Origin: Magnetospirillum sp.
Lineage (GTDB): Bacteria > Pseudomonadota > Alphaproteobacteria > Rhodospirillales > Magnetospirillaceae
Direction: 5' to 3'
Assembly: GCA_024707145.1 (NCBI GenBank)
Contig: JANQAI010000005.1
Span: 744,001-808,000 of the forward strand
Length of the DNA: 64,000 nt
The notes under the pieces are model-generated. The model had not been told where the DNA came from. It made no database searches and worked only from the letters and a program-made list of their open reading frames with translations. Positions 1 through 64,000 of the stretch are shown one piece after another. Within the stretch, counting starts at the first letter, position 1. The number at the start of each line of letters is the position of its first letter. The position numbers were made by a program, and so were the translations under genes.

Positions 1-1307
<1,307 letters not shown>

Positions 1308-1312
1308 CCGTT

Positions 1313-1342
1313 CCTGTGTGCGATGGGCCTGTGTGCGATAGG
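1313..1342. repeat. Short tandem repeat, 15 bp x 2
   Basis: Two adjacent copies of CCTGTGTGCGATRGG directly follow the stop codon of the secreted-protein gene. They differ at one base. Probably a local slippage duplication. Confidence 0.6.
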
Positions 1343-1424
1343 GCGGTCGCTCTGTAAGTTTCCTGGCGGGTCGATATCGGGAAGACCGCCTGGTGATGAG
1401 GGACGGGGGTGCCGTGCCCTCGAT

Positions 1425-1449
1425 CAAGCCGGCTGTCATCACCGGCTTG
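1425..1449 (-). terminator. Terminator-like hairpin after the OmpA-like gene
   Basis: CAAGCCGG and CCGGCTTG form a perfect 8-bp stem around a 9-nt loop, just past the stop codon of the OmpA-like gene on the minus strand and between two convergent genes. There is no U-tract, so it is only a possible termination or 3'-end-stabilising structure. Confidence 0.35.
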
Positions 1450-1474
1450 GAGGTCCTCGGCGCCCCCCCAGACT

Positions 1475-2080
1475 CTACCGTACAGAAATTTCCACGCGAC
1501 GGTTTTGCGCCTCGGCCACGTCGTCGGCGGTCTGGACGATGGGTTCGCGCTCACCGCGCCCAGCGATGGTGATGGCGTCGGCGGCGATGCCGCGCTTGAC
1601 CAGGGTGTCGCGCATGGCCGCCGCCCGCTTCAGGGCCAGCTTGTCGTTGTCCTGCAGGTTGCCGACCCGGTCGGTATGGCCGATCACCACCACGTCCGCC
1701 ACGCGGCGGCGGGCGATTTCGGCGAAGACGTCCTCGAACACCGGCTTGGACTGCTCGGTCAGTTCGTCCTTGCCCTCCAGGAAGTACAGCAGGAACGAGC
1801 GGGGAGGCTGGGGGCGGGCGGCCAGGGCCTTGCCGAACACCTTTTCCACCTTGGCCTGGTCCATGGCCACGGGTTCCGCCTTGACGCCGGTATCGGCATG
1901 GACGGCGGCATAGGGCTTGTCGAGGACCGTGGTCGAGCCATCGCTCGCGGAATGCACCACCACGGCACCCACATGGCCGTCCTGTTCGGGCAGGACCACC
2001 ACCACGTTGGGCTTCAGGGATCCGCAGGCCGTTAGCAGCAGCCCCAGGGCCAGGATCGCGGCGAGTTTGATTTTGCTCAT
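1475..2080 (-). CDS. OmpA-family lipoprotein (C-terminal peptidoglycan-binding domain)
   Basis: A 201-residue protein with a lipoprotein signal peptide; the lipobox LLLTAC ends at the cysteine to be lipidated. The C-terminal half carries an OmpA-like fold with the signature VIGHTDRVGNLQDNDKLALKRA followed by GRGE and NRRVEI. This domain binds peptidoglycan, so the protein probably tethers outer membrane to cell wall. The methionine of MSKIKLAA is chosen because it opens the signal peptide; an upstream in-frame methionine would add an unlikely extension. It lies 16 bp behind the FecR-domain gene on the same strand, so the two form an operon. A role in anchoring the giant surface protein encoded nearby is inferred from location only. 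Confidence 0.85.
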   Translation of the reverse strand: MSKIKLAAILALGLLLTACGSLKPNVVVVLPEQDGHVGAVVVHSASDGSTTVLDKPYAAVHADTGVKAEPVAMDQAKVEKVFGKALAARPQPPRSFLLYFLEGKDELTEQSKPVFEDVFAEIARRRVADVVVIGHTDRVGNLQDNDKLALKRAAAMRDTLVKRGIAADAITIAGRGEREPIVQTADDVAEAQNRRVEISVR

Positions 2081-2096
2081 GGCTCGTCTCCCCCTC

Positions 2097-2561
2097 TCAA
2101 CGGTCGTCGTCGGCGCGGACGACGAATTCGGTCCCGCGTACACCCAGTACGGCGGCTGGCGTGCGGATGGTCATGGCCTCGGGGGTCTGCTGCACGATCT
2201 TTCCCGACTTCACCGCCAGGGTGCCCGAGCGCAGGCGCGAGGCGAACACCCCTTCGTTGGTGGTTGAGTTGAACTGGAATCGCTCCAGCGCCAGCACGGT
2301 GTCGGGCCCCAGCGACATCATGGAATTGTCGGCGAAGGTGATGCCGGCCGAACCGTCGTTGCCGGTGATCACCGTATCGGTCAGGGCCAGACGGTCCCCG
2401 GCCTTGAGCGGCAGGCGGCTGCCGGCCCGTTCGACGAACACCGCCCCGGCCACGTTCTTCGCCTGTCCGATCAGGTTGTCCTCGGCGACGGCCGGCGCGA
2501 CCGGCGTCTGAACAGTCAGCGCCGCCAGCAAGGCCAGGGCAAAAACCGAGATCCGATTCAT
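2097..2561 (-). CDS. Exported FecR-domain protein
   Basis: A 154-residue protein with an N-terminal signal peptide (MNRISVFALALLAALTV, cleavage near AVAED) and a FecR-type domain. The core shows VFVERAGSRLPLKAGDRL, TGNDGSAGITFADNSMMSLGP and the closing TIRTPAAVLGVRGTEFVV. FecR domains occur in periplasmic sensor or scaffold proteins. Here there is no sigma/anti-sigma partner; the neighbours are a CHASE2 kinase (divergent) and an OmpA-like lipoprotein (same operon). FecR-CHASE2 associations are common in bacterial genomes. The chosen ATG follows GGGGGATG as ribosome site. Two more in-frame ATGs lie upstream (one at 2573). Confidence 0.85.
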   Translation of the reverse strand: MNRISVFALALLAALTVQTPVAPAVAEDNLIGQAKNVAGAVFVERAGSRLPLKAGDRLALTDTVITGNDGSAGITFADNSMMSLGPDTVLALERFQFNSTTNEGVFASRLRSGTLAVKSGKIVQQTPEAMTIRTPAAVLGVRGTEFVVRADDDR

Positions 2562-2666
2562 GACATCCCCCATGCGATAGATTTTCGCGCGCATTGATAC
2601 ATTTTTTTTCTGCGCCTTGTAATGAAAACTATTTTATGCACAGGTCTGTGGCTTGGTTATGTCAGA

Positions 2667-2685
2667 AAATGTCGGTTTTTGTAGG
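2667..2685 (-). promoter_or_regulatory. Tandem-decamer element shared with the giant gene promoter
   Basis: Read on the minus strand, CCTACAAAAACC then GACATTT matches 18 of 19 bases of the element before the DUF4347 gene, in the same orientation relative to its gene. It can be parsed as two adjacent decamers (TCGATCCTAC, AAAAACCGAC), the arrangement bound by OmpR/PhoB-type regulators. It lies about 105 bp upstream of the FecR start. The regulator encoded at 5069-5779 is the obvious candidate to bind it; this is inference. Confidence 0.5.
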
Positions 2686-2774
2686 ATCGAGTGTCTCAAA
2701 ATAGGATTGTTTTACTTAATATTTTTCTTGGACGGCCATATGCTGGCTCATCCAGAGGGAACAAGGGCGGTGAC

Positions 2775-4847
2775 GTGAATTATCGAACTGGGCGTGTCGC
2801 GGCGGTGGTTGCCTCGGGCAAGGGACGCCCGTTTGGCCTGGCCGTGCTCGCCCTCTGCCTGGCGCTGCAGGTTCTCTCGCCTTCCCAGGTGACGATGATC
2901 CGCAACACCCTGTTCGATGGTTTTCAGGCCTTGTTCCCGCCGGAGCGGGGCTCCCGGCCGGCGACCGTGGTCGAGATCGACGAGAAAAGCCTGCGTGCCC
3001 TCGGGCAGTGGCCATGGCCCCGTTCACTGATGGCGCGCCTGCTGATGGCCGTCCAGGATGCCGGGCCCATGGTCATCGGCCTGGATGTGCTGATGCCGGA
3101 ACCCGACCGCTCTTCCCCCGACGTCATGGCCCTGTCGGCGGAACTGCCTCCGGACCTGAAGGAACGGCTGGCACGGCTGCCCAGCCACGACCGCCTGCTG
3201 GCCGGGGCCATTTCCGCCGGCCCGGCCCCGGTGGTGATGGGCGTGGCGGGGCTTCCCGCCGGCATGTCGGGAGGGAGCACCGGCCCCATGCCGCCGGTGC
3301 GGCTGCGGGGCGAGTTCATCGTACCCGGCACGGCGCTGTACGACGCATTGCTGCGCAGTCGCCCGGAATTGGACCGCGCAGCGGCGGGCCATGGCCTGCT
3401 GTCGGTGGAACGGGATGCGGATGGCGTGGTGCGCCGGTTGCCGCTAGTGGCGTGGGTGGGTGGACGTCCCTTTCCCAGCCTCGCGGTCGAGATGGTGCGC
3501 CAAGCGGCGGGCATTCCCGCCATCGAGGTGACGGTGGGCCGGGACGGGGTGCGCGAGCTGGCCGTCGGACGCGTGCATCCGCCGGTGTCGACGGATGGGA
3601 CCGTGTGGCTGCATTTCGGCCGGGGGCAGGTGGTTCGTTCCCTTTCGGCCCTGGACGTGCTGGAGGGCAAGGCTGATGTAGGCCTGCTGCGGGACCATCT
3701 GGTGCTGATCGGGGTCACCGGCCTGGGGTTGGCGGCGCAGCAGGCGACGCCGGTCGAGGCATCCTCGCCGGCGGTGGAGATTCATGCCCAATTGCTGGAT
3801 GCCCTGTTGGAGGGCGAGTTGCTGCAACGGCCGTCCTGGGCCCTGGCGGTGGAAACTGCGACGTTGCTGGTCCTGGGGCTGGCGCTGGTCTTCGCTCTTC
3901 CTTCGCTGCTGGCGCGCGGCCACTGGCTCCCGGTGGCGGGCGGGTTGCTGCCCTTGCCGGCGTCGGCGCTGATGTTCCGGGAATACGGACTGCTGCTGGA
4001 TGGCGCCGTGCCGCTGCTGGGGGCCGTCCTGGTCTACATGGCGATGGCGGCGGCGCTGGCGGTGGACGGCGAGCGGCAGCGCCTGGGCCTGCAATCGGCC
4101 TTGGAAGACCATCGCCTGCGCATGGCGCATATGGGCGGCGAACTGGCCGCCGAACGCCGCGCCGCCGAAGACCGCCTGCACTTCATCGACATGATCAGCC
4201 ATGAATACCGTACGCCGCTGTCGGTGCTGCGGACCGGGCTGGATGTGCTGGAGCTCCGCCTGCACGACACCACCCATGTGAAATCCCTGTGGCGCATGCG
4301 CCGTGCGGTGGTGCGGCTAACTGAAATCGTGGATGTGGGGCTGGCCCGGGCCCGGCTGGAAGTGGCTCAGATCCCCCTGGAGCGGACGGATACGAAACTT
4401 GGGGCTTGTCTGGCCGAGGCGGTGTCCGCATGCCGGGCCGCCTATCCCACACGGACCATTCACCTGTCCGTTCCCGAACCGGCGCCAGTCATTTCCGCCG
4501 ACGGCCCCATGCTCAAGACCGCGCTGCTGAACCTCATCGACAACGCGTTGAAATATTCTGACGACGATTTCCCGGTGGCGGTGCACCTGGGGTGGGACGA
4601 GGGGGATGCCGGGTCGTGCCAGATCGCCGTCACGGATCAGGGCATCGGCATGAGCAAGGCCGAGACGGCGCGGGTGTTCGAAAAATTCTACCGGGCGCCC
4701 AAGGCGATGGCCAAGCAGGGCACGGGCATGGGGTTGGGCATCACCCGGCGGATTATCGAATTGCACGGCGGCAGGATCGACTTGGCCAGCTCTCCGGGCG
4801 AGGGCACGACGGCGACCATCTTCCTGCCCCTTACGCCTTTGGTATGA
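2775..4847 (+). CDS. CHASE2-domain sensor histidine kinase
   Basis: A membrane sensor kinase of about 690 residues. After one transmembrane helix (near 18-38) comes an extracytoplasmic CHASE2 domain of about 300 residues (ATVVEIDEKSLRALGQWPWPR is its typical opening), then three closely spaced transmembrane helices (about 355-435), a short coiled linker, a HisKA dimerisation domain with SHEYRTPLSVL (phospho-acceptor His476) and a HATPase domain with NLIDNALKYSDD, DQGIGMS and GTGMGLGI. Its partner is the response regulator 220 bp downstream. A GTG start at 2775 is preferred because GGAACAAGGGCGG precedes it; an in-frame GTG at 2691 would add 28 residues. It is divergent from the FecR gene and very likely controls this surface-protein locus. 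Confidence 0.9.
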   Translation: MNYRTGRVAAVVASGKGRPFGLAVLALCLALQVLSPSQVTMIRNTLFDGFQALFPPERGSRPATVVEIDEKSLRALGQWPWPRSLMARLLMAVQDAGPMVIGLDVLMPEPDRSSPDVMALSAELPPDLKERLARLPSHDRLLAGAISAGPAPVVMGVAGLPAGMSGGSTGPMPPVRLRGEFIVPGTALYDALLRSRPELDRAAAGHGLLSVERDADGVVRRLPLVAWVGGRPFPSLAVEMVRQAAGIPAIEVTVGRDGVRELAVGRVHPPVSTDGTVWLHFGRGQVVRSLSALDVLEGKADVGLLRDHLVLIGVTGLGLAAQQATPVEASSPAVEIHAQLLDALLEGELLQRPSWALAVETATLLVLGLALVFALPSLLARGHWLPVAGGLLPLPASALMFREYGLLLDGAVPLLGAVLVYMAMAAALAVDGERQRLGLQSALEDHRLRMAHMGGELAAERRAAEDRLHFIDMISHEYRTPLSVLRTGLDVLELRLHDTTHVKSLWRMRRAVVRLTEIVDVGLARARLEVAQIPLERTDTKLGACLAEAVSACRAAYPTRTIHLSVPEPAPVISADGPMLKTALLNLIDNALKYSDDDFPVAVHLGWDEGDAGSCQIAVTDQGIGMSKAETARVFEKFYRAPKAMAKQGTGMGLGITRRIIELHGGRIDLASSPGEGTTATIFLPLTPLV

Positions 4848-4924
4848 TAGGGAGCATGCCAATTAACGTGTATGGAGGGGGCGGACCAGAATCCTGAATT
4901 AACATTGTCTGTATGATTGATCGG

Positions 4925-4944
4925 CCGTCCGTTGTGGCGGACGG
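4925..4944. other. Small hairpin between kinase and regulator genes
   Basis: CCGTCCG and CGGACGG pair around a 6-nt loop in the 221-bp gap between the kinase and its regulator. There is no U-tract. It could be an attenuator or a processing site; function unknown. Confidence 0.3.
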
Positions 4945-5068
4945 AATGTCCGTGGCGGATATTCGACCGGGATTGGGGAACGGACCGGCCGCGCAGGTTC
5001 CGCCATAGACGCAGGAGGTATGGGGCTGGGCCGTGTAGGCGCGCGCCCCAGGCTGCTTTGGGGGCGCC

Positions 5069-5779
5069 ATGACGAGAATCATCCTTGCCGAGGACGAGGT
5101 TGACCTGCGGGAAGGGCTGGAGGAATGCCTGACACTGCTGGGCTTCGAAACGGTGGGCGTTGGATCCGCGCTTGAGCTGTTTCAGAAGCTGGCCACCGAT
5201 TCCTTCGACGTGGCGGTGATCGATGTCGGCCTGCCCGACCAGAGCGGCTTCGATATCGCTTCGGTCCTGACCAGGCGGCCCGAAATGGGCGTGGTCATCC
5301 TGACGGCCCTGGGAGGAACCGAGGATCGCATCCGCGGCTTCGCCAGCGGGGCGGATTTGTACTTCGTCAAGCCCGTCGATTGCCGGGAATTGGGGGCGGC
5401 GATCCATAGCCTCCGCCGCCGGCTGGAAAACGGGCGGGCGGCACCGGCCGCCATCGCGGCCGCGCCTTCGGGCGGGTGGGTTTTCGATCGCACGCGCTGG
5501 GCTTTGCGGACCAGCGGAAACGTCGAGATCGACCTGACCTCGGCCGAGATCACCTTGCTGGAAAGGTTGCTGCAGCACCCGGGGGAGACCGCGACCCGGC
5601 AGGAATTGCTGGCCGCCCTCGGCTATGAGGAGGACGAGGCCGGAAACCGCAATCTGGAAGCCATCGTGCGCCGTCTGCGCCGCAAGATCGAAAGTGTTGC
5701 GGGAGGCAAGGCGCCGATCCAGACGGTGCACAGCCGCGGTTATTTGTTCTCTGCCCCGGTGGCGGTCGTCGTCGCCTGA
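5069..5779 (+). CDS. OmpR-family response regulator
   Basis: A 236-residue DNA-binding response regulator. The receiver domain shows AEDE (acidic pocket), Asp52 in VIDVGLPD as the phosphorylation site, Thr79 and Lys101 (FVKP). A short linker leads to a winged-helix domain (about 140-232) with LTSAEITLLERLL, NLEAIVRRLRRKI and the C-terminal HSRGYLF typical of OmpR/PhoB proteins. It follows the CHASE2 kinase on the same strand and is its likely partner. The tandem 10-bp repeats upstream of the FecR and DUF4347 genes fit its class of binding site. Its 3' end overlaps a small minus-strand gene by 40 bp. Confidence 0.92.
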   Translation: MTRIILAEDEVDLREGLEECLTLLGFETVGVGSALELFQKLATDSFDVAVIDVGLPDQSGFDIASVLTRRPEMGVVILTALGGTEDRIRGFASGADLYFVKPVDCRELGAAIHSLRRRLENGRAAPAAIAAAPSGGWVFDRTRWALRTSGNVEIDLTSAEITLLERLLQHPGETATRQELLAALGYEEDEAGNRNLEAIVRRLRRKIESVAGGKAPIQTVHSRGYLFSAPVAVVVA

Positions 5780-5955
5780 GGTTCTGGTGGGAAGATGGCG
5801 ACGCCGGTAAGGCGTTCCACTTCCCCGATTAGGCCAAGCGCCTGAACCCAATCCAGATCGTATTCGCCAGTCTTACTCATGATCCGTCTGGTGATGTGAT
5901 CCGCCGAACGGTTATCGAGGCTGCGCACGATCTCTTGGGCCAATTCCACGAGCAT
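5740..5955 (-). CDS. Small protein of unknown function
   Basis: A 71-residue product beginning MLVELAQEIVRSL. The start is well supported by GGAGGAA seven bases before the ATG. The sequence looks alpha-helical (HITRRIMSKTGEYDLDWVQALGLIGEVERL) with a Pro/Thr/Ala-rich tail. No signal peptide, membrane helix or known domain is seen. Its 3' end overlaps the end of the response regulator gene on the other strand. I do not recognise it. Confidence 0.55.
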   Translation of the reverse strand: MLVELAQEIVRSLDNRSADHITRRIMSKTGEYDLDWVQALGLIGEVERLTGVAIFPPEPQATTTATGAENK

Positions 5956-6118
5956 AACGGTTCCTCCGCTTGGAAAACCCGGATTCCCGGAATGGGAAGC
6001 CAGGAACACAAGGGGCGGATGACGTGCGGGAATACCTGCCCCTGATGGAGATGCTGTGTGGAGTTGAATAAATTGACATGAAGTAATGTTCAACAATCGA
6101 ATTCTTTATTGAGGCGAC

Positions 6119-6152
6119 AACAAGCAACAAAAACCTACAAAAACCAACATTT
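6119..6152 (+). promoter_or_regulatory. Three tandem decamers upstream of the giant surface-protein gene
   Basis: Adjacent 10-bp units AACAAGCAAC, AAAAACCTAC and AAAAACCAAC sit in an unusually AT-rich leader. The last two share their framing with the copy upstream of the FecR gene. A 10-bp period puts each unit on the same DNA face, as in OmpR/PhoB sites. The block ends about 105 bp before the preferred ATG (6255), the same distance as in front of the FecR gene. Confidence 0.55.
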
Positions 6153-6254
6153 CTAGGGAATTTTGTCAAAAATTTTCCGAAATATATTGTAATGGTGCGC
6201 AGAGTGGTGGTATCAGCCCCATTCAAAGACTTCTTCAAGCCTTTGGGGGGTGAA

Positions 6255-9200
6255 ATGAAGCTGGTCCTTGAACCCCGTTGCCTGTTCGATGGTTCGGTCG
6301 CCGCGACGGCGGATCATGCCGCCGATGCTGCTCAGCAAACTTCCGCCATTCCTGCCGACGCCCAGGGCGCCGATGCCGCCCATGCGGATACGGGTTCGCA
6401 CGATGCCGCCCCTCCGGCGGTCGGCCAGGCGGCGGAGGCATCCTCGGCGCGCGAGATCATGTTCGTGGACCAGCGCGTGGCCGGCTGGGAGCAGTTGGTT
6501 CAGGACGCCCGCCCGGACGTGCAAGTGGTGGTGCTGGACCTGCACCGCGATGCGCTGACCCAGATTTCCGAAACGTTGACCGGCCGCCAGGGCATCGAGG
6601 CCATCCACATCGTCTCGCACGGCAGCGGCGGCAGCCTCGATATGGGCAACGGCGTGGTGACGGCATCGGCGCTGGCCGCCAATTCCGATCAGGTGGCGAG
6701 TTGGCGTGACCATCTGGCGGATGGCGCCGACATCATGCTGTGGGGCTGCGACGTGGGGGCGGGAGAGGCCGGGCAGGCCCTTCTGGCCGACCTGCATTCC
6801 CTCACCGGCGCCGACGTGGCCGCCTCGACCGACGCCACCGGCGCCACCGCCCGGGGCGGCGACTGGGTGCTGGAGCGTGCGGTGGGGGGCATCGAGCACG
6901 ACACCCCGCTGACCGCCGCCGGCATTGCCGGCTATGATTCCCTGCTCGCGCCGCCCGCCATCAGCGATACCCAGCCGGCCAACCAGACCCGCGAGGTGGT
7001 GGAGGACGGCACGCTCGGCATGGCGAGATCTGTCCGTCTCGGGCAACGGCACCCTGACCGTGACCCTGACGCTGACCGAACACGGCCATGCGCCGGCCGC
7101 CGGCACCTTCTCGCTCGCCGGCACCAGCGGGCTGAGCTTCACCGCGGGCGACGGCACCAGCGACACCGTCATGACCTTTTCCGGCACGGCAGCGGACATT
7201 AACGCCGCTCTGTCCGGCCTGACTTACCGTCCCACCGCCAATTACAACGGCGACGCCAAGTTCGCTGTCTCCGTCACCAGCGGCGAGGGCAACGCCAGTG
7301 CGGACGTGAACATCCAGGTGGTGCAGACCAACGACGCCCCGGACCTCAATCCCCCGGCCCTGGGTAGCCCCGCCGTCGCCACGGTGAACGAGGGATTCGG
7401 CAACACGGTGGTGCTGACGCCGCAGAATTTCGGCATCGACGCCACCAGCCTCGCCACCCTGGGCCTGTTCGACGCCGATCTGGACCCCGCTTTGTCCACG
7501 GCCAAGGTGCAGACCGCCGACCAGCTCACCTTCGAGCTGACCGCCGTCCCCGACCTCGCCAAGGGCCGCCTGTACAAGGACGGCGCGCCCTTGCTGGCCG
7601 GGTCGCTGTTCACCCTGGCCGACCTGATGGCCGGGCGCATCACCTACGAACACCAGGGGGCGCAGGCCAACAACGCCCTGGCGGCGGGCAGCGAGGCCGA
7701 CAGCTTCACCGTGACCATCCGCGACGGCGCGGGCGGCAGCGATACCGGCACCATCAATATCAGGATCGTGCCGGTCAACCAGGCGCCGGTGGTCAGCGGC
7801 GCAGCCTCGGTCACCGCCTATGAAGGCCGCAATGGGGTGCCGGTGACCATCAGCATTTCCGACCCCGACCAGGTCAGCGGTACCTGGAAGATTTCCTTCA
7901 GCGACCTCGATCTGCAAGGGGGCGTGCTGTATCTGGAAAACGGCGGCAACGGGCAGTACAACGCCGGCACCGACACGCTGATCACCGACGCCTACGTCTT
8001 CACCGGCACATTGGCGCAACTGAATGCCAAGCTGCGCCTTGACGTCAGCGGCAACGAACCCTCAAGCAGCATCACCTTCAAGGTGACCGCCACCGACGAC
8101 GACGGCGGCACCGTGAACGCCGGCGCCACGGCGGGCGACGGCGCCTCCGGCACCGTCACGGTTACCATCGATCCGGTGGAGAACAACGACCATCCGGTGC
8201 TGGCCACCAATGCCGGCGCCGATGCTGGAAATCCGGTCTATGCCGGCGACGGCGTCCACACCATCGACGTCGACAGCACCCTGCTGGGCATCACCGACCC
8301 CGACAGCCCCGATACCACCCTGACCTTCACCCTGACCTCGGGGATCGTGCGCGACAGCGGCAACGGCACCGCCTATCTGTTGCGGGACGGACTGGCGCTG
8401 TCCAACGGCGGTTCCTTCACCTATCAGGATGTCCTGGACGGCAGGATCCAGCTGGTCCTTACCGGCGGCAGCGGCGTCAACGACTTCCACTTCGATTTCC
8501 AGGTCCGCGACGGCGAGATCACCGCCTTTTCCACCGTCCGGCAGGTGGTGGACCCCATCGACGGCGGCACCCGCAATGCGGCGGACACCGCCTACCTGAC
8601 CCATGCGTTTCATTTCCGCTTCGATACGCCGTCCGGTTCGGGCGGCAGCTACACGCCCGAGCCGGCCAACCAGGCGCCGCAGGTCACCCAGATCATCGGC
8701 ATCCGGGCCGGCGAGCTGGTCGAAGGCGGCACGGTGACCCTGAAGGGCGACGGCAGCGGCCCCGGCATCGTCATCACCGATTTGGACAACGGCGATGCCG
8801 AACTCACCATCCGCCTGGAAACCCTGCCCACCGGTGGCACCCTGCTGCTGAATGGTGCGGCCATCCCCCTGTTCGGCAGCTTCACCTACGCCGATCTGAA
8901 GGCGGGCAAGGTGACGTACCGCCATGACGGCGGCGAATATTTCCAGTCCGGCAACCTGGGTTTCACCTTCTCGGTGTCCGACGGTGCGGCCGCGCCGGTG
9001 ACGCCGCCGGTCAATTCCAGCGCGCTGGACCCGCTGGATGCCGACCCCGCGCACAATTTCTCGGTTGAGGCGGCGCCGGTCAACGACACCCCGACACTGG
9101 CCGTCAACACCGCCGCCCTGGTCAAGGAAGGCTATTCCCTGGCCTTCAACACCGCCGGGCAGCCCGTCATCACCCTATCCGACGTGGACGGCAGCGGCGA

Positions 9201-12200
9201 TGCAGCCCCTGGCGTCTACGATCTTTTCCTCAGCGAGCCGGGCAACCACGAGCTTTACGTCACCGTCATCGACCTGCCGGATCACGGCACGCTGAAATAC
9301 GATGGCGTCGACGTCACCCTCGCCAACATGGCGACGCTGCACATCCTGAAAGCGGACATCGCCGCCGGCAAGCTGGTCTATCAGCACGACGGCACCGAGA
9401 CGACCACCGATTCCTTCCAGATCCGGGTGAACGACGCGCAGGGCGAGGCCAATTCCACCGGCAACACCGTCACCGTCGACATCAAGATCGCGCCGGTCAA
9501 CGACGATCCGGTGGTGGACCCCCAGACCGCCAACGACGGGGGCCATCCGCGCCCCGCCGGCACCTACAACACCGGCCTGCAGGTGGACGAAGGCGGCACC
9601 GGCGTCATCGGCGGCAGCAATGTTGCCCATGGCGACACGGCGTTCAACGCCAGCACGGACGGCAGCACCCGGTCGCAGTTGATTGCCACCGATCCCGACA
9701 ACTCCCCCACCCAGGTCCAGTACCGCATCACCGAGAACGTCCAGTACGGCAAGCTGATGCTGAACGGCCAGGTCCTGGGCGTGAACAGCACCTTCACCCA
9801 GGACGATTTGGACAACGGCCGCATCACCTATGTGCATCTGGGCGACAATGGCGCGGGCCAGGGGGTGGTCTCGGATTATTTCCGCTTCGAGGTCGGCGAC
9901 GCCGGTCCCGGCACCTATCCCACCGGCAAGTTCGACATCGAGGTGTGGAGCCAGACCAACGACACGCCTACGGTCACGGTTCCGGGCACGCCCGTCGTCA
10001 TCGACGATGTGGCGCCGACGGACAATCCCATCGCCGGGATTTCGGTGGGCGACCCGGATTTCCCCGCCAACGATGGCGAGCTTCTGGTCACCCTGCGCCT
10101 GACCGATGCCGGAGGCACTCCGCTGGAGCCTGGTGGATTACGCCGGCTACACCATCACCAGCGGCGTCACCGGCTCGGGCGTGGACGTGGTCAGCGACGG
10201 CGTGGAGAAGGCGCTGGTGCTGCGCGGCACGGCGGCCGAGATCAACGCCTATCTGGCCGGCTTGCAATTCGGTTCGGCCAACGACCCTAACACCGTGCTG
10301 AAGCTGGAAGTGGTGGTGGACGACCGCACCTACAGCGGCGCCACTCCCCTTTCCGACGCCAATGGCGGCGCCGAGAATCAGAATCAGGCCGAGGGTGGCG
10401 CGCCGGTGGCGGTCAGCACCGGCGTCTTCGATCCCTACGACACCCAGGTTTCCGCCTTCGGCGGTTACAACCTGGTGTCCAAGTCGATGAGCCTGCGGAT
10501 TTCGACCGAGGACGAAGTCCCCACCGTCAGCGTGCCGGCGACGCAGACGGTAGACGAGGACGTGCGCACCACCATCCTCGGCATCTCGGTGGGCGATCCG
10601 GAATCGGAAGGGTTCGGTACCAACGTCACGGTCACCCTGACGGTGGGCTCGGGCAAACTGAACGTGGGGTCGCTTACGGGCGTGACGGTCAGCGGCAACG
10701 GCACGTCCACCATCACCCTGACCGGCACCGCGGACAAGATCGACACCCTGCTGGGCGCGGGCGTGGACTACACCTCGGCCGCCGACAACAACACCGACAA
10801 CAACGGTGCCGCGGCGGGCGACGCCACCCTGACCGTGACCATCACGGAAGGCGCCTCGGCCATCGGCAACGAGGCGGGGGGCGATCCCGGCAGCGACAGC
10901 ACCAGCGCCAGCTTCGCCATCGCCGTCACCCCGGTCAACGACGCCCCGGTGGTCAGCCAGTCGGGTTCGGCCATTGCCGTGTCCGATCCCCTGGCCCCGG
11001 TGTCGGTGGATGGCTTCAGCGTCGCCGACAAGGACATCTCCGGCGACGCTGGCAACCTGACGGTGGACGAACAGAATTTTGTGCAGGTGACGGTGCGCCT
11101 GCTGGACGAGAACGGCAATCCGTTGGCTGTCGGCAGCTATGCCGGCGTGGTGCTGGAAGTGGCCGCCAATGGTGGGCTGGTCATCGACGGCACCCTGGAC
11201 GGCACCAATGCCGCCCTGCAGATCCGCGGCACCCTGGCCGAGGTGAACACCGCCCTGGCCGGGTTGAAGCTGACCCTGGGCAGCACGCTGGGCGACGCCG
11301 ACCATCCCTACAAGGTGCAGGTGGTCGCCGACGACCGCATCCGCGACCTCAACACCGGCGTGCTGGACAGCAGCGGCATCGACGCCAACGGCGGCGAGCA
11401 GAACAATTCCAACGGCGGCACCAGCGCCCAGGCGGTGCCCACCACTGAACTGAACGCCTATAGCGGCGCCGTGCCGGCCGTCTACAACCTGGCCGCCGCC
11501 ACCCGCATCATCTGGCCGTCCTCGGGCAACGAGGCGCCCACCGTGGGCAAGTCGTCGGCCGCGACGGTGAACGAAGACATCCGCACCTTCGTCGGCGGGG
11601 ATTTCACCATCACCGACACCGAATCCGACAATTTCGGCCTCAAGGTGCGGGTGACCCTGAGCACCGGCGGCAACGGTACCCTGGGCGTCGGCGGCGCCAC
11701 GGCGCAGAACGGCAGCACGCTTTCCAGTGTGACCGTGGTCAGCGGCGACGAAACCGGGACGCTGGTGCTGGAAGGCACGGCCGGCGACATCGAGGCACTA
11801 CTGAACAACGCCACCAACGGCCTGCATTTCACCTCGGCGGCCGACGACAATAGCGACCACAACGGGGCCGCTGCCGGCGATGTGACCGTGACGGTGACCA
11901 TCGACGAATACCAGGCCGCCACCACCTTCGGCATGACGCCGCAGACGGCCAGCGCCAGCTTCGGCATCGCCGTCACCCCGGTCAACGACGCCCCGGTGGT
12001 CAGCCAGTCGGGTTCGGCCATCGCCGTGTCCGATCCCCTGGCCCCGGTGTCGGTGGATGGCTTCAGCGTCGCCGACAAGGACATCTCCGGCGACGCCGGC
12101 AACCTGGCGGCGGGGGAACAGGACTTCATGCAGGTGACGGTGCGCCTGCTGGACGAGAACGGCAATCCACTGGCCGCCGGCAGCTATGCCGGCATGGTGC

Positions 12201-14686
12201 TGGAAGTGGCCGCCAATGGCGGGCTGGTCATCGACGGCACCCTGGACGGCACCGATGCCGCCCTGCAAATTCGTGGCACCCTGGCCGAGGTGAATACCGC
12301 CCTGGCCGGGTTGAAGCTGACCCTGGGCCACGGACTCGGCAATGCCGACTATCCCTACAAGGTGCAGGTGGTCGCCGACGACCGCATCCGCGACCTCAAT
12401 ACCGGCGTGCTGGACAGCAGCGGCATCGACGCCAACGGCGGCGAGCAGAACAATTCCAACGGCAGCACCAGCGCTCAAGCGGTGCCCACCACTGAACTGA
12501 ACGCCTATAGCGGCGCCGTGCCGGCCGTCTACAACCTGGCCGCCGCCACCCGCCTCATCTGGGCCAACGATTTGCCCAGCGTGGGCAAGTCGTTGGCCGA
12601 GACGGTGAACGAGGACATCCGCACCTTCGTGGGCGGGGATTTCGCCATCGCCGACACCGAATCCGACGATTCCGGCCTCAAGGTGCGGGTGACCCTGAGC
12701 ACCGGCGGCAACGGCGTCTTGAGCATTGGCGGATCGACGGCCCAGAACGGTAGTACCATTTCCAACGTGACCGTGGTCAGCGGCGACGAGACTGGGACGC
12801 TGGTGCTGGAAGGTACGGCCAGCGATATCGAGGCGCTGCTGAACAACGCCACCAACGGCCTGCATTTCACGTCGGCAGCCGACGACAACGGCGACCATAA
12901 CGGCGCCGCCGCCGGCGATGTGACCGTGACGGTGACCATCGACGAATATCAGGCCGCCGCCACCTTCGGCGTGACGCCGCAGACGGCCAGCACCAGTTTC
13001 ACCATCACCGTGAACCCGGTGAACGACGCGCCGGTTCTGGCCGGCACCTCGCTCGATCCCACCGCCAGGATCTCCTCCAGCGGGGCGGGGACCACCACGG
13101 TGGCACTGGTCACCGGCGCCAGCGCTTCCGACGTGGATCTGGCCGATGCCGGTGTGTCGTCGTTCGGCGGCGGCACGCTGACCATCCACTTCACCGACGG
13201 CTACCAGCCCGGCGACCGCCTGACCCTGGCCGGCAGTCCGGCGGGCGTGGCCTCGGTGGCGGGCGGTTCGGGCAACGACCTGGTGGTCACCCTCACCGCC
13301 GATGCCACCGCCGCCGACGTCAAGGCCATCATCGAGGCGTTGCGCTACCGCTCGGTGGATGCCGATCCCACCAACGGCAACACCGACACCTCGCGCGCCT
13401 TCAGCATCGTGCTCAACGACGGCAACAACGACGACGGCGCCAGCCACAATGCCGGTGGCCCCGCGGCGCTGAACTCCAACGCGCTGACCGGCATCATCAC
13501 CTTGGGCTTCACCTTGCCCGAGGCCACCGACAACGCCGCTACCGTGGTGCGGAACAGCAGCGAGAGCGACAGCGGCAACCTGCTGACCGACGATGACGGG
13601 GCCGGGGTGGACAGCGATCCGGAGGCCGATCCGCTGACCGTCACCGACGTGGACGGCACCGCGGTTCCCGGCACGGGCTCGGTGACCGTCACCGGAACCT
13701 ACGGTACCCTGACCGTGGCCGCCGACGGCAGCTACACCTATCAGCTCGATCCCGCCAATCCGGCGGTGGCGGCGCTGGCGGGCAGCGACACCCTGGCCGA
13801 GAGCTTCACTTACGCCATCACCGACGGCAACCGTACCGACAGCGCCCAACTGGTGGTCACCATCAAGGCGCCGCCGGCCCCGCCGGCCGAACCGCCCGTG
13901 GTGGTGACGCCCATCGACACCAAGCCGCCGGTGACGCCGCCCACGGAGCCGGCCCCGCCGGCCCCGCCGCCGCCGACCTTGTACACGCCGCCGTCGGTGG
14001 TGACCGGGCCGCCCCCGGCCACCGGCACCAATATCGGCAACGCCGTCGGCCTGGGCGGCGACAGGCAGCCCGGCCCGTCGGAACTGCGCGGCTTCGCCGA
14101 CCGCCCGATGGAATATGCCCGCACCTGGGGCGGCGAGCGTCCCAGCGACTGGGACCTGATGCTGGTGGGATCGGTGAGCAACCGCTTCATCATTCCCAAC
14201 CAGCCCAGCGCCATCGAGGTGCCGCCCAACATCTTCCGGCACACCAATCCCAACGAGCCGCTGGCGTTCGAGGCCAGCCGGCCCGACGGCAGCCCGCTGC
14301 CCAAGTGGCTGAGCTTCGATGCCCGCAACCTCACCTTCCGGGGCGTTCCGCCCGATTCGGCCAAGGGGGCGGTGGACATCGTCATTACCGCCAAGGACAC
14401 CAAGGGCAACAAGGCCGAAGCCCAGTTCCGCATCCTGGTCGGTCAGAACGTGGGCGAGGGCATGCCGGTCCAGGACGGCACCCGCCCGCCGCAGCAGGGA
14501 GCGGAGGGGGAGCCGCAACGTCCCGGCCCTGAGCAGCAAGGCCGGGCCGATGAGGGTGAGGGCTGGGACGCCTCGCTGACCGTGGGCCGGTCGGCATTCT
14601 CCACGCAGTTACGCGAAGCCGGGCGCATGGGGGTGCTGGCACAGGCGCGGGCACTGCTCGACGCCATCCGCCAGCCCGGTGCCTGA
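6255..14686 (+). CDS. Giant repeat surface protein with LEPR motif and DUF4347 domain (two frameshifts)
   Basis: Restoring two single-base insertions (at the GAGATCTG near 7028 and the GAGCCTG near 10129) gives one protein of about 2,809 residues. It opens with KLVLEPRCLFDGS, an LEPR-type N-terminal motif of very large exported proteins. Next comes a DUF4347 domain (about residues 70-220) with HIVSHGSGGSL and LWGCDVGAGEAG. A long series of cadherin-like beta domains follows, with VNDAPV-type linkers and Asp/Gly-rich loops that probably bind calcium. Within it are two near-identical ~349-residue repeats. Then a VCBS-like domain, a Pro-rich hinge, a putative Ig fold (PKWLSFDARNLTFRGVP) and a helical C-terminus. 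No Sec signal is seen. The start at 6255 has GGGGGGTGA upstream; an ATG at 6192 has no ribosome site. Likely an adhesin or matrix protein exported by the TolC/HlyD/M50 proteins encoded next. Confidence 0.85.
10910..12994 (+). repeat. Two near-identical tandem ~1.04-kb coding repeats
   Basis: Unit 1 (10910-11956, 1047 bp) and unit 2 (11957-12994, 1038 bp) encode the same domain pair: PVVSQSGSAIAVSDPLAPVS, then DDRIRDLNTGVLDSSGIDAN, then TVNEDIRTFVGGDF. Differences are scattered substitutions and a three-codon deletion. This is recent intragenic duplication in the giant protein, and a place where assemblies may collapse or expand. Confidence 0.9.
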
Positions 14687-14705
14687 TAACAGTCAAGAGG
14701 GGGTT

Positions 14706-16253
14706 ATGACAGCCGTGAAACGCACACTCGCCGTATTGCTCGCCACCACCGCGCTGGGGGCCTGCTCGCTCACGCCCGAACCCATCACCAATGCCGAGCA
14801 TTTCCAGCGGGCGAAAGAGGATTACAAGGAGCTGTACGCCGGCTACCTGCCGGTGACCAAGCCGCTGACCCTGGAAGAGGCGGTGGCCCGCGCGCTCAAG
14901 TACAATTACGACAACCAGCTCGCCCGCGTGGAAACCAACCTGCAGGAGCGCCAGCTCGATCTGGCCCTGTCGCAGATGCTGCCGCGCCTTGCCGCCGATG
15001 CCGGCTACAACTGGCGCAGCAACAACGGCTCGTCGCAAAGCATTTCCGAGATCACGCGCCAGCAATCGCTGGATTATTCCTATTCGCAGGAACGCCAGCA
15101 CACCACCGCCGATCTGCAATTCTCGTGGAGCATGCTGGACCTGGGGGTCAGCTATTTCCAGGCCCGCCAGCAGGGCTACCGCGCCTTCGTGGCGGTGGAG
15201 CGCCGGCGCAAGGTGATCAATACCCTGGTCAAGGAAACCCGGGGCGCCTATTGGAAGGCGGTGTCGGCCCAGCGACTGCTGCCCAAGCTGGAGCCCATCC
15301 TGGCCCAGGCGGAAGGCGCGCTCGCCGCCTCGCGCAAGGCCCAGGCCGATGCGCTGCAGCCGCCGCTGCAGGCGCTGGAATACCAGCAGAACCTGTTGCA
15401 GGTGATCAGCCAGCTCAAGCGCATCCGCACCGATCTGGTCAGCGCCAAGGCCCAGTTGGCGGCCCTGATCAACGTGCCCCCCACCTCGGAACTGGCCCTG
15501 GCGACCCTGGGCGACGACGTGCAGGCCCCCAGCCCCATCCAGGTAGACATGGCGCGGCTTGAGGAGGTCAGTCTGGCCATGCGCCCCGAACTGCGCGAGG
15601 AAGCCTATCAGGAGCGCATCGACCGGCAGGCGGTGCACAAGGAAATGGTGAAGATGATGCCGGGCGTCACCTTCATGGCCAGCCTGAACCAGGATTCCAA
15701 CAAGTACCTGTACCGCGACGCCTGGGCCGAGGCCGGGGTGCGCGCCTCCTATAATCTGGTCAACCTGATCCAGGGGCCGCAGGCCATCGAGGCCGCCGAA
15801 GCGGCGGTGGAGGTGTCCAAGACCCGGCGCCTCGCGGTCAGCGTCGCCGTGCTGACCCAGGTCAATCTGGCCTATCAGCAATACCTGCGCTCCATCGAGA
15901 CGCTGGAGACCGCCGCCGACGTCGACAAGGTCCAGCGCCAGATTTCCCGGACCGTGGCCGATGCCAACCTGGCCAACGCCCAGTCGGACATGGAACGCAT
16001 CCGCCGCTTCCTGACCGCCACCGCCGCCGAGTTGGAGCGCGACCGGGCGCTGTCGGATATGCACCAGTCGCTGGGCAATCTGTACGCGGCGGTGGGTATC
16101 GATCTGGTTCCGCCCACCGTGGACACCAACGATCTGGGCAAACTGGTGGGCGCGGTGTCGGCGGCCATCCATGACTGGGAATCGGGCCATATGCCCCTGC
16201 CCGAAATCCCCGCCGCCGCCGCTGACGCGCCCTCGGCGCAGCCGGCATCGTGA
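14706..16253 (+). CDS. TolC-family outer-membrane channel lipoprotein
   Basis: A 515-residue protein with a lipoprotein signal (lipobox LGAC, residues about 16-19) and the paired outer-membrane-efflux repeats of TolC proteins: TLEEAVARALKYNYDNQLAR, long coiled helices, then a second set including LRASYNLVNLIQGP-like strands and LNVPPTSELAL-type turns. It would form the outer-membrane exit duct. The ATG at 14706 opens the signal peptide, only 19 bp after the giant gene stop. Its stop overlaps the next start as GTGA, so giant protein, channel and adaptors are one operon. Channel function is by family; the substrate is inferred from position. Confidence 0.88.
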   Translation: MTAVKRTLAVLLATTALGACSLTPEPITNAEHFQRAKEDYKELYAGYLPVTKPLTLEEAVARALKYNYDNQLARVETNLQERQLDLALSQMLPRLAADAGYNWRSNNGSSQSISEITRQQSLDYSYSQERQHTTADLQFSWSMLDLGVSYFQARQQGYRAFVAVERRRKVINTLVKETRGAYWKAVSAQRLLPKLEPILAQAEGALAASRKAQADALQPPLQALEYQQNLLQVISQLKRIRTDLVSAKAQLAALINVPPTSELALATLGDDVQAPSPIQVDMARLEEVSLAMRPELREEAYQERIDRQAVHKEMVKMMPGVTFMASLNQDSNKYLYRDAWAEAGVRASYNLVNLIQGPQAIEAAEAAVEVSKTRRLAVSVAVLTQVNLAYQQYLRSIETLETAADVDKVQRQISRTVADANLANAQSDMERIRRFLTATAAELERDRALSDMHQSLGNLYAAVGIDLVPPTVDTNDLGKLVGAVSAAIHDWESGHMPLPEIPAAAADAPSAQPAS

Positions 16254-17072
16254 CGGTGCGGTTTCTTCTTGTCGCTTTCGCGGTTGCCGGCATGGTGCCG
16301 GCGGGTGCCCTGGCCGGTGACCCCTCCCCCCAAGCCGGTCGGGGCACCCATCACCGCGCCGGCGAAACGGGACTTCTCGAAGGAGCTGGACCTGCCCCAG
16401 CCCGAGGTGGAGCGGGACATCCGCGTCCAGGTCACCGCCGTGACCGCCACGACCATCGGGGCCGGCATGGCCGGGCGTCTGGTTCAGTTTCCGCTCAAGG
16501 ATGGCGATCGTTTCAAGCAGGGGCAGGTGCTGGCCCGCTTCGACTGCGCGGCGCAGGATGGCGCCCTGGCCCGCGCCCGCGCCGGCCAGGAAAAGCGGCG
16601 CAAGGTCTTCGAAATTCAGGAAAAGCAGCGCCAACTGGGGACCAACAGCGCCTTGGAATTCGAGGTGGCGGCGGCGGAAGCGCGCGAAGCGGGGGCCGAG
16701 GTGGCCGCCGCCCAGGCCATGGCCGGTCGCTGCGTCATCGCCGCCCCCTTTCCCGGCCGGGTGGCGGCGGTGATGGCGCGCGAATACCAGCATGTGCCGG
16801 AAGGCGCCCCACTGCTGGAAATCCTCAGCGACCGCGACCTGGAACTGGAGATGATGGTCCCGTCGCGCTGGCTGGCATGGCTCAAGATCGGTGTCCGCTT
16901 CGAGATCGCGGTGGACGAAACCGGGCGGACCTATCCCGCCACCCTGGCCCGCATGTCGGGCAAGGTGGACGCCGTCAGCCAATCCATCAAGGTCTATGGC
17001 CGCGTGGTGGGGGCTGCCGATGACCTGCTGCCGGGCATGAGCGGCCGCGCCCTGTTCAAGCCGCCGTCATGA
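16250..17072 (+). CDS. HlyD-type periplasmic adaptor (frameshifted)
   Basis: A GTG start overlapping the channel stop opens a perfect signal peptide (MTVRFLLVAFAVAGMVPAGALA). The rest of the protein lies one frame over; removing one C from the six-C run at 16326-16331 joins them into 273 residues. The body is a classical membrane-fusion adaptor: a barrel-sandwich/lipoyl half (MAGRLVQFPLKDGDRFKQGQVLARFD), a short helical hairpin (about 100-150), the second half (AGRCVIAAPFPGRVAAV) and a beta-barrel ending MSGRALFKPP. It would bridge the TolC-like channel to inner-membrane components. It overlaps the next gene by 4 bp. Confidence 0.85.
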
Positions 17073-18412
17073 GCGCCGGCCTGAACCATCAATTGCTGCG
17101 CCTGTCGGGCCTGCTGCATCTGCAGCAACGGACGCGGGCCTGTTCCGCCGCCGAACTGGCCTTTCTGATGGTCAACGACACCGCCACGGTGGTTCCCTGC
17201 CAGCAGGCGGTGCTGTGGCGGCGTGACGGGGATGGCATGGGCCGGGTGGCGGCCCTCTCGGGCACCGCCGGCACCGATCCTGCCGCGCCCTATGTGGGTT
17301 GGCTGGCCCAGGTGCTGCCCCTGCTGGACAAGGATGAGGGGGCCGCCCCGAGCCCGGTGGATGTGGCCGCCCTGCCCGCCGCCCTCGCCCGGGATTGGAG
17401 CGAATGGCTGCCGCCCCATACCGTGTGGTGTCCGCTCGATGCCGGTCATGGGATGGTGCTGGGTGGGCTGCTGCTGGCCCGTTCCCAGCCCTGGGCCGAG
17501 GGCGACCTGCAGGTGTTGTCCATGCTGGCGGGCGCCTATGCCCAGTCCTGGCTGTTGTCCAGCCGGGCGGGGGCGGCACCGCCCTGGCGCGACCGGGCGC
17601 GCCGCCATCGCCGGGGCATCGCCATCGCCGCCGCTGCGGTAACCGTGCTGGCCTTGCTGCCGGTGCGCCAATCGGTTCTGGTCCCCGCCGAGGTGGTGCC
17701 CATGGCACCCATGCTGGTGCGGGCGCCGTTCGAAGGCGTGGTGGACGCCATCGCCGTCGCCCCCAATGCCCAGGTGGCCGAGGGGCAGGTGCTGGTCGCC
17801 CTGGATACCACCCAGTTGCGCACCCGTCTGCGGGTCGCCGCCAAATCCCGCGAGATCGCCGAGGCGGAATACGGCCAGACGGCGCAGCAGGCGCTGTCCG
17901 ATCCCTCGGTCAAGGGCAAGCTGGCGCTGCTGCAAAGCAAGATCGCCCAGCAGGCGGCGGAAGTCGCCTTCGTGGAGGAACAGTTGCGCCGCGCCGAGAT
18001 GGCCGCGCCAAGTGCCGGCATCGCCGTGTTCGACGATCCCAACGACTGGATCGGGCGCCCGGTGGCGACGGGCGAGCGCATCATGATGGTGGCCGACCCG
18101 GCCCAGGTCGAACTGGAAATCCACGTTCCCGTGGCCGACGTCGCCACCTTCGACGAAGGGGCGCAGACGGTGTTCTTTCCCAACGTTTCCCCCGACCGTC
18201 CGGCGGATGCCCGTCTGGTTTTCGCCAGTCACGCCAGCCAGCCCACCGCCGAGGGCGTGCTGGCCCACCGCTTCCGCGCCCGGTTCGACGGCGGCGAGTC
18301 CTTGCGGCTGGGAATGAAGGGAACGGCCAAGATCTACGGTGCGCGCCGGCCATTGCTGCTGTGGCTGTTGCGCCGGCCCCTCGCGCAGGTGCGGCAATGG
18401 CTGATGCTGTAG
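17069..18412 (+). CDS. GAF-like domain fused to a membrane-anchored HlyD adaptor
   Basis: A 447-residue protein. Residues about 1-165 resemble a degenerate GAF domain (FLMVNDTATVVPCQQAVLWRR, then LLLARSQPWAEGDLQVLSML). One transmembrane helix follows (IAIAAAAVTVLALLPV, about 188-203), then a HlyD region with lipoyl halves (VRAPFEGVVDAIAVAPNAQV, GQVLVALDTTQLRTRLR), a helical hairpin, VFDDPNDWIGRPVATGERIM and a C-terminal barrel. GAF-HlyD fusions next to M50-HlyD proteins are a recurrent gene arrangement. The N-terminal part should be cytoplasmic and the adaptor part periplasmic. It overlaps both neighbours: ATGA upstream, 16 bp downstream. Confidence 0.82.
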   Translation: MSAGLNHQLLRLSGLLHLQQRTRACSAAELAFLMVNDTATVVPCQQAVLWRRDGDGMGRVAALSGTAGTDPAAPYVGWLAQVLPLLDKDEGAAPSPVDVAALPAALARDWSEWLPPHTVWCPLDAGHGMVLGGLLLARSQPWAEGDLQVLSMLAGAYAQSWLLSSRAGAAPPWRDRARRHRRGIAIAAAAVTVLALLPVRQSVLVPAEVVPMAPMLVRAPFEGVVDAIAVAPNAQVAEGQVLVALDTTQLRTRLRVAAKSREIAEAEYGQTAQQALSDPSVKGKLALLQSKIAQQAAEVAFVEEQLRRAEMAAPSAGIAVFDDPNDWIGRPVATGERIMMVADPAQVELEIHVPVADVATFDEGAQTVFFPNVSPDRPADARLVFASHASQPTAEGVLAHRFRARFDGGESLRLGMKGTAKIYGARRPLLLWLLRRPLAQVRQWLML

Positions 18413-20516
18413 CGGCCCTGCGGCTGCCGCCCCTGCGCGAGGACATCCGGCTGTTGCCAGGGCCGTCCACCCTGGAAGGGGCGCCAACCTGGACCCTGCA
18501 TGACCCGGCGGCGCATCGCTTCCTGCGCATCGGCTGGGCCGAGTTCGAAATTCTCAGCCGGTGGGGGCTGGGCGATGCCCAGGCCGTGTCGCGGTCGATC
18601 TCGGCGGAAACCATGCTGACCGTCTCGCCCGCCGACGTGTTGGAGGTGGGCCGCTTCTGCGAAAAGGCAGACCTGCTGTGGTCGGGCGGCGAGGCCGGGG
18701 CGGGGCGTCTGCTGGCGCAACTGGCGGCGCGGCGGGTGTCGGCGGCCAAATGGCTGCTCAAGAATTATCTGTTCCTGCGCATCCGGCTGCTCGATCCCGA
18801 TCGCCTGCTGTCGGCCTTGCTGCCCTGGGTGGCCTGGGCATTCCACCCGCTGTTTCCGCTGGGGCTGCTGCTGGCCGCCGGCGGCGGCCTTTATCTGGTG
18901 GGCCGGCAGTGGGAACGTTTCACCCATACCCTGTCGTGGGCCTTCACCCTTGAGGGGGCGGCGGTCGCCGCCTTGGCGCTGTCCCTGACCAAGGTGGCGC
19001 ACGAGATGGGGCATGGGCTGGCGGCGAAACGGTTCGGCTGCCGGGTGCCGGCCATGGGCGTGGCGCTGCTGGTGCTGTGGCCAGTGCTGTGGACCGATGT
19101 CACCGACGCCTGGAAGCTGACCGACCGGCGTCAGCGGCTGTCCATCGACGCCGCCGGCATGGCGGCCGAAATCATCCTGGCCGTGGCGGCCTCGCTGCTG
19201 TGGGCGGTGCTGCCTGACGGGCCGGGGCGGTCGGCCATGTTCCTGCTCGCCGGCTCCACATGGCTGCTCACCCTGGCGGTGAACCTGAACCCGCTGATGC
19301 GGTATGACGGCTATTTCCTGCTGTCGGACCTGCTGGACGAGCCCAACCTGCAGGACCGCTCTTTCGCTTTGGCCCGCTGGTGGCTGCGCGAGCGCCTGTT
19401 CGGCTTCGGCGACGCCCCGCCGGAAAACCCGCGTCCGGGCCGCCGCAACCTGCTGGTCGCCTATGCCTTGGCGGTGTGGGTGTACCGCTTCTTCCTGTTT
19501 CTGGGCATCGCGCTGCTGGTCTACCACTTGGCCTTCAAGCTGCTGGGGCTGTTCCTGATGGCGGTGGAGATCGGGTGGTTCATCCTGCGTCCCATCTGGG
19601 CGGAGTTGGGAGTATGGCGCCTGCGCCGGGCCGATGTGCGGTGGAAGCGCAACACCGTTGTCTTCGCCGCGTTCGGCACGGTGCTCCTTCTGGCGTTGCT
19701 GCTGCCGTGGTACGGGCATGTGTCGGCGCCGGCGCTGTTGCGCCCCGAACGGCAGACCACCCTGTACACCGCCCAGCCCGGGCAGGTGGTGCAGGTTGCA
19801 GGGGAAGGGCAGGTGGTGGCGGAGGGGACGCCGCTGTTCGTGCTGCAATCCCCGGACCTGGAGTTCCGCCGCCGCAAGGCCGAAGCGCAGATCGAGGGAT
19901 TGCGAAACCATCTCGCCGGTCTGTCTTTCGCGGGCCGCATGGCCGAGGAAAGCGAAGTGGCGTGGCAGGAACTGGGAAAGGCGGTGGCCGAACTGGGCGA
20001 CGTGGCCGCCGCCATGGATGTTCTGGCCGTGCGGGCGCCGTTCGCCGGCGTGGTGGCGGATGTTCCCACCCCCTGCGCATCGGCACCTGGATGGGGAAGC
20101 ACGAGCCGCTGGGGATCCTTCTGGACCCGTCATCGGCGCTGGTCGAGGCCTATGTGGCGGAATCCGATCTGGGCCGGCTGAGCGAAGGCGTTGCTGCGAC
20201 CTTCTACGCCGAGAACGGCGAGACGGTGATCCCTTTGCGCCTGCAGGCCATCGACCGGCTGTCCACCCGCGAGGTCACCGTGCCGGAATTGGCCTCGGTC
20301 AACGGCGGCGGCATCGCGGTGCGCCAGGATTCCGCCAAACGACTGGTGCCTGAAGCCTCCATCTACCGGCTGCTGCTGAAACCCGCCGTCGAACCGCTCC
20401 CGCCACGGGCCGGGCGGCGGCGCGGCACCGTGGTCATGGATGCTCAGCCGGAAAGCCTGCTGCTGCGCCTGTGGCGCAACGCCGTTTCCGTGGTGATCCG
20501 CGAAAGCAATCTGTGA
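18397..20516 (+). CDS. M50 metalloprotease with PqqD-like N-terminus and HlyD/lipoyl domain (frameshifted)
   Basis: Adding one C to the five-C run at 20069-20073 restores a 706-residue protein. Residues about 10-100 are a PqqD-like winged-helix domain (HDPAAHRFLRIGWAEFEILS), the type used to capture peptides. Then comes a multi-helix membrane domain of site-2-protease type with HEMGH (His202, Glu203, His206 as zinc site and catalytic Glu) and NLNPLMRYDGYF (Asp304, third zinc ligand). After further transmembrane helices the C-terminal third is a HlyD/lipoyl module (LYTAQPGQVVQVAGEGQVV, LQSPDLEFRRRKAEAQIEGL). It may recognise, cleave or hand over the giant protein during export; this is inference. 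There is no ATPase in the operon. Confidence 0.87.
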
Positions 20517-20556
20517 ACGGAGAGCAGTGATGCTCACGCCGTTTCAAGGCCGCTCC

Positions 20557-20573
20557 GGAAACCGGGGGTTTCC
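20557..20573 (+). terminator. Hairpin after the export operon
   Basis: GGAAACC-GGG-GGTTTCC, a perfect 7-bp stem about 40 bp after the M50 gene. It has no U-tract, so intrinsic termination is uncertain. Confidence 0.35.
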
Positions 20574-20607
20574 AGCCAGATCCATGGTGCCCGGCTTTAT
20601 ATGAGAG

Positions 20608-20684
<77 letters not shown>

Positions 20685-20846
20685 GCGGGTGCCGGTGGGC
20701 GATGGGGTGCGTTATAGCATTGCCACGGCGCGGCGACAAACCCCGCGACGGGGGCGGGGCGTCGCCATTTTGTCGCTTGCCTCGCGCGGCGCCTTCGGTC
20801 ATGGTCCGCCCCCCAAAAGACCCCGTCATCGTGAGGGAGGACAAGG

Positions 20847-21055
20847 ATGAGCGGCTTTCGCACCCATGACGGCCAGCATTCGGACCGCATGCCCATCAAG
20901 CGTTCGGTCGAGGAGAAGAAGCGCTTGCTGCTGCAGTCTCAAGGAGCAGCAGGCGGCACTGAAGCCGTGGGTGGCCGAGGCGGTGAAGACTTCGCTGGCC
21001 AAGCGTATCGCCGATCTGGAGGCGGAGCCTGCGCGCCGCCGCGCCACGCCGCTGA
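20847..21055 (+). CDS. Small helical protein of unknown function (two frameshifts)
   Basis: Removing the T in CAGTCTC (20934-20940) and one C in GAGCCTG (21025-21031) gives a clean 68-residue protein: MSGFRTHDGQHSD, then PIKRSVEEKKRLLLQLKEQQ, and a helix ending LAKRIADLEAELRAAAPRR. It then stops 73 bp before dinB, whereas the uncorrected frames run into dinB. A GTGAGGGAGGACAAGG ribosome site precedes the ATG. The corrected protein looks like a basic coiled-coil. No family recognised. Confidence 0.5.
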
Positions 21056-21128
21056 CGGCGCCGTCCGCTCCCCGTCCCGCCGCCACCGCTGGCGGGGCGG
21101 CTGGGGGTGGGGCTATGATGGCGGCGCC

Positions 21129-22289
21129 ATGGCCGCCCTGTGTCGAGACTGCTGCATCCCGTTCCGCTCGGGACCCGATTGCCCCCGCTGCGGCTCGCGG
21201 CGGGTGGTGGAGCATGGCGAGCTTCTCGACCTTTCCATCGCTCATATCGATTGCGACGCCTTTTACGCCTCGGTGGAGAAGCGCGACAATCCCGACCTGG
21301 CCGACAAGCCGGTGATCGTCGGCCATCCCGGCGGCCGCGGCGTGGTCACCACCGCCTGCTACGTGGCGCGCCGCTTCGGCCCGCGCTCGGCCATGCCCAT
21401 GTTCAAGGCGCTGGAACTGTGCCCCCATGCGGTGGTGATCCCGCCCGACATGGCCAAGTACCGCCGCGTCTCACAGGCCATCCGCGAGCTGCTCCACAAG
21501 GCGACACCCCTGGTGGAGCCGCTTTCCCTCGACGAAGCCTATCTCGACCTGTCGGCCGAGGCGCGCCTGGTCGAGCGTCCGCCGGCGGTGCTGCTGGCCC
21601 GGCTGGCCCGCGCCATCGAGCGGCGGGTGGGCATCACCGTGTCGGTGGGTCTGTCCTACAACAAGTTCCTGGCCAAGATGGCCAGCGACCGCAACAAGCC
21701 ACGCGGCTTCTCGGTTATCGGCCGGGCCGAGGCGGTGGATCTGCTGGCTCCCATGCCGGTGGGGGCGCTGTTCGGCGTCGGCGCCGCCACCGCCCGGCGC
21801 ATGGAGGAGGCCGGGATCACCACCATCGGCCAGTTGCAGACCATGCCCGAGGCGGATTTGACCGCCCGGTTCGGCCGCTTCGGCCGTACCTTGTTCCTGA
21901 TGGCGCGCGGCGAGGATGGCCGGCGGGTGCAGCCCGACCGGCCGGCCAAGAGCGTCTCCAACGAAACCACTTTCGCCCGCGACATTCGCGAGCCCGCGCG
22001 CCTGCTGGCGGCCTTGGCGCCGCTGGCGGAGAAGGTGGCGGGGCGGCTGGAGCGGTCGCAACTGGCCGGGCAGACCGTGGTGCTGAAGCTGAAGACGGCG
22101 GATTTCAAGCTGCTGACCCGCAACCATCGTTTGGCGGTGCCCTCCGCCCGGGCCGAAATCCTGCTGCAGGTGGGGGCCGCCATGCTGGAGCGCGAAGCCG
22201 ACGGTCGTGCCTTTCGGTTGATCGGGATCGGGGTGGCCGATCTGTGCGCATCTAATCAGGCCGATCCGCCCGATTTGTTCGGTGGATGA
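21129..22289 (+). CDS. dinB: DNA polymerase IV (Y-family)
   Basis: A 386-residue translesion polymerase. Residues 1-30 form a small zinc-ribbon (CRDCC and CPRCGSRR) seen in some alphaproteobacterial DinB proteins. The catalytic palm follows with IDCDAFYASVEKRD (metal-binding Asp and steric-gate region), ACYVARRFGPRSAMPMFKA, SLDEAYLDLS (second acidic pair) and GITVSVGLSYNKFLAKMASD. Helix-hairpin-helix thumb (ALFGVGAATARRMEEAGI) and little-finger domain complete it. The ATG at 21129 gives the zinc-ribbon start. It ends DPPDLFGG, without a recognisable beta-clamp QLxLF peptide. Probably SOS-related, but I see no LexA box upstream. Confidence 0.93.
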   Translation: MAALCRDCCIPFRSGPDCPRCGSRRVVEHGELLDLSIAHIDCDAFYASVEKRDNPDLADKPVIVGHPGGRGVVTTACYVARRFGPRSAMPMFKALELCPHAVVIPPDMAKYRRVSQAIRELLHKATPLVEPLSLDEAYLDLSAEARLVERPPAVLLARLARAIERRVGITVSVGLSYNKFLAKMASDRNKPRGFSVIGRAEAVDLLAPMPVGALFGVGAATARRMEEAGITTIGQLQTMPEADLTARFGRFGRTLFLMARGEDGRRVQPDRPAKSVSNETTFARDIREPARLLAALAPLAEKVAGRLERSQLAGQTVVLKLKTADFKLLTRNHRLAVPSARAEILLQVGAAMLEREADGRAFRLIGIGVADLCASNQADPPDLFGG

Positions 22290-22364
22290 AGGACTCTCGA
22301 CAATGATCGGACCGGCAGGGTATGAACAGAATCCCGGTTATGTTTGTCATAAGGGTCTTCCATC

Positions 22365-22598
22365 ATGAGCCTGTTCGGCCGCCGCGCCCGTGGGATCGAT
22401 GTCACCCCCGGTGATATCTTTCGCAAGGCCGGAACTTACGGCGGGGATTGGGTGGTCGAGCGCGTCTTCGACTATCCCGACATCCCCCGCCATGTCCGTC
22501 TGGTCGAACGCCAGGGCGCCCGCGCCATGACCGTGGCGGCGTCCATGCTGTTCGACCCGGAATGCTTCAGCCCGGTGGGGTACGGCGCCGAGGAATAG
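22365..22598 (+). CDS. Small conserved hypothetical protein
   Basis: A 77-residue protein, MSLFGRRARGIDVTPGDIFR, containing a compact beta-rich sequence (GGDWVVERVFDYPDIPRHVRLVERQG) and a hydrophobic tail segment. No signal peptide or known motif. Upstream ATAAGGGTCTTCC is only a moderate ribosome site. Similar short proteins occur in Rhodospirillales as far as I recall, but I cannot assign a function. Confidence 0.6.
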   Translation: MSLFGRRARGIDVTPGDIFRKAGTYGGDWVVERVFDYPDIPRHVRLVERQGARAMTVAASMLFDPECFSPVGYGAEE

Positions 22599-22742
22599 GC
22601 GGCGCCATCCCACCTTAAAGCATTTTGCGTTCTGACGCGGTCAGGGTGCCAAATGCGACAAGCCCGCGCGGCGTTCGAGCGGCCCCCGGAGGGGGCGCCA
22701 CAGGCAGACTCCAGAGGCGGTTCCGCGTGAGCGGAAACAACC

Positions 22743-23717
22743 CTAGGCGCGGTAGCGGTGCAGATAGGTGGGCAGCACCGCCTCGGCGGCGACCGGGGTG
22801 ATGCCCAGCTCCACCAGGCCCGGCTTGCCGCCGCGCACCACATTGTCCACCCGCAGCAGCTTGACCTGATCGGGGGTCAGCGGTGGCGTGGGCAGCCATT
22901 GCAGGAAAGCCGCCTGCAGGCGGGCGGCGGCGAAAGGCAGCGGCATCAGTCGCGGTCGCAGCCCGGTGACCCGCAGGATCAGTTCCAGCACTTCCTTGAA
23001 GGTATAGCGGCGCGGGCCGCCCAATTCGAAGATCCTGCCCGACAGGCGGGGGTCCTCCACCGCCTTGACGATGGCGTCGGCCACGTCGCCCACATAGACC
23101 GGCTGGAAGGTGGGGCCGCCCGAACCGAACCAGTCGATGGCGTAGCCGCCCTCGGTATGGATCAGCTTGAAGCCGTCGCCGGTGAACACCGGCAGCACCG
23201 GCGACAGCCGCGCCAGCTTGGCGAAGCGGTTGAAGAAGTCGTCGTCGGGGCCGAACACCACCGACGGGCGGATGATGGTGGCTCCCGGGAAGGCGGCCTG
23301 CACCGCCTCTTCCCCCAGCGCCTTGGTGCGGGCATAGGCCGACGGCGAGTTCTTGTCGGCCCCCAGCGCCGACATGTGCACCAGCCGGTTGACGCCAGCA
23401 TCGCGCGCCGCCTGGGCCACGTTGGCGGCGCCCTGGCGGTGGACGGCGTCGAAGCGGGTGCGGCCCTTCTCGAACAGGATGCCCACCAGATTGACCACGG
23501 CGTCGGCTCCAGCCAGCGCGTTGCGCACCGAGTCCGGATTGGTGACGTCGGCATGGATGGGATTGACCTGGCCGGGATCGCCCATGGGCTTGAGGAAGCC
23601 GGCCGCCGCCGGGTGGCGCACTGCGGCGCGCACGATCCAGCCCTTCGCCGCCAGGCGCCGTACCACCTGGGTGCCGATGAAGCCGGACCCGCCGAAGACC
23701 GTCACCACCTTGCGCAT
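22743..23717 (-). CDS. NDUFA9-like NAD(P)-binding protein (complex I-associated SDR family)
   Basis: A 324-residue atypical short-chain dehydrogenase. The Rossmann motif VTVFGGSGFIGTQVVRRLA is at residues 5-23. Further family features are HADVTNPDSVRNALAGADAV, NLVGILFEKGRTRFDAVH, HMSALGADKNSPSAYARTKA (SDR Tyr/Lys region) and IIRPSVVFGPDDDFFNRFA. These match the complex I NDUFA9-subunit-like family of alphaproteobacteria, which binds NADPH tightly and is mostly non-catalytic. Monocistronic here. The ATG opens directly on the Rossmann strand. Confidence 0.88.
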   Translation of the reverse strand: MRKVVTVFGGSGFIGTQVVRRLAAKGWIVRAAVRHPAAAGFLKPMGDPGQVNPIHADVTNPDSVRNALAGADAVVNLVGILFEKGRTRFDAVHRQGAANVAQAARDAGVNRLVHMSALGADKNSPSAYARTKALGEEAVQAAFPGATIIRPSVVFGPDDDFFNRFAKLARLSPVLPVFTGDGFKLIHTEGGYAIDWFGSGGPTFQPVYVGDVADAIVKAVEDPRLSGRIFELGGPRRYTFKEVLELILRVTGLRPRLMPLPFAAARLQAAFLQWLPTPPLTPDQVKLLRVDNVVRGGKPGLVELGITPVAAEAVLPTYLHRYRA

Positions 23718-23926
23718 GTGGACCTCCGCCTCTCCCGTGCCGGCCCGTCGCGCCAGCTTATGTCATTGGGCGCAAAGGCTATTCGTTTCAACCTGCGAAC
23801 GCAACGGCGCTGGCCTCGGGCATGGGGGCGGAAAAAAATCGCGAAGGGCGAAAAAACCTCGTTGACAGCCGGAGGCGATCCGAATATTTCTCTGCGCCTC
23901 GGCGGGGATGCCCCGCTGGACCACCT

Positions 23927-24011
23927 GCCCAGGTGGCGGAATTGGTAGACGCGCACGGTTCAGGTCCGTGTGCCGCGAGGCGTGAAGGTTCGAGTCCTTT
24001 CCTGGGCACCA
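23927..24011 (+). tRNA. tRNA-Leu (CAG anticodon)
   Basis: An 85-nt class II tRNA: acceptor GCCCAGG/CCTGGGC, D arm with AATTGGTAGACGC, anticodon loop TTCAGGT (anticodon CAG), long variable arm TGCCGCGAGGCG, T arm GGTTCGAGTCC and encoded CCA. Confidence 0.96.
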
Positions 24012-24065
24012 TACTTCCCGGTGACTACCGACACCGGGAGCCAAGCCCCCCAGGGGGCGATGCCA

Positions 24066-24101
24066 AACGGCTCCTCCGGGGACAATCCTGAAGGAGCCGT
24101 T
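24066..24101 (+). promoter_or_regulatory. Hairpin covering the ribosome site of the ribonuclease D gene
   Basis: AACGGCTCCT pairs perfectly with AGGAGCCGTT across a 16-nt loop. The right arm contains the AAGGAG ribosome-binding site, ending four bases before the ATG. The structure lies 55 bp after the tRNA-Leu CCA end. It could limit translation of read-through RNA or act as a tRNA 3' boundary. No U-run follows. Confidence 0.55.
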
Positions 24102-24104
24102 CGC

Positions 24105-24716
24105 ATGTCTATCACCTACCATATCGGCGACCTTCCCGCGTCCGTCGATCTCGGCCCGGTGGTCGCCGTGGACAGCGAGACCATGGGGCTGTCCCTCCAC
24201 CGCGACCGGCTGTGCGTCGTCCAGCTGTCGGGCGGCGACGGCACCGCCCACGTGGTGCATTTCCCCACCCCGGTCTACGACGCCCCCAACCTGAAGCGCC
24301 TGCTGGCCGATCCGGCGGTGACCAAGCTGTTCCATTTCGCCCGCTTCGACCTGGCCATGATCCAGCGGCACCTGGGGGTGCAGTGCCAGCCGGTGTGGTG
24401 CACCAAATTGGCGTCCAAGCTGACCCGCACCAATACCGACCGCCACGGGCTGAAGGATTTGTGCCGCGACCTCATCGGCGTGGACTTGTCCAAGCAGCAG
24501 CAGACCTCGGACTGGGGCGCGCCGGAGCCGAGCGCGGAGCAACTGGCCTATGCCGCCTCGGACGTGCTTTACCTGCACCAGCTCAAGGCCAAGCTGGACG
24601 TCCTGCTCGACCGCGAAGGGCGGCGCGAGGTGGCCGAGGCCTGCTTCCGCTTCCTGCCCACCCGCGCCGCCCTGGACCTGCTGGACTGGGACGAGGTGGA
24701 CATCTTCTCCCACTGA
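24105..24716 (+). CDS. rnd: Short ribonuclease D-type 3'-5' exonuclease
   Basis: A 203-residue DEDDy exonuclease. Exo I is VAVDSETMGLSLHRDRL, Exo II is LFHFARFDLAMIQRHLG, and Exo III is AAEQLAYAASDVLYLHQL (Tyr and Asp). It lacks the C-terminal HRDC domains of E. coli RNase D, as is usual for the short alphaproteobacterial form. Expected to trim tRNA or other RNA 3' ends, which suits its place directly downstream of a tRNA gene. The start is fixed by AAGGAG four bases upstream, inside a hairpin. Confidence 0.9.
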   Translation: MSITYHIGDLPASVDLGPVVAVDSETMGLSLHRDRLCVVQLSGGDGTAHVVHFPTPVYDAPNLKRLLADPAVTKLFHFARFDLAMIQRHLGVQCQPVWCTKLASKLTRTNTDRHGLKDLCRDLIGVDLSKQQQTSDWGAPEPSAEQLAYAASDVLYLHQLKAKLDVLLDREGRREVAEACFRFLPTRAALDLLDWDEVDIFSH

Positions 24717-24844
24717 TGGGAAGGAGGGCGGGCAAATCGCCCACCCCATCCTCTTTTGACCTTTCGATTGGCGGCGCGATTCGTATAGTGAGGGGCCGCG
24801 CGCCGTTTTGGCGCGGTGCTTGCAAGTTCAGTAGGGCTCCGTTC

Positions 24845-25841
24845 ATGACCGTCCACGTGCCGGACGACGCTTCCGTCTCCGCCGACATCGCTTCCGGCCG
24901 CCGCGTGCTCAAGGCCGAGGCCGCCGCCCTCGAAGCCCTGGCCGATCTGCTGGGCGCCGCCTTCGTGGCCGCAGTGGAGGCGCTGGCCGCCGCCTCGGGC
25001 CGCGTGGTGGTGTCGGGCATGGGCAAATCGGGCCATGTGGCGCGTAAGATCGCCGCCACCCTGGCCAGCACCGGCACACCCGCCTTCTTCGTCCATCCCG
25101 GCGAGGCCAGCCATGGCGACCTGGGCATGATCATGCCGGGTGACGCGGTGGTGGCCTTGTCCAATTCGGGTGAGACGCCGGAGCCTGGGCGACATCGTCG
25201 CCTATACCCGCCGCTTCGAGATTCCGCTGGTGGCCATCACCTCGCGCGGGGGCAGCACCCTGGCCAACGCCGCCGACGTGGCGCTGATCCTGCCGCCGGT
25301 CCCCGAGGCCTGTCCCATGGGGCTGGCTCCCACCACCTCCACCACGCTGATGCTGGCCCTGGGCGACGCCCTGGCGGTGGCGTTGCTGGAACGCAAGAAT
25401 TTCACCGCCGCCGATTTCCGCGTCTTCCACCCCGGCGGCAAGCTGGGCCAGCGCCTGCTGAAGGCCGCCGACCTGATGCATGGCGGCGATGCGGTGCCGG
25501 TGGTCGCGCCCGACGCTCCCATGTCCGAGGTGCTGCTGGTCATGACCGCCAAGCGCCTGGGCTGTGCCGGCGTGACCGAAGATGGCCGCTTGGTCGGCAT
25601 CATCACCGACGGCGACCTGCGTCGCCACATGCAGGCCGGGCAGTTGCAGGACGGGCTGCTGTCCCGCCCGGCCCGCGACATCATGACTCCGGGCCCCAAG
25701 ACGGTGCCGCCGTCCATGCTGGCCGCCGAGGCCCTGCGCATCATGAATGCCAAGGCCATCACCGCCTTGTTCGTGGTCGATGACGGCCGGCCGGTGGGCG
25801 TGCTGCACGTGCACGACCTGCTGCGCTCGGGCGTGGCGTGA
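24845..25841 (+). CDS. kdsD: Arabinose-5-phosphate isomerase, SIS plus CBS domains (frameshifted)
   Basis: KdsD interconverts ribulose-5-phosphate and arabinose-5-phosphate, the first step to Kdo of LPS. The frame breaks after SNSGETPE at GAGCCTG (25181-25187). Removing one C restores ELGDIVAYTRR and a 331-residue protein of normal length. The N-terminal SIS domain shows VVVSGMGKSGHVARKIAATLA and HPGEASHGDLGMI; the middle has VPEACPMGLAPTTSTT; the C-terminal half carries two CBS domains. It heads the cluster kdsD-lptC-lptA-lptB-rpoN-ptsN, so an inactivating mutation is unlikely and the shift is best seen as a sequence error. Confidence 0.9.
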
Positions 25842-25855
25842 CCGGCGGGGCCGCC

Positions 25856-26533
25856 ATGAGCCTGCACGCCGACGCCGATCTGCGCCCGCCGCCGCCGCCC
25901 CGGCGCCGGCCGCGCGTGGCTCATCCGGCGCGGGCCGGCGGGCATCACCGCTATACCCGTTTCGTCGGTGCCATGAAGCTGGTGCTGCCGGCCTTGGCGG
26001 CGCTGTTGCTGGGCTTGGTGGTCGCTTGGCCCAGGCTGACCGCCCGCGACGACCGCTTCCAGATCGGCTTCGCTCAGCTGTCGCCGTCGTCGGTGGAAAG
26101 CCTGTCCATGGTCAACGCCCGCTTTTTCGGCATCAACCGGCGCAATCAGCCGTTCAGCCTGACCGCCGACGTGGCGACCGAGGACGAGCCCGGCGCCGGG
26201 CTGATCGTGCTGGACCAGCCCAAGGCGGATTTTCTGACGCCGGGCGGCAAGGGCGTCTACGTAGAGGCTCGGCGCGGCTTCTACCGCCAGAAGGAGCAGA
26301 CGCTGGATCTGGAGGGCGAGGTCAGCCTGTTCCACGAGGACGGCTACGAGATGCACACCGAGAAGGCCCATGTGGATCTCAAGACCTCCATGGCCGAGGG
26401 CGACGTTCCGGTCAACGGCCACGGCCCCCAGGGGCGCATCGACGGCCAGGGGTTCCGCATCCTCGACAACGGGGCGCAGGTGATGGTGACCGGCAGGTCC
26501 AGCATGAATCTGAAGGGGGCTGGCTCGAAATGA
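25856..26533 (+). CDS. lptC: LPS export protein LptC
   Basis: A 225-residue inner-membrane-anchored periplasmic protein that passes LPS from the LptB2FG transporter to LptA. After a Pro/Arg-rich cytoplasmic start there is one transmembrane helix (LVLPALAALLLGLVVAWP, about residues 42-59). A beta-jellyroll follows with ARFFGINRRNQPFSLTADVA and QTLDLEGEVSLFHEDGYEMHTEKAHVDL. An alternative GTG six codons upstream overlaps the kdsD stop; the ATG is preferred for its GGCGGGG ribosome site. Its stop overlaps the lptA start (ATGA). Confidence 0.88.
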   Translation: MSLHADADLRPPPPPRRRPRVAHPARAGGHHRYTRFVGAMKLVLPALAALLLGLVVAWPRLTARDDRFQIGFAQLSPSSVESLSMVNARFFGINRRNQPFSLTADVATEDEPGAGLIVLDQPKADFLTPGGKGVYVEARRGFYRQKEQTLDLEGEVSLFHEDGYEMHTEKAHVDLKTSMAEGDVPVNGHGPQGRIDGQGFRILDNGAQVMVTGRSSMNLKGAGSK

Positions 26534-27492
26534 TGCGTTTTTCCCCCGCCGCCCTGGCGCTGGCCGCCTTGCTGTTCGGGTCTTCCTGCGCCCTGGCGCA
26601 GGGCTTCAACATGGCCCAGGGCAACGACAGCGAGATTCAGGTCTATGCCGACAACGGCATCGAATGGATATCCGAGGCCACCCGAGTGGTGGCGCGGGGC
26701 AACGCCAAGGCCATCCGCGGGACGGTGACGGTGACCGCCGACACCCTGACCGCCTATTACCGCGAAGGCCCCAAGGGCAACGAGATCTGGCGCCTGGACG
26801 CCGACGGCAACGTCACCATCACCACCCCCACCGAGACCGCCACCGGCTACAAGGGCACCTACGACCTGGACAAGGCCATCTTCGTGCTGCGCGGCACCCC
26901 GGCCAAGCTGGTCACTCCCACCGATACGGTGACCGCCAACGAGACGCTGGAGTACTGGGAGCGCGAGCGCATGGCGGTGGCGCGCGGCGACGCCTTCGCC
27001 ACCAACCAGGACAAGAGCATCAAGGCCGACGTGCTGACCGCCCATTTCAGGGATAAGGGCGCCGCCCCCGCGGCCGGGAAGCCGCCGGCGAAGGCGGACG
27101 CCGCCGGCCAGGGCAGCAGCCTGGAATTGCAGCGCGCCGACGCCTATGGCCATGTGGTGCTGACCACGCCGAAGGAGCAGGTGACCGGCGACCGCGGCGA
27201 CTACAACCTGGAAAGCGGTATCGCCACGGTCTCGGGTTCGGTTAAACTGGTCCGCGAAGGCAACGAGCTGAACGGCGGCTTCGCCCACGTCAATCTCAAC
27301 ACGGGCATCAGCAAGCTGTTCGGCGCGGCACCCGGTAGCAAGGGGGGCGATACCCGCGCCCACGGAACTTTCATCCCCGAGAAGAAGGACACCGAGAAGC
27401 GGCGCGCCGTCTTCCAGGGGGCCGGGCCGACCCAGGACGAGCCGCCGCCGGCGGGGGCTGGGGGCGCCGGGGACGGCGCGGGAAGGCACTAA
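26530..27492 (+). CDS. lptA: LPS transport periplasmic protein LptA
   Basis: A 320-residue protein with a signal peptide ([23 protein letters not shown]) and an OstA-like beta-jellyroll: [39 protein letters not shown], then repeated strands including [20 protein letters not shown]. It is longer than E. coli LptA because of an Ala/Lys insert (about 180-200) and a Pro/Gly-rich tail. It forms the periplasmic bridge for LPS between LptC and LptD. Co-translated with lptC through ATGA and followed 4 bp later by lptB. Confidence 0.9.
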
Positions 27493-27496
27493 AGGA

Positions 27497-28297
<801 letters not shown>

Positions 28298-28329
28298 TCC
28301 AGCTCTAGCCCGCAAAAGACGCACGGCCC

Positions 28330-29845
28330 ATGGCGCTTTCCCCCCGGTTGGATCTCCGTCAGACCCAGGCATTGGTGATGACGCCGCAATTGCAGCAGGC
28401 CATCAAGCTGCTGCAATTGTCCAACCTTGAGCTCACCGCTTTCATCGAACAGGAACTGGAACGCAATCCGCTGCTGGAGCGCGAGGACGGCGACCGGAAC
28501 GAGACCACGGGCGAAGCGGGCCTGGATGGCGGCGATTCCGATCCGCGCGAGACGCCTGCCGCGCCTGCCGAGGCGCCCCTGCTGGACGGCATGACCGAAG
28601 GTTCGGCAGCCGACGGCATGGACGTGGACTACGACAACCTGTTCAACAACGACAGCGCCTCCGATTCGCTGGACGGCGAGGCCTTCGGCCAGTGGAGCCG
28701 CACCGGCGGGTCCGCCAGCTTCGAGGACGGTGAGTCCAACCTGGAGCAGACGCTGGCCGGCAGCGCCACCCTGCGCGACCATCTGGTGGCCCAGCTCAAC
28801 ATGGACATCCTCGATCCCGCCGACCGCCTGATCGGCCTGCACCTTATCGAGATGCTGGACGAGTGCGGCTATCTGGTGGGCGAGCTGGAGGAGGTGGCGG
28901 CCAAGCTGTCCTGTCTGCCGGAGCAGGTGGAGGCGGTGCTGGTCCGCATGCAGCGTTTCGATCCGGTGGGGGTGTTCGCCCGCTCGCTGAAGGAGTGTCT
29001 GGCTCTGCAGTTGGCCGAGCGCGATCGCCTCGACCCGGCCATGGCGGCGCTGCTGGACAATCTGGAAATGCTGGGCCGGCGCGATCTGGCCGGTCTGATG
29101 AAAGTGTGCGGCATCGATGCCGAGGACCTGGCCGAGATGATCGGCGAGATCAAGGCCTTGGACCCGAAGCCCGCGCTCAAGTTCGACCATGCGGTGGCGC
29201 AGCCGGTGACGCCCGACGTGCTGATGCGCCGCGCCCAGGACGGCAGCTGGCTGGTGGAGCTGAATTCGGACACGCTGCCGCGCGTGCTGGTGAACGCCCG
29301 CTATTACGCCAAGGTGTCCGGCTCGGCCCGCAACAAGGACGAGAAGACCTACCTGTCGGAACGCTTCCAATCGGCCAACTGGCTGGTGAAGTCGCTGCAC
29401 CAGCGCGCCACCACCATCCTCAAGGTGGCCTCGAGGCTGGTGCACCAGCAGGACGCCTTCTTCCGCCACGGCGTCCAGCACCTGAAGCCGCTGGTGCTGC
29501 GCGACATTGCCGGCGCCATCGGCATGCACGAAAGCACCGTCAGCCGCGTGACCTCCAACAAGTACATCGCTACGCCGCGCGGCATCTACGAGCCTGAAGT
29601 ACTTCTTCACCCAGGCCATCGGCTCCAATGACGGCGGCGACGCCCATTCGGCCGAGGCGGTGCGCCACCGCATCAAGGCGCTGATCGACGCCGAGGGCAA
29701 GGCGGTGCTGTCCGACGACCGCATCGTCGAGATTCTCAAGGCCGAAGGCATCGACATTGCCCGCCGGACGGTGGCAAAATACCGCGAGGGCATGAACATT
29801 CCCTCTTCGGTGCAGCGCCGCCGCGAGAAGTCGCTGGGGGTATAG
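28330..29845 (+). CDS. rpoN: RNA polymerase sigma-54 factor (frameshifted)
   Basis: Removing one C in GAGCCTG (29590-29596) joins RGIYE to LKYFFTQAIGS and yields 504 residues. Region I is LDLRQTQALVMTPQLQQAIKL (activator contact). Region II is acidic and Glu/Asp-rich (about 55-140). Region III contains the core-binding and promoter DNA parts, including LVLRDIAGAIGMHESTVSRV. The RpoN box ARRTVAKYRE, which reads the -24 element, lies near the end. Sigma-54 directs nitrogen, C4-dicarboxylate and often motility genes together with enhancer-binding proteins. Confidence 0.93.
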
Positions 29846-29868
29846 GACGGATGGGGGGCGGCCGATAC

Positions 29869-29897
29869 TTGACTCCGGCCGGGTGCGGAACTATGTT
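29869..29897 (+). promoter_or_regulatory. Sigma-70-type promoter candidate for ptsN
   Basis: TTGACT and TATGTT are separated by exactly 17 bp, starting 23 bp after the rpoN stop. That would give ptsN its own promoter with a leader of about 225 nt. Confidence 0.5.
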
Positions 29898-30128
29898 CCG
29901 GCCCTCCATTGGACCGGTCCGACGGAATGGCCTTAAAATTGGGCTGCGCGAGACCGAGATGTGCGGACAGGCGGGATCCGCGCCAGTGGCCGGGCGGCGG
30001 AAATTCATCCGGATGAATTCCGCGCAGGAGCAGGCCGCTGGGTTGTTGAATGGTGCGGTGGTGTCGAAGGTCGGCCGGTGGGCCGGAAACGCGCGCTACA
30101 CGCTGAGCCCAACAGAGGGTTGCTTTTC

Positions 30129-30593
30129 ATGGACATCGCCGACCTGATCACTCCGGCTGCCGTTATTCCCAATCTACGCGTGACTTCGAAGAAGCAAGCC
30201 CTGCAGGACTTGGCCAAGAAGGCGGCCGAGCTGACCGGGCAGAGCGAGCGCGCGGTCTTCGACGTCCTGCTGGAGCGCGAGCGCCTGGGCACCACCGGTG
30301 TCGGCAACGGCATCGCCATCCCCCATGGCAAGCTGCCGCAGCTGGATCGTCTGCACGGCCTGTTCGCCCGACTGGAGCGGCCCATCCATTTCGAATCCAT
30401 CGACGAGCAGCCGGTGGACCTGATCTTCCTGTTGCTGGCCCCGGAAGCCGCTGGCGCCGACCACCTGAAGGCGCTGGCCCGGGTGTCGCGGCTGCTGCGC
30501 GACAAGGGCGTGTGCGAAAAGCTGCGCGGCACCGATAACGCCGACGGCCTGTACGCGCTGTTGACTGAATCGCCGGCCAGCCGGGCGGCGTGA
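30129..30593 (+). CDS. ptsN: Nitrogen-regulatory PTS protein EIIA-Ntr
   Basis: A 154-residue EIIA domain. The phosphorylated histidine is in GIAIPHGKLPQLDRL (about His66); LITPAAVIPNLRVTSKKQAL and LIFLLLAPEAAGADHLKALA are typical of the family. It takes phosphate from the PTS-Ntr chain and regulates potassium transport, stringent response and nitrogen-linked functions. In many alphaproteobacteria an hpf gene separates rpoN from ptsN; here the 283-bp gap is too short for a full-length one and holds no recognisable Hpf. Confidence 0.92.
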   Translation: MDIADLITPAAVIPNLRVTSKKQALQDLAKKAAELTGQSERAVFDVLLERERLGTTGVGNGIAIPHGKLPQLDRLHGLFARLERPIHFESIDEQPVDLIFLLLAPEAAGADHLKALARVSRLLRDKGVCEKLRGTDNADGLYALLTESPASRAA

Positions 30594-30674
30594 TCCCCCA
30601 CCCCTGTGCGTCGGAGCTGTGACATCGGGCGTTCGCCCCTGGTCCCGCACCGCGAAAAGAGCTAGAAAGGGCGC

Positions 30675-31346
30675 ATGAGGACGCTCTACCACCATCCGCT
30701 CTGCCCGTTCTCGCGCAAGGTGCGCGTCGTTCTGGCCGAAAAGAAGCTGGAATTCGAAGGGCATCTCGAACGCTATTGGGAGCGCCGCGACGACTTCGTC
30801 GCCCTCAATCCGGCGTCCGAGGTGCCGGTGCTGGTGGAAGAGGGCGGCACCGTGCTGGCCGATTCCTCCGCCATCTGCGAATACCTGGACGAGGTTCACC
30901 GCGAACCGCCGCTGCTGCCCGCCGAGGCCGCCGCCCGCGCCGAGATTCGCCGCTTGGTGGGCTGGTTCGACGTCAAGTTCCACCGCGACGTCACCGTCAA
31001 TCTGGTGGGTGAAAAGGTGCACAAGCGCCTCGTCAATACCCACGCCGCTCCCGATTCCCGGCTGATCCGCGCCGGCTTCGCCGCCATCCACCAGCATCTG
31101 GACTATATCGGCTGGCTGACCGAGCGGCGTACCTGGCTGGGCGGTTCGCACTATTCCATGGCAGACATCGCTGCTGCGGCGCAGCTGTCCTGCGTCGATT
31201 ACATCGGCGACGTGCCGTGGGAGAACCATCCCGCCGCCAAGGACTGGTATGCCCGCGTCAAGTCGCGGCCCAGCTTCCGCCCGCTGCTGGCCGACCACCT
31301 GCCCGGCGTGCCGCCGCCGCGCCATTACGCGGATTTGGACTTTTGA
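30675..31346 (+). CDS. fzlA: Glutathione S-transferase-like protein, probable FzlA homologue
   Basis: A 223-residue protein of glutathione transferase fold: thioredoxin-like N-terminus (LYHHPLCPFSRKVRVVLAEKKL), ADSSAICEYLDE, then an all-helical domain (SMADIAAAAQLSCVDYIGDV). The C-terminal PGVPPPRHYADLDF is, as I recall, characteristic of FzlA, the FtsZ-binding division protein of Caulobacter and other alphaproteobacteria. If so it stabilises curved FtsZ filaments and is not a detoxifying enzyme. The GST-fold assignment is firm; FzlA is likely but from memory. Confidence 0.8.
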   Translation: MRTLYHHPLCPFSRKVRVVLAEKKLEFEGHLERYWERRDDFVALNPASEVPVLVEEGGTVLADSSAICEYLDEVHREPPLLPAEAAARAEIRRLVGWFDVKFHRDVTVNLVGEKVHKRLVNTHAAPDSRLIRAGFAAIHQHLDYIGWLTERRTWLGGSHYSMADIAAAAQLSCVDYIGDVPWENHPAAKDWYARVKSRPSFRPLLADHLPGVPPPRHYADLDF

Positions 31347-31349
31347 GAT

Positions 31350-31490
31350 TGCCCTCTCCCGTCCAACGGGAGAGGGAGGGGCCCATGCGAAGCATGGGAG
31401 GGTGAGGGAGCCGCACAGCACCTCGTCCTCGGCCCCCTCACCCGGCCTTCGGCCACCCTCTCCCGCGCGCGCGGGGAGGGGATGTTCGTG
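31350..31490. repeat. Intergenic REP-like palindromic element
   Basis: Imperfect inverted repeat filling the gap between two genes. Left arm CTCTCCC..GGGAGAGGGAGGGG followed by GGGAGGGTGAGGG; right arm CCCTCACCCGGCCTTCGG and CACCCTCTCCC. The layout is that of scattered extragenic palindromes common in Proteobacteria. Probably present in many copies in this genome. Confidence 0.65.
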
Positions 31491-31498
31491 ACGAGGCC

Positions 31499-32176
31499 AT
31501 GCGCACCGCATCCATCCTTGCCCTCCTCGCCCTGCTGCTGCTCGCGTTTCCCGCCCGCGCCGAGGTGATCGAACGGCTGCCCACCACCGGCAAGGTGGTG
31601 GCGCTGACCTTCGACGCCTGCGAGGCGAAGGGGGCGCCGGCCCATTTCGACCGCGCCATCCTGGACTACCTGGAAGCCGAAAAGCTGCCCTTCACCGTCT
31701 TCGCCACGGGACTGTTCGCGCAGCACAACAGGGACGATCTGGCTCGCTTGGCCAAGCTGCCCGAGGCGGAGATCGAGAACCATTCCTTCGACCATCCCCA
31801 GCACACGGAACGGTTGGACCTGGATCGTGCCCTGGCCGAAGTGAAGGGGGGCGATGACGCCATCGAGGCGGCCACCGGGCGCCGCCCGGTGTTCTTCCGC
31901 TTTCCCGCCGGCAATTACGACGCCGCCACCCTTGCGGCGGTGGAGGGCTCGGGGCACAGGGTGGTGCATTGGCGCTGGCCGTCGGGCGACCCCGCCAAGG
32001 GGCTGACGCCCGAGCATCTGCGCGATTGGGTGGTTGCCAAGACCCGGCCCGGCGATATCCTGATCTTCCATGTGAACGGCCGCGCCCCCGCCACCCATGC
32101 GGCGCTGCCCCAGGTGGTGGCCGAATTGCGGCGGCGCGGCTATTCCTTCGTGCGTCTGGACGAGGTGTTGAAATGA
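31499..32176 (+). CDS. Secreted polysaccharide deacetylase (NodB homology domain)
   Basis: A 225-residue exported CE4-type enzyme. Signal peptide MRTASILALLALLLLAFPARA, then the NodB fold with motif 1 ALTFDACEAK (catalytic Asp), motif 2 HSFDHPQH (zinc His pair), motif 3 RFPAGNYD and a late DILIFHVNG carrying the catalytic His. Such enzymes remove acetyl groups from peptidoglycan or exopolysaccharide in the periplasm. The stop overlaps the next start (ATGA), so it is coupled to an acetyltransferase gene. Confidence 0.88.
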   Translation: MRTASILALLALLLLAFPARAEVIERLPTTGKVVALTFDACEAKGAPAHFDRAILDYLEAEKLPFTVFATGLFAQHNRDDLARLAKLPEAEIENHSFDHPQHTERLDLDRALAEVKGGDDAIEAATGRRPVFFRFPAGNYDAATLAAVEGSGHRVVHWRWPSGDPAKGLTPEHLRDWVVAKTRPGDILIFHVNGRAPATHAALPQVVAELRRRGYSFVRLDEVLK

Positions 32177-32637
32177 GTTTGCGCCCGCTGTTCGCCGGCG
32201 ACGTGGAGGTGCTGGCCCCTGCGCTGGCCGCCATGGACCCGTGGCGCACCCTGGGGTTCACCGCCGCCGGACTGGCCGCCTATCTGGGCCACGAGGATGC
32301 CGCCCTGACCCGCATGGTGGTGGAGCGGGACGGCGTGGCGGCGGCGGTGGTGGCGCTGCGCCGGCCATGGCTGCGCGGCCCCTATATCGAGCTGCTGGGC
32401 GTGCTGCCGGCGGCCCAGGGCGGCGGCATCGGCCGGCAGTTGGTGGACTGGGCGGCGGTCCAGGGCGGCGGCAATCTGTGGGCCTGCGTCTCCGCCTTCA
32501 ATGCCCCGGCGCGGGCCTTCTATGCCCGTGCCGGCTTCGCTGAGGTGGCGGTGCTGCCCGATCTGGTGGCGGTTGGCCAGGACGAGGTGTTGCTCAGGCG
32601 GCTTCCCGGCCCCGCGCCGACGCCAGCGGCACGCTGA
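32173..32637 (+). CDS. GNAT-family N-acetyltransferase
   Basis: A 154-residue GNAT protein. The acetyl-CoA loop is ELLGVLPAAQGGGIGRQLVDWA (Q-x-x-G-x-G/A type), followed by NAPARAFYARAGFAEVAVL, the usual C-terminal motif B. Substrate unknown. Translationally coupled to the polysaccharide deacetylase. Its last 44 bp overlap the 3' end of the convergent kinase gene. Confidence 0.82.
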   Translation: MSLRPLFAGDVEVLAPALAAMDPWRTLGFTAAGLAAYLGHEDAALTRMVVERDGVAAAVVALRRPWLRGPYIELLGVLPAAQGGGIGRQLVDWAAVQGGGNLWACVSAFNAPARAFYARAGFAEVAVLPDLVAVGQDEVLLRRLPGPAPTPAAR

Positions 32638-35089
32638 CCGAGAACACCGAGCCGCGCCCCGGCGCGGACCGCAGGGTGACGCCGTGGCCGAGCAGGCGGG
32701 CCGTGCGCGCCACCACCGACAGGCCCAGCCCCAGCCCGCGCGAGCGGTCGCGGCTGGAATTGCCCACTTGGTAGAAGTCCTCGAACACCTTGTCCTGCTG
32801 GTCGGGGGCGATGCCGATGCCGGTGTCGACGACCTGGAACACCAGCATTTCGCCGCGCCTTCGCGCGCCGATCAGGATGCCGCCCTTCTCGGTGTAGCGC
32901 ACCGCGTTGTGCAGCAGGTTGCGCAGCATGCGCTCCAGCAGCACCGGGTCGGTGACGATCAGGGCGGGACGGGGCAAGGCGCGCAGGCGCAGACCCCGGG
33001 CCTCCACCTGGGGCTGGAACTCGCGCGCCAGCCGTTCGATCAGGTCGGCGGCGGAGACCGGGATGGGCCGGGCCGAGACGATGCCGGCCTCCAGGGTGGA
33101 CACGTCCAGCAGGGTGTTCAGCAATTGCTCGCCGGCGGTCATGGCCTCGTCCAGCTTGGCCGCCACGCTCTCGGCCTTGGGGTCGGTCAGGAACGGCGTC
33201 AGCGCCGCCCGGAACAGCCGCATGGCCTGGAAGGGCTGGCGCAGATCGTGACTGGCGGCGGCGAGGAAGCGGGACTTGGCCTCGTTGGCGCGTTCGGCTT
33301 CCTCGCGCGCCTGGATCAGTGCCTCCTGCAGCCGGCGCTCGGCGGTGATGTCCACCGCCGCCCCCACCAGGCCGGTGATGTCGCCCTGCTCGTTCATCAG
33401 CGGCTCGTACCAGATGTCCACCACCCGGTCGACGCCGCCGCAGCTCAGCCGCAGGGTGTCGCGGTGGCCGAAGCCGGTGGCCAGCACTTCGCGCTGGATG
33501 TCCATCAGGCGTTTGGCATCCTCGCCCTGGTAGATTTCGTCGGCGCGCCGGCCGGTGGCCCATTCGGGGTCGACCTTGCCGTTGAACATCCAGATGGAGC
33601 GCAGGTCCAGGTCGTAGGCGCACACCGTCACCGGCGAGTGCTTCAGGGCGACGCGGAACCGTTCCTCGCTCATGCGCAGGGCCTCGCGGGCCAGCATCTG
33701 GCCGGTGATGTCGGCCATGGTGCCGATGCGGCCCATGAACTCGCCCCGCGAGTCGCGCTCGACCATCTCGGTGACCAGCACCCACACCTCGCGGCCGTCG
33801 CCGCGCCGCAGCCGGACCTCCTGCGGGCCGGAAAAGCAGGGCGGCGGCGGGGCGGCGCCGGGCGACACCAGCTCACGCCAATCCCGCCCCCGCAGGCTGT
33901 GCTTGGGCTGCCCCAGGATGGCGGCCAGGGAATCGTTGGCGTAGGTGCAGGCGCCGTCGGCATCGGCGCGGAAGATGCCCACCGGGGCAATACGGGCCAG
34001 CTTGCGGAAGCGTTCCTCGCTGTCGCGCAGGGCCTCGGTCACCTGCTTCAGGGTGGTGACGTCCACCACCGTGCCGATGCGGCCCCGTATGTTGCCGCCG
34101 GCATCGCGCTCGGGGGTGTCGCGCACCAGCACCCACACGACCGAACCGTCGGGCCGCAGGACGCGGCACTCGCGCAGCTCCAGTTCGCTGCCGCGCGCCT
34201 CGGCCCGTTCGGTCATCTCCTCGACCCAGCGCTGGTCGTCGGGATGCAGGCAGGGCAGCCACGACCGCCCCAGCATCTCGCCTTCGTTGCGGCCTATCAG
34301 ACCCAGGAACCAGGGATTGGCGTAGGTCAGGCGCAGCTGGGTGTCCAGGCGGAAGATGCCGGTGGGAGCGGCGCGGGCCATCTGCTTGAAGCGGATCTCG
34401 CTCTCGCGCAGGGTGTGCTGGATGTTCATCAGCCGCTGGTCGAGGGCGCGGGCCATGCCGTCGAAGGTGCGGGCCAGGCGGCCGAACTCGCCGGGGTCGC
34501 ACGCCAGGCCGCTGCTCACGCCCAACTCACCGGCGCGGATGCGGGCGGCGGCGGCTTCCAGCGTCTCCATCTTGCGCAGCACCAGCCGGTGGATGCCGGC
34601 CCAGGCGATGGCCAGCGACAGGGCCAGCGCCGCCGCCAGGCTGACCGCCACCGTCTCCAGCAGGGAATGCCACTGGTGGGGATTGCGCTCGTCGGGGACC
34701 GCCACCACCAGGCGGCTGCCGGCGGCCAGCGCCGGCACGCTGGCGAAAACCCTTGGTCCTATGCGGATCGCCGCCGGCTCGCCGGGATCGGCGGGGAAGG
34801 GGATCGGCGGCAGCGGATCGCTGCCCGAGACGACGCCGTCCCGCCCCACCAGCCAGACCGCGGCGTCCGCCGGAAGACCGGCTCCCGGCGCAGGTGCTGG
34901 GCCGGCGCCTTCCCGCTCCAGTTGCAAGCGCAGCGTATGGGCATAAAGCAGGGCTTCATCTAGCGACAGGCGGTCGGCGTGCTGGGTCAGGCCCCAGACT
35001 GCCGAGGTGGACAGAAGCGCCACCGGGGCCATTGCCACCACGGCAAGGGCCAGCAGGCGAACGCGCAGGGAGATCGTCGTGCACAGCAT
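32594..35089 (-). CDS. Membrane-bound hybrid-less PAS sensor histidine kinase
   Basis: About 831 residues. Two transmembrane helices (about 10-33 and 142-168) flank a periplasmic sensing region. A HAMP-like linker and three PAS/PAC units follow; each starts with an RF(K/R) motif, for example APTGIFRLDTQLRLTYANPW. Next are a HisKA domain with AAASHDLRQPFQAMRLF (His614) and a HATPase with LRNLLHNAVRYTEKGG, DTGIGIAPDQQ and SRGLGLGLSVV. No receiver domain and no regulator gene adjoin it, so its partner is unknown. ATG at 35089 is preferred to an upstream TTG. Confidence 0.9.
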   Translation of the reverse strand: MLCTTISLRVRLLALAVVAMAPVALLSTSAVWGLTQHADRLSLDEALLYAHTLRLQLEREGAGPAPAPGAGLPADAAVWLVGRDGVVSGSDPLPPIPFPADPGEPAAIRIGPRVFASVPALAAGSRLVVAVPDERNPHQWHSLLETVAVSLAAALALSLAIAWAGIHRLVLRKMETLEAAAARIRAGELGVSSGLACDPGEFGRLARTFDGMARALDQRLMNIQHTLRESEIRFKQMARAAPTGIFRLDTQLRLTYANPWFLGLIGRNEGEMLGRSWLPCLHPDDQRWVEEMTERAEARGSELELRECRVLRPDGSVVWVLVRDTPERDAGGNIRGRIGTVVDVTTLKQVTEALRDSEERFRKLARIAPVGIFRADADGACTYANDSLAAILGQPKHSLRGRDWRELVSPGAAPPPPCFSGPQEVRLRRGDGREVWVLVTEMVERDSRGEFMGRIGTMADITGQMLAREALRMSEERFRVALKHSPVTVCAYDLDLRSIWMFNGKVDPEWATGRRADEIYQGEDAKRLMDIQREVLATGFGHRDTLRLSCGGVDRVVDIWYEPLMNEQGDITGLVGAAVDITAERRLQEALIQAREEAERANEAKSRFLAAASHDLRQPFQAMRLFRAALTPFLTDPKAESVAAKLDEAMTAGEQLLNTLLDVSTLEAGIVSARPIPVSAADLIERLAREFQPQVEARGLRLRALPRPALIVTDPVLLERMLRNLLHNAVRYTEKGGILIGARRRGEMLVFQVVDTGIGIAPDQQDKVFEDFYQVGNSSRDRSRGLGLGLSVVARTARLLGHGVTLRSAPGRGSVFSVSVPLASARGREAA

Positions 35090-35167
35090 GGCCCCGCATA
35101 GGACGGCCAGACGGGGGACGGGTGCAATCCTGGCGCTTGGCCTAGGACCTTTGGTAGTACCCAAGGT

Positions 35168-35794
35168 TTAGTTTGGCAGCAGCAGGCTGGCCAGGGCGCC
35201 CAGGCCCATGAGGATCAGCATCGCCCCGGACGCATGGTTGAACAGGCGCATGCGCGCGGGCGTGAAGCGGGCGCGCACCAGGATGGTCAGCTCGGTCAGC
35301 ATGGCCCACCACAGGGCCGAGCCGCAAAACACCCCCAGCACCAGTTGCCAGGACTGCGCCATGTCCACCGGCTGGGCCGCCGCGCCCATGGCGACGAAGA
35401 CGCCGGTGACGCCCAGGATGGTGCCCGGATTGGTGATGGTGATGGCGAAGGTGGAGGCGAAGTCGCGCCAATGTCCCGGCCCCTTGCCCTCGGCCGGCTC
35501 CATGGCCACCGCCGCGGCCGCCCAGGTGCGCAGGCCGATGGCGATCATGAACAGGCCGCCCAGCACCTTCAGCGTGACGGCGTGTCCTTGCAGGAAATGG
35601 GCGACCGCCCCCAGGCCAAGGCCAACCACGGCACCGAACACGGTGTCGGCCAGGGCCGCGCCCAGCCCCGCTATCCAGGCGGCGGAGCGGCCGTCCGCCA
35701 GCGCCTTGCGGATGCACATCAGTCCCACCGGGCCGATGGGGGCGGCAATGGCGAAGCCGATGCCGATGCTGCGCAGGTAAAGGGGGACGTCCAC
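35168..35794 (-). CDS. LysE/RhtB-family amino-acid exporter
   Basis: A 208-residue, six-helix inner-membrane protein. The family signature is in the first two helices (IAAPIGPVGLMCIRKALADG, GLGAALADTVFGAVVGLGLG), and ITNPGTILGVTGVF is in the middle. Such proteins export lysine, threonine, homoserine or related metabolites; the substrate cannot be read from the sequence. The gene lies upstream of the PAS kinase in the same direction. Confidence 0.88.
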   Translation of the reverse strand: MDVPLYLRSIGIGFAIAAPIGPVGLMCIRKALADGRSAAWIAGLGAALADTVFGAVVGLGLGAVAHFLQGHAVTLKVLGGLFMIAIGLRTWAAAAVAMEPAEGKGPGHWRDFASTFAITITNPGTILGVTGVFVAMGAAAQPVDMAQSWQLVLGVFCGSALWWAMLTELTILVRARFTPARMRLFNHASGAMLILMGLGALASLLLPN

Positions 35795-35869
35795 CCGGGG
35801 GACCCTGGTACTGTTGGAGCGGCGGCAGCAAAGCAGAAAGCGCCGTCCGGAACAAGGGCCAGCAGGGGA

Positions 35870-36712
35870 TCACACGAGCGGTGAGGGCACGAACAGCCGG
35901 CTGGGCAGGGCGATCTCGTCCTGGCCCTGCACCAGGGCCAGTTCCCGCCGTCCCAGCGCGCGGGTCTTCTCCAGCACGCCGTACAGGCTGGACATCGCCA
36001 GCGACAGCGCCTCGGGCGCCGCCTCGCCGCGCAGCAGGTGGGCCAGCAGCAGGGCGGCCAGGGCGTCGCCGGTGCCGCTGACCGGAGGATCGAAGGGCAG
36101 GCGCGGCGTGCGCACCATCCAGACGCCTTCGGCCGTGGCCGCCAGGCAGGCGATGCCGTCGCCGTCGGCCAGGCCGGTGACGGCCACCACCCGGGGGCCG
36201 CGCGCCAGCACCCGCAGCGCCGCCGCCGCTGCCTGGGCGATGGTGCCGACCGTCTCGCCGCTCAGCAGCTCCAGTTCGAAGCGGTTGGGGGTGACGATGT
36301 CGGCCGCCGGCACGGCCTGTTCGGTGAGGAAGCGGATGATGCCGTCGCGCACGTACAATCCGCCCTCGTCGCCCAGGACGGGATCGCACAGGAACAACGC
36401 GCCCGGCTTCTGGCGGCGGACCCGGCCGACCGCCTCCAGCACCGCCGGACCGGTGGCGGTGTCGCCCAGATAGCCGGACAGAACGGCGTCACAGGCGGCC
36501 AGGGCCCCCACCCGCGAGAGCCCGTCGATCACCGCATGGACATGGGCGGAATCCATCACCGATCCGCCCCATTGGCCGTAGCCGGGGTGGTTCGAGAACT
36601 GTACCGTGTCCACCGGCCACACCTCGAAGCCCAGCCGCTGCAAGGGGAAGACGGCGGCGGAATTGCCCACATGGCCGTAGGCCACGGCGGATTGAAGCGA
36701 AAGAATATTCAT
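35870..36712 (-). CDS. pdxY: Pyridoxal kinase (PfkB/ThiD superfamily)
   Basis: A 280-residue kinase phosphorylating pyridoxal to pyridoxal-5'-phosphate in vitamin B6 salvage. Features: ILSLQSAVAYGHVGNSAAVF at the start, TVQFSNHPGYGQW, LCDPVLGDEGGLYV, DIVTPNRFELELLSGE and the catalytic GTGDALAALLLAHLL (anion hole and base Asp). Divergent from the malyl-CoA lyase gene with about 100 bp between them for promoters. Confidence 0.92.
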   Translation of the reverse strand: MNILSLQSAVAYGHVGNSAAVFPLQRLGFEVWPVDTVQFSNHPGYGQWGGSVMDSAHVHAVIDGLSRVGALAACDAVLSGYLGDTATGPAVLEAVGRVRRQKPGALFLCDPVLGDEGGLYVRDGIIRFLTEQAVPAADIVTPNRFELELLSGETVGTIAQAAAAALRVLARGPRVVAVTGLADGDGIACLAATAEGVWMVRTPRLPFDPPVSGTGDALAALLLAHLLRGEAAPEALSLAMSSLYGVLEKTRALGRRELALVQGQDEIALPSRLFVPSPLV

Positions 36713-36811
36713 GATATCCGGCCATCTACGAAGGAATGTTGCGCTGCAACCTTGCCTGCGTGGTCTTGAGTTGCTAGGCTCCCGCCAGTTTCCAGTTGGA
36801 GGTATCGATCC

Positions 36812-37699
36812 ATGGCGTCTGTCAACCGTCCCCGCCGCAGCGTGCTCTACATGCCCGGCTCCAACGCCCGGGCGCTCGAGAAGGCGCGGACGCTGGCGGC
36901 CGACGGCCTGATCCTCGACCTCGAGGACGCGGTGGCGCCCGACGCCAAGGAAGATGCCCGCCGCCAAGTGGTCGAGGCGGTCCAGGCCGGCGGCTATGGT
37001 GGGCGCGAATTGCTGGTCCGCGTCAATGGCCTGAATACGCCGTGGTTCCATGCGGATGTGACGGCCGCCGCCGCCAGCGGCGCCCACGCGATCCTGATTC
37101 CCAAGGTGGAGAGCGCCGACGCCGTGCGCCAGGTGGAGGCCATCATGGCTGCCGCCGGGGCGCCGGGCGGCATGGCCATCTGGTGTATGATGGAGACCCC
37201 GCGCGGCATCCTCAAGGCCGAGGAGATCGCTGCCGCCACGCCGCGCCTGGGCGGCTTCGTCATGGGCACCTCGGACCTGGCCAAGGACCTGCACTGCGCC
37301 CATACGCCGCTGCGCCTGCCCATGGTCACCAGCCTCGGCCTGTGCCTGCTGGCGGCACGTGCCTACGGTTTGGCGATCCTCGACGGCGTCCATCTCGACC
37401 TCAACGACGATGCCGGCTTCGAGGCCTCCTGCGTGCAGGGCCTGGAACTGGGCTTCGACGGCAAGACCCTGATCCACCCCAAGACCATCGACGCCGCCAA
37501 CCGCGTCTTCGCCCCGTCGGAGAAGGAGGTCGCGTGGTCGCGCAAGATCATCGCCGCCCATGCCGAAGCCGCCGCCGCCGGCAAGGGCGTGGTGGTGGTG
37601 GACGGCAAGCTGGTGGAGAACCTGCACGTGGAGAACGCCAGGCGCGTCGTCACCCTGGCCGAACAGATCGTCGCTCTGGAAGCGGACCTGAGCAAGTAA
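36812..37699 (+). CDS. mcl: L-malyl-CoA/beta-methylmalyl-CoA lyase (CitE family)
   Basis: A 295-residue TIM-barrel lyase of the CitE/HpcH family. Motifs: RRSVLYMPGSNARALEKART, LDLEDAVAPDAKEDAR (metal-binding acids), ILIPKVESADAV, METPRGIL, and a late GKTLIHPKTID. In the ethylmalonyl-CoA pathway it cleaves beta-methylmalyl-CoA to glyoxylate and propionyl-CoA. The gene 12 bp downstream encodes mesaconyl-CoA hydratase, the preceding step, which makes this assignment more likely than citrate lyase beta subunit. GGAGG lies 11 bp before the ATG. Confidence 0.88.
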   Translation: MASVNRPRRSVLYMPGSNARALEKARTLAADGLILDLEDAVAPDAKEDARRQVVEAVQAGGYGGRELLVRVNGLNTPWFHADVTAAAASGAHAILIPKVESADAVRQVEAIMAAAGAPGGMAIWCMMETPRGILKAEEIAAATPRLGGFVMGTSDLAKDLHCAHTPLRLPMVTSLGLCLLAARAYGLAILDGVHLDLNDDAGFEASCVQGLELGFDGKTLIHPKTIDAANRVFAPSEKEVAWSRKIIAAHAEAAAAGKGVVVVDGKLVENLHVENARRVVTLAEQIVALEADLSK

Positions 37700-37711
37700 G
37701 GAGCTGCCTTC

Positions 37712-38770
37712 ATGACCAAGACCAATGCCGGCAACTTCTTCGAGGACTTCCGCCTCGGCCAGGAAATCCGCCACGCCACGCCGCGCACGGTGACCGAGGG
37801 TGACGTCGCCCTGTACACCGCGCTTTACGGTTCGCGCTTCGCCTTCAACTCCTCGGCCGAGTTCGCCCGCGCGCTGGGTCTGGCCACCGCGCCGCTGGAC
37901 GACCTGGCCGCCTTCCACGTGGTGTTCGGCAAGACCGTACCCGACGTGTCGCTCAACGCCGTCGCCAATCTGGGCTATGCCGGCGGCCGCTTCGGCGCCC
38001 CGGTGTTTCCCGGCGACACCCTGACCACCGTTTCCACCGTCATCGGCCTGAAGGAGAATTCCAACCGGAAGACCGGCGTGGTCTATGTGCGCTCGGTGGG
38101 CACCAACCAACGTGGCGAGATGGTGGTGGATTACGTCCGCTGGGTGATGGTGAAGAAGCGTGACGAAAGCGCCTCCGTCGCCGAGGAGAAGGTGCCCGAG
38201 CTGCCCGGTTCGGTGGCCGCCGCCGATCTGGTGGTTCCCGCCGGCCTGAGCGCCGCCCGGTACGATACGGTGCTGGCCGGCAGCCCGCATCTGTGGGACG
38301 ACTACGCGGCGGGCGAGAAGATCGACCATGTGGACGGCATGACCATCGAGGAAGCCGAGCACATGATGGCGACGCGCCTGTGGCAGAACACCGCCAAGGT
38401 GCACTTCAACCAGCATACCGAGGGCCAGGGCCGCTTCGGCCGCCGCCTGATCTATGGCGGCCACATCATCAGCATGGCCCGCGCGGTGTCGTTCAACGGG
38501 CTGGGCAACGCCTTCAAGGTCGCCGCCATCAACGGCGGGCGCCACGTCAACCCCACCTTCGCCGGCGACACCATCTACGCCTGGTCCGAAGTGCTGGAGA
38601 AGATCGAACTGCCCGGCCGTTCGGACATCGGCGCCCTGCGTCTGCGCCTGGTGGCGCTGAAGAACCAGCCGGCCGTCGGCTTCCCGTTCAAGAAGGAGGA
38701 CGGGAAGGAATACGAGCCCTCTGTGGTGCTGGATTTCGACTACACCGCGCTGATGCCGCGCCGGGGCTAG
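37712..38770 (+). CDS. mch: Mesaconyl-CoA hydratase (beta-methylmalyl-CoA dehydratase), double MaoC
   Basis: A 352-residue protein with two hotdog (MaoC-like) domains: the first around YAGGRFGAPVFPGDTLTTVS, the second with KVHFNQHTEGQGRFGRRLIYGGHI and HVNPTFAGDTIYAWSEVLEK. Length and double-domain build match Mch of Rhodobacter and Methylobacterium, which interconverts mesaconyl-CoA and beta-methylmalyl-CoA in the ethylmalonyl-CoA pathway. It forms an operon with the lyase. Its TAG lies in a CTAG that also supplies the stop codon of the convergent methyltransferase gene. Confidence 0.9.
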   Translation: MTKTNAGNFFEDFRLGQEIRHATPRTVTEGDVALYTALYGSRFAFNSSAEFARALGLATAPLDDLAAFHVVFGKTVPDVSLNAVANLGYAGGRFGAPVFPGDTLTTVSTVIGLKENSNRKTGVVYVRSVGTNQRGEMVVDYVRWVMVKKRDESASVAEEKVPELPGSVAAADLVVPAGLSAARYDTVLAGSPHLWDDYAAGEKIDHVDGMTIEEAEHMMATRLWQNTAKVHFNQHTEGQGRFGRRLIYGGHIISMARAVSFNGLGNAFKVAAINGGRHVNPTFAGDTIYAWSEVLEKIELPGRSDIGALRLRLVALKNQPAVGFPFKKEDGKEYEPSVVLDFDYTALMPRRG

Positions 38771-39288
38771 GCCTCATCCAAGGGCCGGCGGCAGAGCATG
38801 TTGAGATGCCAGGGCTCGCTGTCCGGCCCCGCCTGAAGGCGCAGGATTTCGGTGAAACCGGCCAGCCGCAGTTCCGCGGCCAGGGAGTCCTCGGTATAGC
38901 CCCAGCGGTGGGCGTCCTCGCGGTTGCCGCCGCGCGCGGGATCGCGCCAGCCCCACAAGCTGCCGCAGGCGTGGACGAACTGGTCGTGGAAGGTGCTCTG
39001 CGCCAGGCCCAGCAATTGCCGGGCGCAGAAGACGATGTCGGGAACGATGACGTTGAGCATGCCGCCCGGCTGCAGCAGGCCGCGCCAGGCCGCCAGTGTC
39101 CGCCGCGCGTCCTCGGGGTCGAGGTGTTCGAGCATGTGGCGGGAATAGACCAGAACCCCGGCCTCGGGCGTGAACACGTCCACCCGCCAGGCATCGGTCA
39201 CCACGTCCGCCGCCGAATCGGGGCGCACGTCCACGTTGACGTACCCCTCCTTGCGGACGTTGCCGCAGCCGAAATTGTATCGAAGCAT
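38767..39288 (-). CDS. SAM-dependent class I methyltransferase
   Basis: A 173-residue methyltransferase-like protein. NFGCGNVRKEGYVNVDVRP resembles motif I and the acidic ribose ligand; VLVYSRHMLEHLDPEDARRTL and LLQPGGMLNVIVPD are motifs IV and V of the type-11 methyltransferase fold. Proteins of this form often sit in polysaccharide loci, but no such genes adjoin it here. Substrate unknown. The final TAG is shared with the convergent hydratase gene through a CTAG. Confidence 0.8.
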   Translation of the reverse strand: MLRYNFGCGNVRKEGYVNVDVRPDSAADVVTDAWRVDVFTPEAGVLVYSRHMLEHLDPEDARRTLAAWRGLLQPGGMLNVIVPDIVFCARQLLGLAQSTFHDQFVHACGSLWGWRDPARGGNREDAHRWGYTEDSLAAELRLAGFTEILRLQAGPDSEPWHLNMLCRRPLDEA

Positions 39289-39350
39289 CGCGCGCTCGCC
39301 TCCCTATCGAGGGTGATACGCGCGGCCCAGGGTCATCAGGCGGGCGCGGG

Positions 39351-39794
39351 TCATTCCCGCAGGTAGTCCCGGGCGTCCATGTCGGTCACCAGGATGTGGT
39401 TGAGCACGATGCGCCGGACCAGCCGGGTCAGGGCGTTCTCGCCAGCCCCAGAATCCTTTGCCAGCGCGCCCTTCGCCCTTTCCAGTTCCGCCAGGATCTG
39501 ACCGTGCTCGGCGTGGTGGCTGGGGAGGTCGGGGCAGCGGTGGCGGGCCAGGACCTCTTCCTCGTTGCTGAAATGGGTGCGCAGGGTGCGCTCCAGCCGC
39601 TCCACCATGTGCTCCAGGTCCATGGGATGGTGCTGGCCGTGGCTGTGGTCATACAGCGCGTTGAGGGTGGCGACGATGTCGTGGTGCTCGTTGTCCAGCA
39701 GGCCGTTGCCCACCGAGAAAGAACCGTCCCAGTGGATGAGTTCCTGTGGCGGTGGCGGCGCGTCGTGGTGAAGCAGACGGTCGAGAAGATGCAT
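39351..39794 (-). CDS. Bacteriohemerythrin
   Basis: A 147-residue oxygen-binding di-iron protein. The metal ligands are present in order: His in LIHWDGSFSVGN, His in NEHHDIVATLN, His/Glu in HFSNEEEVL, His in HAEHGQIL, and the final HILVTDMDARDYL. In magnetotactic and other microaerophiles such proteins bind or shuttle O2, or sense it when fused to signalling domains. Here it is stand-alone, 11 bp behind the zinc-ribbon gene. GGGAGG precedes the ATG. Confidence 0.9.
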   Translation of the reverse strand: MHLLDRLLHHDAPPPPQELIHWDGSFSVGNGLLDNEHHDIVATLNALYDHSHGQHHPMDLEHMVERLERTLRTHFSNEEEVLARHRCPDLPSHHAEHGQILAELERAKGALAKDSGAGENALTRLVRRIVLNHILVTDMDARDYLRE

Positions 39795-39805
39795 GGCGGC
39801 CTCCC

Positions 39806-40229
39806 TCAGTTGGCGACCCACGGCGTGGGCATGGCCGCGGACTCGGCGTGTGGGGCGATGCCGGGCAGGGCTGGCGTCAGCCCGGCGCCCCGCAGCTCCA
39901 CGAACTGGCTCCAACCGCAGGCGGAACAGATGCACAAATCGCCCGAAGGCGCCTGATGTCGATCCAGCGGCGAGCCGCAGGCTCGGGCAGGTTTCCGGCG
40001 GCGGCGGGTGGGGCATCAGCATTCCGTCGATTTCATGGCTGAGCTCGGCAATGCCATGCTCGATATTTCCCTCGCGTCGGGTCAGGTCTTTCATTGTACT
40101 GAGGATGGCGGCCAGCAGGCGTAGCGCAGTGGCCGTCTGCTGGCGCAGCGTGGCGACGTCGTCCTGCAACTGCTGGAGTTGGTCGCGGGGCTCGGAGTGG
40201 CTGCTGCCCTTGGCGTCCGTGACTGACAT
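39806..40229 (-). CDS. Coiled-coil protein with C-terminal zinc ribbon (frameshifted)
   Basis: The N-terminal part is helical (RDQLQQLQDDVATLRQQTAT, then RREGNIEHGIAELSHEIDG). The frame breaks in CPSL. Removing one C of GAGCCTG (minus strand; 39978-39984) gives CPSCGSPLDRHQ then CICSACGWSQF, a four-cysteine zinc ribbon, and a 140-residue protein that stops just before the hemerythrin gene. The restored CxxC pairs strongly support the correction. Function unknown; operon position suggests a link to oxygen or redox sensing by the hemerythrin. Confidence 0.65.
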
Positions 40230-40262
40230 GATGGCCTCCCCAGCGCATCTTCAATCGCGGAA

Positions 40263-40271
40263 AGTATAGCA
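40263..40271 (-). promoter_or_regulatory. Extended -10 promoter candidate for the zinc-ribbon/hemerythrin pair
   Basis: Minus-strand TGCTATACT fits an extended -10 element (TGnTATAAT) about 34 bp before the zinc-ribbon start. No convincing -35 box is present. Confidence 0.4.
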
Positions 40272-40435
40272 CGATAGCTGTATGGGGTGTGCGTAATTAA
40301 GTATTCAAATTGCATAAAATTGTTATATTTGCCAGGAAAATTCGAAGGTCAAAAAATAATCATCCCTGTGGGATCGGCGTTATGGTCAAGGTGAGAAAAG
40401 GATGTGTGACTTCTGTTGAAGTATCTGTGACGCTG

Positions 40436-40473
40436 GGATTTTTCCCAGGTAGTAGGATTTTTCCCAGGTAGTA
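40436..40473. repeat. Perfect 19-bp tandem repeat upstream of sdhC
   Basis: Two adjacent copies of GGATTTTTCCCAGGTAGTA about 215 bp before sdhC. The surrounding 460-bp gap between the divergent zinc-ribbon and sdhC genes has no credible reading frame. The repeats may be regulator sites for the succinate dehydrogenase operon; unproven. Confidence 0.7.
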
Positions 40474-40488
40474 TAGGTGTATGGTCGA

Positions 40489-40510
40489 TGCACCTTTTTC
40501 TAAAGGTGCA
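40489..40510 (+). promoter_or_regulatory. Hairpin in the sdhC upstream region
   Basis: TGCACCTTT-TTCT-AAAGGTGCA, a perfect 9-bp stem with a 4-nt loop 15 bp after the tandem repeat. No U-tract follows, so an operator or leader structure is as likely as a terminator. Confidence 0.5.
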
Positions 40511-40688
40511 GGAATTCTGCGCCCCCTGGCGTGCCGTCCTACCCACAGGGGTGGGTGGGTGTTGGCGCGACCTGCCAGAAAGTGTGGCATCGCCTCGTTG
40601 ACTCATGGCCGTCCAACGGCTAAACACTTGCCCCATTGCCGCATTTGGGCCTTTCGGCCTGTCACGACCGAATTCGGGGCTTATTGCC

Positions 40689-41069
40689 ATGACCACGCGC
40701 AACCGGCCGCTTTCCCCACACCTGCAGATTTATCGGCTGCCCCTCCTGGCGCTGATGTCCATTACCCACCGCATCACCGGCGTCGGCCTGGTGATCGGTC
40801 TGGTCGCGCTCGCCGCGTGGCTGGGTGCCGCCGCTTCCGGCCCGGCGGCTTTTGAGTTCGTCCAGGGCCTGTTCGGCTCGTTCATCGGCTACCTCCTGCT
40901 GTTCGGCTGGAGCGTCGCCCTGTTCTTCCATCTCGGCCATGGCGTCCGCCACCTGCTGTGGGATTCCGGCTGGGGCTTCGAGCTGCCGCAGGCCTATGCC
41001 TCGGCCAAGGTGTCGCTGGCCGTGACCGCCGCGCTGACGCTCGTCGCCTGGATCGCCGCTCTGGCCTGA
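40689..41069 (+). CDS. sdhC: Succinate dehydrogenase cytochrome b556 subunit
   Basis: A 126-residue, three-helix membrane subunit: [26 protein letters not shown] is the family signature (helix I and quinone-site Ser/Arg region), and [17 protein letters not shown] contains the haem b axial histidine. First gene of sdhCDAB (complex II). The start at [11 protein letters not shown] matches the usual N-terminus; an upstream ATG at 40605 would add an unlikely leader. Confidence 0.93.
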
Positions 41070-41080
41070 GGGAGGTTGTC

Positions 41081-41467
41081 ATGACCCTGCGTAATCCTTT
41101 GGGCCGCGCCCGCGGCCTCGGCTCGGCCAAGGAAGGCGTGAGCCACCATTGGGGCACCCTGGTGACCGCCATTGGCCTGATCCCGCTGTCGCTCTGGTTC
41201 GTCATCTCGCTGATCGGCTTGCACGGCGCCGACTACGCCACCTTCAAGGCCTGGCTGTCGGGTCCGTTCAATGCCTCCATGTTCGTGCTGACCGTCCTCC
41301 TGGTCGTCTACCATGCCCAGCTGGGCGTGCAGATGGTGGTCGAGGACTACGTCCACGGCGAGGGCGTCAAGTTCGGCACCCTGGTCGCCACCAAGCTGGT
41401 CGCCGCCTTCCTCGCCGTCTTCATGACGGTGTCGATCCTCAAAGTCGCTGTCGGAGTCTCGACGACT
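41081..41467 (+). CDS. sdhD: Succinate dehydrogenase membrane anchor subunit
   Basis: About 129 residues with three transmembrane helices. [18 protein letters not shown] carries the haem-ligand histidine and the quinone-site Asp-Tyr. GAGGGAGG precedes the ATG. Oddly, no stop codon follows [11 protein letters not shown]: the frame runs directly into the ATG of sdhA, and no other frame stops nearby. Either a stop codon is mis-sequenced or SdhD and SdhA would be fused. I place the end just before sdhA. Confidence 0.85.
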
Positions 41468-43250
41468 ATGGCTGCCTACAAGATCATCGACCACACCTAC
41501 GACGTGGTCGTCGTCGGCGCCGGCGGCGCCGGCCTGCGCGCCACCATGGGCATGGGTGTCGCCGGCTTCAAGACCGCCTGCATCACCAAGGTGTTCCCCA
41601 CCCGCTCCCCACACCGTGGCCGCCCAGGGCGGCATCGGCGCGTCGCTCGGCAACATGGCCGAGGACAATTGGAAGTGGCACATGTACGACACCGTGAAGG
41701 GGTCGGACTGGCTGGGTGACCAGGACGCCATCGAGTACATGTGCCGCGAGGCCGTGCCGGCGGTGTACGAGCTGGAGCATTTCGGTGTGCCGTTCTCGCG
41801 CACTCCGGAAGGCAAGATCTACCAGCGCCCGTTCGGCGGCCACATGCGCAACTTCGGCGAGGCCCCGGTGCAGCGCGCCTGCGCCGCCGCCGACCGCACC
41901 GGCCACGCCATCCTGCACACGCTGTATCAGCAGTCGCTGAAGCACTCGTGCGAGTTCTTCGTCGAGTACTTCGCCCTGGACCTGATCATGGAAGACGGCG
42001 CCTGCCGCGGCGTCATGGCCTGGAACCTGGACGACGGCACCCTGCACCGCTTCCGCGCCCACAAGGTGGTGCTGGCGAGTGGCGGCTACGGCCGTGCCTA
42101 CTTCTCGTGCACCTCGGCGCACACCTGCACCGGCGACGGCCACGGCATGGTCGCCCGCGCCGGCCTGCCGCTGCAGGACATGGAATTCGTGCAGTTCCAC
42201 CCCACCGGCATCTACGGTTCGGGCTGCCTGATCACCGAGGGTGCCCGCGGCGAGGGCGGCTACGTCACCAACTCGGCCGGCGAGCGCTTCATGGAGCGTT
42301 ATGCCCCGACCGCCAAGGACCTGGCTTCGCGTGACGTCGTCTCGCGCGCCATGACCATGGAAATCCGAGAGGGCCGTGGCGTCGGCAAGGAAAACGACCA
42401 CATCTACCTGCACCTGGAGCACCTGGGCGCCGAGACCCTGGAGCTGCGCCTGCCGGGCATTTCCGAGACGGCGAAGATCTTCGCCGGCGTGGATGTGACC
42501 AAGGAGCCGATCCCGGTGCTGCCGACCGTGCACTACAACATGGGCGGCATCCCCACCAACGTGTACGGCGAAGTGCTGCGCCCGACCGCCGACAACCCCG
42601 ACGCCACCGTGCCCGGCCTGATGGCCATCGGCGAGGCGGCCTGCGTGTCGGTGCACGGCGCCAACCGACTGGGCACCAACTCGCTGCTCGACATCGTGGT
42701 GTTCGGCCGTGCCGCCGCGCTGCGTGCCTCGGAGACCCTGAAGCCGGGCACCGCCCACAAGCCGCTGCCGGCCGATGCCGGCGAGCTGGCGGTGTCGCGC
42801 TTCGACCGCCTGCGCAACGCCAACGGCAGCCTGCACACCAGCGAAATTCGCCTGGCCATGCAGAAGACCATGCAGAACGACGCGGCGGTGTTCCGCACCT
42901 CCAAGTCGCTGGCCGAGGGTGTGGAGAAGCTGGGTCAGGTCGCCTCGACCCTGCCGCAGATCAAGATCAACGACCGTTCCACCGTGTGGAACTCGGACCT
43001 GGTCGAAGCCTTCGAGCTCGAGAACCTGATGGATTGCGCGCTCGCCACCATCGTGTCGGCGGAAGCCCGGCACGAATCCCGCGGCGCCCACGCCCACGAG
43101 GACTTCCCCGAGCGTGACGACGTGAACTGGCAGAAGCATACCCTGGCCTGGGTCGAGGACGGCAAGGTGCGGCTGGACTACCGTCCGGTGCACACCTACA
43201 CGCTGACCGACGAGGTCGAGTACATCAAGCCGCAAAAGCGCGTGTACTAA
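41468..43250 (+). CDS. sdhA: Succinate dehydrogenase flavoprotein subunit (frameshifted)
   Basis: Removing one C from the run at 41607-41610 restores [20 protein letters not shown], where the family has [10 protein letters not shown], and a normal 593-residue protein. FAD-binding [13 protein letters not shown] is at the N-terminus; the histidine of SHTVAAQGG is the expected covalent-FAD site. Active-site features include [30 protein letters not shown] and [11 protein letters not shown], and the C-terminal domain is complete. It oxidises succinate to fumarate in complex II. Confidence 0.95.
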
Positions 43251-43273
43251 GGCAAGGGTAAGGAGAGACAGCC

Positions 43274-44056
43274 ATGGTTGAATTCGCCCTGCCCGCCAAC
43301 TCCCGCGTTCAGCCCGGCAAGGCCCACAAGGCCGGCGCCGGCGCCAAGAACGTCAAGGTGTTCAAGATCTATCGCTACGACCCCGATGCGGGTGCCAACC
43401 CGCGTCTGGACTCGTACGAGATCGACCTGGACCATTGCGGCCCGATGGTCCTGGACGCCCTGTTGAAGATCAAGAACGAGATCGACTCGACCTTGACCTT
43501 CCGCCGCTCGTGCCGCGAAGGCATCTGCGGCTCGTGCGCCATGAACATCGACGGCACCAATACGCTGGCCTGCCTGAAGCCCATCGAGGACATCAAGGGC
43601 GACGCCAAGATCTATCCGCTGCCGCACATGCCGGTGGTCAAGGATCTGGTGCCCGACCTGACCATCCCCTATGCCCAGTTGGCCTCAGTCAAGCCGTGGA
43701 TGCAGACCCAGTCGCCCACGCCGCCCGACGGCGAGCGGCTGCAGTCGCCGGAAGAGCGCGAGAAGCTCGACGGCCTGTGGGAATGCATCCTGTGCTTCTG
43801 CTGCCAGACCAGCTGCCCCAGCTACTGGTGGAACGGCGAGAAGTATCTCGGCCCGGCCATCCTGCTGCAGGCGGCCCGCTGGATCCTCGACAGCCGCGAC
43901 GAGTTCACGGGCGAGCGCCTCGATGCCCTCGAGGACCCGTTCAAGCTCTATCGCTGCCACACCATCATGAACTGCACGAAGACCTGCCCCAAGGGCCTGA
44001 ACCCGGCCAAGGCCATCGGCAGCATCAAGGAAAAGCTGCTGGAGCGCCGGGGCTGA
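43274..44056 (+). CDS. sdhB: Succinate dehydrogenase iron-sulfur subunit
   Basis: A 260-residue subunit. The N-terminal ferredoxin domain has the [2Fe-2S] ligands in [20 protein letters not shown]; the C-terminal domain carries [12 protein letters not shown] and [17 protein letters not shown] for the [4Fe-4S] and [3Fe-4S] clusters. It relays electrons from SdhA to quinone. AAGGAGAGA precedes the ATG, and a strong terminator follows. Confidence 0.96.
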
Positions 44057-44080
44057 ACTCCGGCCCCTCGCGGCAAGGAA

Positions 44081-44112
44081 AAGGCCCGCCGGGAAACCGG
44101 CGGGCCTTTTTT
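44081..44112 (+). terminator. Rho-independent terminator of the sdh operon
   Basis: AAGGCCCGCCGG-GAAA-CCGGCGGGCCTT followed by TTTT: a perfect 12-bp GC-rich stem with a GNRA tetraloop and U-run, 25 bp after sdhB. Confidence 0.95.
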
Positions 44113-44298
44113 CATGGTCGGTAGTTTCGCTCTCGGGCGGGGAGAGACCATTGCGAAGCGCCGCAGTATGTGGGGGCTATCGCCTTCCAACTTACTTCCA
44201 GGACCGAATGTGGTCTATGCGCGTGTCGAATCAAGACAGTAGCTGGTAACTGAGCGCTCGTCCGAGGGGTCGCATATCGCTGAGTATTGGAAAAGAGG

Positions 44299-44360
44299 TG
44301 GTGCCCCAGGCCGGACTCGAACCAGCAAGCCTTGCGGCGGTCGATTTTGAGTAAACAGCG
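44299..44360 (-). repeat. Left 62-bp direct repeat: 3' part of tRNA-Leu(CAA), attachment site
   Basis: On the minus strand this reads as a tRNA-Leu from its anticodon loop (CTCAAAA, anticodon CAA) through variable arm and T arm (GGTTCGAGTCC) to GGGGCACCA. The 5' half (acceptor and D arm) is missing. The same 62 bp recur exactly at 46971-47032. A tRNA 3' end repeated at both edges of a segment is the standard mark of tyrosine-integrase elements. Confidence 0.88.
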
Positions 44361-44458
44361 CGTATGCTGTACATTGAAATAGCTAGATAATTATGCGCTC
44401 TTGAAACTGTGTGCGACAAGCTGTGCACTATGCGTCGAGGTGCGGGAAAGCGTTAAAC

Positions 44459-44479
44459 GAGCTTACGTTACGTAAGCTC
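44459..44479. repeat. Palindrome GARCTTAC-N5-GTAAGYTC, copy 1
   Basis: GAGCTTAC and GTAAGCTC around GTTAC. It lies 98 bp beyond the left attachment repeat, a spacing almost matched by copy 2 and the right repeat. Confidence 0.7.
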
Positions 44480-44630
44480 GCGCTTGACCGAAAACCCCAC
44501 ATGTTCTATATATGTTTTCATCAACACCACAAATGCGCCCGCAGGCCGTCAACGGCTGCGGGCGTTGCCTTTTCGGGCCGGCCGCACGTGGCAAATGCCG
44601 GACCGATGGTGGCGCCAAGGGGCGCCGATG

Positions 44631-45218
44631 TCAGCGGGCGCGGGCGTAATAGCACCACTGACTCCAGCCCTCGCCCCAATAATCGTCGAGAACGGTCTTC
44701 TTTGTTCTGCTGGGATGGCAGTCCTTGTTGGTCTTCCAGAAGTCGATCAGTTCCGCGTCTGTGAAATCCCAGACGGCCTTATCGCGAGCGACATCGCCGT
44801 AGATGATGCAATAGTTCACGCCGATGGTGCTCATGTCGGTCGATCCTCGGGGGCGAAAGGATTTGCCCAGCGGGCGCAACGCCCAAAAAGAAACATTCAT
44901 TTTTCCCGGCTTGAAGTTCGGCAACCGTACCAGCAGGACGACGTAATGGGGCGTCTCCTCGATCACCCGATAGCCCGTCTGGAACGTCTTGCTACGCTCG
45001 TAACTGATGCGGCCGCCCTCATGGAAGGTCATGTCGCCGGCATTCTGGAGCGCCCCGTCGTTGCACTGGGGCATCCATTTTCCCAGGAACGCCTTCATTC
45101 CGGCCCGGCCGGGGATTTCCGGCCATTCCGCGTCACCCGGCAGGGTCTCCAGATAGGCCCAGGCCGGCTGCGCGGCGGCGAGCACGAGCGCCGCCAAAAG
45201 CATCGCGAGTAATCGCAT
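44631..45218 (-). CDS. Exported protein of unknown function, possible partner of the lysozyme-like protein
   Basis: A 195-residue protein with a signal peptide (MRLLAMLLAALVLAAAQPAWA). The mature part contains LGKWMPQCNDGALQNAGDMT and four cysteines or more in all, consistent with a small disulfide-bonded periplasmic domain; FHEGGRISYERSKTFQTGYR resembles lipocalin-like beta strands. No family recognised. It is divergent from the lysozyme-like gene, 30 bp away, and both lie between the two attachment repeats. A periplasmic immunity or inhibitor role is possible but unproven. GGAGG lies 6 bp before the chosen ATG; another ATG starts two codons upstream. Confidence 0.65.
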   Translation of the reverse strand: MRLLAMLLAALVLAAAQPAWAYLETLPGDAEWPEIPGRAGMKAFLGKWMPQCNDGALQNAGDMTFHEGGRISYERSKTFQTGYRVIEETPHYVVLLVRLPNFKPGKMNVSFWALRPLGKSFRPRGSTDMSTIGVNYCIIYGDVARDKAVWDFTDAELIDFWKTNKDCHPSRTKKTVLDDYWGEGWSQWCYYARAR

Positions 45219-45248
45219 CTTCATCCTCCAAACCAATAGGAGATTCCC

Positions 45249-46928
45249 ATGGATGATACCCTGAAACAGCGCATCCGCGCCCACCTGAAGGCGAACGAGG
45301 GCGAGGAGCCTCAGCCCTACCGCGACAGCAACGGCAACCTGACCGTCGGCGTCGGCATCAACGTCAACCGCAAGGCCGATTTCGTCGCGCAGAAACTCCA
45401 GACCAAGGATGCCAAGACCGGCGAATTGCGCGACGCAAGTCCGAAGGAAAAGGCCGACGAATTCGACCGCCTGAGCAAGATGTCGGAGCTGGATATCAAA
45501 CACGATACGAAACGGTTCATCCTGCCGAAAGCCGAGATCGACGCGAAACTCGACGAAAAGATCGCCGAACACGAGGCGGGCGTAAAACGCCAGATCGGCG
45601 AGGCCGACTGGAACAAGCTGACCGACGGCCAGAAGACCGCCGTGCTCGACGTCCACTACGCCAATCCGGGCGGCCTGGACAACTTTCCCAAGCTGAAAGA
45701 CGCGATCAAGAACGGCGACGCCCGGGAAATGGCCAACCAGTCCGACTTCCATGGCGGCCAGATCGAGGGCACCGACCACCAGCATCGCAATTTCGACCGC
45801 CTGCGCCGCAACAAGGCGGCGATGCAGGGCATCGATCCGGAAAGCGACGAAGCCTTTCGGCAGGTCGCCGATTCGTATCCCGACCACCCTAAGCTGCCGC
45901 CCGAATACAAGGACCACCGCGACCTGTCGGTCCTGCGCCCTGAACCGCGCCCGCAGGACGAGCCGGGCCAGCCCCAACCGTCGCCCCAGCCGGCGCCGCA
46001 GCCCACCCCGACGCAAGAACAAACCGCGTCCAAACCGCCCGCTGACCCCAAAGTCGCCTCACTGGTGGCAATGGCCTCCAGCCCCATCGACAACCCCGGC
46101 CGGTCGGCGCTGCTGAAGCCGGTGGACAAGCTGACCCAATCCGAAATGACTGACATGATCCATTCCGCCCAGGAGGATTATCGCGGTTGGCGCTCGGGCG
46201 ATCCGCTGAAGGCGCACACCTATGAGAAGGTGCAGGACTGGCACGTCAACATCTATGGCGACCAGCCGCAGGGCAATGACGGCGGCAAGCCCATCGAGCC
46301 GATGCCCATCCGCCCCATCCCCGAGCAGCCCAGTCCGCACACCACGCCCCAGGGCGAGGATTTGTGGCAGGCCACCGCCCGCATCGGGAGACAGGTCGCC
46401 GATGCCGCCGGCAGCGACGGCGCTGCCGAGGCGATCAAGGGCTTGCAGCGCGGCCTCAACATGCTGGGCGAGGCCAATCCGTTGCCCGCACGCTCGCCCG
46501 CCTACGGCCCCTACACCAAGCTGGGGCCGGTGGACGAGGATGGGGCCTATGGCCCGCAGACCGATTTCGCGCTCAAGCACGCCACCGCGCATCTCGGGCC
46601 GAACAAGGTGGACGAGGCGTTCGCGCTGGGCCGCTTCAACACCTTCGCCCGCAACGCCCAGCGGAATGGTAACCCGGAGGGGCTGGAGGACAGGACCCAT
46701 GCCATCTTCGGCCCACTGTTCCGCAACGGCGGCAACGGCCCCAAGGGGGAAGCCGGCGTGTTGCAGGAGACCCTGAACCAATTCGGCAGCCGGGAAGACG
46801 ACTGGCAGGACCTCAAGGTGGACGACTGGGTCGGCCCCAAGACCACGGAAGCCTTCGGCAGGGTGCTGAAGGACGAGGATGCCGACAGTTTTACCTCGGC
46901 ATTCGGCGAAAATCTGGGATTGCTGTGA
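45249..46928 (+). CDS. GH24 lysozyme-like protein with C-terminal peptidoglycan-binding-like region
   Basis: A 559-residue protein without signal peptide. Residues 1-175 match T4-type lysozymes: catalytic Glu17 and Asp26 and Thr32 in EGEEPQPYRDSNGNLTVGVG, then LTDGQKTAVLDVHYANPGGL. A Pro/Gln-rich linker (about 225-265) leads to a helical region and a C-terminal part resembling peptidoglycan-binding repeats (YGPQTDFALKHATAHLG, DDWVGPKTTEAFGRVL). Absence of a signal peptide suggests release by a phage holin or delivery by a contact-dependent secretion system. AGGAGATTCCC precedes the ATG. Cargo of the small tRNA-Leu-bracketed element. Confidence 0.8.
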   Translation: MDDTLKQRIRAHLKANEGEEPQPYRDSNGNLTVGVGINVNRKADFVAQKLQTKDAKTGELRDASPKEKADEFDRLSKMSELDIKHDTKRFILPKAEIDAKLDEKIAEHEAGVKRQIGEADWNKLTDGQKTAVLDVHYANPGGLDNFPKLKDAIKNGDAREMANQSDFHGGQIEGTDHQHRNFDRLRRNKAAMQGIDPESDEAFRQVADSYPDHPKLPPEYKDHRDLSVLRPEPRPQDEPGQPQPSPQPAPQPTPTQEQTASKPPADPKVASLVAMASSPIDNPGRSALLKPVDKLTQSEMTDMIHSAQEDYRGWRSGDPLKAHTYEKVQDWHVNIYGDQPQGNDGGKPIEPMPIRPIPEQPSPHTTPQGEDLWQATARIGRQVADAAGSDGAAEAIKGLQRGLNMLGEANPLPARSPAYGPYTKLGPVDEDGAYGPQTDFALKHATAHLGPNKVDEAFALGRFNTFARNAQRNGNPEGLEDRTHAIFGPLFRNGGNGPKGEAGVLQETLNQFGSREDDWQDLKVDDWVGPKTTEAFGRVLKDEDADSFTSAFGENLGLL

Positions 46929-46941
46929 TGCTCACGCGGGC

Positions 46942-46961
46942 GGGGGAGGCTCGCCTCCCCC
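46942..46961 (+). terminator. Terminator-like hairpin after the lysozyme-like gene
   Basis: GGGGGAGGC-TC-GCCTCCCCC, a perfect 9-bp stem 13 bp past the stop codon, without a U-tract. Confidence 0.5.
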
Positions 46962-46970
46962 AACCCCCGA

Positions 46971-47032
46971 TGGTGCCCCAGGCCGGACTCGAACCAGCAA
47001 GCCTTGCGGCGGTCGATTTTGAGTAAACAGCG
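46971..47032 (-). repeat. Right 62-bp direct repeat: 3' part of tRNA-Leu(CAA), attachment site
   Basis: Identical to the repeat at 44299-44360. Again no tRNA 5' half is attached: sequence beyond the anticodon loop does not form an acceptor or D arm. It therefore marks a second junction, so the intact tRNA-Leu(CAA) must lie outside the window or elsewhere in the genome. Confidence 0.88.
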
Positions 47033-47133
47033 TGTTTATAACGCGTTGTAATTCAATGTGAAAAGTGCGCATTGTGATTAGTGTGCTACAAAATGTGCTA
47101 TGCGCGCAGTGCGCTGCCGTTGCTCCATCCCAC

Positions 47134-47154
47134 GAGCTTACTTCGAGTAAGCTC
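47134..47154. repeat. Palindrome GARCTTAC-N5-GTAAGYTC, copy 2
   Basis: GAGCTTAC and GTAAGCTC around TTCGA, 101 bp beyond the right attachment repeat. Between repeat and palindrome both junctions also share GTGTGC-ACAA and TATGCG motifs, so this whole stretch is related to that at copy 1. Confidence 0.7.
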
Positions 47155-47327
47155 ACTGTGTCGCCGCCAGCTTCATGCCGCCAGAAGATCCGCTCAGGGT
47201 CCGGTATGTGCAGTGTGCAGCGCCTTGGATCAAGGGTCTACGGACCTGAAATGAAAAGATAAATCGGCAGATTTCCTGAATATCGGTCGCTAGCGTGTGG
47301 TTAACGGAAACACGCGGAGAACGACCG

Positions 47328-47771
47328 ATGTCCACCCTGACCAAGCTGAAGCTCGCCAACGCCTCCCGCAAGCCGGTCGAAGAGACCCCGGAAGAGCGCA
47401 TGCGCAACCGCATGGTCGCGCACCTGACCGAGCAATTGGAAATGGCAAACGCGCTCGTCGAAGGCCGCCCCTACAAGGCCACCCGCACTGTCCGGGAAAA
47501 GGGCGAAGACGGCGCGACCGTCACCGTCGAGCGCGAGAAACGCCTGCGTCCCTGGTACTGGCACGACCTGAGCGGCAAGTGGTTTATCGAACTCCGCTAT
47601 GCCAACACCGTGCTGGCGCTGGGCAAGGACCAGAACGCCATCGAGGTCGGCACCAAGGACAAGCTGGTGCCGACGATCCAGACCGTCATCGATGCCGTGA
47701 AGGCGGGCGAGCTGGATGCGGCGATGAAGGCCGCGCTGGCCGCGCGCAAGAAGCCGGGCAAGTCCGCGTAA
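47328..47771 (+). CDS. Small cytoplasmic protein of mobile elements (DUF6641-like)
   Basis: A 147-residue, charged protein beginning MSTLTKLKLANASRKPVEET, with RMRNRMVAHLTEQLEMANAL, a Trp-rich block (RPWYWHDLSGKWFIELRYAN) and a helical C-terminus (TIQTVIDAVKAGELDAAMKA). The layout resembles DUF6641 proteins found on genomic islands, a tentative memory-based match. No catalytic motif. An AGAACG site precedes the ATG. First gene right of the tRNA-Leu repeat. Confidence 0.65.
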   Translation: MSTLTKLKLANASRKPVEETPEERMRNRMVAHLTEQLEMANALVEGRPYKATRTVREKGEDGATVTVEREKRLRPWYWHDLSGKWFIELRYANTVLALGKDQNAIEVGTKDKLVPTIQTVIDAVKAGELDAAMKAALAARKKPGKSA

Positions 47772-47779
47772 CGCTTCCT

Positions 47780-47811
47780 CTCTGCCGTGTGTGGCGACAT
47801 GCACGGCAGAG
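47780..47811 (+). terminator. Hairpin after the DUF6641-like gene
   Basis: CTCTGCCGTG and CACGGCAGAG pair over 10 bp around a 12-nt loop, 8 bp past the stop codon. No U-tract. Confidence 0.5.
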
Positions 47812-48012
47812 CCATGAGCGGCACCATTTATGGGCGACGCTCGACAGCGGCTTCCCCAACGCCCGCAATGCGCCTGTGGTGGTCGTTCCGCGCATTGACG
47901 GGTGCGCAAATGTCATCATGGCCTAAAAGGCAATTTGCTATAAAAATTAGTCCATGCTAGCTTCTTCACAACACCGGCAGCATCAGCCAAATAAGCGGAG
48001 ATTATGGCCTAA

Positions 48013-49198
48013 ATGGCTTTTGGAAGCGATGAATTCGTCCAAATTGCGCGTCTTGCACTGGCGGGCCGTCCCCAGGATGCACAGGCGTTTTTGCGCCGAC
48101 TGGTTCGCAAGGCAAAACCCGATGAGCGCCCCCCTGGCCGAACTGCTAGGCAATCTCTTGGCTCTGGCCCCCACGCAAGCAAGCCCTTTGAGAGAGGTGG
48201 GCGGCGCGATGCTTCCTGTAGATGGGGATACACGCCTGTCCCTTCTGCGCCAGGAATTTCCCACCGGCATGGCCGAAGCCCCGATTTTGTCTATTGCCCT
48301 GCAATCGCGTCTAGATCAGGTCTTGGTTGAACGTCGCAGTCTGGCGGTTCTGGCGCAAAAAGGATTGGAGCCAACCCGCTCGTTGCTGTTTGTCGGGCCG
48401 CCCGGCGTGGGGAAGACCATGACCGCGCGGTGGATAGCCCAAAGCCTTGGCTTACCTCTGCTGACCCTCGATCTTTCTGCCGTGATCAGCAGTTATCTCG
48501 GAAAGACCGGCACCAACCTCCGCAATGTACTGGATTACGCCAAGAGCCTGTCGTGCGTTCTGCTGTTGGATGAGTTCGATGCTGTGGCGAAGCGCCGAGA
48601 CGACGATGCCGAAATCGGTGAATTGAAGCGACTTGTAACGGTCTTGCTGCAAGAAATCGATGATTGGCCAGAAACCAGTTTGCTGATAGCGGCCACCAAC
48701 CACGAAGAGCTTCTGGACCCGGCGGCATGGCGGCGATTTGACGACGTGATCAAATTTGGCCTGCCTTCAACAGACCTGCGGGGGGCATTCCTAGAGGCCG
48801 CATTCGGTGATGATGGCGAGGGCGCCTCCACTTGGCTGCCGGTCCTTGCCGATGTTTGGGCTGGCCGGTCTTTCAGCGACGCAGAAAAAAGTGTGCAGCG
48901 CATCCGAAGGCGCCATGCCCTTGGGCAATGCACCCTTGCCGCCGCCATTACCGATGAGATTTGCAAAGACAGCAGAGATTGGGACACGGAGAAAAAACGA
49001 ACTGTCGCGCGGGCACTCCATAAGGAGGGCATGTCAGACCATAGAATCCACGATTTAACGGGCATTTCCCGCGACACCCTGCGGAAAATGTGGGCGTCCG
49101 AGAAGATAAGTACAGGAGAAGGCGATGGCGGAACCCAGGTATCTGATCGGCGGCGGCGAGCAACTGGCCGTGGAGGTGCCTCGGCCAAGGCGCGGTAG
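48013..49198 (+). CDS. ietA: AAA ATPase of an IetAS-type defence pair (frameshifted)
   Basis: Deleting one C of the six-C run at 48129-48134 joins MAFGSDEFVQIARLALAGRP to LAELLGNLLALAP and gives 394 residues. The central AAA module has Walker A VGPPGVGKTMTARW, SAVISSYLGKTGTNLRNVL, Walker B CVLLLDEFDAVAKRRDD, sensor 1 LIAATNHEELLD and Arg fingers in WRRFDD. The C-terminus carries a helix-turn-helix-like DHRIHDLTGISRDTLRKMW. Paired with a subtilase, this matches IetA, first known from Agrobacterium plasmid stability and later reported as anti-phage. The reading frame overlaps the protease start by 74 bp. Confidence 0.82.
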
Positions 49199-51398
49199 CG
49201 GCGATAAGGCGCACCCCTATTCGTTTTCGACGGCGCGGGAGCGCCTGACGCTCCAGTTCCACAATACTGTCGCCCACCTGCAAGAGTTGCCCAGCACGGC
49301 TTGTCCGGATGGGGATGCAGTCATCAACATGACCTTGCACCCGTCGTACCTTGCCAAGAGTTATTATCCCGCGGGCCTGATCCGAGAGTTGGGACTTCGC
49401 TCGGTCGGAAGCCGGGCGGTTCATCTTGTCCCCGAAAAGATCACAGGGGCACAGGGTAAGCCCGGTCGGGACATACGCCCTTTTCCGGCGCTCCAGCTTT
49501 TCCTGGCCGGATCACGGGACCGGATTGACGCATGGGCAGACGGACTGCCGAATTGGTCACCAAAAGACGAGGCGCTTCAGGACGAGTTTCGCCGTATCGA
49601 AAACGTGGAGCCGCCCCAAGAAGATAGGCTGAAGCCGATACCGGACGAGAGGCGACAAGCCGAAGTGCCGCTAGAGGTCGTATTGCACGCCTCGGCCAGC
49701 CAGGAAGACGCCTATGTGCGTCACGGCTTCCAAGAATATGTGCAAACGTTTGGCTTGGAACTTGACTTGGGCCGGGCGCGTTTTGCTGGCGGCCTGTGCT
49801 TCTTACCGCTCCGGTCCTCGGTCGAGCTTTTGCCCAAAATTGCGGAGTTTTCATTCCTGCGAGTGTTGCGGCATATGCCTCGCGTGGTGCCGCTTGACCC
49901 ACTCATTCGGGGCGCGGTGCCTGGCTTTCGCGTGACGCTTCCCGATCAGGATGCCGCCGCTCCCGATTTGAGGGTTGCGATCCTGGATGGTGGTCTTCCT
50001 GACGACCACCCGCTTGATCGGTGGGTAACATCGAATGCAGCGCCTGGGGTAGGTGCTCCCATTTCAAATTTCCAGCGCCACGGCTTGGCGGTCACGTCTG
50101 CCTTTCTCTTTGGCCCCCTGCAGCATGGCATGGGCTTGGATCAGCCTTACGCCAATGTGGATCACTGGCGAGTTCTGGGGGCGGACACGGCTCATGACGA
50201 TTTCGAGCTTTATTCCGTTCTCAGCCGAATAGAGGATATCCTCCAGTCCAACGACTACGATTTCGTCAATATCAGCCTTGGTCCCGATATGGCGATTGAG
50301 GATGACGAAGTGAACTCTTGGACCTCCACGCTGGACTTGCTGCTGGCTGAGGGCGAAACCGTTGCGACGGTGGCCTGCGGCAACAACGGGGAGCGGGATG
50401 GCCAATTGCTGCTGAACCGCATTCAGCCGCCTTCCGATGGCGTCAACATGGTTGCGGTCGGGGCGGCTGATCGTCCTGACGGCCCGTGGCGGAAGGCTCC
50501 ATACAGCGCTGTCGGCCCTGGCCGTAGTCCCGGATACGTCAAGCCGGACCTTCTGGCGTTCGGCGGGGCTTACAGCACGCCGTTTTTGGTGCTAGAGCCG
50601 GGTGTTTCTCCTTCGGGTAACGGAGATATGGGCACCAGCTTTGCCGCCCCGCTGGCGATGCGATCTGGCGCGGCAATCAGGGCGCAGTTTAGCGAAAAGC
50701 TGTGGGCACCAACAATTAAGGCGCTCATGGTTCACCAAGCCGATAATCCCAGCGAGCATCCCAGGTCGGAAGTTGGGTGGGGGCTTCTTTCCCACCATCT
50801 GGGGGATTTGGTGCTATGCCAGGACGGTGAAGCCCATGTGATCTACCAACGCCAAATGCCGTTGACGGGGGCTGTCCGCATGTATCTTCCGGTTCCGAGT
50901 GGATTGACCGGCAATGTCGATATCAAAGCAACTTTTTGCTTCTATTCAGATATCGACCCAGAAGACGCCTTCAGCTACACGCGCGGAGGATTGGAGATAC
51001 AATTCAGGCCGGATACCCTGAAGGCTGGGAAGCCTTACGAAAAGGACGGTCGTTTGATCGTGCCGGAAACGCCGCCTTCGGAGACATTCTTCGGAGCCGG
51101 GGATTTTTACAGCACCGAGGTTGAAAGACGGCAAGACGCGCAGAAATGGGAAACCACGCTGAAGGCAAGCAAGACCAAAAGAGCTTCTTCCCTACGGGAA
51201 CCCGCGTTCGATGTGTCTTTCATCGCTAGAGAGCACGGTCACGGGGGAGGCCGTGCGCCACAAGTCAAAATCGCCTTGGTCTTGACCATTACCAGCGCCA
51301 AGACGCGGGATTTGTATGACCGGGTGCTGACTAGCTACCGTGAGCGACTGAAGCCTCTGCGGCCCCGTATTCAGTTGCCGCTGCGTGTTACCCGTTAA
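49125..51398 (+). CDS. ietS: Subtilisin-like S8 protease of an IetAS-type defence pair
   Basis: A 757-residue protein. About 280 N-terminal residues of unknown fold precede a subtilase domain with the triad Asp288 (VAILDGGLPDDHP), His319 (FQRHGLAVTSAF) and Ser505 (GTSFAAPLA); the oxyanion-side VACGNNGERDG is also present. The C-terminal ~170 residues are beta-rich. No signal peptide, so it acts in the cytoplasm. In IetAS the ATPase and protease are both needed for phage defence; the trigger is not known to me. CAGGAGAAGG precedes the ATG. Confidence 0.85.
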   Translation: MAEPRYLIGGGEQLAVEVPRPRRGSGDKAHPYSFSTARERLTLQFHNTVAHLQELPSTACPDGDAVINMTLHPSYLAKSYYPAGLIRELGLRSVGSRAVHLVPEKITGAQGKPGRDIRPFPALQLFLAGSRDRIDAWADGLPNWSPKDEALQDEFRRIENVEPPQEDRLKPIPDERRQAEVPLEVVLHASASQEDAYVRHGFQEYVQTFGLELDLGRARFAGGLCFLPLRSSVELLPKIAEFSFLRVLRHMPRVVPLDPLIRGAVPGFRVTLPDQDAAAPDLRVAILDGGLPDDHPLDRWVTSNAAPGVGAPISNFQRHGLAVTSAFLFGPLQHGMGLDQPYANVDHWRVLGADTAHDDFELYSVLSRIEDILQSNDYDFVNISLGPDMAIEDDEVNSWTSTLDLLLAEGETVATVACGNNGERDGQLLLNRIQPPSDGVNMVAVGAADRPDGPWRKAPYSAVGPGRSPGYVKPDLLAFGGAYSTPFLVLEPGVSPSGNGDMGTSFAAPLAMRSGAAIRAQFSEKLWAPTIKALMVHQADNPSEHPRSEVGWGLLSHHLGDLVLCQDGEAHVIYQRQMPLTGAVRMYLPVPSGLTGNVDIKATFCFYSDIDPEDAFSYTRGGLEIQFRPDTLKAGKPYEKDGRLIVPETPPSETFFGAGDFYSTEVERRQDAQKWETTLKASKTKRASSLREPAFDVSFIAREHGHGGGRAPQVKIALVLTITSAKTRDLYDRVLTSYRERLKPLRPRIQLPLRVTR

Positions 51399-51664
51399 GC
51401 AGCAGAAAATCGTTCTGCCGCATTGGCGGTGAGGTTATGGGGTGGGAGCGGCGGCTAAGAGATAGGCTGCCGCTTCCCCTATTGGCGTCAAGCCGCCAAG
51501 CTTTCGCTCCACCAACCCGACCGTCCGCTACCGGCCTCGACCTGACTTTGGGATTGACCTCCCCTGTCTGGTCAGCGCCTCGTCTGCGCATCAATGCGCT
51601 GGTAGCTGAGTTGGCGTTCGCGAGCACTGTGCGGGTACGGGCGGGCTGCGCAGAGGCATTCCGC

Positions 51665-51685
51665 GAACTTACTTGATGTAAGTTC
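51665..51685. repeat. Palindrome GARCTTAC-N5-GTAAGYTC, copy 3
   Basis: GAACTTAC and GTAAGTTC around TTGAT; the arms extend to 11 bp with CGC outside. It sits 15 bp after the end of the minus-strand gene at 51701, in a 302-bp gap after the IetS gene that otherwise shows nothing coding. Confidence 0.75.
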
Positions 51686-51700
51686 GCGCCAAATTTTGGG

Positions 51701-51994
51701 TCACGCGGCCTCGGGCTGCCCTGCATAGCGGGACAGCAGTTCGCTCCACACCTTGCCGCTGAGGTCATCCAACGCCATTGCCTCGGCATGGCGGAACCTC
51801 TGGCGCATCCACGCGGCCTCGCGGGTGACGCGGGTCGCCAACGTCAGCAGCGCCTCGGCGCTGGCCGCCATGTCGCGGGCCACCATGCAGGACATGTAGG
51901 ACGGTGCCTTGCCCAGCCAGCGCGAGGAAAAGTCCAGTTGGGAATCGGTCAGGCCAAGGTCCATGAGGGTGTCGCGGGCTTCGATGAGGATCAT
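51701..51994 (-). CDS. Small helical protein of unknown function (DUF6626-like)
   Basis: A 97-residue product, MILIEARDTLMDLGLTDSQ then FSSRWLGKAPSYMSCMVARD, followed by helices (LLTLATRVTREAAWMRQRF). The GL-DSQ-FS-WLG pattern resembles DUF6626 proteins of mobile elements, from memory. The ATG at 51994 is preferred because GGAG lies eight bases upstream; an ATG at 52045 would add 17 residues but has no ribosome site. Confidence 0.55.
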   Translation of the reverse strand: MILIEARDTLMDLGLTDSQLDFSSRWLGKAPSYMSCMVARDMAASAEALLTLATRVTREAAWMRQRFRHAEAMALDDLSGKVWSELLSRYAGQPEAA

Positions 51995-52084
51995 GCGTGC
52001 GTCTCCAAGTTGCTGTCGGTGCAGTGTATTTATGCTGTCTGTCATAAATAACTGTGGAAACAGCACGTCGTTGGAGCGCGCGAC

Positions 52085-52240
52085 ATGGACAGATCGAGGA
52101 ATATCACGCTGGGCCTGAACTGGATTCCAGCAACGTTACAGGACATCATTGCGGCGGCCATTGCTGGCACGCTTGCGGCTGAAAAGAACCGCCAACCTCA
52201 GACGATTTCGAATTTGGCGATCCAAGAGCAGATCGCTTAA
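52085..52240 (+). CDS. Possible 51-residue protein
   Basis: A short frame beginning MDRSRNITLGLNWIPATLQD and ending ISNLAIQEQIA. Amphipathic, with no recognisable motif. No strong ribosome site. It is divergent from the gene at 51701. May be spurious. Confidence 0.3.
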   Translation: MDRSRNITLGLNWIPATLQDIIAAAIAGTLAAEKNRQPQTISNLAIQEQIA

Positions 52241-52934
52241 AATTCAACAGTGCTGGAGACGGCACACGGTATAACGGCAACATCCCTTGGAGGCCACAAC
52301 TACGCCCTGGCAGCGTTAGGTGGCGCGTAAAACATAAGCGGACGAAAAATTAGTAGTCCAACCTCCACCGCCGTGAGATGGAAAACTCTAAACCCGCGCA
52401 AGAAGGACACCAGCATCAGTCTGACAAGCTGATCTGGTGCGTTGCTGCCGGCCATCTGTGGGCAAGGCGGCAACGGCTTTCGCTAACTATGAATAACCGC
52501 GTTGGGATCAAACAGTCCGGCAAACGTATATGAGTGCCGCGCTGTCCCAGGGGAAGCGTTCCAACAGATGAAGAAACTCGGACGCCGCTTCAGCTAGAAC
52601 GATTTACAGACGACGTGACGATCAGAACCGATCACACCAACTTCCCTCCCGCTGCCAAGCCATCAAGACTGAAACCGATTTTGATGTTTCCTCCCTGAAG
52701 CTGCCCGATGGGCGGCCTCGCTAGAGGATTGCTTGGCAGCGGGGGGGATAGTTGTCTCTGTTCGGATCAGGATATGCCGCTTACGTTCGCGCTGTCGCTC
52801 ACTTCGCTATGTTGGCTCATTCAATCATTAATTCAGATCGCAGCAGCAAACGCGCAACACGTCAGTGGAGCGCGGAGCTGATGCCGCTCAACGCCAGTTG
52901 AGCGTTGACCACATAGACGATCAGAAAGGCCAAC
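52241..52934. other. 694-bp region without a convincing gene
   Basis: All six frames are broken by stops. GC content is visibly lower than in the core. It holds the structured-RNA candidate described separately. GCTCAACGCCAGTTGAGC (52886-52903) is an 8-bp hairpin close to the next gene. Otherwise nothing recognised; it could be a decayed gene or a leader. Confidence 0.5.
52643..52748 (+). ncRNA. Candidate structured RNA, multi-branched
   Basis: A perfect 13-bp closing stem (CCCGCTGCCAAGC with GCTTGGCAGCGGG, 70 nt apart) encloses three further hairpins in order: CATCAA/TTGATG, GCCC-GAT-GGGC and CCTC-GCTA-GAGG. Strand is arbitrary because the stems fold on either. No known RNA family recognised. 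Confidence 0.35.
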
Positions 52935-53201
52935 ATGGACCTAACATTGAACACAACTGAGATCAGGAGCTTATTGGGAAAAATCAATCATCGGGTCAGC
53001 CATCGGGCAAATCAACTGACCCCTCGGGAATTGGATTTTCTTGGAAATATGGATTATCGGCTGCGGCATCAGCGGCGTACCACGCTTTCGGCACGGCAGG
53101 TCGTTTGGCTTTTGGACGTTCTCGACCGGACACAGGACGCTGTTCCAGCAACACCCAAGCCCGTCAAAAAGCCCCGCAAGGCTCGGTCAAAACGTCGATA
53201 A
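52935..53201 (+). CDS. Small basic protein of unknown function
   Basis: An 88-residue product: helical part RSLLGKINHRVSHRANQL and TPRELDFLGNMDYRLRHQ, then a Lys/Arg/Pro-rich tail (KPVKKPRKARSKRR) that suggests nucleic-acid binding. AGAAAGG lies upstream of the ATG. Its 3' end overlaps the convergent HAD-like gene by 38 bp. Not recognised. Confidence 0.5.
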   Translation: MDLTLNTTEIRSLLGKINHRVSHRANQLTPRELDFLGNMDYRLRHQRRTTLSARQVVWLLDVLDRTQDAVPATPKPVKKPRKARSKRR

Positions 53202-53625
53202 CGGCCATGACCGCTGGTAGGGCATCGGGAAATACGTCCGTGTTGGCCTCGATCCAGCGGTCACGCCGCCACTGCTGTTCCAACAGTGTGAGGTCGAACG
53301 GGCCAGGATCGTCATCGATCCAATAGAAGTCGGCCTGCATGCTGATGGCAGCGGCCTTGGATGCGTCCCAACGGAGGGGCGTTATCCGCAGCAACAGCGG
53401 CTCCAGCGCATCATCCCAATTCCGGCATTCACGAAACGCCCTGACGATCCCAGCATGTGATCCCGAGCGGTCACGGGTGGTCAGCCAGAACGGTGTGTGG
53501 CGTTCAATGGCCCAACGCAGGAACGTTTCCGCGTGCGGAGCGATTTCCCATCCCGCATTCCACACCGCGCCGGGCATGGCCGAGCGCAGCAACGGGCCGT
53601 CGATATCGAGATAGAGAACGGCCAT
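53164..53625 (-). CDS. HAD-like hydrolase domain protein
   Basis: A 153-residue protein beginning MAVLYLDIDGPLLRS, where DIDG matches motif I of HAD phosphatases (nucleophile and acid Asp). WLTTRDRSG is a motif II candidate (Thr), and YWIDDDPGPFD motif IV. It lacks a large cap domain. Similar stand-alone proteins of phages and islands are annotated as HAD domain or polynucleotide-phosphatase-like. Its ATG overlaps the upstream gene's stop as TGATG, so the two are co-translated. Confidence 0.7.
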   Translation of the reverse strand: MAVLYLDIDGPLLRSAMPGAVWNAGWEIAPHAETFLRWAIERHTPFWLTTRDRSGSHAGIVRAFRECRNWDDALEPLLLRITPLRWDASKAAAISMQADFYWIDDDPGPFDLTLLEQQWRRDRWIEANTDVFPDALPAVMAVIDVLTEPCGAF

Positions 53626-54371
53626 CAGCGGCCCAATTCCCAACCGTCAACGTAATATGCGGCCTGTTCGTCGATCAGCACCGGCGGCTCGCTGATGTAG
53701 CAGACGTTCGCGTGGGCAATCAGCATGTGGATCTCCGTCAGCAGATCAAGCAGCGGGGCAACGCCCTGGGTCTCGGCCACCAGCCCTATGCGACGGCGCA
53801 GGAACGACAGCGCGATGGTTCCCGGCGTCATCGCGCCCAACACGGCATCACCAATGCCCTGATAGCGCGGTGCAGCGGCCATCGCCTCGGCGGCTTTACA
53901 TTGCGCGTGCAGCGTGAGCGTCCCGGCCACCGTGCCCTTGATCCAGGATGGCTGATCGGGAAACGGCAGGTCGTCGCGCACCAACGCATCCCACAGGGCT
54001 TGTTCCCGCGCTTTGGTCACAGCCAACACGCCGCGCTCCAATTCCCCGCAGAGTGTCGCCAGTTCGCCGGTTCCCACGCGGGCAGCTGTGCGGGCGCGCT
54101 GCATTGGTCCATGGACAAGCTGATCCGTCACGCTTTGCCCCACCGGGGTATCGGCCACCAGCGGGAAGACCGACCGCGCCCAGGCCATGGTCAAGGGCGA
54201 GGCGCACCAGATGATGTGCCGGGGATGCGGCAAACCAGCCGCGCGGTATGCGTCCTTGACCAGTTGTTCCACGCGGGGACGGTCGGGCCGATCCGTGAGG
54301 CCCAGCATAGTGGTCCAGACATGAAGAAAGCGGCGTGCCGCCGCCGTGGGGTTGTCGGTGATTGTGTTCAT
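53625..54371 (-). CDS. Protein of unknown function (DUF6745-like start)
   Basis: A 248-residue protein. VKDAYRAAGLPHPRHIIWCASPLTMA is a pattern I associate with DUF6745 proteins, without certainty. The rest is mainly helical (ELATLCGELERGVLAVTKAR, LSFLRRRIGLVAETQGVAPL) and ends ISEPPVLIDEQAAYYVDGW. No signal peptide or membrane helix. Operon with the HAD-like gene. Confidence 0.6.
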   Translation of the reverse strand: MNTITDNPTAAARRFLHVWTTMLGLTDRPDRPRVEQLVKDAYRAAGLPHPRHIIWCASPLTMAWARSVFPLVADTPVGQSVTDQLVHGPMQRARTAARVGTGELATLCGELERGVLAVTKAREQALWDALVRDDLPFPDQPSWIKGTVAGTLTLHAQCKAAEAMAAAPRYQGIGDAVLGAMTPGTIALSFLRRRIGLVAETQGVAPLLDLLTEIHMLIAHANVCYISEPPVLIDEQAAYYVDGWELGR

Positions 54372-54427
54372 GGAAGCGCCTCGAAATCCGCAGTGTTAAT
54401 GACCACGGTATTTAGCGGCGCGCGCAT

Positions 54428-55000
54428 TCAGAGGATTTCCACCGCCGCCCGCATCATGGCGTCGTTGACCTCGATATAACGTTGCGTGGTGCTGAGGTGC
54501 CGGTGCCCGGCCAGCGTCATGATGACCTTGGCCGACACGCCGGAATGGGCGAGCCGGGTGATGAACCAGCGTCGGCCGCTGTGACTGCTGGCGCCGTCGA
54601 TCCCAGCTGCCGCATAGAGGTTGGTGAACAACTGGCACAGGGTATTGGGGGAGAACGCCGTCTGCTTTTGCGTTAGCAGGAACGGGGTGTCGCCGGGGCG
54701 CTGGGCGACCTTCAGCGCGACCACATAGCGTTCCAGTTCCTTGCGCAGCTTGTCGCCCACGAACACCGCCCGCGCCTCGCCGGTCTTGGTGATGGCTCCG
54801 CGCAGCAGGACTTGGTCCTTGACCCGGCCTTCGCCGTCCAGCACGTCCTTGACGGTCAGGGCGGCGATCTCGCCCACGCGCATTCCAGCATAGAAACTGA
54901 GCATGAGGGCGGCGCGGTTGCGGGCCGCGTGCTTCCTGCTGGCGATGACGGCCAGTACGCGTTTCAGCTCGCTCTCGCTCAGAACCTTGGCCTGCTTCAT
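54428..55000 (-). CDS. Tyrosine recombinase / integrase
   Basis: A 190-residue catalytic domain of the phage-integrase family without a large N-terminal arm-binding domain. Catalytic residues in order: Arg in AGMRVGEIAAL, Lys in the beta-hairpin near GAITKTGEARAV, His-x-x-Arg in SHSGRRWFITRL, His in GHRHLSTTQRYIEV and the nucleophile Tyr in that block. At this size it resembles small solitary recombinases of plasmids and islands. It may act on the tRNA-Leu repeats about 8 kb away or on other sites; unproven. Confidence 0.85.
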   Translation of the reverse strand: MKQAKVLSESELKRVLAVIASRKHAARNRAALMLSFYAGMRVGEIAALTVKDVLDGEGRVKDQVLLRGAITKTGEARAVFVGDKLRKELERYVVALKVAQRPGDTPFLLTQKQTAFSPNTLCQLFTNLYAAAGIDGASSHSGRRWFITRLAHSGVSAKVIMTLAGHRHLSTTQRYIEVNDAMMRAAVEIL

Positions 55001-55330
55001 GGCTGAAACCTTGAGAAATCAACGCCAACACACAAAACGTTATAAGCGCCGATTGCCCGAAGTCGCAACGGCGTTGATCCACACATTATTTCAATGAGAT
55101 AGCCGAAACATAAGAAAATGTGCGTTTGTAAATAAGACAAAGTCTGGCAATCAGCAATTAATTCCAAGGCGATGCAGCATGAGTTCTTGCCGTGGTGTCC
55201 CACGCGCCTTTTCCGAGCGACAACGCCTCGCGTTGGCTGCCGCGCCTCCGGGCCAGGAAAACCTAATGAAACGCACAGAAGTACATATTCGTGCCCGGCC
55301 ATGCCGGATACGACGGGCCACAGAGTCGAT
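55001..55330. other. 330-bp non-coding gap before the FixJ-like gene
   Basis: No credible gene. It contains AT-rich sequence next to the recombinase start and one copy of GCACAGAAGTACA at 55273-55285, which recurs upstream of the 56064 gene. Confidence 0.5.
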
Positions 55331-55963
55331 ATGCAGCAAGAACCACCCTACGTCGTCGCCGTCGTGGATGATGATGCCGGTTTCCGGGACGCGATTGGCT
55401 GGCTGCTCAAGGCCAATGGTTATGTGGTGCGCGGCTATGGCGACGCCCGGTCATTCCTCGCCGGTCATGATCCAACAGTGATCGGCTGCGTGCTGCTCGA
55501 TCTGCGCCTGGACGATTCCTGCGGCATCGACACCTTCATGGAAGCGCGGCGGTGTGGTCTTGATGCGCCCGTACTGATGATCTCGGGGCACGGCGACATC
55601 CCCACCGCAGTCAAGGCCGTGAAGCTTGGCGCGGCTGGCTTCCTCGAAAAACCCGTGGACAACGACAAGCTGCTCGCCACCGTGGCGGCGGCCTGCACGG
55701 CGCACCAGCAGCAATGCCGCCAGCATGGCCGGGCGATCAACGCTTTGAAGGGTTACGATCTGTTGACCAATCGGGAACGGCAGGTGTTTTGGGCCATCAC
55801 CGACGGCCTGACCAACAAGGAAATCGCCTCCACATTGGATATCAGCATCCGGACGGCTGAAACCCACAGGGCGCGCGTTTTTGAGAAGATGGCAGCGGGC
55901 AGTGTCGGAGAACTGAACAGAGCGGCGCATTTCCTGCCTCGGCGACCGCTCGTCAATCCGTAG
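55331..55963 (+). CDS. FixJ/NodW-family response regulator
   Basis: A 210-residue regulator. Receiver domain: VVDDDAGFRDAIGWLL acidic pocket, phosphorylatable Asp in CVLLDLRLDDSCG, SGHGDIPTAVKAVKLGAAGF and FLEKPVD (Lys). The LuxR-type helix-turn-helix is LTNREREVFW-like (LLTNRERQVFWAITDGLTNK) with EIASTLDISIRTAETHRARV. No kinase gene adjoins it; it is close in sequence to the regulator at 62828, so a common kinase is possible. Start at MQQEPP; an ATG ten codons upstream is an alternative. Confidence 0.88.
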   Translation: MQQEPPYVVAVVDDDAGFRDAIGWLLKANGYVVRGYGDARSFLAGHDPTVIGCVLLDLRLDDSCGIDTFMEARRCGLDAPVLMISGHGDIPTAVKAVKLGAAGFLEKPVDNDKLLATVAAACTAHQQQCRQHGRAINALKGYDLLTNRERQVFWAITDGLTNKEIASTLDISIRTAETHRARVFEKMAAGSVGELNRAAHFLPRRPLVNP

Positions 55964-55986
55964 TTAGCCACAATTACGACACCCCT

Positions 55987-56010
55987 GCACAGAAGTACAC
56001 AGTACCTCTG
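55987..56010 (+). promoter_or_regulatory. Imperfect palindrome upstream of the exported-protein genes
   Basis: CAGAAGTAC-ACA-GTACCTCTG, arms matching at 8 of 9 positions. Its left part, GCACAGAAGTACA, also occurs at 55273-55285, 46 bp before the FixJ-like regulator start. A candidate binding site for that regulator. Confidence 0.45.
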
Positions 56011-56063
56011 CCAGCGCGCGTGTGCACGTCGCTGGAGCAGACAGACGACAGCAGGGGGTAAGA

Positions 56064-56336
56064 ATGAAGAAGATCCTTATGGTTCTGGCCGTGACCATGC
56101 TCTTGGGCAACGCCTACGCCGCCGAGATCCAGACCTCTCAGCCCACCCGAGCGAGCGACTGGCAGGCGATCCAGGAGTTCATCCAAACGGCCCAAGCAGG
56201 CCCGAACACTCTCCAGTGTATCGACCGCTGCCAAGCCAATTACGCCGTTTGCCAGAGGCAGGCGTATAGCCCTGACGCAGCCCAAGCCTGCTATCGCCAA
56301 TTGGAATCCTGTAATAGCCGTTGTGGGGCTTATTAG
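56064..56336 (+). CDS. Small exported cysteine-rich protein
   Basis: A 90-residue precursor with signal peptide MKKILMVLAVTMLLGNAYA. The mature ~70 residues end in paired cysteines, CIDRCQANYAVCQRQ and ACYRQLESCNSRC, spaced as CxxxC...C...C...CxxxC; this suggests a disulfide-bonded helical hairpin. GCAGGGGG upstream of the ATG. First of three small genes after the FixJ-like regulator. Not recognised. Confidence 0.6.
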   Translation: MKKILMVLAVTMLLGNAYAAEIQTSQPTRASDWQAIQEFIQTAQAGPNTLQCIDRCQANYAVCQRQAYSPDAAQACYRQLESCNSRCGAY

Positions 56337-56375
56337 TCATGACTGAATTTCGGCAAGACGGCTACGGAGTTTAAT

Positions 56376-56861
56376 ATGATAAAGTTTCTTGTCTATTTAT
56401 CTATGGTTCCCGTGGCGTTTTTCATGCTGATTTCGCTTGCCGTTGCATTTGGCCCGCGCCGACATGAACGCTCGGCAGAAATGAACGCTTCGGACAAGAA
56501 GGTTGCAGGCCTGCTATTCGTCTATTTGGTCGGGGCATTCGCCTGGACCCAGTATGCCGGCGCAAGAGATGCGCGGATTGCTGAGGCTCGGGCTGCGGCA
56601 GAGCAAGAATACAATACCCTTGTGGCAGAACGTTGCGGCGCCCTTGAAAGGCGACGTGAAGAAACCTTACTCGCCAGAGAAAACTACAACTCTTTGTCCG
56701 GAGGTCAGCAGGCCAGGATGGCGCGGGATTTTGGGGCAGACAGAGATTGGGCCGAGCGCCAAACCGACAACGCCTACAACGCGGTTCTCGAATGCAAACG
56801 TGGGGTGAACAAGGAGAGGGCTGCGCTTTTTGAGCGCTACGGTGTGAGCGCGGAGGATTAA
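56376..56861 (+). CDS. Small membrane protein with coiled-coil tail
   Basis: A 161-residue protein with two transmembrane helices (FLVYLSMVPVAFFMLISLAV, residues 4-23; VAGLLFVYLVGAFAWTQYA, about 43-61). A charged helical tail follows (ARIAEARAAAEQEYNTLVAE), so the C-terminal part lies on the same side as the N-terminus. No known domain. It precedes the 56864 gene by 2 bp, so they are co-transcribed. Confidence 0.55.
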   Translation: MIKFLVYLSMVPVAFFMLISLAVAFGPRRHERSAEMNASDKKVAGLLFVYLVGAFAWTQYAGARDARIAEARAAAEQEYNTLVAERCGALERRREETLLARENYNSLSGGQQARMARDFGADRDWAERQTDNAYNAVLECKRGVNKERAALFERYGVSAED

Positions 56862-56863
56862 AC

Positions 56864-57325
56864 ATGCGTAACGTGCCAGCGGTGATCATCTTGTCGCTGG
56901 CCATACTCCTTGTGGCCAGTAAAGCACGAGCGACAAACGGCACTTGCGAAGAGCTGAAGCTCGACCTCCCACCCATCTACGATGCGCTGCAAGCTCGCCT
57001 CCGGCAGCATATGTTCACCCGCGACAACAACCTGAAGATCACGGTTGAGCAGGACACGGCTGCCTTCCAGCGGTTCACCGACATTGCGGACCATTACGAC
57101 AAACTGATGGTGAACGCCATCCGCTACTACAACGACGGCGATCCCGAAGCGGAACGTCTCTGCAAGGGTTATGTTTTCAAGGCCAACTGCGAGGCATACC
57201 AAGTTTACCTCGACACCGTGATCAACCTCCCCGGCATCGATCGGGAAGCGGTGATCCGCGAAGGTGAAAGGAGATGCGCCAGAGCACGAAGGGCGTCCTA
57301 CACACCCATTGAGGGAGGCAGATAG
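56864..57325 (+). CDS. Exported protein of unknown function
   Basis: A 153-residue protein with signal peptide MRNVPAVIILSLAILLVASKARA. Mature part is helical and contains four cysteines (CEELKLDL, CKGYVFKANCEAYQVYL, RRCARARRA). Forms an operon with the preceding membrane-protein gene. No family recognised. Confidence 0.55.
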   Translation: MRNVPAVIILSLAILLVASKARATNGTCEELKLDLPPIYDALQARLRQHMFTRDNNLKITVEQDTAAFQRFTDIADHYDKLMVNAIRYYNDGDPEAERLCKGYVFKANCEAYQVYLDTVINLPGIDREAVIREGERRCARARRASYTPIEGGR

Positions 57326-57370
57326 CCCTTCTCGATGGTATGGCCGCATGGCTCCTGCCATAGCGCGCCT

Positions 57371-57982
57371 TCATCGCACTTGCTGCGGCGGCAGCAGGTT
57401 GTGGAACAGCACGTCGCCATCCCGGACGGCGGCCACAATCTTCGCCCACAGCAGAGGATCACTCCATTCCTCGCGCACGCGGTCGCTGAAGACGATCTGA
57501 TCGAACGCGACGGCGCCACCCATGCCGGGATCAAGCGCATCGCTGCGCCAGCATTGAGCATAGCCGGTCTGGGTTTCGTGGACGATGACACTGTCGAGGG
57601 AAACACCGCCTTCGCCGTTGCCGAATTCCGTTGCCGCCAGCACGGCATCGACCATGACGAAGAACACCCGGCTGAACTGCTCGGCGCTCGGGTTCACCGG
57701 CATGGACACCCACCGCTCGCTGTGACGCTTGATGAAAGCTATGTACTCGGGGTCATCGCGATCCCAGAAGCAGGCGGCATGATCCCAGGAATCGATCAAC
57801 ACCTTGATCGCCCCCTTCAGTAGGCCGAAATCCAGGATCATCCCGGCGTTGTCCAGCCGCGCGGCGGTCAGCAGCAATTCCACTCGGTAGCTGTGGCCGT
57901 GCAGGCTGACGGCGCAACGGCGTGTCGAACAATTGCGCACTACATGGGCGTTCTCGAACTTGAACAGCTTGCGGATGATCAT
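57371..57982 (-). CDS. queD: QueD-like 6-pyruvoyl-tetrahydropterin synthase family protein
   Basis: A 203-residue protein of the PTPS/QueD fold. The zinc ligands are His13 in FENAHVVRNC and His28/His30 in SLHGHSYRVEL; Cys23 is close to the catalytic cysteine position. DFGLLKGAIKVLIDSWDHAA holds the conserved Asp-His. It is longer than E. coli QueD (about 120). QueD makes 6-carboxy-tetrahydropterin, an early intermediate of 7-deazaguanines. Last gene of the operon read GT, QueD-like, TGT-like, QueD; its ATG follows the TGT-like stop by 2 bp, so all four are probably one transcript. Confidence 0.78.
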   Translation of the reverse strand: MIIRKLFKFENAHVVRNCSTRRCAVSLHGHSYRVELLLTAARLDNAGMILDFGLLKGAIKVLIDSWDHAACFWDRDDPEYIAFIKRHSERWVSMPVNPSAEQFSRVFFVMVDAVLAATEFGNGEGGVSLDSVIVHETQTGYAQCWRSDALDPGMGGAVAFDQIVFSDRVREEWSDPLLWAKIVAAVRDGDVLFHNLLPPQQVR

Positions 57983-57984
57983 GG

Positions 57985-59595
57985 CTACGGCGTCACCATC
58001 TTCGCCAAGGCCGTATCCGGCGTCTCGCTGACCAAGGCTTCCGCCAGTTCGTCGGCAAGCGCCGGCCATTTCTCGATTTCCGCCGCCGCGCCCTCGTAGG
58101 TGTAGCGCAGGTACATTTCCTGGCTGATGCAGGTGTGGACGATGTAGCCCATGGGCGTCAGGCGATCCGGCCTCGTGCCGTCTTCCTCGTCGGCATCGTC
58201 GTCGATGGCCGCCGCCACGCCGCTCCTTGGTGGCTTCATCTCGACCAGCTTCCAGTAATTCTCGGTGGTCAGGTGTTCGGCAAGCGCGCTAGTGCCCAGG
58301 GCCCTGGCGCTTTCCACCACCCGATCAAGCGCGAACTCGATGAAACCGGGCTGGGCGTTCCACCGCTCGATGGCGAAAGCCTTGAAGTCCGGCACCTCGA
58401 CCAGCCGGTCGTAAGCGGCCAGCAGGAATTCCGGACTGTTCGTGACGAATTCCGCGCCGATCTCGATCTCGTCGTCCTCGGCGCAGCGGCTGAGGTCGAA
58501 ATCCCAATCCAGCAGCCCCATGTTCTCCCGGAACCAACCGATATCGAAGGTCAGGGCGTCGGGGTGCATTCCCACCCAATCGCGGACGCATTGGGCAAGA
58601 TCGGGGGTGTCGTCCCCGTGATAGTCGAAGAACTCGATCTCCAGCGCCTTGCGGAGTTTGATGCCCTGCGCGCCTTCCGCATAATACTGGCGCCGCTTGC
58701 CCATCTCGGAATTGGGGTTGGAGGCGTCGCAGCTCACGGTGAAGCCGTCATCCTTCAACACCTTGCGCAAGGCCCGTTGCAGCAAGGTGAAGAACGCCAC
58801 GTCCTCGGGACCGGTGATGCCCAGCATGTGTATCCAACGCTGGTTGGTATCCGGCCCGAGAACGCCGTCTCGCAGCATACGGGCGACGCTGCGCAGGATG
58901 GCGCTGCGATTGCGCACGGCTATGCCGCCGAAGGCCCAGCCATCGAAGGCTTGCTCGCCCCACTTGCTACGATCGCAATAGCCCTTGATCGCCTCGTACC
59001 ACGCCAGCGCCCCGTCGGGGCCGTCCACCGACAAGCCCTGCATGACGTTCAGCATGCGGGCCTTGCGGGGATCGCGGTTCTGGATCAGCCAATCGCAATT
59101 CAGCTTGGTCCAGGTCAGGCATTCCTCGAAGCTGTCGATGCAATCCGCCTTGTCGCTGTGGACGCTACCGGTGGGCACGTCCATGGCGATAGCGATATCG
59201 CTGATGGCTTCCTGCCATGCCAGTATCTCGGCACGCTTGCCGTGGTATTCGTCCGGGGTCCAAATCCCCTGGTAGACCTGGAAGCCGCCGCTGTCGCTGA
59301 TGACCGTGGCGTCCTTGCGCCGCCGATAAAGGGGGGCGTCGTTGACCAACGACCGTTCCACGTCGAGGCTGGAAACCCCGCCCGCGCTGTAAAGCGCCGC
59401 GTCGTACCGGAACAGCCCCTCGTCGCTGAGATAGTTGAACTGGCCGAACGAACGGAAGCCGTGATCCTTGATGGCCTGGAACACGTCATCCCGCTTGGAA
59501 TAAGCGTAGAAGCTGCTGTGAATGGCGGGAAAGACCGAGGCGAAGTCTTTGCGCCAATGCCGGTAATCCAAGCCGGGGTCGATCTCTACGCCCAT
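57985..59595 (-). CDS. tRNA-guanine transglycosylase-like protein, DpdA type
   Basis: A 536-residue protein related to TGT base-exchange enzymes. The signature DSGGFQVYQG (Asp101, substrate recognition) is intact. Other TGT-like blocks are LNVMQGLSVDGPDGALAWY and DGWAFGGIAVRNRSAIL, then WIHMLGITGPEDVAFF. Queuine TGTs run about 370-400 residues; DpdA enzymes, which put 7-deazaguanines into DNA, are divergent and phage or island borne, as here. The long C-terminal region (about 370-536) is unlike classical TGT, and the zinc CxCxxC motif is not visible. Neighbouring QueD-like proteins and a glycosyltransferase support a nucleic-acid modification role. DNA or RNA as target is open. Confidence 0.75.
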   Translation of the reverse strand: MGVEIDPGLDYRHWRKDFASVFPAIHSSFYAYSKRDDVFQAIKDHGFRSFGQFNYLSDEGLFRYDAALYSAGGVSSLDVERSLVNDAPLYRRRKDATVISDSGGFQVYQGIWTPDEYHGKRAEILAWQEAISDIAIAMDVPTGSVHSDKADCIDSFEECLTWTKLNCDWLIQNRDPRKARMLNVMQGLSVDGPDGALAWYEAIKGYCDRSKWGEQAFDGWAFGGIAVRNRSAILRSVARMLRDGVLGPDTNQRWIHMLGITGPEDVAFFTLLQRALRKVLKDDGFTVSCDASNPNSEMGKRRQYYAEGAQGIKLRKALEIEFFDYHGDDTPDLAQCVRDWVGMHPDALTFDIGWFRENMGLLDWDFDLSRCAEDDEIEIGAEFVTNSPEFLLAAYDRLVEVPDFKAFAIERWNAQPGFIEFALDRVVESARALGTSALAEHLTTENYWKLVEMKPPRSGVAAAIDDDADEEDGTRPDRLTPMGYIVHTCISQEMYLRYTYEGAAAEIEKWPALADELAEALVSETPDTALAKMVTP

Positions 59596-59930
59596 GACAA
59601 TATCGCTCCGTTTTCACCGTCTTCGCTGATATCGATTTCCACCGCGCGGCCCGGATAGCGTTCCGCGATCCGCCCATAAAGCTCCTCGGCCATCATTTCG
59701 CAGCTACGCCCGTCGAGGCCGAGGGTGCGGGCGTCGTACAGCGACTCCAGCCATTCTTGGAAAAGGTGGAATTCGATGTCGCGGTCGTTGTGGCGCACCT
59801 CGATGGACACCTTGAACCAGAAGGTGTGCCGATGGGTGTGGGCCAGATATTCGACCTCGGCCGGGGCACCGGCATAGCGGTGCAGGCCGCGCTTGCGGAA
59901 GGTCACATAGATCATGCGCCGCGCCATCAT
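59586..59930 (-). CDS. Short QueD/PTPS-like protein
   Basis: A 114-residue protein with MIYVTFRKRGLHRYAGAPAE, then YLAHTHRHTFWFKVSIEV and DIEFHLFQEWLESLY. The HTHRHTFWFKV block resembles the HxHxFxVxV zinc-binding strand of QueD, but the usual first histidine and catalytic cysteine are not obvious. It may be a divergent subunit or a pterin-binding regulator. Overlaps the TGT-like start by 10 bp and the glycosyltransferase stop by 4 bp (ATGA). Confidence 0.6.
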   Translation of the reverse strand: MMARRMIYVTFRKRGLHRYAGAPAEVEYLAHTHRHTFWFKVSIEVRHNDRDIEFHLFQEWLESLYDARTLGLDGRSCEMMAEELYGRIAERYPGRAVEIDISEDGENGAILSWA

Positions 59931-61072
59931 GCCCCCACGAGGTGCTGGTAAAGGGGCGTGGCGGTCAGATAGCGCGCCTTCAGCGCCTGCTCCTGCCGGG
60001 CGATCTCGGCCTGCATTTTCGGCGTGGCGTAATCGTCCATCAGCGTGCGGATATAGGAGACCAGGAAGTCCTTGTTGGCCCGATAGGCTTCCCAATTGGC
60101 CGTCCAGTCGCTGGGGTACAGGAACGGCGCGCTGTATTGCTCATTATAGGCCAGTCGCCGGGGCGACAACGGCATGGCCCCTGCGATGGTGGCCTCGGCC
60201 TGGGCGATTCCCAACGTCTCTTGCAGCGCGGCGCTGAACGACATTTTCGCCTGCCCCAACAGCGCATGGTATTGCGGCTTGCTCAGGGCATGTTCCTGGC
60301 ACACGACCCATTCGTATTGCGGCAGGGCGGCGGCCAAGTCCTTGAAGATGTCGAGCTGCTTCTCCGGGGCCAGCCGGTGGGGGAACAGGATCAGGTTGGG
60401 CCGTTGCTCGGGCGGCAAGCGGTGCGGCGGCAACTCGTCCCATAGGTATTCATTGGGATAGCCGCTATACGCCGCGTGGTCGCCCATCTCGTCGTCGTCG
60501 ATCTTGAGGACGCGGGAGAACAGCCCCCAATGGAACGAGGTGGTGAAGAAGTTGCGGTCGATGGCCCAGAACAGCGCCCGCTCGGTGGCATAGGACCACC
60601 TTTTGTCGGCGATGTTGCGGCCCAGGAAGTCCCACGGGTCATAGGAACCCGCATGCCAGATCGCCGAAATGTCCCAACTTACATCAAGTAAGTTCCGCAT
60701 GTAGGCGAGTTGCAGGATGCCGGGGTGCCACGCATCGGTGACCAGGACCTTGTCGCCGTCGCGGACCAACCCCGCCTCGACCATGCCGATGAAGCGGTTG
60801 ACCTGCTGGTTCTTCCACAGATTGGTGGTGGCGAAGTTGAGGAACGCCCCGGTACTGGCCCGCTGCGTGCCGCCATCACCCGGCACGTTGACAATGTTGA
60901 GTGTGCCGCTGTCGATGGCTTCCTGACCGAAACCCGCCATGCCCATGTGGACACGCGCCGCGATCCCCTGGCCTTCAGCATGGGCGGCGATCTGCCGAGG
61001 GACACCCGCGAACCACTGCGCCGTGTAGCGCGTCTCGATGGGTTCCAGCGACAATATCCAGATTGTGTGCAT
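59927..61072 (-). CDS. Family 4-type glycosyltransferase
   Basis: A 381-residue GT-B enzyme. The C-terminal half has NLILFPHRLAPEKQLDIFKD, and FSAALQETLGIAQAEATIAG with the E-x7-E motif of nucleotide-sugar GT4 enzymes, then GAMPLSPRRLAYNEQY. First gene of the operon with the TGT-like and two QueD-like genes. No other polysaccharide genes are nearby, so sugar transfer to a modified nucleobase is an attractive but unproven idea. A palindrome of the island family lies inside the frame and encodes NLLDVS. ATG at 61072 is preferred to a TTG eight codons upstream. Confidence 0.75.
   Translation of the reverse strand: MHTIWILSLEPIETRYTAQWFAGVPRQIAAHAEGQGIAARVHMGMAGFGQEAIDSGTLNIVNVPGDGGTQRASTGAFLNFATTNLWKNQQVNRFIGMVEAGLVRDGDKVLVTDAWHPGILQLAYMRNLLDVSWDISAIWHAGSYDPWDFLGRNIADKRWSYATERALFWAIDRNFFTTSFHWGLFSRVLKIDDDEMGDHAAYSGYPNEYLWDELPPHRLPPEQRPNLILFPHRLAPEKQLDIFKDLAAALPQYEWVVCQEHALSKPQYHALLGQAKMSFSAALQETLGIAQAEATIAGAMPLSPRRLAYNEQYSAPFLYPSDWTANWEAYRANKDFLVSYIRTLMDDYATPKMQAEIARQEQALKARYLTATPLYQHLVGA
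60675..60695. repeat. Palindrome family copy 4, inside the glycosyltransferase gene
   Basis: CAACTTAC and GTAAGTTC around ATCAA. Read on the other strand its core is the same as copy 3 (AACTTAC-TTGAT-GTAAGTT). The only copy inside a reading frame. Confidence 0.7.
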
Positions 61073-61183
61073 GGTGACGTGCCGCCCCGATGGCAATTGC
61101 TTCGGGCGGGCACGCTATGCCGGTCGGGATAGGCCGGGTATTGGGGGAATCTACGAATGGACGGCGCTCCAGCGCGCCGCCCG

Positions 61184-62743
61184 CTACTTTTTTGCGCGGA
61201 AGCGTATCTTGTCGATCGCTGCTCCTATAAGGAGGCCGCCAAATGCAGTAACCTTCGAGCCAAAATTTTCGGCAGACGCAAGGCGCTGCGCGCGCCGCTG
61301 ATGTCTGCTGTTACGGAGAATAAGTAGCTGTTGTTCTTTGGTTAATCCGAGAATCCCGGCATTATTTTGCAATGAACCGTCCGCAATTGACGATATAATG
61401 CGAACAGGATCGCTTTGGGGCGCCGATGGTTCTTCCCAATGTTTCTTTGCATGTTCTCTGATCGAAGAGATTGGGCAGAGGCCAGCTAGGTCTTGGCTGG
61501 GCTGGTTGAGCCAAGTCTTAATTTCAGCCTCTGACATTAAGGAGGTTAGTCGATGTTCAAGGGCGCTTAACTCGCGTTTGTAAAGCTCCTCTGTGCGTTG
61601 CTCGCGGCGGCGGCGAGCCTGCTCCTCACGCACTATCCTCTGGCGCTCCCGCTCCTGTGCCTGCCGCTCCCTTTCATCAGTAATATTCCGCAACCGTTCT
61701 TGAATAATTTGCTGCCATTGCTGAACGGGCATCGTTGCCTCAGGCTCGGGTGGGCGAACCTTGCGCCATCCTGGCTTGAACCCTAAGTGTTGTCGAATAT
61801 CGATGGCACCGACAAAGTTAGGGTACGGGCATTGAAGCGCGACATCCTCGGTGAGAAATTCACGATCTGGCGTGGCCCCGCAATGAGGGCAGATCAAGTT
61901 TTGTTCTACGTTGGGGGCGACTTTAAGCGTCTTTCCGGGAGTTAGCTGGGTCAACTGACGAAGCTTGCTTAATGCCTGCTCCCCGAATGAAGCCTCTGCT
62001 AAGGGAATGGCCATAGGCTTGTTCCCTCCGCGAACACGGTTTGGATAGGCCACCGAGAATGTCGTTCGGAACCACTGCTGACCACAGTGTCCGCAAGGAT
62101 AGTTGTATCCAATTAACGCAAGCGGAACCTTGGCGAGATCACGGCCCTCGTCATAAACCATGCTTCCCTTCAATAGGGCAGTCAGAAGACCTCCGAGTTC
62201 ACGTATCCGTTCCTCCGTGTTCTTCTTCCGAAGAAGGAAAGCAGGGAGTCCTTGCCCGATAAGGTCTGGCGGAACTTCCTCATAATCCTGCTTTCGTAGA
62301 AAGAACCAAACGCTCCTTACACCCGAGGCGTTGTGACGTTCGACGCGTTCACGAGTCTCGTGATTTTTCTGGTCAGATTTCTGTATCTCAATCGCCGACT
62401 GCTCTCCTGTCACGGGGTGCGTAACAAGGACATCAGCACGCCAGTTGGGGCCAGAGGCCTCCATTTGCGCAAGATAGCCGCATCGTTTGGCAACAAGGTA
62501 AGCTTCCGCCTTTAGCCTTTCGTGCTCAATGCTTTCCTTGCCGGCTTCGCAATTTTTCGGAGCAGTATGGTGGCGGAAGAACCTAAAGCCGTTTTCATTT
62601 TGCACGGCTGTAGCGCGCGTCCGGCAGCAACTCGTTAATAGTTGATTGGTTTTGCTCCATTTTCGCACCCGTTCCCATTGCAAAGGATCGGTGATGTCTG
62701 CCGCGACAAGAAGGTCATCGCCATGGAACGCAGTTTGGGGCAT
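61184..62743 (-). CDS. CoiA-like nuclease family protein with zinc fingers and coiled coil
   Basis: A 519-residue protein. The N-terminal ~190 residues match the competence CoiA family: HHTAPKNCEAGKESIEHERL, then NWRADVLVTH and QSAIEIQKSDQKNHETRERV, giving the D...ExQ core of a PD-(D/E)XK nuclease, followed by VWFFLRK. Two CxxC pairs (YPCGHCGQQW, LICPHCGATP) form a likely zinc finger. A long Arg/Glu-rich coiled coil (about 335-410) follows. In island context it is more likely a DNA-end or foreign-DNA nuclease than a transformation protein. Upstream of and in the same direction as the glycosyltransferase operon, 111 bp apart. Confidence 0.75.
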   Translation of the reverse strand: MPQTAFHGDDLLVAADITDPLQWERVRKWSKTNQLLTSCCRTRATAVQNENGFRFFRHHTAPKNCEAGKESIEHERLKAEAYLVAKRCGYLAQMEASGPNWRADVLVTHPVTGEQSAIEIQKSDQKNHETRERVERHNASGVRSVWFFLRKQDYEEVPPDLIGQGLPAFLLRKKNTEERIRELGGLLTALLKGSMVYDEGRDLAKVPLALIGYNYPCGHCGQQWFRTTFSVAYPNRVRGGNKPMAIPLAEASFGEQALSKLRQLTQLTPGKTLKVAPNVEQNLICPHCGATPDREFLTEDVALQCPYPNFVGAIDIRQHLGFKPGWRKVRPPEPEATMPVQQWQQIIQERLRNITDERERQAQERERQRIVREEQARRRREQRTEELYKRELSALEHRLTSLMSEAEIKTWLNQPSQDLAGLCPISSIREHAKKHWEEPSAPQSDPVRIISSIADGSLQNNAGILGLTKEQQLLILRNSRHQRRAQRLASAENFGSKVTAFGGLLIGAAIDKIRFRAKK

Positions 62744-62827
62744 GAGAGGGGAGCCGACGGAGTTAATCAGAGCCTACAGCTTACACGCCACACCTAAGAA
62801 ATTGAAACAGTGCGTTTTGAGCCAATT

Positions 62828-63448
62828 CTAGATTGCCTGCCGAGTGCAATGCTTTGACATGCCGACTAAGTCAGCCAATCCGTTCACTCGCATTTTTTCA
62901 AAAACTCGTGTCCGATGCACCTCAGCAGTCCTAATGCTGATATGTAGTTCGCTCGCGATTTCCTTGGTTGCCTTGCCATTGACCAGCAGCCAGAACACCT
63001 CCTGCTCACGCACGGTCAACAGGCCGTAAAGCCGCATCGCATCAACCGCCCGGCCATAGCGGGCACAGAAATCGCGGTGATGGGCGCAGGCGCTGGCGAC
63101 ATCGGCCAGTAGCTTGGTGTTGTCGATGGGTTTCTCGATGAACCCCATTGCCCCTTGCTGCACCGCCTTGACAGCGGTGGGAATGTCGCCGTGGCCGGAA
63201 ATCATGATCACCGGCATGTCGTGGCCGTGCGCCCGTGAGCGCCGGAAGACCTCAATGCCGCAATCCTCGCCCAGGCGCAGATCGATCAAGGCGCAACCGA
63301 TGGCACGCATGTCGTGCCGGGCGATGAAGCTGTCGGCATCGCCATAGGGGCGAGCATCATGGCCGTTGGCCCGTAGCAGCCAGACGATGGCCTCGCGGAA
63401 GCTGGCATCGTCATCAACGACGGCAACGACGAAGGGCGTTTCGGTCAT
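62828..63448 (-). CDS. FixJ-family response regulator
   Basis: A 206-residue regulator: VVDDDASFREAIVWLLRANG, Asp in CALIDLRLGEDCG, SGHGDIPTAVKAVQQGAMGF and FIEKPID. The LuxR helix-turn-helix is VREQEVFWLLVNGKATKEIA then LHISIRTAEVHRTRVFEKM. The ATG overlaps the kinase stop (ATGA), so kinase and regulator are co-translated. About half identical by eye to the regulator at 55331. Target genes unknown. Confidence 0.9.
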   Translation of the reverse strand: MTETPFVVAVVDDDASFREAIVWLLRANGHDARPYGDADSFIARHDMRAIGCALIDLRLGEDCGIEVFRRSRAHGHDMPVIMISGHGDIPTAVKAVQQGAMGFIEKPIDNTKLLADVASACAHHRDFCARYGRAVDAMRLYGLLTVREQEVFWLLVNGKATKEIASELHISIRTAEVHRTRVFEKMRVNGLADLVGMSKHCTRQAI

Positions 63449-64000
63449 GACGCCACCGGCAGCCAGCAGGTCACGCAGGCGCCGCCATCGGCGTTGTTGG
63501 CGATCTCCAGATCGCCGCCATGGGTAGTCAAGATGGCCCGCGCGATGGGAAGGCCGAAGCCACTGCCACCCGGCTTGGCCGAAGCGAACAGGGCGTGGCC
63601 GCTGCGCAAGGTCTCTTCCGCAAAGCCGGGGCCGCTGTCCTGCACGCGCAACACGGCCTTGCTGTTCTCTTCCGTCAGCGTGACCAACAAGGTCCGCTGG
63701 GGCGCGGTGGCCATCGCCTCGCAGGCATTGCGGACCAGATTGACCGCCAATTGCTGAAGTGTGGCACGATCGCCCAAGACCTTGGCCGTGCATCCGTCCA
63801 ACTCGAATTGGGCCGACACTCCGCTATCATCGCAAATCTGGCGCAGCAGCGGCATCACGTCGCCCATAACCGCCGCCAACAGCAGCACTTCGCGCTTGCC
63901 GGCGGCCTGGTCGAACTGCGCCTGGTTGGCGGCGATGATCTCGCGCACCCGCTGCACCTCGCGCTCCAGCCGTCCGGTGATTTCCGGCAGTTCCGCCGGA
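63445..64000 (-). CDS. Sensor histidine kinase, catalytic C-terminus (runs off the window)
   Basis: The visible 184 residues contain the end of a HisKA-like helix (LERE...RVREIIAANQAQFDQ) and a HATPase domain: LQQLAVNLVRNACEAMA (N box), DSGPGFAEE (G1) and GGSGFGLPIARAI (G2). The frame is open past position 64000, so the sensor part is missing here. Paired with the FixJ-like regulator, it resembles FixL/NodV-type kinases. Confidence 0.85.
   Translation of the reverse strand, partial: PAELPEITGRLEREVQRVREIIAANQAQFDQAAGKREVLLLAAVMGDVMPLLRQICDDSGVSAQFELDGCTAKVLGDRATLQQLAVNLVRNACEAMATAPQRTLLVTLTEENSKAVLRVQDSGPGFAEETLRSGHALFASAKPGGSGFGLPIARAILTTHGGDLEIANNADGGACVTCWLPVAS

Follow-up and report, generated by a model that had tools for sequence, protein, structure and literature searches.

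Genes for a GT4-type glycosyltransferase (GT), a short T-fold protein of the QueD superfamily and a TGT/DpdA-like transglycosylase form a cassette common to many large phages, a copy of which we found in Magnetospirillum sp. next to a QueD gene. With a probability of roughly 0.6, we read the cassette as a phage-derived system for hypermodification of guanine in DNA, in which a base made without QueC is exchanged into DNA and then receives a sugar. Host FolE, QueD or QueD2, and QueE would provide 7-carboxy-7-deazaguanine (CDG); the T-fold protein would turn CDG or a close product into the base that is used, taking over the job of QueC (and QueF); and the TGT/DpdA-like enzyme, whose type probably sets the target sequence or context, would exchange guanine in DNA for that base. 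The GT4 enzyme would then attach a sugar to the inserted base, a second, GT-A-like enzyme of relatives may add another sugar or act instead, and protection from nucleases would be the likely benefit. The window, meaning the whole 64,000-nucleotide stretch analyzed, holds all five open reading frames of the preliminary description on the minus strand in its ORF list. Gene starts were set by conservation in relatives, and the features of the locus are as follows.

54428..55000, minus strand: tyrosine integrase, 190 aa (Phage_integrase, 6.2e-27)
55172..55963, plus strand: second response-regulator-like gene, inverted, on the opposite flank of the cassette; at the DNA level it shares 66-71% identity with the copies of the first response regulator in relatives
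57323..57374, minus strand: remnant of a second glycosyltransferase-like gene (blastn junction; phmmer 9e-4)
57371..57982, minus strand: QueD of QueD2 type, 203 aa, 2-nt gap to the TGT-like gene
57985..59595, minus strand: TGT/DpdA-like transglycosylase, 536 aa, 'type A', 10-nt overlap with the T-fold gene
59586..59927, minus strand: T-fold protein of the QueD superfamily, 113 aa, 1-nt overlap with the GT gene
59927..61072, minus strand: GT4-type (GT-B) glycosyltransferase of 381 aa, leading gene of the conserved cassette
61073..61164, minus strand: conserved cassette leader (alignment of 5 loci)
61184..62743, minus strand: CoiA-like nuclease, 111 nt upstream of GT
62828..63793, minus strand: response regulator with receiver and LuxR-type HTH
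63445-65031: MASE1 histidine kinase gene, upstream of the 62828..63793 response regulator and extending beyond the window end

The picture of one minus-strand operon with overlapping genes is accurate for GT, T-fold and TGT-like genes, which overlap by 1 and 10 nt, but not for QueD, which is set off by its 2-nt gap. When the gene set was sought in other islands and phages, the triad of GT, T-fold and TGT turned out to recur as a unit in viral loci. After dereplication at 80% anchor identity, and counting loci no shorter than 14 kb, all three genes were present in every GT-anchored (11/11) and T-fold-anchored (18/18) viral locus and in 24/25 TGT-anchored ones, whereas neither GT nor T-fold was found in any of 17 QueC-anchored control loci. 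The proposal that a deazaguanine-type transglycosylase, a glycosyltransferase and a QueD-like protein belong together is thus borne out. In triads of any length the genes lie on the same strand without exception (15/15, 30/30 and 31/31, respectively), with a median span of 4.3-5.2 kb. GT relatives were found in 28 viral loci and 15 phage records; the latter represent four phage groups, 11 of the 15 records being PA5oct-like, and all 15 also carry the T-fold gene, PA5oct itself holding GT, T-fold and TGT genes. In four annotated phages the cassette adjoins DNA polymerase, clamp, RecA or primase-helicase genes, and 18/27 viral loci have a cluster containing the annotated DNA polymerases. In bacteria the cassette is rare: the T-fold gene was detected in 6/55 genomes of the family, once on a 4-kb contig without other cassette genes, and in 1/398 genomes across the phylum, which is its own genome.

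The six Magnetospirillum cassettes are all adjoined by the 190-aa tyrosine integrase (96-99% identical), and their transglycosylase has been swapped between types A and B (~55% identity) while the rest is near-constant. In an alignment of five loci the upstream end of the leader is the point at which relatives diverge; a palindrome in the leader of L048-L050, three of the related Magnetospirillum loci L047-L051, has lost its left arm in the window copy. The cassette is under purifying selection, with dN/dS of 0.055-0.25 across GT, T-fold and TGT of one type (0.055-0.12 in the case of GT) and 0.13-0.22 for QueD, so the gene set is not a product of chance. It is unlikely that the window copy is a decaying, non-functional relic of a phage cassette: although the second glycosyltransferase-like gene, whose full-length versions in L047-L051 encode 257-267 aa, lacks about 720 bp and a 115-aa gene has been lost, the latter is also missing from L051 and is the least constrained gene (dN/dS 0.42-0.65), and the four remaining cassette ORFs are intact, with low dN/dS against relatives for GT (0.07-0.10), within-type TGT (0.13-0.19) and QueD (0.13-0.16).

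Within the window, QueD (PTPS, 6.8e-21; Acinetobacter baumannii QueD2 7v0f, 2.1e-69) is the only gene of the FolE/QueD/QueE pathway, and the host genome has FolE, together with QueE candidates that fall below the cut-off. Among the dereplicated viral loci no shorter than 14 kb, FolE accompanies 10/11 GT-, 16/18 T-fold- and 16/25 TGT-anchored loci (17/17 QueC controls) and QueE 10/11, 6/18 and 7/25 (14/17), respectively; in 17-kb loci that were not dereplicated, QueD was found in 5/17, 7/36 and 5/33 (25/26). Since QueE and QueD are missing from many loci, the local route to CDG is often incomplete and would depend on genes at other places in the phage or the host. The T-fold cassette and QueC are mutually exclusive: a QueC profile built from one sequence matched none of the 11 GT-, 18 T-fold- and 25 TGT-anchored loci (overlapping sets, dereplicated, at least 14 kb). 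The Pfam QueC profile, applied to the 15 T-fold records, found full-length QueC in none (0/15), with partial matches in three, one of them over the cut-off; four of these 15 records are possibly fragmentary contigs. Conversely, Vibrio phage 2.275.O has QueC and QueF and no T-fold match, and beside its TGT-like gene it has, in place of GT, a gene weakly similar to amidoligases (1.8e-4 over 30 residues, slightly below the cut-off); its QueC and QueF would give an amine-bearing base.

These observations also bear on whether the TGT-like enzyme and GT could provide tRNA with a queuosine-like base that is glycosylated, which we consider quite unlikely. Animals modify tRNA with mannosyl- and galactosyl-queuosine enzymes, the vertebrate Q-mannosyltransferase likewise having a GT4 fold, and membership of the TGT superfamily and the queuosine genes of the host would suit such a role. 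However, the host's own queuosine genes already include a canonical TGT, GT has no Pfam match to a Q-glycosyltransferase domain, the copies in annotated phages are situated among genes for DNA replication, and no full-length QueC, which queuosine requires, turned up in phage records that have the T-fold gene.

The 113-aa protein, described earlier as a short QueD-like protein, has no Pfam match and matches phrog_17812 (9.5e-29). Its structural model (pLDDT 93.6) is nearest to Escherichia coli QueD (4ntk; Foldseek 3.7e-5, TM 0.77), and the family alignment has invariant H16, H32, H34, C76, E77 and E102, so that the predicted T-fold and the three Zn histidines of QueD (CPH4 synthase) uphold the likeness. 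On the other hand, the catalytic Cys before HG[HY] and the Asp-His pair, invariant in eight QueD proteins, have no conserved counterpart in the family alignment: in hhalign the pair faces the unconserved Asp65-Ala66, and the Cys falls outside the match. Because it lacks these residues and occurs where QueC is absent, the protein is probably not a second QueD, and we predict that it processes the QueE product in place of QueC. That it replaces QueD instead, making the substrate of QueE while the inserted base comes by another route, appears rather improbable: its fold and the lack of a QueD match in most of the 17-kb loci counted above would agree, but the missing catalytic residues and the T-fold records without full-length QueC do not. 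Moreover, a separate QueD exists in the window and in ACP17, X1, Phosso and BUCT-ZZ01 (distant from the cassette in X1 and Phosso), which means that the T-fold protein is not simply the QueD of these phages, as well as in phiST and RHph_I1_18. If the T-fold protein were a plain CDG decarboxylase, C7 would be left without an obvious sugar acceptor, which would count against hypermodification with a sugar.

The CoiA-like gene (CoiA_nuc in Pfam, 5.4e-6) does lie directly upstream in the same direction, as first described, and an IetAS defence pair and a HEPN gene are found near the window cassette. A restriction-modification system, in which the modification protects self and this nuclease cuts unmodified DNA, could draw on this arrangement and on the calcineurin-like phosphoesterase gene that takes the nuclease's place in L048. 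Yet the nuclease occurs in only 2/5 assessable cassettes, those of the window and L047, and is absent from L048-L050, where a composition-filtered ORF listing shows nothing longer than 95 aa at the corresponding position of L049 and L050, leaving no constant nuclease partner. Between the window and L047 the nuclease gene has a dS of 0.07 and the neighbouring GT one of 0.29, the conserved cassette begins sharply about 92 nt upstream of GT and thus leaves the nuclease outside, and among 42 loci (nine phage, plasmid or filed as phage, 28 viral contigs and five bacterial) a CoiA relative exists in L047 alone. Based on its absence from L048-L050, the dS contrast and the cassette boundary, we find no support for the suggested restriction or DNA-processing partner, and from these sequence comparisons regard the gene as probably accessory, with a different history; a restriction-modification system is therefore very unlikely.

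The GT assignment combines a weak Pfam match of the protein alone (0.0055) with family evidence: PF00534 (Glycos_transf_1) is matched by 14/20 members (best 8e-12, at E up to 1), and the invariant residues are R233, E237, K238, E285 and E293, the last two of which we take to be the EX7E motif, indicating at the sequence level a GT-B C-terminal domain of the GT4 type. The family is absent from six phages that carry T-fold and FolE, so the T-fold product is usable without GT; together with an acceptor that is itself predicted, this could suggest that GT acts outside the base pathway, glycosylating a surface or virion protein and merely travelling with the cassette. We give this little credence, as GT is held by 31/39 TGT-anchored and 30/35 T-fold-anchored loci compared with 0/26 QueC-anchored ones (dereplicated), and its gene overlaps the T-fold gene in the six Magnetospirillum copies and Phosso.

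The transglycosylase is weakly labelled by profiles (0.044 in Pfam, 0.0026 in NCBIfam), with its DSGGFQV motif intact. The TGT catalytic motifs (DSGGFQ, second Asp, QG, GG and nucleophilic Asp) are present, D101, S102, G103, G104, Q106, D139, G187 and D290 are invariant in 23 aligned sequences, and hhalign aligns the motifs one by one with the host TGT (prob 85, E 5.9e-6). The best Foldseek match of the model is TGT 3gc4 (3.1e-5), suggesting a TGT fold for the core, at a TM of just 0.29/0.42 and a mean pLDDT of 60; residues 91-290 are mostly above pLDDT 70, and most of the protein beyond residue 292 is not modelled. TGT enzymes bind Zn by three Cys and one His after the barrel; this Cys cluster was not found in the type A protein of the window, and the type B proteins (L049-L051) carry CxxxC...CxxC at that region. 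Modification of a protein is highly improbable. Such a role would resemble type IV CBASS, in which a deazaguanylated partner is bound by the TGT-family protein Cap10; Cap10 is the third Foldseek match (5.4e-3), and proteins can be targets of the TGT family (PMC11996544), but the cassette has no QueC-like or CD-NTase gene, its TGT catalytic Asp residues are intact, and the phage copies associate with FolE.

The predicted DNA hypermodification by the cassette has several precedents. T-even phages contain glucosylated hydroxymethylcytosine, and phage GT-B enzymes add the sugar to a base already in DNA, as we predict here, though on another base and after base exchange instead of through a modified dNTP. 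Cui and colleagues reportedly found four additional 7-deazaguanine derivatives in 2023, involving the CDG decarboxylase DpdL and DpdA3. Those systems share the QueC-free route from CDG, the T-fold protein being a possible counterpart of DpdL, and phiST, presumably a phage from the same line of work, holds a T-fold relative; to our knowledge they include no glycosyltransferase, unlike the cassette. The dpd genomic island of bacteria, said to have been described by Thiaville and colleagues in 2016, likewise joins a transglycosylase with 7-deazaguanine genes, in a different gene set. PADLOC includes dpd models, and no match to a dpd protein was obtained among the five genes, further island genes being scanned in part.

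Phage DpdA-type 7-deazaguanine DNA modification (Hutinet et al. 2019, PMC6884629) likewise combines a transglycosylase with FolE, QueD and QueE in phages, with missing steps possibly supplied by the host, but the cassette differs: it lacks QueC and has a T-fold protein of its own as well as a GT4 enzyme. Its transglycosylase is also beyond the reach of phage 9g DpdA, to which no similarity was found (hhalign prob 0.6, profile against the single 9g sequence). For jumbo phage PA5oct, Iyer et al. (2021, PMC7824862) had predicted a deazaguanine system, so part of the gene set was already known; the main-text passage names synthesis and incorporation, not glycosylation or a T-fold protein. The initial impression that no such system had been described therefore needs narrowing to the GT and the T-fold protein, for which no text naming either was found in our literature search, nor was any description of glycosylated 7-deazaguanine chemistry.

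The wider proposal is tentative, at somewhat below even odds: glycosylated 7-deazaguanine, made by the QueC-free T-fold route, would be widespread in phage DNA, and the Magnetospirillum copies would be integrase-borne islands in which the transglycosylase and second glycosyltransferase are swapped like a specificity subunit. If true, many large phages, including the cultured PA5oct, Paride, Phosso, ACP17 and X1, would bear a sugar on 7-deazaguanine and allow direct measurement of the glycosylated base, a CDG-processing enzyme would join the 7-deazapurine pathway, and two widespread phage genes, mostly left without annotation, would be accounted for. The swapped Magnetospirillum transglycosylases provide natural variants for finding what determines target choice.

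The four cassette genes lie tightly packed on the minus strand, with a CoiA-like nuclease gene beside them:

57371-61072, minus strand, first gene: GT4-type glycosyltransferase (GT), 381 aa
57371-61072, minus strand, second gene: QueD-superfamily protein (T-fold), 113 aa
57371-61072, minus strand, third gene: TGT/DpdA-like enzyme (TGT), 536 aa, DSGGFQV present
57371-61072, minus strand, fourth gene: QueD, 203 aa
61184-62743: CoiA-like gene (CoiA), 111 nt upstream of GT

The GT and T-fold genes overlap by 1 base and the T-fold and TGT genes by 10, as expected of the single operon of overlapping genes proposed in the preliminary description, but QueD falls outside that overlap, starting 2 nt after TGT. 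A promoter and terminator scan of 57200-61400 gave no signals above shuffles. QueD is of the QueD2 type (match to 7v0f, 2.1e-69).

The triad of GT, T-fold and TGT recurs in phages. Tblastn of 50,697 phage records found relatives of T-fold in 26, of GT in 15 and of TGT in 13; T-fold was present in all 15 GT-bearing records, which represent four phage groups only. Paride, ACP17 and X1 carry the three genes together with QueE, and ACP17 and X1 with FolE too; PA5oct has them at the same three places, and in Phosso GT adjoins T-fold, with FolE and QueE near and TGT elsewhere in the genome. Neighbouring genes in Paride, ACP17, X1 and Phosso encode DNA polymerase, clamp, RecA, primase or helicase. 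A GT scan of viral contigs returned 28 loci, containing T-fold in 27, TGT in 26, FolE in 24, QueE in 21, QueD in 7 and QueC in none, where each of the QueC, QueF and GT275 profiles behind the locus counts before dereplication came from one sequence entered twice. We then compared loci anchored on each gene with QueC-anchored viral loci as control, and this search for the gene set, suggested at the outset, found the complete triad, for example, in all 11 dereplicated GT-anchored loci of at least 14 kb.

Table. Cassette genes in viral loci by anchor. Loci were dereplicated at 80% anchor identity and those under 14 kb set apart; T-fold and TGT sets come from the best 80 each of at least 599 stretches, leaning towards relatives of the window cassette.
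Anchor; triad (dereplicated, at least 14 kb); triad (dereplicated, all lengths); QueE (dereplicated, at least 14 kb); QueD (not dereplicated, at least 14 kb)
GT; 11/11; 15/15; 10/11; 5/17
T-fold; 18/18; 30/35; 6/18; 7/36
TGT; 24/25; 31/39; 7/25; 5/33
QueC (control); 0/17 (GT or T-fold); 0/26; 14/17; 25/26

In X1 and Phosso QueD lies far from the cassette, so a locus without QueD may belong to a phage that encodes it elsewhere. When whole records were scanned, full-length QueC was found in 0/15 with T-fold and in the single record without it, with partial QueC matches in 3/15 T-fold records (one over the cut-off) and 4/15 records being contigs, possibly fragments. Also found in these loci was a protein family with one phosphoribosyltransferase member (e.g., L020:14636-15172), which occurred at ten loci in one count, several of them close to QueE; its possible role would be salvage of the guanine freed by base exchange, or base-to-nucleotide conversion, and the family is unspecific (18/28 GT loci, 8/26 long control loci). 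One viral entry, L010 (CAKLQH020000011, 'Acinetobacter phage MD-2021a'), carries msbA, lpxK, rpsA and type II secretion genes and looks like a bacterial chromosome filed as phage. Among plasmids no GT relative was found, and one TGT-like relative lies on Azospirillum pAB510d. On this plasmid (L005, 6388-9239) a 66% identical integrase adjoins a TGT-like gene that differs from the cassette's, with neither GT nor T-fold in the 17 kb seen.

The T-fold protein matches no Pfam family and falls in phrog_17812 (9.5e-29), a group of unknown function. Its predicted structure is confident (pLDDT 93.6, pTM 0.85), Foldseek ranks E. coli QueD as the closest known structure (3.7e-5, TM 0.77, 15% identity), and the family keeps three histidines at the QueD Zn-ligand places and the C-terminal Glu. 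The early view of a short QueD-like protein thus holds for fold and metal site but not for the active site: the Cys and Asp-His that eight QueD sequences share without exception lack a conserved equivalent in this family, so the protein should not be a CPH4 synthase. Replacement of QueD by the T-fold protein is disfavoured for the same reason, despite the shared fold, and also because a separate QueD is encoded in the window, ACP17, X1, Phosso, BUCT-ZZ01, phiST and RHph_I1_18.

The TGT-like protein is a remote relative (Pfam 0.044). Its motifs are kept across the family, and profile comparison aligns the family with the host TGT (prob 85, E 5.9e-6), in line with its initial assignment as a TGT/DpdA-like enzyme with DSGGFQV. 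The best structural match of its model was likewise a TGT, at low TM (0.29/0.42) and with the model poor beyond residue 292; the third was the CBASS protein Cap10. In the GT family, 14/20 members match Glycos_transf_1 and 2/20 match GT4-conflict. In the gene tree the Magnetospirillum GT groups with that of Phosso within the phage sequences, a weakly supported placement (82/55). When the TGT, T-fold and GT alignments by themselves were searched as profiles against PDB, all matches were weak.

Because T-fold occurs where QueC does not, we propose that it would act at or after 7-carboxy-7-deazaguanine (CDG), the QueE product, and would make the inserted base, with GT as a tailoring enzyme. The sugar might be attached to the carboxylate (CDG kept, as an ester), to a hydroxyl from the T-fold step, or through carbon. 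Cui et al. in 2023 reportedly described the CDG decarboxylase DpdL and 7-deazaguanine without QueC, and the T-fold protein could be DpdL. Division of labour between base maker and tailoring enzyme fits the phages that have T-fold and lack this GT (phiST, Ahp1, D479, RHph_I1_18, MA9V-3), in which another short protein family lies near T-fold. This family (L052, L053, L056, L057, L009) carries LDNSAFE and RSWDTSS motifs, resembles the TGT profile weakly (hhalign E 1e-4, prob 57) and is perhaps another transglycosylase type; a sixth such phage, Bakedbeans, has an ORF whose assignment to it is doubtful. A PF00534 search of ten whole records for GT4 genes of any kind matched only RHph_I1_18 and BUCT-ZZ01, and it also missed the Phosso and Paride GTs, hence it is uninformative on absence. 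In Synechococcus phage BUCT-ZZ01 (L055, 5373-9530), T-fold and a TGT-like gene stand between two other GT4 genes, with QueE, QueD and FolE close by. Vibrio phage 2.275.O (L003) has QueC and QueF and no T-fold match, and the gene between its TGT-like gene and QueF/QueC (9597-10709) weakly resembles amidoligases (1.8e-4, below the cut-off), possibly for an amino-acid-tailored 7-deazaguanine. An amidoligase-like gene at the corresponding place would be expected if the tailoring enzyme follows the base chemistry.

That phages modify DNA with DpdA-type enzymes is well documented (PMC6884629), and the cassette would be a variant of this known kind. The initial remark that no described system with this set was known needs narrowing: a deazaguanine system was predicted earlier for PA5oct (PMC7824862), and a 2026 review of jumbo phages refers in general terms to predicted incorporation of deazaguanine (PMC13282480). 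What appears new is the predicted coupling of a glycosyltransferase to 7-deazaguanine in DNA, for which no text was found in the literature searched, which includes few subscription papers.

The host genome (5.14 Mb; completeness 91.6%, contamination 6.3%) is that of a Magnetospirillum, its best-matching relatives being Magnetospirillum contigs, and loci identical to the window's occur in genomes assigned to this genus. It was checked for the pathway genes. It encodes canonical QueC, tRNA-TGT, a second QueD and FolE, and for QueE holds a candidate adjoining the second QueD (6.4e-13, far under the model cut-off, a score that the control genomes also failed to attain). Given these genes, base precursors are probably available in the host.

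Five other Magnetospirillum cassettes (L047-L051) share with the window the order GT, T-fold, TGT, QueD. All six also have an integrase of 190 aa and a further response-regulator gene, and a kinase/regulator pair lies on the other side in 5/5 cassettes whose contig reaches there. A 115-aa protein gene is present in L047-L050, and L047-L051 have a putative second glycosyltransferase gene (GT-A), so assigned from the annotation of remote relatives; the window has lost both, GT-A through a ~720-bp deletion. GT-A has no Pfam, PHROG or PDB match. Both were considered as phage cassette members and rejected, with no phmmer match in the phage and viral loci examined; one GT-A relative occurs at 29% elsewhere in Phosso and one at 26% in phage DSL-LC06.

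Among the cassettes, identity is 90-99% for GT, T-fold and integrase, whereas TGT comes in two types, the window's and that of L049-L051, ~55% identical to each other. Between types, dS is 0.92-1.01 for TGT versus 0.25-0.30 for GT and 0.16-0.29 for T-fold over the same pairs, and on this higher divergence the TGT gene was exchanged as a module. GT-A splits by the same types (dS 0.66-0.90 between, 0.28-0.52 within), whereas the 115-aa gene and QueD, located between TGT and GT-A, do not; the five loci L047-L051 give only a hint that TGT and GT-A switch type together. The dN/dS ratios were 0.055-0.12 for GT, 0.10-0.25 for T-fold, 0.13-0.22 for QueD, 0.05-0.26 for GT-A and 0.42-0.65 for the 115-aa gene, and for TGT 0.06-0.19 within and 0.38-0.42 between types.

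The nuclease, first put forward as a restriction or DNA-processing partner, was rejected in that role. CoiA occurs in the window and L047 only (the L051 contig ends short of that place); L048 has a calcineurin-like phosphoesterase gene there, and a filtered listing of L049 and L050 shows no ORF longer than 95 aa. The conserved cassette starts ~92 nt before GT, placing its border after CoiA, and its upstream end bears a palindrome, ATTGGGG...CCCCCAAT (L048, L049, L050 at 6439; window place 61137-61162), whose left arm is replaced in the two CoiA-bearing copies. Between these copies dS is 0.07 for CoiA versus 0.29 for GT, and by these comparisons CoiA is a neighbour, not a partner.

T-fold was found in 6/55 family genomes, five of the same genus and the sixth on a 4-kb contig without other cassette genes, and among 398 genomes across the phylum in the host's own only. 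In an empty-site test, the left and right island flanks were not neighbours in one complete relative (G025), and in G024 they were rearranged. Elsewhere in the window, PADLOC matches an AAA ATPase and S8 subtilase pair (47954-51398) to the defence system IetA/IetS (1.8e-81, 8.1e-32), and just right of the window an LA2681-like HEPN protein, a possible toxin, is encoded upstream of the kinase gene (L059:9261-10823).
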